Notes under the pieces: generated by a model
What the model was told of the DNA's origin: nothing
Database searches by the model: none
What the model saw: only the letters and a program-made list of their open reading frames with translations
Translations under genes and position numbers: made by a program
DNA from: a virus
Virus record (IMG/VR): IMGVR_UViG_3300020726_000009
Span: 1-42,082 of that record
Direction: 5' to 3' (one strand)
Length of the DNA stretch: 42,082 nucleotides
Part shown: positions 1-42,082 of the stretch, in pieces
Position numbering within the stretch: the stretch's first letter is position 1
How the letters are laid out: each line of letters begins with the position of its first letter

Positions 1-99
1 AAAATACTCAAAATGCAAAGGATTCCAATGAAGCACATTATCAGTTATTGCTTAATCAGTATCGTTCTATCGGCTTGCACGACTCCAGTTTACAAACAA
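1..99. repeat. Terminal direct repeat, left copy (contig closure)
   Basis: Bases 1-99 match bases 41984-42082 exactly. The repeat lies inside the spanin genes, and joining the copies restores one open Rz frame. A 99-base exact overlap is what a k-mer assembler leaves at the ends of a circular or circularly permuted molecule, so I read it as an assembly overlap rather than a physical terminal repeat. Confidence 0.9.
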
Positions 100-251
100 A
101 CGGAAGTGCCACCCTTGCAATACCAAGTCAAGGACTCCGATTACTTGAACCAGATGCAGAAGTTCTTATTGGGTTTGCAAAATCCTGTCAAGACACAGAA
201 ATAGAACGAAATGATGTTATCAACAAATACAACGCTTTAAGGGTTAAATAA
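1..251 (+). CDS. Rz: Inner-membrane spanin (Rz-like), C-terminal part; 5' part is at 41791
   Basis: This is the C-terminal part of the i-spanin whose start is at 41791 across the contig join. Codons fall at positions 3, 6, 9 and so on, and the stop is TAA at 249-251. The full gene on the circle is 444 nt (147 aa). The periplasmic part is charged and helical, as expected for the Rz coiled coil that bridges to the outer membrane. The o-spanin gene is embedded in another frame at 28-204, the classic Rz/Rz1 arrangement. The stop overlaps the endolysin start by one base (TAATG). Confidence 0.8.
   Translation, partial: NTQNAKDSNEAHYQLLLNQYRSIGLHDSSLQTNGSATLAIPSQGLRLLEPDAEVLIGFAKSCQDTEIERNDVINKYNALRVK
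28..204 (+). CDS. Rz1: Outer-membrane spanin lipoprotein (Rz1-like)
   Basis: This 58-aa protein starts with a lipoprotein signal peptide: basic start, hydrophobic core, then lipobox LSAC with the lipidated Cys at residue 17. The mature part is short, with prolines and glutamines. I chose ATG 28 because AAGG lies 7 nt upstream; an in-frame ATG at 13 would add five residues. It is wholly nested in the Rz frame, and o-spanins work by pairing with Rz to fuse the inner and outer membranes at lysis. Part of it appears again at 42011-42082 because of the contig overlap. Confidence 0.8.
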   Translation: MKHIISYCLISIVLSACTTPVYKQTEVPPLQYQVKDSDYLNQMQKFLLGLQNPVKTQK

Positions 252-697
252 TGGAATATTCTAAAAATGGCGCAAAGCTTACTGAACAATTTGAAGGCTG
301 CAAACTTACTGCTTATCCAGATCCCGGAACTGGTGGAGCTCCTTGGACTATTGGTTACGGTCATACTGGTCCGGAAGTTCATCCGGGTTTAACTATTACT
401 CAAGAACAAGCCGAGGAATTGCTTATGGAGGACGTTAAAAAGGCCGCTGCTACAGTTAATACTAAAGTGACTACTGATATCACTCAAGAAGAATTTGATG
501 CGTTAGTGGACTTTGTATTCAATGTAGGAGCTGGTAATTTTAATGCTTCTACTTTGCTTAAAAAAGTTAATGCCGGAGATATTCATGGTGCTGCTGATGA
601 GTTTTTAAAATGGGATATGGCGGCAGGTAAACATATGGTAGGTTTATTAAAACGTAGGCATGCAGAAGCAGAAGAATTTCTTTCAAGCATGGCATGA
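251..697 (+). CDS. Endolysin, T4-type/GH24 lysozyme
   Basis: This 148-aa protein has the phage lysozyme fold signature: catalytic Glu15 in FEGCKLTAY, Asp24 in YPDPGTGG, and Thr33 in PWTIGYGHT, giving a Glu-Asp-Thr triad. Length is typical of single-domain endolysins. There is no signal peptide or signal-anchor segment at the N-terminus, so export to the murein must depend on a holin. It begins inside the Rz stop codon and its own stop overlaps the next gene, so the lysis genes are translationally coupled. It cleaves the MurNAc-GlcNAc bond of peptidoglycan. Confidence 0.92.
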   Translation: MEYSKNGAKLTEQFEGCKLTAYPDPGTGGAPWTIGYGHTGPEVHPGLTITQEQAEELLMEDVKKAAATVNTKVTTDITQEEFDALVDFVFNVGAGNFNASTLLKKVNAGDIHGAADEFLKWDMAAGKHMVGLLKRRHAEAEEFLSSMA

Positions 698-906
698 GCA
701 ATTTTTTTAACAACACTCAATCCGATGCTATCTATGACCAATTAGAAGCAAAAGAACAAAAACCTAAAAGACACCATAAAACTACTGGGTATTGTTTATC
801 TTGCAATGCCCCATTACAAGACAGAGCTTTTTGTGATAATTGGTGTAGAGAAGATTACGAGTTTGAAAGCGATATGCGGGGAAAGATTCTTAAGTCGAAA
901 CGTTAG
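694..906 (+). CDS. Small zinc-finger-like protein
   Basis: This 70-aa basic protein has two cysteine pairs, CLSC at about 34-37 and CDNWC at about 47-51, followed by an acidic patch. The CxxC...CxxxC spacing suggests a treble-clef or ribbon zinc site. It starts within ATGA at the endolysin stop. It is the last gene of the rightward late unit and its 3' end overlaps the 3' end of the leftward small gene at 890-1045 by 17 nt. I do not recognise the specific family; function unknown, nucleic-acid binding possible. Confidence 0.7.
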   Translation: MSNFFNNTQSDAIYDQLEAKEQKPKRHHKTTGYCLSCNAPLQDRAFCDNWCREDYEFESDMRGKILKSKR

Positions 907-1045
907 GTTCTTTAGGAACACTAGCTCCGCTTTCAACAATTACCACGGGTTCATGTCTTAGCCAGCCATAAAATGGAATAGGAATTTCCTCGTTGGGATT
1001 TATAGTTTGAGCTTGAATTCGGTCTTCTGTAGTAAAAGTTGTCAT
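890..1045 (-). CDS. Small hypothetical protein (51 aa)
   Basis: This minus-strand frame starts at ATG 1043-1045 and stops at 890-892. The product is acidic to neutral and soluble, beginning MTTFTTEDRIQAQ and carrying IPIPFYGWLRHEP in the middle. Its start overlaps the stop of the upstream membrane micro-gene in an ATGA. It is the last gene of the leftward transcript and converges on the zinc-finger gene. No clear terminator separates the two units. Function unknown. Confidence 0.6.
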   Translation of the reverse strand: MTTFTTEDRIQAQTINPNEEIPIPFYGWLRHEPVVIVESGASVPKEPNVST

Positions 1046-1137
1046 TTTTCAAACCAAATTCTTGTTACGATATAAATAATAAAAGCCCAAAATAGTATCC
1101 CGCTAAACAAGAAAAAAAGAAACAAAATTTCTGTCAT
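1042..1137 (-). CDS. Micro-protein with one membrane segment (31 aa)
   Basis: It starts at ATG 1137 behind a GGAAAAGA ribosome-binding stretch. Residues 4-26 are almost entirely hydrophobic and aromatic (LFLFFLFSGILFWAFIIYIV), so it should span the inner membrane, with a short basic C-terminus (RIWFEK). ATGA overlaps join it to both neighbours, which argues that the frame is translated. Function unknown. Confidence 0.6.
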   Translation of the reverse strand: MTEILFLFFLFSGILFWAFIIYIVTRIWFEK

Positions 1138-1202
1138 TTTCTTTTCCTTGCTGCAATCTCTTTTTGCAAAATATACCAAAACTCTGATTTTATAGGATTC
1201 AT
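1134..1202 (-). CDS. Micro-protein, basic (22 aa)
   Basis: The frame MNPIKSEFWYILQKEIAARK plus RK fills the gap between the 75-aa gene and the membrane micro-gene. It has an ATGA overlap on both sides (1199-1202 and 1134-1137). Its size makes it doubtful as a functional protein. It may act mainly as a coupling peptide that carries ribosomes from one gene to the next. Function unknown. Confidence 0.45.
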   Translation of the reverse strand: MNPIKSEFWYILQKEIAARKRK

Positions 1203-1426
1203 TTTTTGGCCTTTAAAATTTTACTTCCCCTTGGTTCGCTAAGTAAAGGCAATGGTACATCTAAGCGCTTAACGCTATTTGCTGGATGGCAACACCATTT
1301 TGTACCCATTTCTTTAATTTTCTCTTTTGCTTCTTCTAGCCAGAAATCTGGCAAGCAATCATAAATAGCCCCAGCTTTACCTACGGCAATCAATTGGCGT
1401 ATTAAATTTCTATCGCTAGCTTTCAT
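1199..1426 (-). CDS. Small hypothetical protein (75 aa)
   Basis: I start this gene at ATG 1424-1426 (MKASDRNLIRQL). The longer frame to 1498 would run antiparallel in phase through the upstream membrane micro-gene and lacks a binding site. The protein has an amphipathic N-terminal helix, a CLPDFWLEEAKEKI segment and a WCCHP motif, then a basic tail. It lies 2 nt after the stop of the 32-aa gene. No family recognised. Confidence 0.6.
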   Translation of the reverse strand: MKASDRNLIRQLIAVGKAGAIYDCLPDFWLEEAKEKIKEMGTKWCCHPANSVKRLDVPLPLLSEPRGSKILKAKK

Positions 1427-1428
1427 AT

Positions 1429-1527
1429 TTAAACCCCCAAAGCAAACATAGCGCCAAAAATCATACCCATCAAAATACAAGCTAACCATTCTACCCATTT
1501 AGGGATTTCAAAATTATCTAAAAACAT
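1429..1527 (-). CDS. Micro-protein with one membrane segment (32 aa)
   Basis: It starts at ATG 1525-1527 behind a strong AAAGGAG site. A short soluble head (MFLDNFEIPKWVEW) is followed by a hydrophobic stretch LACILMGMIFGAMFALGV, which should sit in the inner membrane. It is the first gene after the promoter at 1548-1570, so the promoter's position supports a real coding unit here. Function unknown. Confidence 0.6.
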   Translation of the reverse strand: MFLDNFEIPKWVEWLACILMGMIFGAMFALGV

Positions 1528-1547
1528 GATTTTCTCCTTTTTGTTAA

Positions 1548-1570
1548 CCTACACAATTAGTATACCACAA
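1548..1570 (-). promoter_or_regulatory. Extended -10 promoter, copy 1
   Basis: Read on the minus strand it contains TTGTGGTATACT followed by AATTGTGTAG. TGGTATACT fits an extended -10 element (TGn plus TATACT). There is no good -35 hexamer. It lies between the helicase stop and the first micro-gene. Near-identical sequences occur at 6680-6701 and 10872-10893, each upstream of a leftward gene. Confidence 0.65.
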
Positions 1571-1575
1571 TAATC

Positions 1576-2895
1576 TTAGTATTTACATATTTTTGCAATT
1601 AAATTTTTCATAGAATTTAAAAAGTTGTCTTGATTAGCTTCTTTGGCTTTTAGCGTATCAGAGGTTATTTCATCTACTGTCTCCTGAGCTATAAGTCTAT
1701 GGATGAATACCGGCTTAGTTTGCCCGGGTCTATGCACCCTTTTATTGGTTTGTAAATATTGCTCCAAACTAGGAATAGGGCTAAACCAAATAATGTGATT
1801 GCCCCCTTCTTGAAGGTTAATACCATGCCCGCCACTAGCTGGATGCAATAACAAATGCTTAATTTTTCCTGCATTCCAATCTTTTACGTGCTGCGCTGTA
1901 TCCCCTTGATTAAATAACACAGCTTTAGAAAATAGTTTTAGGATCTCATCTTTTTCATGGTTGTACTTATACACTATGATAATCGGACCATCTAACTCTT
2001 CGGCTAATTCTTCAAGTACATTAAGCTTTTGGCGGTGGAACATGTGGATCTTTTGATTCTCATCATAAACCATGCCATTAGCCAATTGGGATAACTTAGT
2101 ATGTAAAGCTACCGCAGATACTGCTGTAAGTTCTTCGTCCCCAAACTTAGTTACCATATCTTTGGCAAATTGTTTGTATTGCTTCATTTCTTTGTCGGAT
2201 AGTTTTACTGCAATATCTGATTCCATCATTTCTGGCAAAGTCAAATAATCTTTAGCGTCCAATCTAATAATAATATCTGCAAGTAATTGCTCAATTTTGT
2301 CTTTGGATCCCGGACGAATAGTCCATTTGAATCCCATATAGTCGGACTCAAAATAAGTATCCTTAAATCTACTAAAAGCAGTTCCTAGTCTTTGTCCTTT
2401 ATCAAGGATCCCAATTTGACTCCAAAGATCCATTAAAGAATTTGGACTTGGAGTACCCGTAAGGATATAGCGTCTTTCAAATCTTTTTAAGTTTTTCTTG
2501 ATAGTTTTGAATCTAACAGTGGAAGGATTCTTAAAAAGGCTTGATTCATCTATGACTAAATTGTGAAATGCTGGCAAACAGTCCGTATTGAACAGCCACT
2601 GAATTAGGTCGGGGTTGATAAGGTATACATCAGACTTTTGTTTTAGCGCGCTTATACGCTCATTTAAAGCTCCGCGAACCAGACTAAAGCTTAAATTTAT
2701 GCCCCATTTCTCTGCTTCTTGGCGCCAAACCGTTTCACAAACGCGGATTGGAGCAATAAGTAAGGTTGGTCCTTTAATTTGCTCCAAAGCTTTTAAAGTG
2801 ATTAAAGTTTTGCCTACGCCCATATCAGCAAAAAGACCTAAAGTTGGTCTTTTTACCATTTCCTCTGTCATACGCTGTTGGTAAGGTCTTAGCAT
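1576..2895 (-). CDS. SNF2/superfamily 2 DNA helicase
   Basis: This 439-aa protein is a compact SF2 helicase. Walker A is MGVGKT (25-30), the DEAH-box equivalent is VIDESS (114-119), motif III is TGTPSPNS (146 on), and the C-terminal lobe has the NKRVHRPGQTKPV motif VI typical of SNF2 enzymes. There are no extra DNA-binding domains. Phages often carry this helicase near a VRR-NUC nuclease, as here (6723-7010), where the pair is thought to act in replication or recombination. It is the distal large gene of the minus operon. Confidence 0.9.
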   Translation of the reverse strand: MLRPYQQRMTEEMVKRPTLGLFADMGVGKTLITLKALEQIKGPTLLIAPIRVCETVWRQEAEKWGINLSFSLVRGALNERISALKQKSDVYLINPDLIQWLFNTDCLPAFHNLVIDESSLFKNPSTVRFKTIKKNLKRFERRYILTGTPSPNSLMDLWSQIGILDKGQRLGTAFSRFKDTYFESDYMGFKWTIRPGSKDKIEQLLADIIIRLDAKDYLTLPEMMESDIAVKLSDKEMKQYKQFAKDMVTKFGDEELTAVSAVALHTKLSQLANGMVYDENQKIHMFHRQKLNVLEELAEELDGPIIIVYKYNHEKDEILKLFSKAVLFNQGDTAQHVKDWNAGKIKHLLLHPASGGHGINLQEGGNHIIWFSPIPSLEQYLQTNKRVHRPGQTKPVFIHRLIAQETVDEITSDTLKAKEANQDNFLNSMKNLIAKICKY

Positions 2896-2904
2896 AAGTT
2901 TACT

Positions 2905-3087
2905 TTAATGAATAATATTTTCATATTCCTTAACTTGCTCCCTAAGGGATTCAATTTCGCATTGCTGTAAGCGTAATATAGATTCTTGCTTTTCAATAAT
3001 AGTTACTAAATCCCATTTATCAACAATCAATCCGTGCTTTAATTTTTTGCGTAATAGCCTAGCATTAGCTAATTCATTTGCGTTCAT
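2905..3087 (-). CDS. Small coiled-coil protein (60 aa)
   Basis: I start it at ATG 3085-3087 (MNANELANARLL), which overlaps the deaminase stop in ATGA; the longer frame upstream would lie wholly in the deaminase gene. The protein is helical and charged, ending in a probable short coiled coil (SILRLQQCEIESLREQVKEY). No family recognised. Its position between the deaminase and helicase suggests only co-expression. Confidence 0.6.
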   Translation of the reverse strand: MNANELANARLLRKKLKHGLIVDKWDLVTIIEKQESILRLQQCEIESLREQVKEYENIIH

Positions 3088-3518
3088 TTGTAGTGCTCCC
3101 ATAAACGACCGGAATTGGTCCATAGCTCTCTTGAAACATCCGACCCCGGATATTCCTCTCCAAAAACAATGCGTCTTGTATTGGTACCCAAAAGTAACTT
3201 TAAACATGAAGTACATGGGCTAGTAGTTACATATACGGTATCAATCTTTCTAGGATCCCCACAATGCAATAAAAGATTCTGCTCTGCATGGATCGCAGCA
3301 CAACCATCTAGATTGGTGCCAGATGCACTTGTTGCACCTGGGCAAGGATTACCTTCATTGCAATGCTTGCTTCCGGTGTATTGTCCGTTATAACCAGTAC
3401 CAAGCAAATATCCATCAGCATCCACTGCAACTGCCCCAACTGCCCTTCTAGCGCATGTAGTTCTTGTGGCCACAGTTTTAGCTATTGCCATGTTAATGGC
3501 ATCTTTAGGAGGTCTCAT
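3084..3518 (-). CDS. Deoxycytidylate deaminase-like protein (ComE/dCMP deaminase fold)
   Basis: This 144-aa protein has the cytidine-deaminase zinc site: HAEQN with its catalytic Glu, and the PCTSC pair of cysteines further on, plus extra Cys/His in the CARR and HCNEGNPCPG regions as in dCMP deaminases. I start at ATG 3516-3518 because it overlaps the MazG-like stop in ATGA and has GGAG 8 nt upstream. The family converts dCMP to dUMP with zinc. Next to a TS-like enzyme and MazG it would set the balance of pyrimidine deoxynucleotides. Confidence 0.87.
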   Translation of the reverse strand: MRPPKDAINMAIAKTVATRTTCARRAVGAVAVDADGYLLGTGYNGQYTGSKHCNEGNPCPGATSASGTNLDGCAAIHAEQNLLLHCGDPRKIDTVYVTTSPCTSCLKLLLGTNTRRIVFGEEYPGSDVSRELWTNSGRLWEHYK

Positions 3519-3931
3519 AAAGGTAACTCCAATTGGCGGTTTGGACGGAATATAATATGAAACATAGTTTGCTCGGGTGATTGCCATCCAGCGGGTTTGA
3601 CGGCATCTGCAACTGTGCCGTCTTGTGGGCGTGTTTGTTTCACGCCCATTTTTTTGGCCATGTTAGCATTGTGGATAGTTTCAAAGCACTCTTGAATCCG
3701 ATCCGCAGTAAGTCCAAGCCTAACACATCCACCAATAGCAAAATAAGCTAAATCTAAAAGACTATCTACACAATCAACAACTGATTCATTTGTTCGAGCT
3801 TCTTCAAGTTCTTCAATTTCTTCTTGCAAAGCCATTACCAACCAACTATGTTCTGCGTCTGTAAGTAGATTGGGTTTACCAGTTTTAACGCCAAGCAACT
3901 TAGTGTTAAATTCATATATGCTATTGATCAT
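3515..3931 (-). CDS. MazG/HisE-like nucleotide pyrophosphohydrolase
   Basis: This 138-aa all-helical protein has the acidic metal-binding helix EEIEELEEA (about 37-45) and the second motif DCVDSLLDLAYFA (about 53-65), the pattern of the all-alpha NTP pyrophosphatase superfamily. HNANMAKK matches the third conserved block. Such enzymes split nucleoside triphosphates to monophosphate plus PPi. In base-modifying phages they can remove the host's normal dNTP. The stop shares bases with the deaminase start and the start abuts the AsnB-like stop. Confidence 0.8.
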   Translation of the reverse strand: MINSIYEFNTKLLGVKTGKPNLLTDAEHSWLVMALQEEIEELEEARTNESVVDCVDSLLDLAYFAIGGCVRLGLTADRIQECFETIHNANMAKKMGVKQTRPQDGTVADAVKPAGWQSPEQTMFHIIFRPNRQLELPL

Positions 3932-5223
3932 TAGTAGATTCCTTTAAACAGGTTAATGTTGTCTTCAATTTGCTTCAAACCGCCATTTTTGATACGTAAA
4001 GTTTTTAATGCTTTCTTTTCTCTATTAAGAATTTCTGAGGGAAGAATATCCTTAAAAGCTTCCTTAAGACAGCGTTTATTTTCCCTATCCGAATAAGAAG
4101 TAGCCATAGCCGCTTTAATTACTTCGGGGGCTAAAAATGGAGTCCTAAGTTCTATAGTTTTTCGCATCATGAGCCGATCAAGTCTTGGAAGATGGTAATA
4201 AGGTAACTCCATGAATACATCAGACATTTGGCTGTCATACTTTTTATTGCGTTCATACCCGCCAAATAGTTCGTCTGCGCCATCGCCAGTTAAGCATACA
4301 TGGTAACCTTTTTTGGCTAAAGAATTAGCTAAAACTGCTTGTGGGTGAACACTACCAAGATCTACTGGGGATTGGTTCCATTCAATAGCTTCTTGATAGG
4401 AAACATTGTCTAACTTAAGGCAGGTAGTGTCTGGATCCACAAGACGAGCAAATTCTGCTTCCTCGTTTTCTACGTGGTAAGATTTTATTTGAGAGCCTAA
4501 TTGTTTAGCTAATAAATAAACAATAGAACTATCTAAACCGCCGGATAATAGGCATGTGACTGGTTGATCGCCGAGTAGTCTGTTCTGAGTTGCTTCTATT
4601 ATGCTTTGGCGTACTCCAATTGAACGTACTGAATTCCAATTCCAATAAGGTTTTATATCCCCGTCGTACCAATAATGCCCTGGGGGTAATTGTCTAATTT
4701 CCGCCCAAGGAGTGCGACCAGTCATATCATAGCCCCACTTTTTAATATTGCTAAAAAAGATAGGATCATAAGTGGTAAAACCGTATTCTTTTAAAGCTAT
4801 TGGTTCAGAAGCAAGTGCTTTCATATCAGTGCGATAGTAAATAGGCTTCTGGCCCAAGTAATCAGTTGCAGCGAATAGTTTGCTATCCATAACAGTCACA
4901 AAAGACCAAAAGCCATCAAAGTCATGAAACCCTTGAAGCCCTTTTGATAAAAATACATCCAAAGCTGCTTTAGTATCTGTATCCTGATGACTAACTCTTT
5001 TAAAGTTAAATACTTCTCCTACTAAAAACCCAATATAGTTTCCAATACGTGCTGGTTGGTCGCCATTACTTGTAAGATCAACTATAGGCAATCTTTGATG
5101 CGCTATATGTATATACCCTTGATGATATTCGCTTGTGTGCCCTGGCAAGCCTCTATATGCCATAGATTCAATTGCTTCTTTAAGGAAAGTCTTTGAACCA
5201 ACTATTGCAGTAAAACCGCACAT
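3931..5223 (-). CDS. Asparagine synthetase B-like amidotransferase
   Basis: The start is set at ATG 5221-5223 so that Cys2 (MCGF) is the N-terminal nucleophile after Met removal; GGAG lies 6 nt upstream. The protein is 430 aa: an Ntn glutaminase domain (1-190), then an ATP-pyrophosphatase domain with PP-loop SGGLDSS (227-233) and GDGADELFGGYERN (313-326), then RTPFL as in AsnB. E. coli AsnB is about 554 aa, so this is short. The glutaminase half is unusual: RGLPG replaces RGPDG, and the usual NGE of the oxyanion hole reads VGE. The AsnB reaction makes asparagine from aspartate, glutamine and ATP, but substrate here is unknown. Confidence 0.85.
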   Translation of the reverse strand: MCGFTAIVGSKTFLKEAIESMAYRGLPGHTSEYHQGYIHIAHQRLPIVDLTSNGDQPARIGNYIGFLVGEVFNFKRVSHQDTDTKAALDVFLSKGLQGFHDFDGFWSFVTVMDSKLFAATDYLGQKPIYYRTDMKALASEPIALKEYGFTTYDPIFFSNIKKWGYDMTGRTPWAEIRQLPPGHYWYDGDIKPYWNWNSVRSIGVRQSIIEATQNRLLGDQPVTCLLSGGLDSSIVYLLAKQLGSQIKSYHVENEEAEFARLVDPDTTCLKLDNVSYQEAIEWNQSPVDLGSVHPQAVLANSLAKKGYHVCLTGDGADELFGGYERNKKYDSQMSDVFMELPYYHLPRLDRLMMRKTIELRTPFLAPEVIKAAMATSYSDRENKRCLKEAFKDILPSEILNREKKALKTLRIKNGGLKQIEDNINLFKGIY

Positions 5224-5224
5224 A

Positions 5225-5740
5225 TTATTCTCCAATCCATTGAGTTAAAGCAGAATAAGAAACTGTGCCCCAGTCGTATTCAAAAATGTCAATACCTTGT
5301 ACTTCTATATCGCCCATTAAATCTTCATAGAGTTCACAAATAAATTTATGGTTCTCTATAACAGCGTTGGTATGGTCTTTTGGCTTATGAGGTTTATAAG
5401 CAAGACTCATATTAGTTAGCATACGTTCTGGGGTATCTAAGTTGCAATAGATAATTCGCTGCGGCAATTTATAGTAGTCTTTGAATACTTCTATATCCAA
5501 TACAGGAGCACGACCAAGTCCTAAGCTATAAATTATTTCTGAAATCCAAGGAGTTCTATCGCATAAATATGTTTGGGGAGCTTTAGCTAATGTTTCCATT
5601 TCAGCTAAAACGTTTAGCATAGTTTCTGGATCTTTAGGACCCCCAGATCTATAAATTGGGTATTCAAAGTCATGTGCAAGTTTTTCAATCAATGTTGATT
5701 TGCCTGCGCCATCAGGACCTTCAAGAATGATTAGACTCAT
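5225..5740 (-). CDS. Deoxynucleoside monophosphate kinase-like P-loop protein
   Basis: This 171-aa protein opens with IILEGPDGAGKSTLIEKL, a Walker A motif in the form used by thymidylate and deoxynucleoside kinases, and has a DRTPW motif at about 61-65 matching the DR(Y/S/T) of these enzymes. Size fits a single-domain kinase. It overlaps the TS-like gene by 4 nt and precedes the AsnB-like gene with one base between, so the three are one translation unit. It would phosphorylate the dNMP made by the TS-like enzyme, or, as in phages with modified thymidine, the base hydroxyl. I cannot tell which. Confidence 0.75.
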   Translation of the reverse strand: MSLIILEGPDGAGKSTLIEKLAHDFEYPIYRSGGPKDPETMLNVLAEMETLAKAPQTYLCDRTPWISEIIYSLGLGRAPVLDIEVFKDYYKLPQRIIYCNLDTPERMLTNMSLAYKPHKPKDHTNAVIENHKFICELYEDLMGDIEVQGIDIFEYDWGTVSYSALTQWIGE

Positions 5741-6414
5741 TTGATTAGCTTTCCTAAACCATAACGATCGTTTTCAAAGCAATGAAAACTTACCGCATGA
5801 AAAGTTAAATTCCCAGGAACAGCATTTAGATTTGCTTGTTCTATTAGCCATAAAGTTAATCGGGAAGCAAAATATATATCGTTATGAAAATGACGTATTG
5901 CATCGCATGAACGCATTGGATAATAGCAATGCAACATACCATCACGAAAAATCCAATGCCAACCTAAGGTACACGGTACTCGTTCATTTCGTAAAGCCAT
6001 CATGCCATCTTCATGAGACCAAATAGGCAAATAAGCTTGGCGAGTAGTTGGATCACGTTTTAACAATTCAACAAGCACAAAAAGATTTTTATACATACGT
6101 TCTGGATAAGTATGACTGAACTTTCCGTCCTTCATTGATTTATCAGTATCTTTAAGCCAACGTTCATGACTCGGGGGAGGATTTAAAGGTAAACCACTAA
6201 CACGCTCTTCAAAATGTTCTTCGGCCCAAGGTAAAAACGGTTTACATTGCTTAGTGATGTCAATCAAATTATCTGGCATACGAGCTTCAAAGCTAGCATT
6301 TAGAATTTCTAAAAAAGCTGGGGGATCTTCAATCCCTTGCCAGTTATTAGTGAATATAGTTTTGCCGTAGCCATGAAGTTCTTGGCGTAAATTTTTAATT
6401 GCACGGTCTAACAT
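5737..6414 (-). CDS. Thymidylate synthase/dCMP hydroxymethylase family enzyme
   Basis: This 225-aa protein has the TS-family catalytic block: RVPCTLGWHW with nucleophile Cys148, then YYPMRSCDAIRHFHNDIY (165-181) matching the phosphate-binding RS.D segment, and FHAVSFHCFEND near the end like the HxY region. It is a little shorter than E. coli TS (264 aa). Eight residues after the motif Asp, where TS has the uracil-reading Asn (Asn177), the residue is Asp179, as in dCMP hydroxymethylases. This favours dCMP as substrate, but the alignment was done by eye. Confidence 0.8.
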   Translation of the reverse strand: MLDRAIKNLRQELHGYGKTIFTNNWQGIEDPPAFLEILNASFEARMPDNLIDITKQCKPFLPWAEEHFEERVSGLPLNPPPSHERWLKDTDKSMKDGKFSHTYPERMYKNLFVLVELLKRDPTTRQAYLPIWSHEDGMMALRNERVPCTLGWHWIFRDGMLHCYYPMRSCDAIRHFHNDIYFASRLTLWLIEQANLNAVPGNLTFHAVSFHCFENDRYGLGKLIK

Positions 6415-6423
6415 AATGTTTCC

Positions 6424-6651
6424 TTAGAGTTTAAGAACTGCAGTGCTATTGATAAAAGCTTCTATTGCTTTGTTACCCCGTTTAAAAGTAACTGAATCCA
6501 GTTTAACTGGTTTTCCTTTTTGAGTCCAAAAAGTAGGAGCAATATTTTCGCTTTCTTCAAATTCAATAAACTTATAACCAGTATTGAAAATGTATTCCTC
6601 GAAAGGAACACCGCTTGAATTAGCTTTAGTGTTATGTTCTATAACTTTCAT
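6424..6651 (-). CDS. Small hypothetical protein (75 aa)
   Basis: This is the first gene after the minus promoter at 6680-6701, with a weak AGGAAAT ribosome-binding stretch. The protein has mixed alpha/beta character with charged and aromatic residues (FEEYIFNTGYKFIEFEESEN), no membrane segment and no motif I recognise. It ends 9 nt before the TS-like start, so it is likely co-transcribed with the nucleotide cluster. Function unknown. Confidence 0.6.
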   Translation of the reverse strand: MKVIEHNTKANSSGVPFEEYIFNTGYKFIEFEESENIAPTFWTQKGKPVKLDSVTFKRGNKAIEAFINSTAVLKL

Positions 6652-6679
6652 TTTTATTTCCTTTTTGTGTTAAGTTGTA

Positions 6680-6701
6680 CTACACAATCAGTATATCACA
6701 G
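6680..6701 (-). promoter_or_regulatory. Extended -10 promoter, copy 2
   Basis: Minus-strand reading is CTGTGATATACT followed by GATTGTGTAG. The element TGATATACT is an extended -10. It sits in the 71-bp gap between the VRR-NUC gene and the 75-aa gene, and would give the nucleotide cluster its own transcript. An inverted pair TTGTGT/ACACAA (6665-6670, 6682-6687) lies over the expected start site and could be an operator. Confidence 0.65.
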
Positions 6702-6722
6702 AATACAAGAAAAATACAAGAT

Positions 6723-7010
6723 TTATGAAATATTTTTAGCTTTGTCATATTGTGAAATTAAAGTATTAACTTCTTCTTTAGACCTTATAACTAAATGAGT
6801 AAAGCCTAATTTGACCAAGGCCTTTTGCCACCACTTTTGCAATGGGCTTAACTTACCAGTAGCAGTCTTAGTCTCTACAAAAATAATGATTCTGATAGGC
6901 AATAACACCATGCGATCTGGTATACCTACTAATCCAACTAATTTGATACATAAGCCATCACGTTCTTTTACTTTTTTAATTAAGTATTGTTCTATATTGC
7001 TTTCGCGCAT
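6723..7010 (-). CDS. VRR-NUC domain nuclease
   Basis: This 95-aa protein is a stand-alone VRR-NUC nuclease of the PD-(D/E)xK superfamily. The motifs are an N-terminal Glu (E7 region), GIPDR (29-33), VETKTATGKLSPLQ (45-58) with the E-x-K pair and the following Gln, and a C-terminal VIRS strand. Phage versions of this size are common and often accompany SNF2 helicases; some act on branched DNA such as Holliday junctions. It starts within the last base of the polymerase stop (TAATG). Confidence 0.87.
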   Translation of the reverse strand: MRESNIEQYLIKKVKERDGLCIKLVGLVGIPDRMVLLPIRIIIFVETKTATGKLSPLQKWWQKALVKLGFTHLVIRSKEEVNTLISQYDKAKNIS

Positions 7011-8914
7011 TACTTTTTATAGCGAAGACTTTCTTCGCCTTCCGCTGCAAGAGGTAAACCTTTAGCCCAATCAGGTAGCTTACAAAGTTGATCTATGTAA
7101 TCGCCAATCGATCCAATGCCTTCTGGGAGCATTGATACTGCTTCATCATGGCAATGTAAGATAATTGGATAACCATTGTCTTCTGCAACAAGCATACCAT
7201 TACATAACAAATCTCTAGCAACGGATTGGCAAATGTTCTGAGTAATTAAGCCGCCGTATAAACCTTCTGGCACAGCTTTACCATTAAAGAAACCAGTAAA
7301 CTCTACCTTAGGTGTTCCCCAATCAGTTTGAACAATACGCGGTTCGTAAAAGCTTAGTGAACGTCCGGAAGGTAAGTCAATCTTTAAGAAGTTATCTTGC
7401 ACTCTAAATGTACATTTGCCTGATTGCACTACTTGATTTGTAGCAACAGCCTTAATCGCAGCAAGATCAACACGCTTCCAGTAATGAGCAATCTTCGGAA
7501 CTGATTCCCGGTAAAGCTCGATAATACGAGTTGCTTCTGATGCTGGAATTGAGACTCCAAAATCTTTACAGCGATCACGGAATCGTTTCGGTCCCATGGA
7601 ATACCCAGCTCCCAATATAACCTGCTTGCCGAAGAATCGCTTATGGCTATCAACTTCAGCAATGTCACAGTTATAGATTGAAGCAGCCATCTTTTTATAA
7701 ACGTCTTCGCCTTGTTCATACGCTTCCAATAAGAATGTTTCTTCGGCAAGCCATGCTAATACACGAGCTTCAATGCTTGAATAGTCTGCAATCAATAATC
7801 TATTACCTGGTGTTGATTTAATGAAGCCACGCATTGACTTACTAATAGCAGTTAGTGGTCTTGGGTATTGTTCTAGAAATGTTCCAGCGTTTGCTGTATC
7901 AAGAAGGTGCAATACGTTATCTTGCATAGCATCAGAATCTGCTTTGCCAAAGTTTTGAACTTGTACACCTTTAGCTCCGTATCTTCCAGTAGTAGCTGAA
8001 TGGTATAAGAACGATCCTTTAATTGTGCCATCTGAACAAACTAACTCAATCATTTTCTTATTCTTTTTAGTACCTACACGAGATGATTCATACCTAAGTT
8101 CAAGAAACTCTTTAACTTCGGCAGAAAGATCATCACGCTTAATAGCATCTTCTACAGTCTTTGCTTGTAGATTATCTAAGTGCAATCCATGTTCGGATAA
8201 CCAAAAAAGTACTTTCTCTCGTTGTGTAGCACGTACACCAGCTACTTTAAGGCTTTCATTTTCGAAATGCGATTCCAGATCAGCAATGATTTTAGCTGAC
8301 TTATGTAATAAAGGCACATCGACTGGAATACCACGATCATTAACAATCAAATCGTGTAAGAATATTTGTCGCTCCCAAGTAATCAATTCTGGAAGTTTTG
8401 TATCAAGCTCACGCGTTACATCAACGTCGTCGCCACAGTATTGTTTAAAAGCAATGTAATCATCTCTATGTTCTTTAATGTCACGCCTACCTGCTTTAGA
8501 AGGCTTACAGTATTTAGTAATCAAAGCTGAACCAGCTTTATTCTTTTGTTTCATTAGCTTTAAAGCTATAGCCATATCTTCTAATGAACCAGGTAATCCA
8601 AGTGCACGTCCCCGCGCTGCAGTACAGTTCCATTGCTTATCTTGAACAATAGGCCAAGATAATTTAGGACCGACATGATTCCATATCAATCTTTCAAATG
8701 GAGCATTGTGGGCAACAATAGTTGCTCCGTTTTCAATTGCATTAAATAATGATTCAAGAAGTGGATCAGACGGCTCAACTACTTGAACCGCCTGATCACC
8801 TATTGCAAAACCTACTAGAAGAATCTCAGTAGAAGGATCTTCAGCATATCGGTATGCTCCGACAGACTTTAGATCCTTTTCTGAGTATGTTTCAAAGTCA
8901 AGATAAATTCTCAC
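7010..8914 (-). CDS. Family A DNA polymerase with 3'-5' exonuclease
   Basis: This 634-aa replicative polymerase has exonuclease motifs DFET (6-9), AHNAPFE (68-74) and YCGDDVDVT (159-167), then polymerase motif A DYSSIEAR (377-384), motif B KRFFGKQVILGAGYSMG (425-441) and motif C HCHDE (587-591). There is no 5' nuclease domain, so it is shorter than Pol I (928 aa). All catalytic Asp residues I can identify are present. It overlaps the upstream 76-aa gene by 4 nt and the downstream nuclease by one base. Confidence 0.95.
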   Translation of the reverse strand: MRIYLDFETYSEKDLKSVGAYRYAEDPSTEILLVGFAIGDQAVQVVEPSDPLLESLFNAIENGATIVAHNAPFERLIWNHVGPKLSWPIVQDKQWNCTAARGRALGLPGSLEDMAIALKLMKQKNKAGSALITKYCKPSKAGRRDIKEHRDDYIAFKQYCGDDVDVTRELDTKLPELITWERQIFLHDLIVNDRGIPVDVPLLHKSAKIIADLESHFENESLKVAGVRATQREKVLFWLSEHGLHLDNLQAKTVEDAIKRDDLSAEVKEFLELRYESSRVGTKKNKKMIELVCSDGTIKGSFLYHSATTGRYGAKGVQVQNFGKADSDAMQDNVLHLLDTANAGTFLEQYPRPLTAISKSMRGFIKSTPGNRLLIADYSSIEARVLAWLAEETFLLEAYEQGEDVYKKMAASIYNCDIAEVDSHKRFFGKQVILGAGYSMGPKRFRDRCKDFGVSIPASEATRIIELYRESVPKIAHYWKRVDLAAIKAVATNQVVQSGKCTFRVQDNFLKIDLPSGRSLSFYEPRIVQTDWGTPKVEFTGFFNGKAVPEGLYGGLITQNICQSVARDLLCNGMLVAEDNGYPIILHCHDEAVSMLPEGIGSIGDYIDQLCKLPDWAKGLPLAAEGEESLRYKK

Positions 8915-9141
8915 CGAAGTTTCACCGATTTCACATTGCTAACAAACACAATCTCTACCTTCCCATTGTTAAGCAACGTTTTTAAAGCTACGGAAAATCC
9001 GGCGCTTGTATCAGTTGCTTCATAAGAAGGATCGACCCTATAGAAATGCCAAAGCTTTTGACGGCTTAAAACATTTCCTTCGGCTTTCTTTAGTTGTTTA
9101 ACAATCCATACAGCAAAATGCTTTTGGCGAGACTTATCCAC
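8911..9141 (-). CDS. Small protein, possibly winged-helix (76 aa)
   Basis: This basic protein has a helix-turn-helix-like pattern (KKAEGNVLSRQKLWHFYRVD) followed by beta-prone residues near the C-terminus (KVEIVFVSNVKSVKLR), which would suit a winged helix. The call is by feel rather than by clear motif. It lies between the ssDNA-binding protein (3-nt gap) and the polymerase (ATGA overlap), so a role in replication is likely from context only. Confidence 0.6.
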   Translation of the reverse strand: MDKSRQKHFAVWIVKQLKKAEGNVLSRQKLWHFYRVDPSYEATDTSAGFSVALKTLLNNGKVEIVFVSNVKSVKLR

Positions 9142-9144
9142 TTT

Positions 9145-9699
9145 TTATTCCTCTGAAAAGTCTTCCTCGGCTGATTTCCGTCCGCCCATTTTAGGCGCAC
9201 TATTGTCAGTGAGTTGGACATTGTTTAAATAAATGGTTACACCTTTCTTTGCAGAAACGTCATAACCAACAAAGCCAAGACTGAGTCTTCCTTTACAACC
9301 ACTCCATACTGCTTGTTGTGTAAGGATTGGTTCACGATCAGCATCAACAAGACCAGGCTTCTCTTTGTTTTTAGCTTCGATATACCAAGATCCAGGATAA
9401 GCAGGATTGCCTTCCTTATCAGTCTCAACATCACCGTCTTTAATTGGTGTGTAATACTTAGCGGGAACTTTATCCCCAAAGCGTTTTTCCAAAGCATCTT
9501 TAATGCAAGATTTCATTTGGTCCAACTTTTCAATTACCTTTGGATCTTTTTTGTCCATCAGTAAAGTGATTGAATAAAACGGTTCTTTCTCTGGGTTGTT
9601 CTTATCAACTTTTGGTTTGTCAAGAAACACCCATTGGAAAGTCCCAGTTGGACTAATCATGTTGGTTTTTAATACACGCTCTTCAGTTTTCGTACTCAT
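9145..9699 (-). CDS. Single-stranded DNA-binding protein (DUF2815-like)
   Basis: This 184-aa protein resembles the DUF2815 family, regarded as OB-fold ssDNA-binding proteins of phages. Landmarks are the N-terminal GTFQWVFLDKPK strand, ITLLMDKKD, the GSWYIEAKNKEKPGLVD block, and the C-terminal YLNNVQL strand. It ends in an acidic tail (EEDFSEE) like the partner-recruiting tails of SSB and T7 gp2.5. An AGGAGT site lies before the start. Its neighbours are polymerase and recombination-type nuclease genes. Confidence 0.85.
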   Translation of the reverse strand: MSTKTEERVLKTNMISPTGTFQWVFLDKPKVDKNNPEKEPFYSITLLMDKKDPKVIEKLDQMKSCIKDALEKRFGDKVPAKYYTPIKDGDVETDKEGNPAYPGSWYIEAKNKEKPGLVDADREPILTQQAVWSGCKGRLSLGFVGYDVSAKKGVTIYLNNVQLTDNSAPKMGGRKSAEEDFSEE

Positions 9700-9730
9700 A
9701 GTCGTAACTCCTAATAAAATTAAAAATATC

Positions 9731-10093
9731 CTAGGCTTTTTGAATAAGCTTCGGGTTTCCTGTAGTACTACCTACATATTCGCTAAAACTTTCAGCGAAT
9801 TCTTTTTTGCCAATTAGCTTTTCTGTTTGTGCAACAGATAACAAACTGCGTGGCATAAAATCTTCAATATCTTTTCCAAGTTGAGCTAGTCTACCTATGA
9901 CTCCGCTTTCCTCTGTCCAGATACGTGATGGACGAGTAGTACCTAGTTCAAAACCTGGTACTTCTGTTCCTTCTTGTGCGATTGATAATGCGTAGTCTTC
10001 TACTGCACTGATCCAAGCTTTAAGATCAGGAATAGCTTTTAAGACTTTGGCTAACTGGTCAACAGTTAAATTCTTTGGCTCAATATTTCTCAT
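9731..10093 (-). CDS. C-terminal part of a split DUF2800-type nuclease
   Basis: This 120-aa protein matches the usual C-terminal half of DUF2800 proteins: LTVDQLAKVLKAIPDLKAW, an ALSIAQEGTEVPGFELGTTR block and a TEKLIGKKEF motif. In many phages these follow the nuclease domain in one chain. Here they form a separate gene whose ATG overlaps the stop of the N-terminal part by 4 nt (ATGA). The two products probably associate. Confidence 0.75.
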   Translation of the reverse strand: MRNIEPKNLTVDQLAKVLKAIPDLKAWISAVEDYALSIAQEGTEVPGFELGTTRPSRIWTEESGVIGRLAQLGKDIEDFMPRSLLSVAQTEKLIGKKEFAESFSEYVGSTTGNPKLIQKA

Positions 10094-10851
10094 GCTTCCT
10101 CCAAGAAGTCATTACGAAGATTCAATTCTATCTTTTCTAAAGCATAGTCCGCACGTACTTCGCATAGGGCTTCTGCTTTACACCATTTGCAATGGTCTCC
10201 AGCTTTGCGTGGACCTCCGATAAGGTTAGTCACAATAGCTGTTGTTGCGCGTTCTTCAAAAGCATTAAGGTCTTTATCGCTTACTAACCATTCACGTACT
10301 GGACCATCACGATGTACTCCTCCTGGTTGGATGATTACCAAACGATATAAAGGTTTCTTACCTAAATGTTTACGTGAAGCAATTGCATAGTTTAAGAGTT
10401 GTGTATTACCTTCAACTTCTACTGGTTGATTACCAGTCTTAAGATCTGCAATCATCAATTCTTTAGCACTGATACCTAAACCATCGATTGTGCCTCCACT
10501 AACTTCTAACCATGGAAAGTAGACTTCAGGAAAGATTTGAGTGGTAGATACTAACACTTTATAGCTATTGAAATAATCAATAGCATAACTAACCCAGTTT
10601 ACTAACTCGTCGTCAGTTGATAACGCATCAGGTACTTTGTTCTCAATCAAGCAACGTTCAAGCAATGTATGAGCTGCTGTACCACGTTGTGCAGCGCGTC
10701 CAGACTTAGTTGCTGGTAAGTCTTTAGTTGCATGATAGTAGCCTTGACAGTTAAGCCATTTGTCACTTGATGATGGAGAAAAGATTGCATGTTCAGGACG
10801 CCCTTCTTCAAGCTTCTTGAACAACTTCGGATAGTTGATTACTCTAGGCAT
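10090..10851 (-). CDS. PD-(D/E)xK exonuclease, N-terminal part of split DUF2800
   Basis: This 253-aa Cas4/RecB-type nuclease has RGTAAHTLLE (His61, Glu65), Asp123 in GGTIDGLG, DLKTG (136-140) and a following QLLNYA. Cys35 together with Cys221, Cys224 and Cys230 (CKWCKAEALC) gives the one-plus-three cysteine pattern of AddB/Cas4 4Fe-4S clusters. It is the first gene after the leftward promoter at 10872-10893 with AAAGGAAA upstream of the start. Likely role: 5' end resection for recombination-dependent replication. Confidence 0.82.
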   Translation of the reverse strand: MPRVINYPKLFKKLEEGRPEHAIFSPSSSDKWLNCQGYYHATKDLPATKSGRAAQRGTAAHTLLERCLIENKVPDALSTDDELVNWVSYAIDYFNSYKVLVSTTQIFPEVYFPWLEVSGGTIDGLGISAKELMIADLKTGNQPVEVEGNTQLLNYAIASRKHLGKKPLYRLVIIQPGGVHRDGPVREWLVSDKDLNAFEERATTAIVTNLIGGPRKAGDHCKWCKAEALCEVRADYALEKIELNLRNDFLEEA

Positions 10852-10871
10852 TTTGATTTTCCTTTTTAAAA

Positions 10872-10893
10872 ATACATGTGTAGTATATCACAA
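10872..10893 (-). promoter_or_regulatory. Extended -10 promoter, copy 3 (main leftward promoter)
   Basis: Minus-strand reading is TTGTGATATACT followed by ACACATGTAT. TGATATACT is an extended -10, identical to copy 2. It lies 21 nt or more upstream of the nuclease start and would drive the whole replication operon. Its upstream edge overlaps the palindrome at 10889-10903, so a bound protein could block it. Confidence 0.7.
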
Positions 10894-10903
10894 ATATTTT
10901 GTG
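10889..10903. promoter_or_regulatory. Operator-like palindrome between divergent promoters
   Basis: CACAAATATTTTGTG is a perfect inverted repeat: six-base arms CACAAA/TTTGTG around TAT. It touches the TG of the leftward extended -10 and lies just upstream of the candidate rightward -10 at 10912. This is a natural place for a regulator to control both directions. The protein that would bind is unknown. Confidence 0.5.
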
Positions 10904-10911
10904 TACTATTT

Positions 10912-10917
10912 TATAAT
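10912..10917 (+). promoter_or_regulatory. Candidate rightward -10 box (TATAAT)
   Basis: A perfect TATAAT lies in the divergent gap, pointing toward the structured RNA and the primase-helicase. No -35 matching TTGACA is seen 16-18 nt upstream, so either an activator or a second -10 (TAGAAT at 10946-10951) may be used. The expected start would be near 10924. Confidence 0.4.
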
Positions 10918-10923
10918 GTGAAA

Positions 10924-11147
10924 AAGATTTAGGTATTTTCTGAGATAGAATAGACAAACTCTTGGAGGAGTTTATGTTATTAAGTCTCCCGTCCGACAAC
11001 ATGTATCACGTGTGCATGTTTGTTCCTCCAACTTCTACAATACCTTTATTGGTGCTAGAGGGGACGGGAGACCTAATAATTAAGGATCAAAAACCATGTG
11101 TTTACACAGCGAAAAAGCTCATAAGTTTGGCGTTTATGAGCTTTTTC
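10924..11147 (+). ncRNA. Candidate structured phage RNA or regulatory leader
   Basis: This stretch has far more pairing than its surroundings. A long outer stem joins TTATTA-a-GTCTCCCGTCC (10977-10994) to GGACGGGAGAC-c-TAATAA (11062-11079), 17 pairs with one mismatch. Inside are hairpins ACAACATG/CATGTTTGT (10996-11003/11015-11023) and CAATA/TATTG (11038-11042/11047-11051), with CCTC/GAGG around the second. Upstream is hairpin AAACTC/GAGTTT (10956-10961/10968-10973). TTGGAGG (10962-10968) can also pair with CCTCCAA (11025-11031), and AGGTATT (10931-10937) with AATACCT (11039-11045), giving a pseudoknot or switch. It ends in a terminator hairpin. The 5' end is inferred. Confidence 0.5.
11111..11147 (+). 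terminator. Intrinsic terminator/attenuator hairpin before the primase-helicase gene
   Basis: GAAAAAGCTCATAA (11111-11124) and TTATGAGCTTTTTC (11134-11147) are perfectly complementary, 14 pairs around a 9-nt loop. The right arm ends in a T run on the plus strand and the left arm in an A run, so it could stop both strands. It sits 32 nt before the primase-helicase start, as expected for an attenuator or for the end of a separate small RNA. Confidence 0.7.
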
Positions 11148-11179
11148 TATCTCAACCTGCTGTTCAAAGAAAGTAGAAG

Positions 11180-13027
11180 ATGGGTAATTATACACCTAAA
11201 AAGGTAGAGTTAGACCCCAAGATTTTAGACCAATCAAGGTGGATACCTTGGTTCCTAGAAGGGGATAAAAAGAAACCTGCAGTTGAATGGAGTGATTACA
11301 ACAATCGCAAACCATTTTCAGACATCAAAGGCAATGTAGGTATCATCTTTGATAAGTCCATAGATTTGTTAGCAGGGTTAGACTTAGATGATTGCATAGA
11401 TGATGAAGGTAAGTACAATGAGCAAGCAACAACTGCTTTATCATTGTTTCAGGGCAAAGCATACATAGAGCGTAGCATTAGTGGTCATGGATTGCACTTT
11501 ATATTCTATGCAGATCTTGGCATTAGCTTTAATGCTAAGCCTATAGAATACTATGAGCAAGGCAGGTATTTCACTTTTAGTGGGGATACAGCTCCAGGAT
11601 CTACTTCAACGCCTCAATATTGTGGTAAAGAGATTAGGGTCTTTGTTCAACAATATGCTCCTCATAAACTTAGCCCTAAAGTCAAAGCAGATAAACATGG
11701 GGAAATTAGTTTAGTATCCCCAACAAAGGTTAAAGAAGCCCTTACTAATATTGACCCCGATTGCAATAGAGGAGATTGGTTCACAGCGGCATGTGCATTG
11801 CACTATGAGTTTGAAGGTAATGAAAAAGGCTTTGAACTCTTTCATGAATGGTCTATGCAGGCTAAAGCTAAGTATGAAGGTGAAGCAGATTGCCGCAGGG
11901 TATGGGAGTCTTTAGGAGACTATGCAGGAGCACCTATCACTATAGGGTCTTTGTTTGAATTAGCTAAGAATAAAGAGTTTAGCCCAGTTTATGAAGATAC
12001 CGTAATATCGGATAACATTTCTATAAGCAAGAATAAGCCTAAATGGCTTACGCTAAGTGATTTAGACCAAAAGCTTGGCCCTATTGAATGGATGATTCAG
12101 GATTACTTTGAAGCTAAAACCATTTCAATTATTTGGGGCGACACTATGGCTTTCAAGTCATTCATAGCTTTAGAGGTGTGTTTCTGCGTGGCAGCGGGCA
12201 TATCATGGCACGGTCAAGAGGTTAATCAGGGCACAGTACTTTATGTGTGTGGCGAAGGTTCTAATGGTATAGCAAGACGTATTGCTGGCCTAAAGCATAA
12301 GTATGGCATTACAGAACATGTTCCTTTGTATGTATCTTCTGGTAGTAGAGACATTATTGAAGTAGATGCTATTAAAGAAGTAATTAGTTTTGGCAGAAGC
12401 CTAGAGACTAAGATTAGCTTAGTCATGATTGATACAGTTAACCGCAACTTTAGTGGGGAAGAGAATTCTTCTAAAGACGTAGCTAAAGCATATAAGCACT
12501 TAGATCAAATTAAAGAAGCTTTTGATTGCTCTATTGCTATGGTACACCATACTGGGAAAAGTGGAACGATCATTAGGGGTTCAGCGGCTTGGGTTCAGAA
12601 CGTTGATGCTTCTTATGAAGTTAAAAGAACTGGAACAACCTTCTTTACTACTTTCTTGCCTTTAAAAATGAAAGATGCAGCTGTTGGACATGAGCTTTAC
12701 TTCCAATTAAAAGAGGTTCATTTAAGAAGGACTTATACCAACCAATTGTCGACGAGTTTGTCGACGTTTTCAACACTTGTGACGGAGAAAGTGGACGAAA
12801 TTAGCGTCGACAATCAACGTAGAGAAGCTACTGGGGCAACGATCAATATTTTGAAATGCTTAGAAGAAAAAGGCGTGGCTACAACCACTAAAGAAATACA
12901 GCAATACTTTGAAGATAACGGCTATGCCATTGATTCTCTTAGAACTTCTTTAGGAAGAATGACTAAGAAAGGCGAAATCTTAAGAGTGAAGCAAGGGCTA
13001 TATGAACTGCCACCACTTACTAAATAA
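11180..13027 (+). CDS. Primase-helicase (AEP prim-pol + RepA-like helicase)
   Basis: This 615-aa multidomain protein has an archaeo-eukaryotic primase domain at 1-160, with catalytic GLDLDD (66-71), SGHGLH (101-106) and GRYFTFSGD (128-136). A PriCT-like helical domain follows at about 180-250 (DWFTAACALHYEF, CRRVWESL). The RepA/AAA-type helicase (about 300-515) has a Walker A variant GDTMAFKSF (320-328), Walker B LVMIDT (414-419) and HHTGKSG (456-462). A C-terminal winged helix (550-612) could bind origin DNA. It is the only gene of the early set on the plus strand. The linker at 520-547 is encoded by the first GTCGAC repeats. Confidence 0.9.
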   Translation: MGNYTPKKVELDPKILDQSRWIPWFLEGDKKKPAVEWSDYNNRKPFSDIKGNVGIIFDKSIDLLAGLDLDDCIDDEGKYNEQATTALSLFQGKAYIERSISGHGLHFIFYADLGISFNAKPIEYYEQGRYFTFSGDTAPGSTSTPQYCGKEIRVFVQQYAPHKLSPKVKADKHGEISLVSPTKVKEALTNIDPDCNRGDWFTAACALHYEFEGNEKGFELFHEWSMQAKAKYEGEADCRRVWESLGDYAGAPITIGSLFELAKNKEFSPVYEDTVISDNISISKNKPKWLTLSDLDQKLGPIEWMIQDYFEAKTISIIWGDTMAFKSFIALEVCFCVAAGISWHGQEVNQGTVLYVCGEGSNGIARRIAGLKHKYGITEHVPLYVSSGSRDIIEVDAIKEVISFGRSLETKISLVMIDTVNRNFSGEENSSKDVAKAYKHLDQIKEAFDCSIAMVHHTGKSGTIIRGSAAWVQNVDASYEVKRTGTTFFTTFLPLKMKDAAVGHELYFQLKEVHLRRTYTNQLSTSLSTFSTLVTEKVDEISVDNQRREATGATINILKCLEEKGVATTTKEIQQYFEDNGYAIDSLRTSLGRMTKKGEILRVKQGLYELPPLTK

Positions 13028-13144
13028 TATGATTGTCGACGTCGACAATCCACGTTTTGCAGCGTCTACAAATACCCATAATTGTCGAGATTGTCGACGC
13101 TGCTCTCTATCTTTAGATAGAGAGCGTCGACAATCGTCTACAAT
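12746..13144. repeat. GTCGAC-centred repeat cluster, candidate replication origin
   Basis: Seven GTCGAC cores occur here: 12748, 12760, 12806, 13035, 13041, 13093 and 13126. Most are part of a nonamer TTGTCGACG or its complement CGTCGACAA. Near-copies are at 13063-13071 and 13135-13143 (CGTCTACAA) and 13082-13090 (TTGTCGAGA). 13031-13050 is a perfect 20-bp palindrome, GATTGTCGACGTCGACAATC. The cluster starts inside the 3' part of the primase-helicase gene and fills the gap after it, as initiator-bound iterons often do. Confidence 0.65.
13081..13144. repeat. Large imperfect palindrome (hairpin/cruciform) in the repeat cluster
   Basis: The centre is GCTCTCTATCT (13102-13112), a TT turn, and AGATAGAGAGC (13115-13125), an 11-bp perfect stem. 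After a 3-nt bulge (13099-13101) the stem continues with ATTGTCGAC (13090-13098) pairing with GTCGACAAT (13126-13134). Outside lie the near-complementary ATTGTCGAG and CGTCTACAAT. No T run follows, so it is not a standard terminator. Possible roles are an origin hairpin, a recombination site or a regulator site. Confidence 0.6.
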
Positions 13145-13161
13145 GGGCTGAGAGATAAAGG

Positions 13162-13290
13162 ATGAAAAAGAACTTAAAAAAGATTGGTTGTGGTATGATT
13201 TCTGCAATCGTTCTTGGTTATCCTTTACCCAAGAAGCTGGATAAACGTAACCAGCACCCAAAAAGGAAATTGGATGAGCAAAAGGTTTGA
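13162..13290 (+). CDS. Possible small basic protein (42 aa)
   Basis: This short frame begins MKKNLKKIGCGMISAIVLGY and ends in a strongly basic tail (KKLDKRNQHPKRK). AAAGG lies too close to the ATG for a good ribosome-binding site. Its 3' end overlaps the start of the next gene by 17 nt. A basic start plus a short hydrophobic segment could be a weak membrane anchor. It may also be chance. Confidence 0.3.
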   Translation: MKKNLKKIGCGMISAIVLGYPLPKKLDKRNQHPKRKLDEQKV

Positions 13291-13693
13291 TGACCCTGAG
13301 TTCGAGGAGCTTTGCATAAACTTCTGGGAGTATGTAAGAGCACATCGATACTTTAGTCCTAGATTGCCTCCTGCTTTTTCTTTTGTGCTTGAATCTGGTT
13401 CGGGTAATGCAGATGTGGATTACCCATTGAATCCTTATTTTCCTGCATTTATTACAGTAATAGACCATTTGGAAGAATTAGAGAGGATTGCTTTCTATTC
13501 TGTGTATATATGTTCCTTTTATAGGCATGGTAAGAAGCTACCTATTAAGTCTATAGCTAGCGAAATGGGAATCAATAAGGCTAACTTCTATAAGAAAGCT
13601 AACAACGTGGCTAGGAAGTCCTGGCGTAAGACAAAAGACCTTTCTATATTGAGTAGAAAGATGGTTAAACAAGAAGATATCATAATAGATTAA
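13274..13693 (+). CDS. Putative late-gene transcription regulator with C-terminal HTH
   Basis: This 139-aa protein starts at ATG 13274 behind AAAAGGAAA. The N-terminal two thirds are rich in aromatic residues with no motif I recognise. Residues about 87-118 (KLPIKSIASEMGINKANFYKKANNVARKSW split here into KLPIKSIASEMG and INKANFYKKA) look like a helix-turn-helix of the sigma region 4 or Q/ArpU type, and the tail is basic. Its position, last before the terminase genes and just upstream of a promoter and palindrome, is that of a late activator or antiterminator. Function is inferred from fold and place only. Confidence 0.6.
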   Translation: MSKRFDDPEFEELCINFWEYVRAHRYFSPRLPPAFSFVLESGSGNADVDYPLNPYFPAFITVIDHLEELERIAFYSVYICSFYRHGKKLPIKSIASEMGINKANFYKKANNVARKSWRKTKDLSILSRKMVKQEDIIID

Positions 13694-13696
13694 AAT

Positions 13697-13715
13697 GTAT
13701 CCCAAACTGGGATAC
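13697..13715. promoter_or_regulatory. Operator-like palindrome before the late promoter
   Basis: GTATCCCAAACTGGGATAC is a perfect inverted repeat with 8-base arms and an AAC centre. A further half-site, GAGATAC, lies at about 13725-13730. It starts 3 nt after the HTH gene stop and ends 20 nt before the candidate late -35. There is no T run directly after it, so an operator is more likely than a terminator. Confidence 0.55.
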
Positions 13716-13734
13716 GAAATAGTGAGATACTTTT

Positions 13735-13763
13735 TTGTCAAAACGATGTACATTTTCGATAAG
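13735..13763 (+). promoter_or_regulatory. Candidate late promoter
   Basis: TTGTCA (13735-13740, five of six to TTGACA) and GATAAG (13758-13763, four of six to TATAAT) are 17 nt apart. This would start transcription near 13770, just before the small terminase. The weak -10 suits a promoter that needs help from a regulator such as the HTH protein encoded upstream. Confidence 0.45.
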
Positions 13764-13786
13764 GTGGCTTAAGTCACGTATGCACC

Positions 13787-14320
13787 ATGGATAAAAGGAA
13801 AAAGTTAACACCCCCACAATGGTATGAAATAGAGCAAAGAGTTCTCAATGGGGAATCTCAAAGAGCTTTAGCTAAAGAATTCGGTATGTCTTCCAGGGGT
13901 CTTAACAAAGGTGTAGGCGAAAAAGTGAAAAAAATAGCACAAGCAGCTACTAAATTAGCTGATGCACAAAAGGCATTAAATTCCTTACCAATTTCGGGGA
14001 AAATTAGTGCTCAAACTTTAGCAGAAAAACTCATGTCTATTACAGACAATCTTTCTAGCGCTGCAGAGGTAAGTGCTCGAACGGCTCATCGCCTTTCAAA
14101 ACTCGCTAATGAGAAAGTACAGAATATAACAAGCGATAACCTCGAAGAAGAAGCAGGAAATCTTCTTATGGTTAATGGCTTAACAAACATGGCAAATGAA
14201 GCTTCTAAGATTCCTTTAGGGTTATTACAGAGTAATAAAGAGCAAGTTCAACGACTTAACGAACCCGAACAGGAAAAAGTGAAGACGCTTGATGACTTCT
14301 ACGCTCGCAGAACTTCCTAA
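13787..14320 (+). CDS. terS: Terminase small subunit
   Basis: This 177-aa protein has an N-terminal HTH-like region (NGESQRALAKEFGMSSRGLNK cut to ESQRALAKEFGMSSRG, about 24-39), a long helical middle suited to ring assembly, and a charged C-terminus. It lies directly before the large terminase and overlaps it by 29 nt. Small terminases bind packaging sites on phage DNA and feed the motor. The family is divergent, so the call relies on position plus the HTH. Confidence 0.8.
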   Translation: MDKRKKLTPPQWYEIEQRVLNGESQRALAKEFGMSSRGLNKGVGEKVKKIAQAATKLADAQKALNSLPISGKISAQTLAEKLMSITDNLSSAAEVSARTAHRLSKLANEKVQNITSDNLEEEAGNLLMVNGLTNMANEASKIPLGLLQSNKEQVQRLNEPEQEKVKTLDDFYARRTS

Positions 14321-15680
14321 TCCTGATCCAACCTTAAATCCTTGCCTTGAGGATTTCTGGTTAACTCCTGCTCGTAACCGCGTTTTATATGGCGGACGAT
14401 CAAGTTCTAAGTCTTGGGACGCAGCAGGCTTTGCAATATTCCTTAGTAATAGTTGCAAAATTCGTGTACTTTGTACCCGACAGTTCCAAAGCAAAATTGA
14501 AGAATCTGTATATACATTACTTAAAATACAGATCAATAGGTTTAATTTAGGCCACAGATTCAGAATCCTAGAAAATAAAATCATTAACCGTTATACAGGC
14601 AGTGAGTTTATTTTTTATGGTTTATGGAGATCAATTGACGAAATTAAATCTCTTGAAGGTATTGATATACATTGGGCAGAAGAAGCTCATTTACTTACCG
14701 AAGAGCAATGGGAAATATTAAACCCTACTATTCGTAAGCAAGGATCACAACATTGGATCATTTTTAATCCACGTTTGGTAACAGATTTTGTATATCGCCG
14801 TTTTGTAACCAATCCTCCTCCCAATACAATAGTTAGGAAGATCAATTACAATGACAATCCGTTCCTTAGCAACACAATGTATGCTGAAATTGAAGCTGCT
14901 AAAGCAGAAGATTACGAGAATTACCTGCATGTATATGAAGGCAATCCTAAAAGCGACGACGAAGAATCTGTTATTAAGCGCTCTCATGTCATGGCTGCTA
15001 TTGATGGCCACAATGCTCTTGGTATTCAAATTAGTGGAATACGTAGAATCGGTTTTGACGTTGCAGATGCAGGCGAAGACTATTGCGCCATGGTGGAATC
15101 TTATGGTTCATTAAACGTTTGGGCTGATCAATGGAAAGCTAAAGAAGATGAACTTCTTAAGTCTTGTACTAAAGTTTGGTCCAAAGCAAGAGAATTAAAT
15201 GCTTTAATAGTTTATGACGCTATTGGGGTAGGTGCTACCTCAGGGGCTAAGTTCAATGAGCTTAATACCTCTCATACAATTAGGATTGAACACCAGAAGT
15301 TTTTTGCTGGGGGTGCAGTAGCTAAACCTGATTCCCAATACCAAAGATCGGGAATTAAGAATCGGGACTATTTCTCAAACATCAAGGCACAAGCTTGGTG
15401 GTTAGTAGCAGATCGATTCCGCAATACATATAATGCGGTAAGAAATGGACAATCCTTCAACGATGATGATATGATCTTCATTGACGGCAATATGCCTCAT
15501 TTGAATCAGTTAATAGACGAACTTACTTCGCCTAAACAAGACTATGATAATGCTGGCAGAGTTAAAGTTGAAGGCAAAAAGGATTTAAGTAAAAGAGACA
15601 TTGCATCGCCCAACTTGGCCGATGCTTTTATCATGGCTAACTTATCGGGCGAGATGCGCAAACGTTCGTACTTTGGATAA
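14292..15680 (+). CDS. terL: Terminase large subunit
   Basis: I start it at ATG 14292 (462 aa); a TTG one codon earlier is possible. The ATPase domain has a Walker A-type loop GGRSSSKSW (34-42) and Walker B IDIHWAEEAH (124-133) with the catalytic Glu. The nuclease domain begins near RRIGFDVADAGEDYC (251-265), with metal-binding Asp256 and a later Asp in VYDAIG, as in Terminase_3/6 families. It packages DNA into the prohead and cuts it. The packaging type cannot be fixed because the contig is circularised. Confidence 0.93.
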   Translation: MTSTLAELPNPDPTLNPCLEDFWLTPARNRVLYGGRSSSKSWDAAGFAIFLSNSCKIRVLCTRQFQSKIEESVYTLLKIQINRFNLGHRFRILENKIINRYTGSEFIFYGLWRSIDEIKSLEGIDIHWAEEAHLLTEEQWEILNPTIRKQGSQHWIIFNPRLVTDFVYRRFVTNPPPNTIVRKINYNDNPFLSNTMYAEIEAAKAEDYENYLHVYEGNPKSDDEESVIKRSHVMAAIDGHNALGIQISGIRRIGFDVADAGEDYCAMVESYGSLNVWADQWKAKEDELLKSCTKVWSKARELNALIVYDAIGVGATSGAKFNELNTSHTIRIEHQKFFAGGAVAKPDSQYQRSGIKNRDYFSNIKAQAWWLVADRFRNTYNAVRNGQSFNDDDMIFIDGNMPHLNQLIDELTSPKQDYDNAGRVKVEGKKDLSKRDIASPNLADAFIMANLSGEMRKRSYFG

Positions 15681-15689
15681 CAAAATTTT

Positions 15690-18026
15690 ATGTTTAAATG
15701 GCTATTAGGAAAATCAGAGGTTCAAAAAGAACCTGAACAGCCCAAGCCACGTAGAAGTTTATTCAGCACTCATGAATTTGATACCCTTGATACTGATAGG
15801 GTACGTAATGACGTAGCAGATCAACTCCACGCATTGCAAAGAAAGCAACCCGTATTCCATGGTGACTTTGCTATGGACGATTCAAGCAATGGTATTGCTA
15901 ATTTTAAAATGTATGCCAATGGGATGAATACAGTTTCAGATGCTGTTATTGGTTGGTATGCTTCCCAAGGATTCATTGGCGCACAACTATGCGGCATCAT
16001 TGCCCAAAATTGGTTAGTTAATAAAGCATGTGCAATGCCTGCTGACGATGCTATTCGTAAAGGTTATAACATTGTCACTACTGATGGTGATGAGCTTGAT
16101 CCTGAAGCAGTAAAAATTCTTAAGTCTTATGATAAGTCATTAAAGCTTGAATGGAACATGCGTGAGTTTATCCGCAAAGGTAGAATCTTTGGTGTTCGCA
16201 TTGCAATGTTTAAAGTGCAGTCCACTGATCCTCAATACTATGAAAAACCATTCAACATTGATGGCGTTACACCTGGTTCATATAAAGGTATTGTTCAAGT
16301 TGATCCTTACTGGACTGCTCCTATGCTCGACGGTCCAAGCGCAAGCCAACCTGACACATTGCACTTTTACGAGCCGACCTGGTGGATTATCAATGGTAAA
16401 AAAGTGCATCGCTCACACCTCATTATCTTTCGTCATGCTGAACCAGTAGACGTACTTAAGCCTCAATACATTTATGGCGGCATACCGCTAACACAACAAA
16501 TCATGGAGCGTGTATACGCTGCTGAACGTGTTTCTAATGAAGCTCCACAATTAGCTATGTCCAAACGGACTACTATTTGGCTTACTGATATGGAAGCAGT
16601 AATGACCAATACAAATGATGCTGTTGGTAGATTACAGACTTGGGCGCAGTTCAGAGATAACTATGGTATCAAGTTAGGCGATAAAGAAGGCGATGAGTTC
16701 AATCAGTTTGATACTTCATTAGCAGACTTTGATTCGCTTATCATGACTCAATACCAATTGGTAGCAGCTATTGCTGGCGTACCAGCCACTAAGCTCCTTG
16801 GTACTTCTCCTAAAGGCTTTAATGCTACGGGTGATTATGAAGAAGCTAGTTATCATGAGTTATTGGAGTCTATTCAAGCTCATGACTTAACTCCATTAGC
16901 CGAACGTCATCATCAGTTAGTTATTAAAGCTTATGTTGAGCCACAACTAAAAATGAGAATGGACGTTGAAACCACTTTGAACTGGTTGCCGCTTGATACA
17001 CCTACAGCTAAAGAGCTTGCAGATACTAACTTAACTAAAGCTCAGACTGGTCAAACATTGATTACTTCAGGTGCATTATCCAGTGAGGATGAGCGCCAAC
17101 GTATTGCTACTGATAAGCAATCCGGCTACAATGAAATGGGTTTAGAAGACCAAGATATGCCTGATGAAGGCGAAGAGCTTGCTGATGAAGATTTACTTGA
17201 TACTCAAGACCAAAACTTTGATGATCCTGAAGTAGGCGGTGGCCCAATCGGTAAAAAGCTTGCAGTTGCTCAAGATGCTGATGATGAGAAATGGATTACT
17301 GTTAAAGGAGCTCATATACTAGTGAATGGTAAAGGCGACGTTATCAAAGGTCCAGATATCACCCATGAACATATAGAAAAACATTTCAAACAAGTAAGCC
17401 AAGAAGAAGGTTTAGCATACCATAAAGAGCACAAATTATATTTTGGTGAAGAGCATAGAAAAACTGGCATTGAAACTCATCATAAAATGGATAGAGACCT
17501 TCAACGTGTTGAAGGCGTTCATGCCGTTAGTATAGCTCCTAATAAATCTAAATCAGGCAAAGAAGAACATTATTTACCTAAAACAGAATCAGAAAAAAAA
17601 GAACCAAATAGCAATTCTGGCGAAAAATCGGATAAAGCTTATGCTTTAAGTTCTAAAGGATCTTCACAAGAAGCTATCAATGCTCATATCGAAGCCATTA
17701 AGGCTTATGAAGCAGAAGGCAAAAAAGAATTAGCTAATCGCCATAAAGAAATGGTAACTAAGCACATGGTTAACCTTTCGGGAAAGAAAAAGCAATCCCC
17801 AGAAGGACCACCTCCTACTGCAGAAGAACGTCGTAATGATGATCATGGAGCAGGAGCTAAAGCAGATGCAGCTTATGCGTTAAGTTCTAAAGGCAATTCA
17901 ATGGAAGCATTTAATGCTCATAATGAAGCAGCAGAAGCTTACCAAAGTGAAGGCAAAGAAGCTTTAGCAAAACGCCATAGAGACACAGCAAGAGAAATAT
18001 TTACGGCCCTTCGATATAAGAAGTAA
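15690..18026 (+). CDS. Portal protein (DUF1073-like) with C-terminal tandem repeats
   Basis: This 778-aa protein has a portal core at about 1-480, with IIAQNWLVNKACAMPADDAIRKG style helices, a GRIFGVRIAMF segment and a YQLVAAIAGVPATKLLG motif typical of DUF1073/SPP1-class portals. An acidic hinge (about 490-520) leads to an extra region: a WITVKGAHILVNGKGDVIKG domain (about 532-551), then two copies of a helical unit of about 45 aa at about 648-693 and 726-771, both with YALSSKG, EA.NAH and EGK..LA.RH. Portals form the dodecameric DNA gate. The extension is unusual. Confidence 0.88.
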   Translation: MFKWLLGKSEVQKEPEQPKPRRSLFSTHEFDTLDTDRVRNDVADQLHALQRKQPVFHGDFAMDDSSNGIANFKMYANGMNTVSDAVIGWYASQGFIGAQLCGIIAQNWLVNKACAMPADDAIRKGYNIVTTDGDELDPEAVKILKSYDKSLKLEWNMREFIRKGRIFGVRIAMFKVQSTDPQYYEKPFNIDGVTPGSYKGIVQVDPYWTAPMLDGPSASQPDTLHFYEPTWWIINGKKVHRSHLIIFRHAEPVDVLKPQYIYGGIPLTQQIMERVYAAERVSNEAPQLAMSKRTTIWLTDMEAVMTNTNDAVGRLQTWAQFRDNYGIKLGDKEGDEFNQFDTSLADFDSLIMTQYQLVAAIAGVPATKLLGTSPKGFNATGDYEEASYHELLESIQAHDLTPLAERHHQLVIKAYVEPQLKMRMDVETTLNWLPLDTPTAKELADTNLTKAQTGQTLITSGALSSEDERQRIATDKQSGYNEMGLEDQDMPDEGEELADEDLLDTQDQNFDDPEVGGGPIGKKLAVAQDADDEKWITVKGAHILVNGKGDVIKGPDITHEHIEKHFKQVSQEEGLAYHKEHKLYFGEEHRKTGIETHHKMDRDLQRVEGVHAVSIAPNKSKSGKEEHYLPKTESEKKEPNSNSGEKSDKAYALSSKGSSQEAINAHIEAIKAYEAEGKKELANRHKEMVTKHMVNLSGKKKQSPEGPPPTAEERRNDDHGAGAKADAAYALSSKGNSMEAFNAHNEAAEAYQSEGKEALAKRHRDTAREIFTALRYKK

Positions 18027-18028
18027 AC

Positions 18029-18859
18029 ATGCCAATCCGCAAACCTATCTCTAAAGACGGAGCAATAGGCAAAGCATTAAGTCCAAATGCAGGAATATCC
18101 GCAGACTTTGCTAAGCCTATTACTAAGTTGATCGGTTTGATGTATCGTGATACTTTAAGAGAACTTAAAGCAGTATTTGAAGAAACAAACTTTGTTTCTG
18201 CTATGGATGCTTCTACAAGTAGTCAAGCAAGAATAGCTATGAACCGCTTAATGAATAAGTGGTCTGATAGGTTTGATGATATTGCTAAGGGTATAGTAGA
18301 TCGCATGATCGCACGTACGCTTAAGAACTCTTCAGTGACTTTAGCTTTATCTCTTAAAGAAGTTAGTGCTAATTTTGAAATAGACACTACTTTAATCAAT
18401 GAACGGCTAACTGAAGTCATTAAAGCTAGTACACAAGAAGCAGTAATGCTGATTAAACGTATACCAGAAAGATTCCTTGGTGATGTGCAAGGACAAGTTA
18501 TGCGGAGCATTACTACTGGTAAAGGTATGCAAGATTTAATCCCTTACTTAACTAAGAAGTATAATGGCGACGTAAGGCATGCTCGTTTAACAGCGGCAGA
18601 CCAAACAAGAAAAGCTTATCAATCTATTAACACCTCAAGATTAAAAACTTTGGGGATTAAAAAGTTTATATGGATTCATTCAGGAGGCGGTAAAGCTCCA
18701 CGTTTAGACCATATAAAAATGTCAGGTAATGAGTATTCGTTCGACGATCCTCCCGTAATAGGTAAAATGTACGGTAATGAAGTACGAGGATTACCGGGAG
18801 ATTTACCTAATTGCAGGTGTATTTATAAACCAATCATCAACTTTGATTTAGAGGATTAA
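18029..18859 (+). CDS. Phage head morphogenesis protein (MuF/SPP1 gp7-like)
   Basis: This 276-aa protein has a C-terminal MuF-type domain: the RHARLTAADQTRKAYQ helix, a WIHSGGGKAPRLDHIKMSG block (R.DH..M.G) and the closing PNCRC motif. The N-terminal half is helical. It directly follows the portal gene, the normal place for this minor head protein, which travels with the portal and can be ejected into the host. No toxin domain is fused to it. Confidence 0.87.
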   Translation: MPIRKPISKDGAIGKALSPNAGISADFAKPITKLIGLMYRDTLRELKAVFEETNFVSAMDASTSSQARIAMNRLMNKWSDRFDDIAKGIVDRMIARTLKNSSVTLALSLKEVSANFEIDTTLINERLTEVIKASTQEAVMLIKRIPERFLGDVQGQVMRSITTGKGMQDLIPYLTKKYNGDVRHARLTAADQTRKAYQSINTSRLKTLGIKKFIWIHSGGGKAPRLDHIKMSGNEYSFDDPPVIGKMYGNEVRGLPGDLPNCRCIYKPIINFDLED

Positions 18860-18861
18860 AC

Positions 18862-19443
18862 ATGAAAGATCAATTAAATGCAGTGGAATCAGCAAATATA
18901 AGCATTGCTTCTGTTGCTGGTTTGGGCGAATCTGCTCAAGCTGAAGGTGTTTACACTTTCAAATGCTTTGAATATGAAGGCGGTCCTCTCCTTTGGGAAG
19001 ATAAGATCGACAACGTAGTTTGTACCCTTGGTAAAAATCTAATGCTGCAAACAGCTTTGACTGGCTCAGCTTATACAGTGACTGGTCCTTACATGGGCTT
19101 AATCTCTAGCGTTTCATATACAGCAGTTGCTGCAGCCGATACTATGGCTTCTCATGCTGGCTGGACTGAAGCTGGTTCTACAAACGCTCCAACTTTTGCA
19201 GCTCGTGTTGCTCCTGCTTTTGGTACAGCTTCTGCCGGCGCAATTTCTACTAGTTCTGCTACTAGTTTCACAATGACTGGCGCAGGTACTTTAGTAGGAG
19301 CGTTCATTACTTATGGTACCGGCGCAGTGACTACTTTGATGAGCACAGCAGGTACATTGTTATCAGCAGGCGCATTCACAGGCGGCAATCAGCCAGTTAA
19401 CAGTGGTAACGTAGTTCAAGTTACTTACTCCCTCAGCTTATAA
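18862..19443 (+). CDS. Putative virion structural protein (193 aa)
   Basis: The N-terminal third is mixed (TFKCFEYEGGPLLWEDKIDN), and the rest is rich in Ala, Thr, Ser and Gly with alternating beta-strand character (YTVTGPYMGLISSVSY, FTMTGAGTLVGAFITYG). This composition is typical of phage decoration or fibre proteins. It follows the head morphogenesis gene by 2 nt. I do not recognise a named family with certainty. Confidence 0.65.
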   Translation: MKDQLNAVESANISIASVAGLGESAQAEGVYTFKCFEYEGGPLLWEDKIDNVVCTLGKNLMLQTALTGSAYTVTGPYMGLISSVSYTAVAAADTMASHAGWTEAGSTNAPTFAARVAPAFGTASAGAISTSSATSFTMTGAGTLVGAFITYGTGAVTTLMSTAGTLLSAGAFTGGNQPVNSGNVVQVTYSLSL

Positions 19444-19457
19444 TCAAGGAATAAATC

Positions 19458-19640
19458 ATGCCTAAATTTACCCAAGGTCAAGAAGTATCTCAAGTCATTA
19501 CTGCTCCAATTACTGGCACAGTAACTAAGTTTGCATTTGATGAAAACACTGGCGAAATCGTCTTTTTAGTATCTTATAAAGATGCTGATGGAGAAGACCA
19601 AGCTCGCTATTTCAAAGAAACTGAAATCGCTGCGGTCTAA
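19458..19640 (+). CDS. Small hypothetical structural-region protein (60 aa)
   Basis: A compact, mostly beta protein (VITAPITGTVTKFAFDENTG, IVFLVSYKDADGEDQ) of a size and style often seen between head genes, perhaps SH3-like. AAGGAATAAATC precedes the ATG. It ends 2 nt before the large glycine-rich fibre gene. Function unknown; a small cement or connector role is only a guess from position. Confidence 0.6.
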   Translation: MPKFTQGQEVSQVITAPITGTVTKFAFDENTGEIVFLVSYKDADGEDQARYFKETEIAAV

Positions 19641-19642
19641 TC

Positions 19643-22129
19643 ATGGCTTTTAAATTAGTTGATCGGGTAAGAGAATCCACAATCTCCCCCGGTACGGGTA
19701 CGGCAACTCTCGCTGGTGCTGCACTTGGCTATCAAACCTTCTCCGCTGGGGTAGGGGCAAATAACACGACTTACTATGTTATTGCGGATCAGTCAGGCGC
19801 AAACTGGGAAGTGGGTTATGGCACTGTTGGGGCGGGTGGCACTACGCTTGCCCGTACTACAGTGCTGTCCTCGTCTAATTCTGGCTCACTAGTGAACTTC
19901 TCCAGTGGTACGCAAGACGTTTGGGTCGATTACCCAGCAACTAAGGCAGTATTTCAAGATTCAACTGGGACCGTATCTGTCCCAGTATTGTTGACAACTT
20001 CAACAACTAACACGACTCCAAATCTTAGTTTTAATGCGTCAAACACTGGCTTTTCTGTTGGCGCAAGTGTTTCAGGAAGTTATCTTCAATCTCTTTTGCA
20101 AAACAAAAGCGGAACTGCTGGAGCTTCAGCTAATTACGTTTTAAGCAATGACTTAGGAACTGATTCTACCTATTACGGTGAATTCGGAATGAACTCCTCG
20201 GTATATAGTTCAGGAACTCCCTCAGATTTTTTCTCTATCAATAATGGAATTTATTTTTCAGGTCATGATGGGGATATAACTTTTGGCTCGGGCAATGGTT
20301 TTAAATCATATTTTGCTTGGGGATCTTCAGGTCAATCTGCTCACGTTATTAACGCAGTTGGAGCTCTTGGATTTTCAACAAATCTAGGAACTACTCCAGC
20401 ATTAAGTGGTACAACAGGCTATGGTACTTCAGGCCAAGTTCCAATAAGCGCAGGATCTGCTGGTGCAGTTTCTTGGAGCAGCACTCCAACATTGACCGGA
20501 ACAAATTTTACTGGCGTTCCCATTAGCACTGCAATTAGCGGTCTAGGCACTGGCGTTGCGTCAGCCTTAGCTATTGCTATTGGCTCTGCAGGTGCTCCAG
20601 TTACATTTAACGGAGCTCTTGGAACCCCTTCAAGCGGTACGCTTACAAATACAACTGGTTTCCCTGCTGCAAACTTAGCAGGAACTGCTTTACCTTCAGC
20701 GATTGTTTCCTCCAGCCTTACCTCTGTCGGCACAATCGGCACTGGTACATGGCAAGGCAGCTTAATTGGTGCAACTTATGGCGGTACAGGTCAATCAACA
20801 GTCACTACTGGCGATCTGCTTTATGGTTCCGCAACAAATACATGGTCAAAATTAGGAATTGGAGCCACAGGCACAATTCTTAGGGTAGTAAGTGGATTAC
20901 CTGCTTGGGGTACTGACTACACTGGCACAGTAACCTCTGTAAGCGGTACTGGATCAGTAAATGGCATTACCTTGACTGGTACTGTCACTGCAAGCGGAAG
21001 CTTGACTTTAGGCGGTACGCTTTCAGGAATTGCCAACAGTCAGCTTACAAATAGCTCTATCTCGATCAACGGAAACTCTGTTTCCTTGGGTGGTTCATAT
21101 ACCGTTACTTCAGCAAACGTAAGCGATCAAGCTAATACGTCTACTGGATATTTTTCTTTACCTTTAGGTACAACTGCTCAAAGACCTACCCCTTCTCAAG
21201 CAGGAGGTGTTCGTATGAACTCTTCCACAGGAACTCCTGAGTGGTATTCTTCTGTTGCTTCTGCATGGGTTGCGTTTAATGCTGCAGCTCCTTATCTTGT
21301 AAACTATTTAGTAGTTGCAGGTGGAGGCGGTGGAGGCGGTACAGGTAACGGATCAAACATCGGCTACGCTGGTGGAGGCGGTGGTGGTGCAGGTGGTTTA
21401 AGATCCACAGTTACTGCTACAGGTGGTGGTGGTACTTTAGAATCTGCAGTTTATTTTGTTTCTGGTACAACGTACACTGTTACTGTTGGTGCTGGAGGTA
21501 GTGGAGGTACTTATTTAAACTCTACAGCTACCAACGGCGGTAGTTCTTCAATTTCAGGAACTGGTCTTACTACTATTTCTACTGTTGGAGGTGGTGGTGT
21601 TATCAATGGAACAGGTCAAGTTGGTGGTAGCGGTGGTGGTGCTTATGGCGGAGCTGCTGGCGGTGCTGCTGGGACTGCAAATCAAGGATATGCTGGTAGC
21701 CCTTCAGGTAGTGGTGATGGCGGTTGTGCTGGCGGTGGTGCTGGTGGAACTGGTACTACTGTTAGCGGAACTACAGGGGCAACAGGCGGTACTGGTGTAG
21801 CAGTAGCTATTTCAGGATCATCAACTTATTATGCTGGCGGTGGTGGCGGTGGTGGTTATCAAGGTAGCACTAGCGGTGGTGGCGGAAATGGCGGTGGTGG
21901 TTCTGGTGGCGGTAATGCTGGTGGTACAAATACTGGCGGTGGTGGTGGTGGCGCAAGAATGAATAACCAAACATCTGGTTTAACAGGTGGTGGTGGTGGT
22001 TCTGGTGTTGTAATCTTATCTGTACCTACTGCAAACTACTCAGGAAAAACTACTGGTAGCCCGACTGTAACTACATCAGGAAGCAATACTATCTTAACTT
22101 TTACTGGTTCTGGAACTTACACTGCATAA
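19643..22129 (+). CDS. Fibre/adhesin-like structural protein with glycine-rich C-terminal domain
   Basis: This 828-aa protein starts with a domain common in phage fibre proteins (MAFKLVDRVRESTISPGTG, VWVDYPATKAVF). A long Ser/Thr/Gly beta-repeat shaft follows (SGTLTNTTGFPAANLAG, GTITLTGTV-like strands). From about residue 555 it becomes a glycine-rich domain (YLVVAGGGGGGG, GGGGAGG, GGNAGGTNTGGGGG). Such Gly-rich domains form polyglycine II sandwiches in some phage receptor-binding tips. It is coded among head genes, so it may be a head fibre instead of a tail fibre. Confidence 0.75.
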   Translation: MAFKLVDRVRESTISPGTGTATLAGAALGYQTFSAGVGANNTTYYVIADQSGANWEVGYGTVGAGGTTLARTTVLSSSNSGSLVNFSSGTQDVWVDYPATKAVFQDSTGTVSVPVLLTTSTTNTTPNLSFNASNTGFSVGASVSGSYLQSLLQNKSGTAGASANYVLSNDLGTDSTYYGEFGMNSSVYSSGTPSDFFSINNGIYFSGHDGDITFGSGNGFKSYFAWGSSGQSAHVINAVGALGFSTNLGTTPALSGTTGYGTSGQVPISAGSAGAVSWSSTPTLTGTNFTGVPISTAISGLGTGVASALAIAIGSAGAPVTFNGALGTPSSGTLTNTTGFPAANLAGTALPSAIVSSSLTSVGTIGTGTWQGSLIGATYGGTGQSTVTTGDLLYGSATNTWSKLGIGATGTILRVVSGLPAWGTDYTGTVTSVSGTGSVNGITLTGTVTASGSLTLGGTLSGIANSQLTNSSISINGNSVSLGGSYTVTSANVSDQANTSTGYFSLPLGTTAQRPTPSQAGGVRMNSSTGTPEWYSSVASAWVAFNAAAPYLVNYLVVAGGGGGGGTGNGSNIGYAGGGGGGAGGLRSTVTATGGGGTLESAVYFVSGTTYTVTVGAGGSGGTYLNSTATNGGSSSISGTGLTTISTVGGGGVINGTGQVGGSGGGAYGGAAGGAAGTANQGYAGSPSGSGDGGCAGGGAGGTGTTVSGTTGATGGTGVAVAISGSSTYYAGGGGGGGYQGSTSGGGGNGGGGSGGGNAGGTNTGGGGGGARMNNQTSGLTGGGGGSGVVILSVPTANYSGKTTGSPTVTTSGSNTILTFTGSGTYTA

Positions 22130-22136
22130 GGAATAT

Positions 22137-22553
22137 ATGTCACATTTTGCTAAAATAGAAAATGGAATAGTAACTCAAGTTATCGTAGCTAACGATGATT
22201 TTGTTGTCTCTGAAAAAATCGGAGATCAAGTTGTATGGAAACAAACTTCATATAATACTCATGGTAATGTTCATTATGGTCCTGATGGAATGCCTGATGG
22301 AGGAACTGCACTCAGAGGAAATTATGCTGGTATAGGTTATATCTATGATTCAGTTAATGATGTATTTTATGCTCCAAGACCTTTAGACATTCATGGTTTA
22401 CCATGCACAAAATGGACTATTGGTGCTCCAAATTGGGAATGGAACCCTCCAATCCCATGCCCAATCCTATCCCCTGACCAAAACCCTCCAATTTATTATG
22501 GATGGGATGACGCAGCTAATGCTTGGGTTCCACTTAATTCAGTAGGCGAATAA
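22137..22553 (+). CDS. Small structural protein (138 aa), fibre-associated
   Basis: This protein begins MSHFAKIENGIVTQVIVAND, a form repeatedly seen in environmental phages as a stand-alone protein or fibre tip domain. It continues with GNVHYGPDGMPDGGTALRGN, then YAGIGYIYDSVNDVFYAPRP and tryptophan-rich segments (NWEWNPP). It is flanked by two fibre-like genes. Probably part of the same surface structure; exact role unknown. Confidence 0.7.
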   Translation: MSHFAKIENGIVTQVIVANDDFVVSEKIGDQVVWKQTSYNTHGNVHYGPDGMPDGGTALRGNYAGIGYIYDSVNDVFYAPRPLDIHGLPCTKWTIGAPNWEWNPPIPCPILSPDQNPPIYYGWDDAANAWVPLNSVGE

Positions 22554-24056
22554 ATGTTCGGAAGTTACCCATTTTCTGGGGCTCCGTTTGCGGGACTTTA
22601 TAACACTATCACGACCTACTCGGTCACGATTGTTGAAACTGGGAATGCTCAAGCAACTCAATCGGTACTGGTGCTTGTCTATGTAACAGTATCAGAAGCA
22701 GCAAACGCAGTAGATTCAGTCTCTCAAAATACAACTGCTCCATTGACGGTCACAGAGACTGCTACTGCAACGGATACTCAGTCCGAGTCTATGTCGGCTC
22801 CAATATCAGTTTCTGAGACTGGATCAGCAGCGGATACCGTTTCAGAAAGCATGACTGCAGCTACTACGGTTTCTGAAGCTGGAAATGCTATAGACACTGT
22901 TAGCGAAAACACAACTGCTCCAGTTTCTGTTTCAGAAGCTGGTAACGCTACAGATTCTCAGTCGGAAACAATGTCGGCTCCAATATCAATATCTGAGGCA
23001 GCAAGCGCAACAGATACCATTTCTGAGTCCATGACAGCTCCGATAAGCGTTTCTGAATCAGGATCTGCATTGGATACCATTTCAGAGAATATGACGGCTC
23101 CTGTCGTGATTTCAGAGGCTGGAAACGCAGTTGATACCGTTTCAGAAAATACAACCACCCCTCTTGTGGTAACTGAGGCTGCTAATGCTACAGATTCTCA
23201 GTCGGAAACAATGTCGGCTCCAGTGACTATATCTGAAGCTGGTAATGCTGTAGATACCGTTACTGAAAACATGACAGCTCAGGGTGTTATTTCAGAAGCT
23301 GGATCTGCAGTAGATGCGGTATCAGAAAATACAACTGCTCCAGTTTCAGTAACTGAAACAGCAAACGCTACAAATACTCAGTCTGAAACAATGACTTCTC
23401 CAATTTCTGTAAATGAAGCTGGAAATGCTCAAGATGCTCAATCTGAGAATATGACAGCCCCAATATCGGTAGTTGAAGCAGCAAATGCTCAATCCGCCCA
23501 GTCTGAAAACATGATTGCGTCAGTTACAGTGACTGAAGCTGCTAATGCAATAGATACTGTTTCTCAAAATGTAACGGCTTATTTGGCTGTTATTGAGACA
23601 GCTAATGCGGTAGACACTCAAACTCAAAACATGATTGCGCTGCTGGCGGTGGCTGAGTCAGGTTTAGCCTCGGATACTGCTTCAGAGTCAATGACGGCTT
23701 ATCTGCAGATGGCAGAGACAGCTTCAGCTCAAGATTTAGTAGCCGGAAACATGATTGCTTCGCTGAATGTTGCGGAAGCGGGTTTAGCTAACGACATTAT
23801 TAGCCAAGTAATGGTTGCTTCTTTAAATATAAATGAAGCAGCTTTTGCACAAGATTCTACAGACGCAACAAACTATGTCATAGTTGCAGTCGTAGAGCAA
23901 GGTAATGCAGTAGACATTTATATTTGTGCTCCTATTTTCCAAAGATCGGATAAAGTATGGCACGTAGGCGCAAGACCGACAAATTGGCAAGTAGCACAAA
24001 GATTGGATTATTGGCACGTTCCACAAAGACAGGATTATTGGCAAGCTCATGAATAG
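22554..24056 (+). CDS. Tandem-repeat fibre protein (20-aa repeats)
   Basis: This 500-aa protein has a short N-terminal head (FGSYPFSGAPFAGLY), about 20 full tandem units of 20 aa, and a tail. The unit consensus is roughly TAPVSVSEAGNAVDTVSEN, acidic with no cysteine in the units. The C-terminus is quite different: RPTNWQVAQRLDYWHVPQRQ, three to four short Trp-centred repeats that could be a binding tip. The gene joins the next by an 8-nt overlap. The likely fold is a long beta-rich shaft on the virion surface; partner unknown. Confidence 0.72.
   Translation: MFGSYPFSGAPFAGLYNTITTYSVTIVETGNAQATQSVLVLVYVTVSEAANAVDSVSQNTTAPLTVTETATATDTQSESMSAPISVSETGSAADTVSESMTAATTVSEAGNAIDTVSENTTAPVSVSEAGNATDSQSETMSAPISISEAASATDTISESMTAPISVSESGSALDTISENMTAPVVISEAGNAVDTVSENTTTPLVVTEAANATDSQSETMSAPVTISEAGNAVDTVTENMTAQGVISEAGSAVDAVSENTTAPVSVTETANATNTQSETMTSPISVNEAGNAQDAQSENMTAPISVVEAANAQSAQSENMIASVTVTEAANAIDTVSQNVTAYLAVIETANAVDTQTQNMIALLAVAESGLASDTASESMTAYLQMAETASAQDLVAGNMIASLNVAEAGLANDIISQVMVASLNINEAAFAQDSTDATNYVIVAVVEQGNAVDIYICAPIFQRSDKVWHVGARPTNWQVAQRLDYWHVPQRQDYWQAHE
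22681..23880 (+). repeat. 60-bp tandem repeat array (20 units) inside a gene
   Basis: The array has a strict 60-base period with no indels for 20 units. Units are diverged at the base level, but a few are very close, for example the stretches CAGATTCTCAGTCGGAAACA at about 22951 and 23191. Conserved landmarks are GAAGCTGG(A/T)AA(T/C)GC and (G/A)A(T/C)ACnGTTTC. It encodes the 20-aa protein repeats, so it is a coding minisatellite and can change length by recombination. Confidence 0.85.
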
Positions 24057-24411
24057 TTACATTTTAGAAAAACGGACCTCCGAGTCAATTTGGTACGATA
24101 TTGATTGCACCTATATTCTTGACACTTTGGAAACTATTACCAGTATTACTTCCGTAACTTCCGATCAATTAGGACTTACTTTATTAGCTCCGGCAGTAAA
24201 CCCAAATCCAATAACTTTCCCCGATGGCCAAATAGCTGCAGCGGGTAAGGTTATATCGGTTCAAATTTCCGGGGGTATAATTTCTGATCCCCAAATCAAT
24301 CAGCTTTATACGATTAGGGCTTTATTTGTGACTACTGAAAGTAATACACGCGAAGCTACTGTTTTGCTAAACGTAACTAATATTCCTACTCAAACAGGAA
24401 GGATTTGCTAA
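24049..24411 (+). CDS. Putative structural protein, beta-rich (120 aa)
   Basis: Begins [20 protein letters not shown] and continues with many Thr/Ile/Val beta strands ([49 protein letters not shown]), a pattern like an Ig-like or fibre-associated domain. It overlaps the repeat-fibre stop by 8 nt and the Nudix-protease start by one base. Function unknown; surface or head protein from context. Confidence 0.6.
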
Positions 24412-26084
24412 TGCCATTACAAGCAGGATACTCAAAAGAAATTGTTCAAAACAATATCCGTGAACTTATTAAAGCTGGGCATGATCCTAAACAATCTATG
24501 GCTATTGCTTACTCTAACGCCCGTAAAACCCATGGCGTAGACGAAGTAGAGACCGAAGAAATGAAAAAATCCCACAAACGGGATTTAAAAGAAGAACCGG
24601 ACTCAAAAATAGTAGCTTTCATAGTCTATACGGATAATGACAAAATCCTTTGGATGAAACGGACTAAAGATAATACTTGGGGCTTTCCAGGAGGGCATGT
24701 AGAAGATGGAGAATCCCCAATTGAAGGAGCTATTAGAGAATCTCGTGAAGAAATCATGCATGTTCCCGAAACAGGCCTTAATTTGATCTATTCTGAGGGT
24801 AAGGTGCGTTTGTTTGGATGTAATGATGGCGAATTCAAACCTGAGCTTAACGAAGAGCATAGCGACTTTGTATGGGCTACTATAGAGGATGCACCAGAAG
24901 ACTTGTTTCCGAAAATTGACGGGGACGAAGAAAAGATCGCTGAAGCTGCTGAAGCAAACGCTTCTGGTATGGATAAACGTGAGTATGATACTAATGGATG
25001 GTTTGAAGTAAAAGATAATCCATTGTCCATGGTAGGTATTTTCCCTTATTCTGGGCGTTCAGTTTCCCCAGAATGCGATCAAGATAAAATTTATATGGTT
25101 TACCGCCCAGCTGAAGAGCTTGGCACTCAAGAATGTATTGATTCCTTTAAGTTAATCCCTTGGATTGATAACCACGTAATGCTAGGAAGCGAAGATGCTG
25201 GATTAACCCCATCTGAACAAAAAGGCGTACAAGGAGTTATTGGCCAAGACGTGTACTTTGACGGTGCAACTCTTAAAGGTAATATTAAAGTATTTTCCGA
25301 AGCAATGGCTAATCTCATTGCTAATGGTAAAAAAGAATTGTCCTGCGGATACCGTTGCAGATACGAATACGCTCCAGGTACTTACGATGGAGTAAAGTAT
25401 GACTATGTGCAACGGGATATTCGAGGCAATCATCTAGCTCTTGTGGAGAATGGACGCATGGGCCCCGATGTAGCAGTTTTAGATCATTTCACTTTCACTG
25501 TAGATAACAAGGAGTTTTTAAACATGGCTGAAGAAAACAAAGAAGTCGGGTCTGAAAAGACTGAAATGACTTTAGAGGAAGTTCATAAGTTCCTCGAAGA
25601 AGTTATGCCAAAATTGGCAAAAATCCAAAAATTAACAGGTCAACAATTTGGTTCAGCTGGTTTAGAAGCTGTTACTGATGAAGATATGACCAAACCTGAT
25701 GGCGACGAAGAGAAGCCAGGCGAAACTAAAGACGAAGAAGAACCAATCGTCCAAGGTGGCCAAAAGAAAGAAGAAAAAGAAGGCCAGCGTGCTGAAGGCA
25801 TGGACGCAGCAGCTATTGCTCGTACTGTTGAAGCCAATATGGTTATGAAATCTAAGCTATACAATCAACTTTCCGCTCATATCGGTGCATTTGACCATTC
25901 GGATATGGATTTGGATAAGATGGCTAAGTATGGCTGCAAAAAGCTTGGCTTGGATGTTACTAAAGAAGCTCGTGTAGTTGCTTTGGAAGCATTCCTTAAA
26001 GGCAAGGGTAACCCAAGTCACGTAGCTATGGATTCTGTAGCTCGCAAGGGTAATTTCGTTCAACGTTTTTTAAAAGGTAAATAA
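24411..26084 (+). CDS. Nudix hydrolase-capsid maturation protease fusion (DUF2213-like) with scaffold tail
   Basis: I start at ATG 24411, overlapping the previous stop (557 aa). Residues 1-40 form a small helical domain ([17 protein letters not shown]). A Nudix domain (about 64-165) has the complete box from Gly95 to Glu114: G-x5-E101-x7-R109-E110-x2-E113-E114. Residues about 190-365 look like the DUF2213 prohead protease ([51 protein letters not shown]). The last 186 aa are acidic and helical, like a scaffold. It sits just before decoration and capsid genes, the expected place for protease plus scaffold. Confidence 0.82.
25524..26084 (+). CDS. Possible nested scaffold protein from internal start
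   Basis: Inside the fusion gene, AAGGAG (25509-25514) lies 9 nt before ATG 25524 in the same frame. A start here would give a 186-aa protein beginning [15 protein letters not shown], acidic, with coiled-coil-like helices and a basic C-terminus ([13 protein letters not shown]). Lambda makes its scaffold Nu3 from inside the protease gene C in the same way. Inferred from the site and the domain boundary. Confidence 0.55.
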
Positions 26085-26086
26085 TC

Positions 26087-26596
26087 ATGACTGCTGCGAC
26101 TTTCCAATCCACAGTTAACGTCAATCTGGGATTTGGTATTCCCGGTGAATTGATTGTTGACGGTCCACAACGTGTAGATTCTTTAACCCTTGATTCCACT
26201 GGTGGAACAATCGGTTTGGCATTTACAAAATCTAACTCTACTAACGTAGCTACCCAAGGCGGTACAGTTGGCACTGGCATTCTATTTGCCGGTATTTTGG
26301 TCAATCCAAAATCTTATGCCTCCTACGGCGCAGTTGGTGGTGCTCCATTAGATCCAACTTTGTTCTTAGGTCCAAACAGTCAAGGTGAATTCATGACTAT
26401 GGGTACTATTTGCGTAACCTTAGTTGGTGCTGCAAATATCGGTGATTTGGTTCAATATAATCTGACCACTGGCGTTCTTTCTACCGTAGCTCCTGGTGCT
26501 TCTGCTACAACTGGTAACGCATTGATTCCTAATTGCGTGGTTTGGAATTACCCAACAACCGGTACTGGCTTAGCCGCTATCCGTATCACTGAATAA
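26087..26596 (+). CDS. Head decoration/cement protein
   Basis: This 169-aa protein is beta-rich with few charged residues (TVNVNLGFGIPGELIVDGPQ, GILFAGILVNPKSYASYGAV). The pattern matches the structural cement proteins that follow capsid proteases in this phage type. It starts 2 nt after the fusion gene and precedes the major capsid gene. It probably binds the mature capsid lattice. Confidence 0.72.
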   Translation: MTAATFQSTVNVNLGFGIPGELIVDGPQRVDSLTLDSTGGTIGLAFTKSNSTNVATQGGTVGTGILFAGILVNPKSYASYGAVGGAPLDPTLFLGPNSQGEFMTMGTICVTLVGAANIGDLVQYNLTTGVLSTVAPGASATTGNALIPNCVVWNYPTTGTGLAAIRITE

Positions 26597-26609
26597 TAAG
26601 GACTGAAAC

Positions 26610-27710
26610 ATGAACAAATCTATCGAACGCAGCTCAATCGCTCCCCGCCAAGTTGGCGCGGTGCAAATGTCTGCCGATGACGTCGCCGATTACGCTGCTC
26701 TCGGTGACCTCGGTATTAACTTCGGGGCACAAAATCTGAAGGCAATGGCTAACTACGCAATGGATACTCAAAGCGACGTTACCTCTCCTTCTATTACTAC
26801 TCCAGTACAATTCTTGCAAAACTGGCTTCCTGGCTTTGTTAAAGTAATCACAGCGGCTCGTAAAATTGACGAACTTGTTGGTATTACTACAACAGGTTCT
26901 TGGGAAGATCAAGAAATTGTTCAAGGCCTCTTGGAGCCAATTGGTAACGCCGTTCCTTATGGCGATTACACCAACGTTCCTTTGGCATCTTGGAACACTA
27001 ACTTCGTTCGCCGTACAGTTATCCGTTTTGAAAAGGGTATCAAAGTAGGTATGCTCGAAGAAGCTCGTGCAGCTCGCATCCGTATCAGCACTTCTGCTGA
27101 AAAACGTGCTTCTGCAGCTTTGGCTCTTGAAATCCAACGTAACTTAGTAGGTTTCTACGGTTTCAATAGCGGTAGCAATTTGACTTATGGCTTCTTGAAT
27201 GACCCAGGTCTACCAGCATACGTAACAGTTGCTGCAACCGGTACAGGTTCTACAACAACTTGGTCAACTAAGACTTTCTTGCAAATCATTGCAGACATTC
27301 GTGTTGCCGCAGCTCAATTGCAAAACCAATCTCAAGATACTATCAATCCTGAGGACGTAGAATTGACTTTGGCACTGCCAACAATCAGTTACCAATACCT
27401 GTCAGTAACTTCTGACTTCGGTATTTCAGTTCGTGATTGGCTTGCTAAGACATATCCAAAATTACGTGTTGTTTCAGCCCCACAATTGAACGCAGCAAAT
27501 GGTGGAGCTAACGTGTTCTACCTATACGCTGAGCACGTTGAAGATGGTGCTTCTGATGACAGCCGTACTTGGGTACAGGTTGTTCCAGCTAAGTTCCAAG
27601 CACTTGGTGTTGAGAAAATGGCTAAAGCCTATGAGGAAGATTATGCTAATGCAACCGCTGGTTGCTTGCTGAAGCGTCCTTATGCTGTAGTTCGTTACTC
27701 TGGTATTTAA
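26610..27710 (+). CDS. Major capsid protein (DUF2184-like, HK97 fold)
   Basis: This 366-aa protein fits the DUF2184 family of major capsid proteins. Landmarks are ARKIDELVGITTTGSWEDQE, VRRTVIRFEKGIKVGMLEEA (strand then spine-like helix), LEIQRNLVGFYG, and a C-terminal KMAKAYEEDYANATAGCLLK followed by RPYAVVRYSGI. Good AAGGACTGAAAC spacing precedes the start, and the gene is followed by a GNRA hairpin. Codon choice here (many GGT, CGT, AAC) differs from nearby genes, as in highly expressed genes. Confidence 0.88.
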   Translation: MNKSIERSSIAPRQVGAVQMSADDVADYAALGDLGINFGAQNLKAMANYAMDTQSDVTSPSITTPVQFLQNWLPGFVKVITAARKIDELVGITTTGSWEDQEIVQGLLEPIGNAVPYGDYTNVPLASWNTNFVRRTVIRFEKGIKVGMLEEARAARIRISTSAEKRASAALALEIQRNLVGFYGFNSGSNLTYGFLNDPGLPAYVTVAATGTGSTTTWSTKTFLQIIADIRVAAAQLQNQSQDTINPEDVELTLALPTISYQYLSVTSDFGISVRDWLAKTYPKLRVVSAPQLNAANGGANVFYLYAEHVEDGASDDSRTWVQVVPAKFQALGVEKMAKAYEEDYANATAGCLLKRPYAVVRYSGI

Positions 27711-27725
27711 TTGATGTAGAATGGG

Positions 27726-27750
27726 AAGACGGAGGAAACTCCGTCTTTCT
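27726..27750 (+). terminator. GNRA-loop hairpin after the major capsid gene
   Basis: AAGACGGAG (27726-27734), a GAAA tetraloop, then CTCCGTCTT (27739-27747) and TTCT. Nine perfect pairs, G+C-rich core and stable loop. The T run is short, so it may be a partial terminator or an mRNA 3' stabiliser that raises capsid expression over the downstream tail genes. Confidence 0.65.
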
Positions 27751-27772
27751 AAACATCAAAAAGGAAAACCAA

Positions 27773-28135
27773 ATGTCTAAAAATTATGTTTTTTCAACCC
27801 TAGCTAATGACCAACTTTATACAAATTGGATGCCCGGCGGTAGTGATATGCCAGTTAAAGGACATTCTGTTCTAATTAAAGGCGGAACAGGCGTAGCAAA
27901 TGATAGATTGATTACTCCATTGGGTATTTCAACAGAAATTACTGATTACGATTTAGAAGAACTTCAAAAAAATCCTTCTTTTAAATCGCATGAAAAAGAA
28001 GGCTTTATTGTAGTTAAAGCCAAAAAAGCAGAAGCTGAAAAAGTAGCGGCTGATATGAATCTAAAAGATGAATCAGCTCCTTTGACAGATGCAGATTATC
28101 AAAAAGAAGACGGTCCAAAGGTTGGAGCTAACTAA
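27773..28135 (+). CDS. Hypothetical head protein downstream of capsid (120 aa)
   Basis: I start at ATG 27773 behind AAAAAGGAAAA; a longer frame upstream would run through the terminator hairpin. The protein opens MSKNYVFSTLANDQLYTNWM and has a VLIKGGTGVANDRLITPLG segment, then a charged helical part rich in Lys and Glu. This kind of small protein often follows the major capsid in phages of this type. It may be a head-completion or capsid-associated factor; not recognised precisely. Confidence 0.7.
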   Translation: MSKNYVFSTLANDQLYTNWMPGGSDMPVKGHSVLIKGGTGVANDRLITPLGISTEITDYDLEELQKNPSFKSHEKEGFIVVKAKKAEAEKVAADMNLKDESAPLTDADYQKEDGPKVGAN

Positions 28136-28137
28136 AA

Positions 28138-28587
28138 ATGACTTCTATTACCCCAGTCTACAATGATGTGGCATTCCGGAACCAGTTTCCTCAATTTGAG
28201 AATACAACTTTGTTTCCGCCAGATCAATTGGAAAGCTGGTGGACTATGGGAACTGCGTACATTAACATCGATAACAATTATCCTTGGAACTTTAAATCTA
28301 AGCAATTACAATTGGCTATTGATTTAATGTGCGCTCATTTAGCGGCATCTTTTAGCCTTATAAACTCCGGAACGCCTAGTGTAATAGTTCAAGGTTCTTC
28401 GGAAGGTACTGTTAGCGTATCTTTAGTACCTCCGGTTATTAAATCCTCTTTTGGTTGGTGGCTTGCTACTACTCCTTACGGATCTCAATTAAGAGCTTTA
28501 CTAAAAGTAGTTGCCAATGTAGGTTTATATGTTGGCGGCAGTTATGAAAACCAAGGCTTCCGTAGGGCTGGTGGGTTTTTTGGATGA
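28138..28587 (+). CDS. Head-tail adaptor (DUF4054-like)
   Basis: This 149-aa protein looks like DUF4054: it begins with a VAFRNQFPQFENTTLFPPDQL segment, then a helix LQLAIDLMCAHLAAS, a variable loop (VSVSLVPPVIKSSFGWWLATTPYG) and a closing GGSYENQGFRRAGG. The family sits at the connector below the portal. It overlaps the next gene start by 4 nt. Confidence 0.8.
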   Translation: MTSITPVYNDVAFRNQFPQFENTTLFPPDQLESWWTMGTAYINIDNNYPWNFKSKQLQLAIDLMCAHLAASFSLINSGTPSVIVQGSSEGTVSVSLVPPVIKSSFGWWLATTPYGSQLRALLKVVANVGLYVGGSYENQGFRRAGGFFG

Positions 28588-29057
28588 AACAATTAAATCT
28601 CGATAAGGTAAAACTTACGCTTGAGCGTATACCAGAAGAATTTGAGAATTTAGTTGCGCAAGTCGGATTTCCTTCTGGCTTTAGTTATGAAAACGGTATG
28701 TCAGTTGCAGAAGTTGCAGCAATCAATGAGTTTGGTGCACCTGCAGCAAAAGTACCAGCAAGACCTTTTATGACTCCTACGGTTAAGAATTACCAAAAAG
28801 ATTGGGTCAAAATGGTTTCCAAAGACGTTCCTAAAGTTGCTTTGGGGAAATTAACCGCTTTTGACGTATTGGATAAATTAGGTAGAGTAGCTGCTATGAA
28901 TATGAAAGAGCAAATAACTAATACTAATTATCCCCCTAATGCCCCTTCTACTATTGCTAGAAAAGGATTTAATGCTCCTTTAAGAGATACTTTCTATATG
29001 AGAGACACGGTCCAAAATGCAGTAAATAGAACCGGCTCAGATTTCATTAAAGGTTAA
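28584..29057 (+). CDS. Tail completion/neck protein (gp10/Z-like)
   Basis: This 157-aa protein has the hallmark VAEVAAINEFGAP and PARPFMTPTV segments of the HK97 gp10/Mu G-type family, followed by helices and the IARKGFNAPLRDT(F) block with an expected substitution-rich C-terminus. In these phages it sits between adaptor and tail terminator. It probably helps join tail to head. Confidence 0.82.
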   Translation: MKQLNLDKVKLTLERIPEEFENLVAQVGFPSGFSYENGMSVAEVAAINEFGAPAAKVPARPFMTPTVKNYQKDWVKMVSKDVPKVALGKLTAFDVLDKLGRVAAMNMKEQITNTNYPPNAPSTIARKGFNAPLRDTFYMRDTVQNAVNRTGSDFIKG

Positions 29058-29059
29058 AA

Positions 29060-29446
29060 ATGTTTAATGTTAGAGCCCTTGCAAATAAATATATCCAAGT
29101 AACGAATAAAAATCAGCAAATAAATTGGGTCCAATCCAATGGATATGTTACTGATGATGCTGGTAAAAGAACACCTAAAACTATTACCTTAACAGTAGAA
29201 GCTCAAATTCAAGCTCTTAGTGCAACAGACTTAAAGCATATTGATGGTTTAAATATTACTGGTGTTATGCGTTCTGTATATATGTATGGTAATGCCGCTG
29301 GCGTAGTTAGAGCAGACCAAATAGGGGGAGATATTTTAGTGTTTCCAGAAACACCTAATGGTTGCAATAAGAATTGGCTTATTACTCAGGTTATGGAAAC
29401 ATGGTCTGATTGGTGTCACGTCGTAGTAACCTTACAACAGGATTGA
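29060..29446 (+). CDS. Head closure/neck protein (128 aa)
   Basis: The size, order and mainly beta make-up (TITLTVEAQIQALSATDLKH, SVYMYGNAAGVVRADQIGGD, WLITQVMETWSDWCHVVVTL) fit a neck or head-closure protein placed between the gp10-like and terminator genes. I do not see a diagnostic motif. It ends 2 nt before the next start. Confidence 0.65.
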   Translation: MFNVRALANKYIQVTNKNQQINWVQSNGYVTDDAGKRTPKTITLTVEAQIQALSATDLKHIDGLNITGVMRSVYMYGNAAGVVRADQIGGDILVFPETPNGCNKNWLITQVMETWSDWCHVVVTLQQD

Positions 29447-29448
29447 TT

Positions 29449-29967
29449 ATGGCTGTTACAATAGACATTGACGACCAAGACATTTTTAAAGCAATGAGAA
29501 CTTTTTTACAAAGTTTTATCCCCGCTAAAATACAAATAGTTCAAGCACAGGACAATAAAGTTCCTATGCCCAAAGGTGGTTTTATCACTATGAACAATAC
29601 GGGTATGGATCGTTTATCTTTTAATATTGATAATTATCAATCAGTATTACAAGGTAAAACTATTCTTACCCCTACAAGATATTCAATGCAGTTAGATTTT
29701 TATGGCCCCGATTCTCAAGTTTGGGCTATGCAAACTGTTGCATTGTTTCGTGACGAATATGCGACTCAGATTTTCCCGTCAAATATTCAACCGTTGTACG
29801 CAGACGATCCTATCCAAATTCCGCTTATCGATGGCGAAGCCCAATATGAGCAAAGATGGAAACTGGTAGCCAGTTTACAATACAACCCAATCCTTTCAAC
29901 TACACAGCAATCAATGCTAGCTGTGGAAATTGAACTGGCTCCAATCGACCAGACCTTTAAACCCTAG
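29449..29967 (+). CDS. Tail terminator/neck protein
   Basis: I start at ATG 29449 (172 aa); the longer frame overlaps the previous gene without a binding site. Motifs are DQDIFKAMRTFLQSFIP, IQIVQAQDNKVPMPKGGFI, RYSMQLDFYGPDSQ and AMQTVALFRDEYATQIF, then QYEQRWKLVASLQYNP. This resembles the neck-terminator proteins found just before the DUF3383-type sheath. It would cap the tail tube. Confidence 0.75.
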   Translation: MAVTIDIDDQDIFKAMRTFLQSFIPAKIQIVQAQDNKVPMPKGGFITMNNTGMDRLSFNIDNYQSVLQGKTILTPTRYSMQLDFYGPDSQVWAMQTVALFRDEYATQIFPSNIQPLYADDPIQIPLIDGEAQYEQRWKLVASLQYNPILSTTQQSMLAVEIELAPIDQTFKP

Positions 29968-29975
29968 GAGAATTT

Positions 29976-31466
29976 ATGAGTACCATTCCTTTTTCGCAAG
30001 TAGTAGAAGTAGTTCCTTCAGTCTTATCGGCTAATGGCATAGCAGTTGACCTTAACGGGTTGGTGCTTACTCAAAATGCTTTAGCTCCTTATGGTTCAAT
30101 TTTGCAATTTGCTAGCGCAGCTGATGTACAGACTTATTTTGGTGCTAATTCAACTGAAGCTTCTATTGCAAACGTTTATTTCAATGGCTATACTGGTAGT
30201 ACTCAATTGCCAGGCGAATTGCTTATGACTCGTTATCCAGAAGTAGCAATTGCTGGTTGGTTACGCAGTGGTTCTTTAGCCAGCATGACTTTGGGCCAAT
30301 TACAAGCTTTAACAGGTACTTTAGCAATTACAGTTGCTGGCGTGCTTAAGACTTCTGGCACAATCAATTTAACTAGCGCAACAAGTTTTAGTAACGCTGC
30401 AACAATTATCCAAGCAGCTTTTACTACCCCCGGTTTCACAGTAACTTTTGATAGTACTACTTCAGCATTTATCTTTACCACAACTACTACTGGCGCTACT
30501 CAGACAATGAGTTACGCTGTGACTGGTACTTTAGCAACTTCATTGATGCTAACCCAAGCTACTGGCGCAGTTCTATCTCAAGGTGCAGATATTGCTACCC
30601 CAGCATCATTTATGGCTGGAATTTTGAATCAAAATCAAAACTGGGCAACATTTATGACTACTTGGGAGTCATTGATTGCAGAAAAAGAAGCATTTGCACA
30701 ATGGAGTAATTCTGCAGCCCCTCGTTGGTTATATGTCTGCCAAGACTCAGATCCTAATGTATTGATTGCTTCTAGCACTACTACATTTGGCGACTATTTA
30801 CAAGTTAATCAATTAGTAGGTACTTGCCCGATTTTTGGTGATTATACTCATTCAGCATTTGTTTGCGGATTTGCAGCTTCTTTAAACTTTAGCAGATTAA
30901 ATGGTCGTGCAACTTTAGACTTTAAATCTCAATCTGGTTTGGTTCCATCAGTTACTACTGCTAGCCAATATTCTGCAGTTATTTCTAATGGTTATAACTG
31001 CTACGGTGCTTGGGGTTCAAACAATCCAGCTAATAATGCTAATTGGTTTGGTCCAGGTTCTGTATCAGGCAAATGGTTATGGGCTGATACCTATTTAAAC
31101 CAAATTTGGTTGAATGCTAACTTACAATTAGCTATGGTCAATTTGCTAACTTCAGTAGGCGCAGTTCCTTACAACTCACAAGGTAATGGTTTGATTTATT
31201 CCGCTGCTTTGGATCCAATTAACTCTGCTAAAAACTTCGGGGCAATTCGTGCTGGTATTAACGTATCTGCTTCTCAAGCCGCTGAAATTCAATATGCGAC
31301 TGGCGTAAATGCTGCTCCAACTATTGCTTCCCAAGGTTTCTATTTGCAAATTTCTGAAGCTACTGCTCAGACTCGTGCAGCTCGTCAATCTCCTCCGATT
31401 ACTTTGTACTATCAAGACGGTGAAGTAGTACAACAAATCGTCATGGCTTCTATTGCAATTCAATAA
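29976..31466 (+). CDS. Contractile tail sheath protein (DUF3383-like)
   Basis: This 496-aa protein starts MSTIPFSQVVEVVPSVLSANG and has the sheath-type order: N-terminal FGANSTEASIANVYFNGY block, an inserted beta domain rich in Thr (about 110-205), and the C-terminal domain with WLWADTYLNQIWLNANLQLA and NFGAIRAGINVSASQAAEIQ. DUF3383 sheath proteins occur in compact myoviruses. This gene shows that the tail is contractile. AGGAGA precedes the start. Confidence 0.88.
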   Translation: MSTIPFSQVVEVVPSVLSANGIAVDLNGLVLTQNALAPYGSILQFASAADVQTYFGANSTEASIANVYFNGYTGSTQLPGELLMTRYPEVAIAGWLRSGSLASMTLGQLQALTGTLAITVAGVLKTSGTINLTSATSFSNAATIIQAAFTTPGFTVTFDSTTSAFIFTTTTTGATQTMSYAVTGTLATSLMLTQATGAVLSQGADIATPASFMAGILNQNQNWATFMTTWESLIAEKEAFAQWSNSAAPRWLYVCQDSDPNVLIASSTTTFGDYLQVNQLVGTCPIFGDYTHSAFVCGFAASLNFSRLNGRATLDFKSQSGLVPSVTTASQYSAVISNGYNCYGAWGSNNPANNANWFGPGSVSGKWLWADTYLNQIWLNANLQLAMVNLLTSVGAVPYNSQGNGLIYSAALDPINSAKNFGAIRAGINVSASQAAEIQYATGVNAAPTIASQGFYLQISEATAQTRAARQSPPITLYYQDGEVVQQIVMASIAIQ

Positions 31467-31476
31467 GGAATAAATT

Positions 31477-31908
31477 ATGTCAACAATAACCTCAGCTAAT
31501 TCGGTCTTAACACTTGCCATCAACAACTATTTCCCAGTACCTCAAGTAATTCAGGGATATGCAGTTGATGATGCTTTTGAAAGCGAAGCAGTTCAACAAT
31601 CAGAAATCTTAATGGGCGTAGATGGTATTTTGTCAGCTGGTAAGGTCTTTGTACCTTACAAAATGACTATTCATCTTCAAGCAGATAGTCCTAGTATATT
31701 TTTATTCGATGCATGGCGTAATGCTCAAGACGCAGCAGTGGATGTATTCTCTGCTAGCGGCTCAATTACGTTACCATCTACAAGTATGGTGTATACTCTA
31801 CAAAATGGCTATTTAACTCAGGCAACTCCATTTCCTGCTGTTAAGAAGACATTGCAACCAGTAGTATACGAAATTACTTGGCAACGTATTATCGGTGGTC
31901 AAATCTAA
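31477..31908 (+). CDS. Tail tube protein
   Basis: This 143-aa protein follows the sheath gene, the constant place for the tube. It has mainly beta strands (KVFVPYKMTIHLQADSPSIF, SGSITLPSTSMVYTLQNGYL) and ends in VVYEITWQRIIGG. The FLFDAWRNAQ helix matches tubes of this phage class. It forms the inner channel for DNA. Confidence 0.8.
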   Translation: MSTITSANSVLTLAINNYFPVPQVIQGYAVDDAFESEAVQQSEILMGVDGILSAGKVFVPYKMTIHLQADSPSIFLFDAWRNAQDAAVDVFSASGSITLPSTSMVYTLQNGYLTQATPFPAVKKTLQPVVYEITWQRIIGGQI

Positions 31909-31926
31909 TAGAGGATAGATTTTAAA

Positions 31927-32391
31927 ATGGCTAGAAAAGAAGCGTCATTTATAGCAGAAATAGGTCGTGATAAGGGCAAAGCATTTCATCTTACTGAAAT
32001 GCCTGCAACTAAAGCGGAAAATTGGGCTATTAAAGCGCTTCTAGCTGTTGGGAACTCTGGCTTAGAAATACCCGAGAACCTAGCTGCACAAGGCATGGCA
32101 GGACTTTTAGCAGTAGGTTATATGAATCTATTGAAAATTCCTTTCGAAGCCGCTAAGCCACTTTTAGATGAGATGATGGACTGTGTACAATTTGTTCCCA
32201 GTCCATCCATCAAACGCCCTTTAATAGAAGATGACATCGAAGAGGTACAAACCAGACTTCTGCTTAGAAAAGCTGTCTGGAACCTCCATATGGATTTTTT
32301 TTTAAGCGAAAGCAAGTCGACTTCGGAATCAAAAGCTCAAGCAAAAGCAGAGACCGGTACGTTGACTATCAAGCCTCCCCGCAAACGATAG
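31927..32391 (+). CDS. Tail assembly chaperone, short form
   Basis: This 154-aa protein begins MARKEASFIAEIGRDKGKAF and is helical, with a LLAVGYMNLLKIPFEAAKPL segment. It lies between tube and tape measure, like lambda G. Near its end the frame passes a nine-T run, a -1 slippery site. The zero-frame ends in a basic, low-complexity tail (KSTSESKAQAKAETG). Confidence 0.82.
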   Translation: MARKEASFIAEIGRDKGKAFHLTEMPATKAENWAIKALLAVGNSGLEIPENLAAQGMAGLLAVGYMNLLKIPFEAAKPLLDEMMDCVQFVPSPSIKRPLIEDDIEEVQTRLLLRKAVWNLHMDFFLSESKSTSESKAQAKAETGTLTIKPPRKR

Positions 32392-32522
32392 CAACTGTTG
32401 TATCTTCAAGATTAGCCAGCTTACATGAATTAGATACAGTATATGGCACAGAAGATTTATGGATATTGTTAGAAATAAATTCAGTGGACCGACATAATTC
32501 CTATATTGCGAGTCAACAATAA
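31927..32522 (+). CDS. Tail assembly chaperone, -1 frameshift extended form
   Basis: If ribosomes slip back one base at T TTT TTA (32298-32304), residue 126 is followed by a 72-aa extension read from 32304 to TAA 32520-32522. The extension looks real: it has RYVDYQASPQTIATVVSSRL, then ASLHELDTVYGTEDLWILLE and SVDRHNSYIASQQ, and it ends exactly in the TAATG of the tape-measure start. No other gene fills 32392-32521. The pair matches the gpG/gpGT pattern of lambda and many other phages. The product would be about 198 aa. Confidence 0.8.
32298..32304 (+). promoter_or_regulatory. -1 programmed frameshift slippery site
   Basis: TTTTTTA is read in zero frame as TTT TTA (X XXY YYZ form), within a run of nine T. 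Slippage here opens the downstream extension. An obvious strong hairpin just after it is not seen. Confidence 0.75.
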
Positions 32523-33979
32523 TGCCAACTATCATTGATAGCTTACTGATCGAATTAGGATTAGATACATCCAAGTTTGATTCAGCTCAAAAAAAGTCAG
32601 TAGAAGAACTTCGCAAGTTTGACGAACAGCAACAAAAAACCGCTAAGAAAACTCAAGACGAGGCAAGAAAAACTGCCAATGAGTTTAATAAAACTACTCA
32701 AGCAGTATTGGAATATTTTTTAGCGTATGTTGGTGTTTCCCAAATTAAAGACTTTGTAGCAAATACTACTAAAGCAAACGTTGAAGTAGGGCGTTCAGCT
32801 CATTTATTAAACATGTCCGCTCAGGAATTAAAAACCTGGGGAGATATGGCAGAGATTACCGGTGGCAGTATTGAAACAATGACTGGCACTATTCAAGGAT
32901 TACAACAAAGTCTTGCAGAAATTACTAGAGGTAATGCAGAAGTACTAAAACCAGCGGCTATGCTAGGGGCTTTAGAAGCTTTTGACATTAACTCCCAAAC
33001 AGTTGATCTTTACAAATTATCCGATGCCATTGCGAATTTTAGAAAAACTCATACAGAAGCAGTTACTTATTCTTGGGCTAAATCATTAGGTATAGACGAG
33101 AAAAGCTTTTTATTGCTTGAACAAGGAAGCGAAGCATTACGTAAGCAATTTAAAGATTTCGATTCCCTTAATAGAGTTATTCAAGAAAACTCTGAAAACG
33201 CTAATAAGCTAAACAAAGAATGGGTAGAGACTAAGAAACAAGCACAAAGTCTCGGTAATACCATTTATGACTTTTTGCTTACCCCGATTAGTTTAGTAAA
33301 TAAAGGTTTGCAATACTCTATATTAGGTTTTAGGGCATTATTTTCTGGCAGTTTAGATCCTATTAGGGAAAGTGCTAAACGTAAAGTAGAAGCAATGGAT
33401 GCTGAAAAAGCTGGCAAACCAGAACAAGGAGTTTCTTCTTCCGGGGCTTTACCTAGAAATCTTAGAAATAATAATCCAGGTAATTTAAAATTTGCGGGGC
33501 AAGCAGGAGCTGTAGGACAAGACAAAGATGGTTTTGCCATCTTCTCTTCCATGGATGCAGGCGTAGCAGCACAAGAAGCTTTACTAAAAAGTAAATATAA
33601 CAGAGGTTTAGATACATTACATAAACTTTACTACGGTTCTGGTAATACTAAAGGTTGGTTAGGTAGTGGTGCAGATTTAAAAGATGCGCCTAATGCTATT
33701 AAAAATGTAATGGCTATGACTGGTTTAGGAGAAAATCAGCATATAGATGCCAATCAACTGTCAATGCTTAGACAAGCAATGCAAAATAACGAAGGCATGA
33801 TCGGCTCAAGAGTAAACGCCCAAGGAGGCGGTAGAAATATTAATAATACTTCCGAAGTATCAATCCAAAATATGAACATTCATACAAATGCTACAGATGC
33901 TACGGGCTTGGCTAGAGATTTGCCAAGACAACTAAAAAATAATGCCATGATGGGTTCGGCTATGTTAGGATCTGACTAA
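32522..33979 (+). CDS. Tape measure protein with lysozyme-like domain
   Basis: This 485-aa protein is short for a tape measure, suggesting a short contractile tail. N-terminal helices (KKSVEELRKFDEQQQKTAKK) are followed by a DUF-like helical core (WGDMAEITGGSIETMTGTIQ, SLGIDEKSFLLLEQGSEAL). At about 312-410 is a peptidoglycan-hydrolase-type domain: NLRNNNPGNLKFAGQAG, DGFAIFSSMDAGVAAQEALL, GLGENQHID. This NNPGN pattern occurs in phage murein enzymes that open the wall at infection. The gene starts in the stop of the frameshift product. Confidence 0.82.
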   Translation: MPTIIDSLLIELGLDTSKFDSAQKKSVEELRKFDEQQQKTAKKTQDEARKTANEFNKTTQAVLEYFLAYVGVSQIKDFVANTTKANVEVGRSAHLLNMSAQELKTWGDMAEITGGSIETMTGTIQGLQQSLAEITRGNAEVLKPAAMLGALEAFDINSQTVDLYKLSDAIANFRKTHTEAVTYSWAKSLGIDEKSFLLLEQGSEALRKQFKDFDSLNRVIQENSENANKLNKEWVETKKQAQSLGNTIYDFLLTPISLVNKGLQYSILGFRALFSGSLDPIRESAKRKVEAMDAEKAGKPEQGVSSSGALPRNLRNNNPGNLKFAGQAGAVGQDKDGFAIFSSMDAGVAAQEALLKSKYNRGLDTLHKLYYGSGNTKGWLGSGADLKDAPNAIKNVMAMTGLGENQHIDANQLSMLRQAMQNNEGMIGSRVNAQGGGRNINNTSEVSIQNMNIHTNATDATGLARDLPRQLKNNAMMGSAMLGSD

Positions 33980-34620
33980 TGCCTTTAATACCTTACCCTA
34001 ATGTTCCAGCTTTGCCTGGAGTTCCTGCTTTAGCTAGAAGCAATAACTCTCAGTTTGTAGGAGCTGCTCTTAATATAGTTGGTCAATTACTCCCAGCAGA
34101 TCTTTTCGGGCCTAAATGGGCAATTTTAAGTTCCACCGGGGGTTACTTTATTCAGCCTGATTCTTTTGTGGCTTTTGAATATAGAGAAGACAGGAAAATC
34201 CCTACTTATCCTATGGAAAAAGGAGGATTTCAAAGCTATAATAAAGTAGCTATGCCTTTTGATATTAGAGTCACAGTTACTTGTAGTGGTAATGGAAAAA
34301 TGAAAAAAGCTGAATTTCTTACCCAATTGCAAGAAGGAATGGATTCTACGGAATTACTTAAAGTAAGTACCCCCGAAAGAGAATACGACAGTTGTAATTT
34401 AGTTCATGTAGATTATAGAAAAGAATCAATGCATGGAGCTACTTTAATTATAGCTCAGTTATATCTTCAACAAATTAGAATAGCGCAAATAGCAGCGCCT
34501 CCTACAACCGCCCCATCCGGAGCTTCCAAAACCCCTTTAGGACAACTTTCTCCTGTTGCTCCTACAAATTCATTTGGTTCCTTCGGGGCAAATTCTACTG
34601 GCGGAATCGGCATAAAATGA
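33979..34620 (+). CDS. Baseplate/tail protein downstream of tape measure (213 aa)
   Basis: It begins with Pro-rich MPLIPYPNVPALPGVPALAR, then a beta-rich core with YFIQPDSFVAFEYREDRKIP, MPFDIRVTVTCSG and a basic-helical segment (KKAEFLTQLQEGMDS), and ends in a Pro/Ser/Gly linker. Genes in this place often code the first baseplate ring or the protein linking tube to hub. It shares its start with the tape-measure stop (TAATG) and its stop with the next start (ATGA). Confidence 0.68.
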   Translation: MPLIPYPNVPALPGVPALARSNNSQFVGAALNIVGQLLPADLFGPKWAILSSTGGYFIQPDSFVAFEYREDRKIPTYPMEKGGFQSYNKVAMPFDIRVTVTCSGNGKMKKAEFLTQLQEGMDSTELLKVSTPEREYDSCNLVHVDYRKESMHGATLIIAQLYLQQIRIAQIAAPPTTAPSGASKTPLGQLSPVAPTNSFGSFGANSTGGIGIK

Positions 34621-34910
34621 CTATACAAACTATTCCTATTACAGCTACGCCAGCTCAATCTTTTACTATCCAATTAAATAGCCAAAATTGTGCTATTAAC
34701 TTATACCAGAAAAATACCGGTCTTTATTTTGATTTAGCAATAGATGGTAATCCTATAGTGCAATCAATGATTTGTTTAAATCTGGTAGGGCTAGTAAGAG
34801 AAACATACTTAGGCTTTGTGGGCCAATTGGCTTTTGTGGACACTAAAGGAACTTCAGATCCTACTTATGATGGCCTTGGTTCGCGTTACCAACTAATTTA
34901 TCAATCATGA
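34617..34910 (+). CDS. Small baseplate plug/ring protein (97 aa)
   Basis: This short beta protein begins TIQTIPITATPAQSFTIQLN and has CAINLYQKNTGLYFDLAIDG and LVRETYLGFVGQLAFVDTKG. It looks like the baseplate plug family (Pam3 gp18-like/DUF6983) found between tape-measure-linked and hub proteins. It is joined by ATGA overlaps on both sides. Confidence 0.72.
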   Translation: MTIQTIPITATPAQSFTIQLNSQNCAINLYQKNTGLYFDLAIDGNPIVQSMICLNLVGLVRETYLGFVGQLAFVDTKGTSDPTYDGLGSRYQLIYQS

Positions 34911-35773
34911 GTTTTAAGCAAAGACAAATAAATCTTATCTTCTCTATAGATGGGCAAGAGGTTTATTTAGAAGGGCTTCGTAGTCAAGCTATTATTTCTA
35001 ATCCGGGAGGAAATAACGCCGCTGCAAGTTTACAACTTGTAGTCTATGGTATGACCTTAGAACACATGAATAAGTACTCCAGCACAGGTTCTAGCACTGT
35101 TGCTGGAGCATTAGCTTTAAATAGAATATCTGTGACAGTTTTAGCTGGCAATAAAGGCGAAGCAGTGGGTCAAATATTTAGCGGCGGATTATTAAAAAGT
35201 TATATAGATTTCTCTTCCGTACCAGAAGTAAGTTTTGTTTGTAGCGCACAAGCAGGATTATGGGAGAAAGCAAATCCAGTAGCAGCTAATAGTTGGCAAG
35301 GAACTCAAAACGTAGAAACGCTTATAGAGTCTTTAGTAGCCCAAATGGGTAAGCCTTGGACTTTTAAAAATAACGGAGCTCATGCAGTTATTCAGAATCA
35401 ATATGTTTATGGCTCAATTATTAACCAAATTCAAAAAATAGCAAAAGCTGCTTGCATACCTTTGTCTATAGATGGTAACGTTGTTTCCATTTGGCCTAAC
35501 GATGGTACAAGAGACGATATGGTAATAGACGTAAGCGCAGAAACTGGTTTAGTAGGTTATCCCACTTATAATGATATTGGATTTAGCATTAAAACAGAAT
35601 TCAATCAAAATCTTATAAACGGTAGAACAGTGAATCTAAAGACTATCATTCCTAAAGCTAATGGTAAAGCTCCTATTCAAGACTCAACTCATGAGATTAG
35701 TACTTTAAGCCCAGAAGGTCCTTGGTTTACTACTGTTGTTTTAAGTCCGAGCGCTTATGTCCCAAGAAACTAA
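34907..35773 (+). CDS. Baseplate hub protein
   Basis: This 288-aa protein begins RQINLIFSIDGQEVYLEGLR and has the mixed beta-barrel pattern of gp27/hub-like proteins (VSFVCSAQAGLWEKANPVAA, GTQNVETLIESLVAQMGKPW). QNQYVYGSIINQIQKIAKAA then a second barrel follows. It is the usual hub position before the spike gene. The 3' end overlaps the spike gene by 17 nt. Confidence 0.75.
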   Translation: MSFKQRQINLIFSIDGQEVYLEGLRSQAIISNPGGNNAAASLQLVVYGMTLEHMNKYSSTGSSTVAGALALNRISVTVLAGNKGEAVGQIFSGGLLKSYIDFSSVPEVSFVCSAQAGLWEKANPVAANSWQGTQNVETLIESLVAQMGKPWTFKNNGAHAVIQNQYVYGSIINQIQKIAKAACIPLSIDGNVVSIWPNDGTRDDMVIDVSAETGLVGYPTYNDIGFSIKTEFNQNLINGRTVNLKTIIPKANGKAPIQDSTHEISTLSPEGPWFTTVVLSPSAYVPRN

Positions 35774-36488
35774 TACAACTGCTTTTAATGCAGTAGCGGC
35801 AGATTACACTTCAGAAGTAGGTAGGATTCAATTTTTAATCCGCTCTGCATTGTCAGGGATTAGAACTTCAATGCCAGTTAAAGTTATTGCAGTATCTAAT
35901 TCGGGGGGAGTTTCTCCTATAGGAACAGTTAATGTTCAGCCTTTAGTAAGTGCTTTAGACGGTAATGGACAAGTTTGGCCTCATGGGATTATTTATAACG
36001 TTCCTTACATGAGAATACAAGGCGGAGCAAACGGAGTTATTTTGGACCCCGTAGTAGGAGATATTGGCATTGCTACCGTTTGCGATAGGGATATATCTGC
36101 GGTAAAAAATACCGGAGGGGTATCAGCTCCTGCTTCAAATCGTAAAACCGATATGTCCGACATGGTTTATCTAATGACCATTATAGGTGCAGCACCTACG
36201 CAATATATTCAATTTAATGCCTCCGGGATTACCATTTTATCCCCTACTAAGGTTACAATAAACGCACCAAACGTAGAAATAGATGCTTTCACTGCTTGTA
36301 CTATAAATTCGCCAAGTATTGTACTAAATGGCGCAGTACAACAAGGTGCAGGTTCCTATTCAGGTAATGCTACATTTGGAGGATCAATGACTGTGACAGG
36401 TGACGTTACAGCTAATGGTACAAGTGTTCATACTCATAAACATGGTGGCGTAACAACAGGAAGCGGTCAAACAGGAACTCCAGTATGA
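35757..36488 (+). CDS. Baseplate spike protein (gpV/gp45-like)
   Basis: This 243-aa protein has an OB-fold-like N-terminal part (RTSMPVKVIAVSNSGGVSPI, VNVQPLVSALDGNGQVWPHG) and VGDIGIATVCDRDISAVKN, then a narrow beta-helix (ITILSPTKVTINAPNVEIDA). The C-terminus has VHTHKHGGV, an HxH metal-binding tip motif as in P2 gpV, where histidines bind iron at the membrane-piercing point. It assembles on the hub and pierces the outer membrane. Confidence 0.87.
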   Translation: MSQETNTTAFNAVAADYTSEVGRIQFLIRSALSGIRTSMPVKVIAVSNSGGVSPIGTVNVQPLVSALDGNGQVWPHGIIYNVPYMRIQGGANGVILDPVVGDIGIATVCDRDISAVKNTGGVSAPASNRKTDMSDMVYLMTIIGAAPTQYIQFNASGITILSPTKVTINAPNVEIDAFTACTINSPSIVLNGAVQQGAGSYSGNATFGGSMTVTGDVTANGTSVHTHKHGGVTTGSGQTGTPV

Positions 36489-36856
36489 CAATTATTCAAA
36501 ATACTTTACTTCTAGATCAAGATGCTTGGGATTTGGTATTAGACATCAATAGCAATATTGCTTTGGCAGAAGTTCCTTATTCCATAGCTCAAGACGTAGC
36601 TTCCGCGGCTAGAACTTTTTTAGGCGAATGCTGGTATGATAATGATTTAGGCGTTCCTTATTGGCAACAAATTTTGGGGGAATTACCTCCGTTACAATAT
36701 GTTAGTCAGCAATATGTAACTCAAGCTTTAACTATACCTAATGTAGTATCCGCTCAAGTTCAGTTTAACTCTTTTGAGGATCGCGTTTTAAGCGGACAAA
36801 TTTTAGTAGTAGATACGGATGGTACGACCAATACGGTCGCCTTTGGAGGAGTTTAA
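36485..36856 (+). CDS. Baseplate wedge protein (gp25/W-like)
   Basis: This 123-aa protein has the gp25-type features: a LLLDQDAWDLVLDINSNIAL start, a YSIAQDVASAARTFLGECWY helix (the family usually ends in AI(..)LwT-like helices) and a beta C-terminus with IPNVVSAQVQFNSFEDRVL. It precedes baseplate J, the constant order in contractile tails, and is joined to the spike gene by ATGA. Confidence 0.82.
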   Translation: MTIIQNTLLLDQDAWDLVLDINSNIALAEVPYSIAQDVASAARTFLGECWYDNDLGVPYWQQILGELPPLQYVSQQYVTQALTIPNVVSAQVQFNSFEDRVLSGQILVVDTDGTTNTVAFGGV

Positions 36857-38068
36857 ATGAGTACTAACGTACCAGCAATTACATGGGTGAATGGTTCACC
36901 TTCTTTACCCCAGGAAACAGATATTCTTGCTGGGGTTCAAGCGGATATAAATGCAGCTTTTGGGGGCGGAGTTAATCCAGCTTTACAAACGCCTCAAGGG
37001 CAATTGGCGCAGTCAGAAACTGCAATTATTGGCGAAAAAAATGATGAAATAGCTTACATAGCAAACCAAGTAAATCCTGCAATGGCTTCGGGTATTTGGC
37101 AAGATGCTATTGGCTATATTTATTTTATGACTCGTATTCCCGGATCCGGAACAGTAGTTAACGCTACTTGTACGGGAGCAGTTGGTACGATTATTCCAAT
37201 TGGCGCAGTTGCTCAAGATTCTAGCGGTTATCTTTATTCCGCTATTACTTCTGAAACAATTCCTTCCACTGGTTCAGTTACTGTAGAATTCCAAAACCAA
37301 ACACAAGGAGCTATTGCTTGTGCTTCGGGAGCTTTAAATAAGATCTATACAGCAGTTGCTGGTTGGGACACAATTACTAATCCCTCAGCAGGTTCTTTAG
37401 GTAATCTTGTAGAAAATAGAGCAGCTTTTGAATTACGAAGACAAGCAAGTGTTGCAGTCAATGCAGTTAATTCTTTAGACTCTATTCGCGCTGCAGTACT
37501 AGCAGTAACAAACGTTTTAGAAGCGGTAGTAGTGGATAACTCTACTAATAGTACAGTTAATTACGGAAGCACTAGTTATCCTTTAGCAGCGAATTCTATT
37601 TGTGTTAGCGTAGCTGGTGGATCTTCTACTTCAGTTGCTACAGCTATTTGGAATAAAAAACCTCCTGGCTGTGGATATAACGGCAATACTTCGGTTACTA
37701 TTTATGATACAACTTATCCAACGCCTTACCCAAGTTATACGGTTACTTATTTAGTACCTACTTCGACTCCTGTTTACTTCAAAGTCCAAATCCAAAATAA
37801 TGCGTTATTGCCTTCAAACATTACAACTTTGGTACAAAATGCAGTTATAGAATCTTTTAATGGTCAAGACGGGGGAACGGCAGTAGGTATCAATACAATT
37901 TCTTTTTCCGGCAGATATTATGCAAACATTAACGCTATTAGTCCTAATGTGAACGTAATAGAAGTTTACTTAGGTTTATCTGCAAGTCCAACTACTTTAA
38001 CGGCATCTTTGGGAATAGATCAACTTCCTACTTTAACTGCTTCTAACATTGTTGTACAATTGGTTTAA
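36857..38068 (+). CDS. Baseplate J-like protein
   Basis: This 403-aa protein fits the Baseplate_J family: ILAGVQADINAAFGGGVNPA near the start, NEIAYIANQVNPAMASG-like helix (here KNDEIAYIANQVNPAMASG), GYIYFMTRIPGSGTVVNATC, then AFELRRQASVAVNAVNSLDS and VTNVLEAVVVDNSTNSTVNY. This wedge protein links the hub to the fibres and controls sheath contraction. Length is typical. Confidence 0.9.
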   Translation: MSTNVPAITWVNGSPSLPQETDILAGVQADINAAFGGGVNPALQTPQGQLAQSETAIIGEKNDEIAYIANQVNPAMASGIWQDAIGYIYFMTRIPGSGTVVNATCTGAVGTIIPIGAVAQDSSGYLYSAITSETIPSTGSVTVEFQNQTQGAIACASGALNKIYTAVAGWDTITNPSAGSLGNLVENRAAFELRRQASVAVNAVNSLDSIRAAVLAVTNVLEAVVVDNSTNSTVNYGSTSYPLAANSICVSVAGGSSTSVATAIWNKKPPGCGYNGNTSVTIYDTTYPTPYPSYTVTYLVPTSTPVYFKVQIQNNALLPSNITTLVQNAVIESFNGQDGGTAVGINTISFSGRYYANINAISPNVNVIEVYLGLSASPTTLTASLGIDQLPTLTASNIVVQLV

Positions 38069-38070
38069 TT

Positions 38071-38670
38071 ATGCAAAATTGGGACCAAACTCTTTTAAGC
38101 CAATATTGTGATTCCCCTACTATTAAGGGTCTGCTTGATTCTTTTAATAGTGCAGTGGATCCTACTTTGGATATTGCTAATTTCTATTTGAATATATGGG
38201 ATATTCAAACTGCAGTTGGGAATGGATTGGATATTTGGGGAGCAATAGTTAACGTTTCAAGATATTTACAAATCCCTATTTCTCCCAATTATTTAGGCTT
38301 TGATGAAGCTTATCTTTCTGGATATGCTACTACTGGGCCACAGCCTTTCGGACAAGCTCCTTTTTATTCCTCTACTACTCAAACTCAAACTTATGCTTTA
38401 ACTGACGATGTGTATAGAAGTTTAATTTTAATAAAAGCTGCAGTAAATATTAGCAATTTATCAGTACCGCAAATCAATAGTTTATTGCAAAAGTTTTTTG
38501 GTACATCCATTAACGGTAGTCCTTATGGAATAGCTTACGTTATAGATACGCTAAACCAAGGATTTACTTATCATTTTAATTTTGTTCCAAATATTTTACA
38601 ACTTGCTATTGTGCAAAATTCCAATGTATTCCCAAGACCTGCGGGTGTTGCAGTAACAGTTACTTATTAA
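38071..38670 (+). CDS. Baseplate/tail protein (DUF2612-like)
   Basis: This 199-aa protein has DUF2612 features: an LLDSFNSAVDPTLDIANFYL helix, TAVGNGLDIWGAIVNVSRYL, a TYALTDDVYRSLILIKAAVN helix, and SVPQINSLLQKFFG. The family sits after J in the same place as the P2 I protein and links the wedge to fibres. It lies 2 nt after J. Confidence 0.83.
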   Translation: MQNWDQTLLSQYCDSPTIKGLLDSFNSAVDPTLDIANFYLNIWDIQTAVGNGLDIWGAIVNVSRYLQIPISPNYLGFDEAYLSGYATTGPQPFGQAPFYSSTTQTQTYALTDDVYRSLILIKAAVNISNLSVPQINSLLQKFFGTSINGSPYGIAYVIDTLNQGFTYHFNFVPNILQLAIVQNSNVFPRPAGVAVTVTY

Positions 38671-38679
38671 GGATTAAAT

Positions 38680-39738
38680 ATGCAAAGTAGTAACATTCCT
38701 TCTAAAATCCCTTTACCTTTTGCCTACGCTGCCGGGTCTAGTTATAAAAACACTATTCCGGTGGCTTCTCAAATTGGTATTACTAACGGCAAAGCTTCTT
38801 TGACCGATGGATTTCCTCCGTTAACTTTTACAGCTCTTAGTGCTGGCGGTATTCCTCCCTTTGGCGCTGACTTTAACGGCATTTTAAATGAAGTTACAGC
38901 CATTCAGCAATGGCAAAATGCTGGGGGATTTTTCCCTTATGACTCTGTTTTTTCTACAGCAATTGGGGGTTATCCGAAAGGAGCCATTCTGCAAGCTGCA
39001 GCGTTTGGTGGTCTTTGGGTAAGCACTGCGGAAAACAACACGACCAATCCTGATACTGGGGGTGCTGGCTGGGTATCCCTTGCTTTTGAAGGCTCTCAAG
39101 CAATCACCGTTACATCGGCAGACGTTACCGTTTCTCAACTTCAATCTGCTTATCCAGTGCTTATTGTTTCAGGCGCAAAAACGGCAGCGAGAAGCTTAAT
39201 ATTTCCAGCTATCGTAGGCGAATGGATTGTGCAAAACAATACTACTGGAGCTTACAACTTAACTGCTAAAACTGCTTCAGGCACTGGCGTTACATTAACC
39301 CAAGGCGAATCAACTTATATCTATGGCGACGGTACAAATATTTATTTCGCTGATTCTGCAAAGGTAGCAAGTTTTAATGGTCGAGTAGGTACTGTAACCC
39401 TTAACGCTACAGACGTTACAACTGCTCTTGGTTATATTCCTATCCAATATGCTATCGGCCAAAACGGACAAACTTGGAAAGACCTTACTTCTAGCAGAGC
39501 TTTTAATGTTACTTACACCAACTCTGGGGCTTCCCCAATAGTAGTAGCTGTTGGGGTTGAAGCTAATTCGGGACATGGTACATCGCTTCTTATAAATGGC
39601 ATTCAAGTTGGAGTTGCCGCTTGGAATGATTATCCGTATGGAGCTGTTTACGGGCAATTAAGCGGTATTGTTCCTGTTGGCGGCACTTATATTGTTGAAG
39701 GTGATGCAAATATTGACGGTTGGGCTGAATTAAGCTAA
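38680..39738 (+). CDS. Tail fibre protein
   Basis: This 352-aa protein begins with a virion-attachment domain common in fibres of proteobacterial phages: KIPLPFAYAAGSSYKNTIPV, then GKASLTDGFPPLTFTALSAG and GIPPFGADFNGILNEVTAIQ. A shaft follows, with a KVASFNGRVGTVTLNATDVT collar sequence and a C-terminal beta receptor domain (about 260-352). It follows the DUF2612 gene and precedes the chaperone gene. It is probably the host-recognition fibre. Confidence 0.87.
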   Translation: MQSSNIPSKIPLPFAYAAGSSYKNTIPVASQIGITNGKASLTDGFPPLTFTALSAGGIPPFGADFNGILNEVTAIQQWQNAGGFFPYDSVFSTAIGGYPKGAILQAAAFGGLWVSTAENNTTNPDTGGAGWVSLAFEGSQAITVTSADVTVSQLQSAYPVLIVSGAKTAARSLIFPAIVGEWIVQNNTTGAYNLTAKTASGTGVTLTQGESTYIYGDGTNIYFADSAKVASFNGRVGTVTLNATDVTTALGYIPIQYAIGQNGQTWKDLTSSRAFNVTYTNSGASPIVVAVGVEANSGHGTSLLINGIQVGVAAWNDYPYGAVYGQLSGIVPVGGTYIVEGDANIDGWAELS

Positions 39739-39746
39739 GGAAAAAA

Positions 39747-40190
39747 ATGAAAAATTACATTACCCCAGAAAATAAAATTTACGGATTTGATGACACTCAA
39801 ACAGACATCATTCCAGCAGATGCGGTTTTGATCCCTGAAACATATACCACTTCTCAATATCCATTTTTAAGTTTAGTAAAAGGAGAAATTCAGTTTGACG
39901 AGGCTTCTTACAACACAAAAATTCATGCTGAAACAATAGCAAATTACAATTTTGCAGCTCAAGTAAATTTAGATCAAGTAGCCCAATCTTGGGGTTATAA
40001 CTCTTTTGATACAGCAGCAAGTTATGCTAACTCTACAAACGCTCAATTTAAAGCTGACGCAGAGGCTTTGATAAAGTGGAGAGACATTTATTGGTTACAA
40101 GCTTATACTATTGAAGCTGGAACATTACCCACATCGGCTGAAATTTTTGTTAATATGCTACCTGTAGCACCAATTAAACCAGTAATCTAA
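39747..40190 (+). CDS. Putative tail fibre assembly protein
   Basis: This 147-aa protein begins NYITPENKIYGFDDTQTDII and ends with a helical region (DTAASYANSTNAQFKADAEA, LIKWRDIYWLQAYTIEAG). The SYANSTNAQFKADAEALIKW-type motif is typical of phage fibre chaperone or fibre-tip proteins. It follows the fibre gene by 8 nt behind AAGGAAAAAA. It likely helps fold the fibre. Confidence 0.72.
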   Translation: MKNYITPENKIYGFDDTQTDIIPADAVLIPETYTTSQYPFLSLVKGEIQFDEASYNTKIHAETIANYNFAAQVNLDQVAQSWGYNSFDTAASYANSTNAQFKADAEALIKWRDIYWLQAYTIEAGTLPTSAEIFVNMLPVAPIKPVI

Positions 40191-40202
40191 AAAGGAAAAC
40201 CC

Positions 40203-40394
40203 ATGATTAAGCTAGATTTAACAATTCCAGAAGTTGAAGCCGTTGTTGCTGGCCTTCGAAAGCTACCTATGGAGCTAGTAGAAGAAACAGTAAACAAGAT
40301 TAAAATTCAAGCAATCCCACAAATTCAAGAAATTCAAGCTGCTGCTGCTGCTGCAGAAGAAGCCGCTCCAGTAGATCCCATTCCTGCTGAATAA
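40203..40394 (+). CDS. Small hypothetical protein (63 aa)
   Basis: It begins MIKLDLTIPEVEAVVAGLRK and ends in an Ala/Glu/Pro tail (AAAAAEEAAPVDPIPAE). This is a recurring small phage protein of unknown role, usually near the tail fibre or lysis genes. AAAGGAAA lies before the start. It has no membrane segment. Confidence 0.65.
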   Translation: MIKLDLTIPEVEAVVAGLRKLPMELVEETVNKIKIQAIPQIQEIQAAAAAAEEAAPVDPIPAE

Positions 40395-40409
40395 CATAAG
40401 GAAAATATC

Positions 40410-40583
40410 ATGTTTTCAATCAAACAATTCTTAATCAATGCGTCTTCAGAAGTTCGTCAAGAAATCAAAAAATTGATCGATGAGATCGAAGCCAGCATTC
40501 CTGCTGAAATTCCTGCAGTTGAGGAAGCTCCAGCTTCTACAAAAACTAAAGCTATTGAAACTGAAGCTACTACTGAAGGATAA
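40410..40583 (+). CDS. Small acidic protein (57 aa)
   Basis: The start is ATG 40410 behind AAGGAAAA, and the stop is at 40581-40583. It begins MFSIKQFLINASSEVRQEIK and becomes acidic with Pro/Thr/Ala (EIPAVEEAPASTKTKAIETE). It fills the space between two well-supported small genes with a good binding site. Its base composition and tail resemble the preceding gene. Function unknown. Confidence 0.6.
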   Translation: MFSIKQFLINASSEVRQEIKKLIDEIEASIPAEIPAVEEAPASTKTKAIETEATTEG

Positions 40584-40588
40584 GTACC

Positions 40589-40852
40589 ATGGATTGGTCA
40601 GCAATAGTTGCATCTATAGCTATTTTAGCCACAGCAGCCTCGGGAGTAATCGGGTGGTGGTCAAAAGAGTTATCTAAAAATCAAGATAAGATCATTGCCG
40701 ATCAATCAACTTTAGCAAGACAAATCAATAGTCTTGAAGTAAAGGTTTCGGACCATTACGTCAAGCGTGAAGACTTTCAAAGCGTTACGAATCAGATATT
40801 TCAAAAACTGGATAAGATTCTTGATAAACTTGATACAAAGGCGGATAAATAA
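40589..40852 (+). CDS. Membrane-anchored coiled-coil protein (87 aa), possible holin-related
   Basis: A single N-terminal membrane segment (WSAIVASIAILATAASGVIG) is followed by a charged coiled coil (LARQINSLEVKVSDHYVKRE, IFQKLDKILDKLDTKADK). Topology is like many small proteins in phage lysis regions. It could be a holin partner or antiholin, but there is no defining motif. Its stop overlaps the next start (TAATG). Confidence 0.6.
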   Translation: MDWSAIVASIAILATAASGVIGWWSKELSKNQDKIIADQSTLARQINSLEVKVSDHYVKREDFQSVTNQIFQKLDKILDKLDTKADK

Positions 40853-41019
40853 TGTTTAAGCAAATAGCTGCCCTTTTACGTAAAAGACCGGAAATAATTG
40901 TTAAAGAAACTTCCCCAGTTGTAGAAAAACCTAAAAAGAAAAAGGTGGTTCTTAAAAAAGCAACAACTAGGGTTGTTAGTGCTAAAAAAACAACGTCTAA
41001 GAAAAAAGTTAAAAAATAG
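40852..41019 (+). CDS. Small lysine-rich basic protein (55 aa)
   Basis: The start is in the TAATG of the previous gene and the stop is TAG 41017-41019. It begins MFKQIAALLRKRPEIIVKE and has a tail dominated by Lys with Val, Thr and Ser (KKKKVVLKKATTRVV). This is like histone H1-type tails and would bind nucleic acid or membranes by charge. Function unknown. Confidence 0.6.
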   Translation: MFKQIAALLRKRPEIIVKETSPVVEKPKKKKVVLKKATTRVVSAKKTTSKKKVKK

Positions 41020-41033
41020 GGGAATAAATATGT

Positions 41034-41483
41034 ATGTCCGAAAACTTTGGATTGTCCGAAGGGGCTAAAGGAGTAGCCCATGCCATTAATTCTAGTAGGG
41101 AAGCCAGTAAAGAGCTTTCTAAAAGCATTGAAGGAATACAAAAAGACGGAATAGATGTAGCTCAACGCAAAGCAAACGAAAGGCGAAGGGCGGCAAGAGA
41201 AGCAGAATTAAAGAAGCAAACAGCGTTAATAAAAGCGTTAGAAGATTGGAACAAAAAAAAGCAAATTAGCGATCAGGAAGCAAAGTTAAAAATAGACTTT
41301 GTTAAGAAATATGGTGCAAAAGAGTGGGATGCAGTATTAAAGATTAAGTTGGATATTGAAAATATCGAAAGAAAAGCAAATGAAGCTTTTCAGCATGATG
41401 TAAAAGAAGTGCGTAAGGTTCAGATTTATTGCTTTGCAGTGGCTGCGGTCATAGCATGGTATTTGACTTGGGGTTATAAATGA
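41034..41483 (+). CDS. Coiled-coil protein with C-terminal membrane anchor (149 aa)
   Basis: Residues 15-120 are highly charged and helical (KELSKSIEGIQKDGIDVAQR, RRRAAREAELKKQTALIKAL), followed by a tail anchor (IYCFAVAAVIAWYLTWGYK). AGGGGAA lies upstream of ATG 41034. It overlaps the next micro-gene by 4 nt. Probably sits on the inner face of the membrane. No family recognised. Position before the holin and spanin genes suggests the lysis unit. Confidence 0.65.
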   Translation: MSENFGLSEGAKGVAHAINSSREASKELSKSIEGIQKDGIDVAQRKANERRRAAREAELKKQTALIKALEDWNKKKQISDQEAKLKIDFVKKYGAKEWDAVLKIKLDIENIERKANEAFQHDVKEVRKVQIYCFAVAAVIAWYLTWGYK

Positions 41484-41557
41484 ATGATCGAATGGCTTGG
41501 CTTTGTGTTTGTATAGTTATTTGGCTAATATTAGGTGTTTATATTTTAGGAGGTTAA
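41480..41557 (+). CDS. Membrane micro-protein (25 aa)
   Basis: MNDRMAWLCVCIVIWLILGV and YILGG form one membrane helix with a short charged N-terminus. It starts in ATGA at the previous stop and ends directly before the next ATG. The overlap on one side and zero gap on the other support translation. Its own AGGAGG near the end is the binding site for the next gene. It may be a small holin-like or regulatory peptide. Confidence 0.55.
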   Translation: MNDRMAWLCVCIVIWLILGVYILGG

Positions 41558-41791
41558 ATGGATATTTTTACTCATATTCTTACTGGAAAAGATAATACTA
41601 CTCACGATATTGCTAAATGGGCATGGATGCTTGGGTTTTTGCTTGTAGGTTGTTCAGCTATATATCTTATATACACAGGTAAAGAAATCAGTCTTACAGA
41701 ACTTGCTGGTGCTTTAGGCATTGTTTCAGGGTCAGGCGCAGCTTCAGTAGCTGGAAAACAAATGGCTGGTGCAGAACCAGATGCTAAATAA
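41558..41791 (+). CDS. Putative holin (77 aa)
   Basis: It begins MDIFTHILTGKDNTTHDIAK, followed by a clear membrane helix (WAWMLGFLLVGCSAIYLIYT, about 22-41) and a weaker second one (ELAGALGIVSGSGAASVAG, about 48-66), and a short acidic tail. It lies directly before Rz with a strong AGGAGG site and the endolysin lacks its own export signal, so a holin is needed. The call rests on topology and place. Confidence 0.6.
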   Translation: MDIFTHILTGKDNTTHDIAKWAWMLGFLLVGCSAIYLIYTGKEISLTELAGALGIVSGSGAASVAGKQMAGAEPDAK

Positions 41792-42082
41792 TGTTTAAGA
41801 CTTTATTAGGTTTTATTACAGGTGGTTCATTAACTGTTTATTTTATTGCAGGTGCATTTTTAGTTGGTTCTATAAGCGGTTGGTATGTAACTTCAGATCA
41901 TTATGAAGCGAAGATTGCAAAAGTTAATCAAGAAGCCTATGAGCATGAAACTAAAGTAGTTGCAGAACAAGCAAAAATTGCTAAAAATACTCAAAATGCA
42001 AAGGATTCCAATGAAGCACATTATCAGTTATTGCTTAATCAGTATCGTTCTATCGGCTTGCACGACTCCAGTTTACAAACAA
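41791..42082 (+). CDS. Rz: Inner-membrane spanin (Rz-like), N-terminal part
   Basis: The start ATG shares a base with the holin stop (TAATG). It begins with an N-terminal membrane helix (SLTVYFIAGAFLVGSISGWY) followed by a charged coiled-coil region (EAKIAKVNQEAYEHETKVVA). The frame is open to the window end and continues at base 1 through 251, giving 147 aa. It pairs with Rz1 to fuse the two membranes after endolysin has cut the wall. Confidence 0.8.
   Translation, partial: MFKTLLGFITGGSLTVYFIAGAFLVGSISGWYVTSDHYEAKIAKVNQEAYEHETKVVAEQAKIAKNTQNAKDSNEAHYQLLLNQYRSIGLHDSSLQT
41984..42082. repeat. Terminal direct repeat, right copy (contig closure)
   Basis: These 99 bases are identical to bases 1-99. 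Removing one copy gives a circle of 41,983 bp with the spanin frame intact. Confidence 0.9.

Follow-up and report, generated by a model that had tools for sequence, protein, structure and literature searches.

The window, i.e., the whole stretch of DNA that was analyzed, is a virus record of 42,082 bases with a gene content covering structural proteins, replication and nucleotide metabolism. The element described here sits at a divergent switch, with a leftward gene block to its left, whose members include an exonuclease, a ssDNA-binding protein and DNA polymerase A, and a rightward block to its right, which starts with a primase-helicase gene. The encoded protein is composed of a primase part and an AAA_25/RepA-like helicase part (Pfam PriCT_2, 2.5e-16; AAA_25, 1e-31) and it also matched phrog DNA primase/helicase families. 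An initial annotation had placed a structured RNA just before this gene, and this position (gene start at 11180, plus strand) was found again in the relatives described below.

Several further observations were made in the window. The DUF2800/PD-(D/E)XK exonuclease is encoded on the minus strand in two frames (9731-10093 and 10090-10851) with a 4-nt overlap, and the identical split is present in the related locus L008 (680-1042 and 1039-1788); by this comparison it appears to be a conserved split gene and not a sequencing error. An asparagine-synthase-like protein with a glutamine amidotransferase domain is encoded at 3931-5235, adjoining dCMP deaminase, thymidylate synthase and thymidylate kinase-like genes. 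Between the divergent units, an operator-like inverted repeat (AGTATATCACAAA...TTTTGTGTACT) is located at 10882-10908, and a sequence resembling it is also found in the related loci L004/L005 and L010. The cumulative GC skew reaches its minimum at about 10000-11500, which is also where the divergent gene blocks meet; a replication origin near this minimum is possible.

The features of the element and its surroundings are collected in the table below. The long stem P2 is formed by TTATTAAGTCTCCCGTCC and GGACGGGAGACCTAATAA with 17 of 18 positions paired and one A.C mismatch, and it is unique in the window in a search for 18-bp inverted repeats with at most one mismatch and a gap of 30-110 nt. 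P2 encloses the inner hairpins P2a and P3 and is preceded by the hairpin P1, the hexaloop of which holds the 5' strand of a pseudoknot. Folding of 10924-11155 yielded -79.9 kcal/mol compared to -49.9 kcal/mol in dinucleotide shuffles (z -6.6).

Features of the element and its surroundings in the window
Feature	Position	Strand	Remarks
-10-like box TAGAAT, putative rightward (primase-helicase) promoter	10946..10951	+	consensus resemblance only; no clear -35
P1 hairpin AAACTC-TTGGAG-GAGTTT	10956..10973	+	present in 3/3 members
Pseudoknot strand 1 TTGGAGG	10962..10968	+	pairs with 11025-11031
P2 5' strand	10977..10994	+	11 columns with double compensatory changes, three sequences
Invariant A of the A.C mismatch in P2	10983	+	faces C11073; same mismatch in 3/3 members
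P2a hairpin within P2	10995..11024	+	sequence and length variable
Pseudoknot strand 2 CCTCCAA	11025..11031	+	pairs with 10962-10968; between P2a and P3
P3 hairpin TTCTA/TAGAG	11033..11060	+	two double changes, L010 vs the other two
P2 3' strand	11062..11079	+	partner of 10977-10994
Possible 26-codon leader frame	11096..11176	+	ends 3 nt before the primase-helicase ATG
Terminator-like hairpin	11111..11147	+	15 bp, -17.5 kcal/mol, z -5.5
Primase-helicase gene	11180..13027	+	directly downstream of the element; first gene of the rightward block

Relatives were collected by a primase-helicase search, which returned eleven viral loci. One of these, L002, is identical in sequence to the window, and three diverged carriers of the element can be distinguished by their primase-helicases, namely the window, L010 (74-75% amino acid identity) and L008 with L009 (51-53%). 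In L010 and in L008/L009 the element lies immediately upstream of the orthologous primase-helicase gene and in the same orientation as in the window. Pairs were counted in a hand alignment of the window, L010 and L008 scored in Python; it was used in place of a covariance model because MAFFT misaligned P2 of L008, and as the structure was kept in sight while aligning, the counts lean towards it. Within this alignment, covarying pairs, which the initial annotation had named as a check, were found in P2, in the pseudoknot and in P3, and with three distinct members this covariation rests on few events. P2 comprises 19 columns, 11 of which show pair-keeping changes on both sides, as for example in TTAAGTCTCCCGTCC/GGACGGGAGACCTAA vs TTAAGTGAAGATCTCC/GGAGATCTTCACCTAA, and sliding the P2 partner by 1-3 nt reduces the pairs from 17-18 to 5-9. 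The covariation in P2 is decisive for a paired structure. P3 pairs as TCTA/TAGA vs TCA/TGA with two double changes, and its loop is CTTGC in L010 and L008, while the window carries an extra 14-nt hairpin at this place (11039-11052). For P2a, a hairpin can be formed at the same place in each member, with no common sequence. The stem of P1 is nearly invariant among the three members and therefore contributes nothing to the covariation.

The pseudoknot comprises 7 bp in the window and L010; that of L008 has 6 bp, including one double change from G-C to T-A. When the stem interior of the window was shuffled, 0.2% of the shuffles contained a chance complement to the 7-nt loop strand, and the chance of such a complement per sequence is 0.2-2.6% across the members. 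Taken together, one covariation event and 6-7 complementary bases kept in all three members are suggestive of a pseudoknot. Most of the architecture that the initial annotation had read from one sequence is thus recovered in the relatives, i.e., the long stem of 17 bp with one mismatch, the upstream hairpin and the inner hairpins. The proposals that were attached to it fared differently. Two crossing pairs had been put forward, and TTGGAGG/CCTCCAA is the one kept in the relatives; AGGTATT (10931-10937)/AATACCT (11039-11045) has no comparative support and was rejected, as its second strand lies inside the 14-nt insertion that is specific for the window, and AGGTATT is moreover located upstream of the -10-like box and so probably outside the transcript. 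Of the suggested pseudoknot or two-state switch, the pseudoknot is supported for this one pair. The three members together do not demonstrate a switch: the alternative pairing CCTC 11025-11028/GAGG 11058-11061 shows covariation when the window is compared to L008, and L010 does not have it. A Shine-Dalgarno-like GGAG in the loop of P1 is not conserved, the loop of L008 being GTGGAT, and an ATG following the loop is missing in both L010 and L008, so that a hairpin sequestering a Shine-Dalgarno sequence was rejected. The extent of about 220 nt was narrowed, in that the transcribed element is better set at about 10956-11084, to which the terminator-like hairpin (up to 11147) is added for the window and L010.

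A protein-coding reading of the region, with a frame starting at 10974, had been named as the alternative that would speak against the RNA. It was rejected because L010 lacks the ATG and has an early stop and L008 has no corresponding start; the stems are kept and the frame is lost. Comparison of the three members shows the conserved fold, the conserved position and the non-coding nature of the element. The whole window has no match in Rfam 15 at gathering scores, and permissive searches up to E = 10 (window segment) and E = 5 (L008/L010) gave chance-level hits only, in line with the initial remark that no RNA family could be named for it. Judged by Rfam and by the open-access papers to which it was compared, the element is very probably uncatalogued. 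A phage structured RNA outside the known families is supported by the compensatory changes, the position, the Rfam result and the loss of the frame.

The element is rare. No fourth member was found in degenerate-pattern scans of IMG/VR viral contigs (in one scan, among the matches listed; a stricter scan returned all of its matches), a structure-descriptor search over the collected loci returned the same three members only, and primase-helicase searches with the alignment and with the L008 protein added none. A protein search of genome contigs yielded no relative, and a pattern match in a Bacteroidetes contig was discarded as it lacks the fold. Among GenBank phages, the DNA of the window and of L010 was unmatched and L008 gave short chance matches only. 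In L011 no element could be recognized. L004 and L005 (73-74% amino acid identity of the primase-helicase) do not contain it, and TGTACAATA runs straight into ACAAGGATG (junctions at about 2880-2895 in L004 and about 2165-2180 in L005, vs about 255-375 in L010). In L010 the whole element lies between two copies of ACAATA, and the segment enclosed by them is missing in L004/L005. A mobile element was considered and rejected, since the element holds the same place in the more distant L008, and a deletion in L004/L005 is the simpler explanation. Because L004/L005 retain the promoter-like box, the terminator hairpin and the gene, the element is dispensable.

In each of the three members, exactly 4 nt separate P1 from the -10-like box upstream of it (TAGAAT, TACAAT and TATATT in the window, L010 and L008, respectively), which suggests that rightward transcription starts in the opening bases of P1. 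A convincing -35 box was not seen, and an automated promoter scan does not list the -10-like boxes; strand and start site are deduced from these boxes and from the orientation. For the leftward operon, a TATACT -10-like box is seen to the left of the element, so that the element is probably located outside the leader of this operon. Folding energies leave the strand undecided and do not favor the plus strand: z-scores for plus/minus are about equal in two members (-6.3/-7.2 and -4.6/-4.7) and amount to -3.7/-6.6 in L008, where the minus strand folds better largely because A.C mismatches become G.U there.

Downstream of the element, the terminator hairpin of the initial annotation was found again. 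It is flanked by an A-run and a T-run and could act in both directions. L010, L004 and L005 have kept it, and a compensatory change (C to T on one side, G to A on the other) preserves one of its pairs. L008 has a different hairpin at this site, which lacks a T-run on the plus side. The possible leader frame is open in the window, L010, L004 and L005. Its codon changes between the window and L010 are 8 non-synonymous and 1 synonymous, so that the peptide is under no evident selection, and it seems to be the hairpin inside the frame, not the peptide, that is conserved.

Taken together, a stretch of about 130 nt keeps its knotted fold in three diverged phages despite changes of the letters, and it very probably represents a real, rare and conserved structured RNA, which most likely controls the primase-helicase gene. 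The most likely reading of the sequences, with a probability of roughly one half, is that the rightward replication transcript begins with a pseudoknotted 5' leader that acts in cis, because the element lies at the transcript start, always before the one gene, and with a terminator-like hairpin in two of three members. Transcription would start at about 10956-10958, as judged from the -10-like boxes and the orientation, and the nascent RNA would fold into P1 and the long P2 with the inner P2a and P3, with a pseudoknot of 6-7 bp connecting the loop of P1 to the segment that separates P2a from P3. The folded RNA would then regulate the production or the translation of full-length primase-helicase mRNA. 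For the window and L010, this might happen by an influence on read-through at the terminator hairpin, which lies about 30 nt further downstream; a more general route might be its location directly ahead of the leader ribosome-binding site. Attenuation alone cannot explain every member, as the hairpin of L008 has no plus-strand T-run. The leader reading is further weakened by the small number of covariation events (one double change in the pseudoknot), by the absence of the element from L004/L005 and by folding energies that give the plus strand no advantage. The cis action, be it on termination, translation or RNA stability, and the binding partner are proposed more tentatively than the strand and the start site. 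It is a tentative possibility that the element represents a new family of leader RNAs in which a pistol-like pseudoknot at the transcript start directly controls transcription or translation of a replication gene, possibly with CCTC alternating between the P1 loop and the 3' arm of P3.

The same promoter-like box, compact body and intrinsic-terminator-like hairpin would, in the window and L010, also fit a small RNA of about 190 nt (10956-11147) that acts in trans, being released at the terminator and regulating other phage or host messages, with the primase-helicase being expressed by read-through or from another promoter. This is rather unlikely, as the element is always located before the same gene, L008 has no plus-strand terminator right after it, and the best antisense match to the rest of the window, 13 nt compared to a maximum of 12 nt in 20 shuffles, is unconvincing. 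A functional RNA on the minus strand is unlikely. There the invariant A10983.C11073 mismatch of P2 would read as a G.U wobble, as would the mismatches of an alternative 8-bp P3 (CCTCTAGC/GTTGGAGG), and L008 folds clearly better on that strand; however, the G.U pairs of P2a in the window and L010 exist on the plus strand only, the fixed -10 box is on the plus strand, no convincing promoter or terminator was seen on the minus strand, and the terminator-like hairpin would stop leftward transcription just before the element.

Compensatory changes would likewise be kept by a DNA hairpin, and an origin or single-strand initiation site for the adjacent primase-helicase, with the hairpins forming on single-stranded DNA, would suit the location next to this gene and at the cumulative GC skew minimum. 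Such a function is improbable, considering that the skew change is accounted for by the divergent gene blocks and needs no origin, that L004/L005 lack the element altogether, and that the fixed distance to the -10 box is explained by transcription. By analogy, a self-cleaving ribozyme could be considered, as both the pistol and the pseudoknotted hammerhead ribozymes contain a six-pair pseudoknot (PMC11300833), close to the 6-7 bp found here, and as in all three members the P1 loop pairs with the junction between the left shoulders of P2 and P3 as in pistol. Pistol ribozymes have ten highly conserved nucleotides and a constant two-nucleotide right-shoulder junction (PMC4604425), whereas this junction amounts to 1, 3 and 2 nt in the window, L010 and L008 in the hand alignment. 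Compared to both ribozymes, the element has an extra hairpin (P2a) in the junction and a much longer P2 of 18 bp. The conserved cores of both ribozymes are absent: Rfam, which includes these families, gave no match for the window segment, L008 and L010 at the permissive thresholds, and the hammerhead core CTGANGA (CUGANGA) is lacking on both strands of all three members. Self-cleavage is thus very improbable, and the resemblance to pistol-type pseudoknots is one of topology only, so that the element is not filed with them.

Structured leader RNAs controlling replication genes are known in few phages. The element matters in this respect as it is backed by compensatory evolution, uncatalogued and located at a defined putative promoter before a single gene, and it shows that metagenomic phages can serve to verify even RNAs of which very few relatives are known. 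For the favored reading as a cis-acting leader, known systems offer partial parallels. The repYZ leader of IncI-type plasmids contains a pseudoknot and a coupled leader peptide, and the pseudoknot partner adjoins the rep start codon. The element shares with it a pseudoknot and a short frame just before a replication gene, but here both pseudoknot strands are located upstream of the short frame, the peptide of which is not conserved. The put RNA of phage HK022, an antitermination RNA of early transcripts, spans about 70 nt near an early promoter; its two stem-loops form a V shape (PMC9378689), and it lacks a comparable pseudoknot. It enables RNA polymerase to pass terminators with no phage protein involved. 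Like put, the element is a structured RNA at or close to the 5' end of a phage transcript that has terminators further on; unlike put, it comprises about 130 nt with a pseudoknot and a long enclosing stem, and no sequence likeness was found. In phage P4, the CI RNA is located in the leader of the replication genes and its short complementary segments could pair in cis or in trans (PMC4825925). The location and the short complementary segments are similar here; in contrast, the target sites in P4 lie outside the CI RNA, while here the complementary segment lies inside the same fold, and there would be no lysogeny to protect, as no integrase or repressor was recognized among the proteins searched, a part of those of the window. 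HK022 put and the P4 CI leader may thus be regarded as functional analogues at most.
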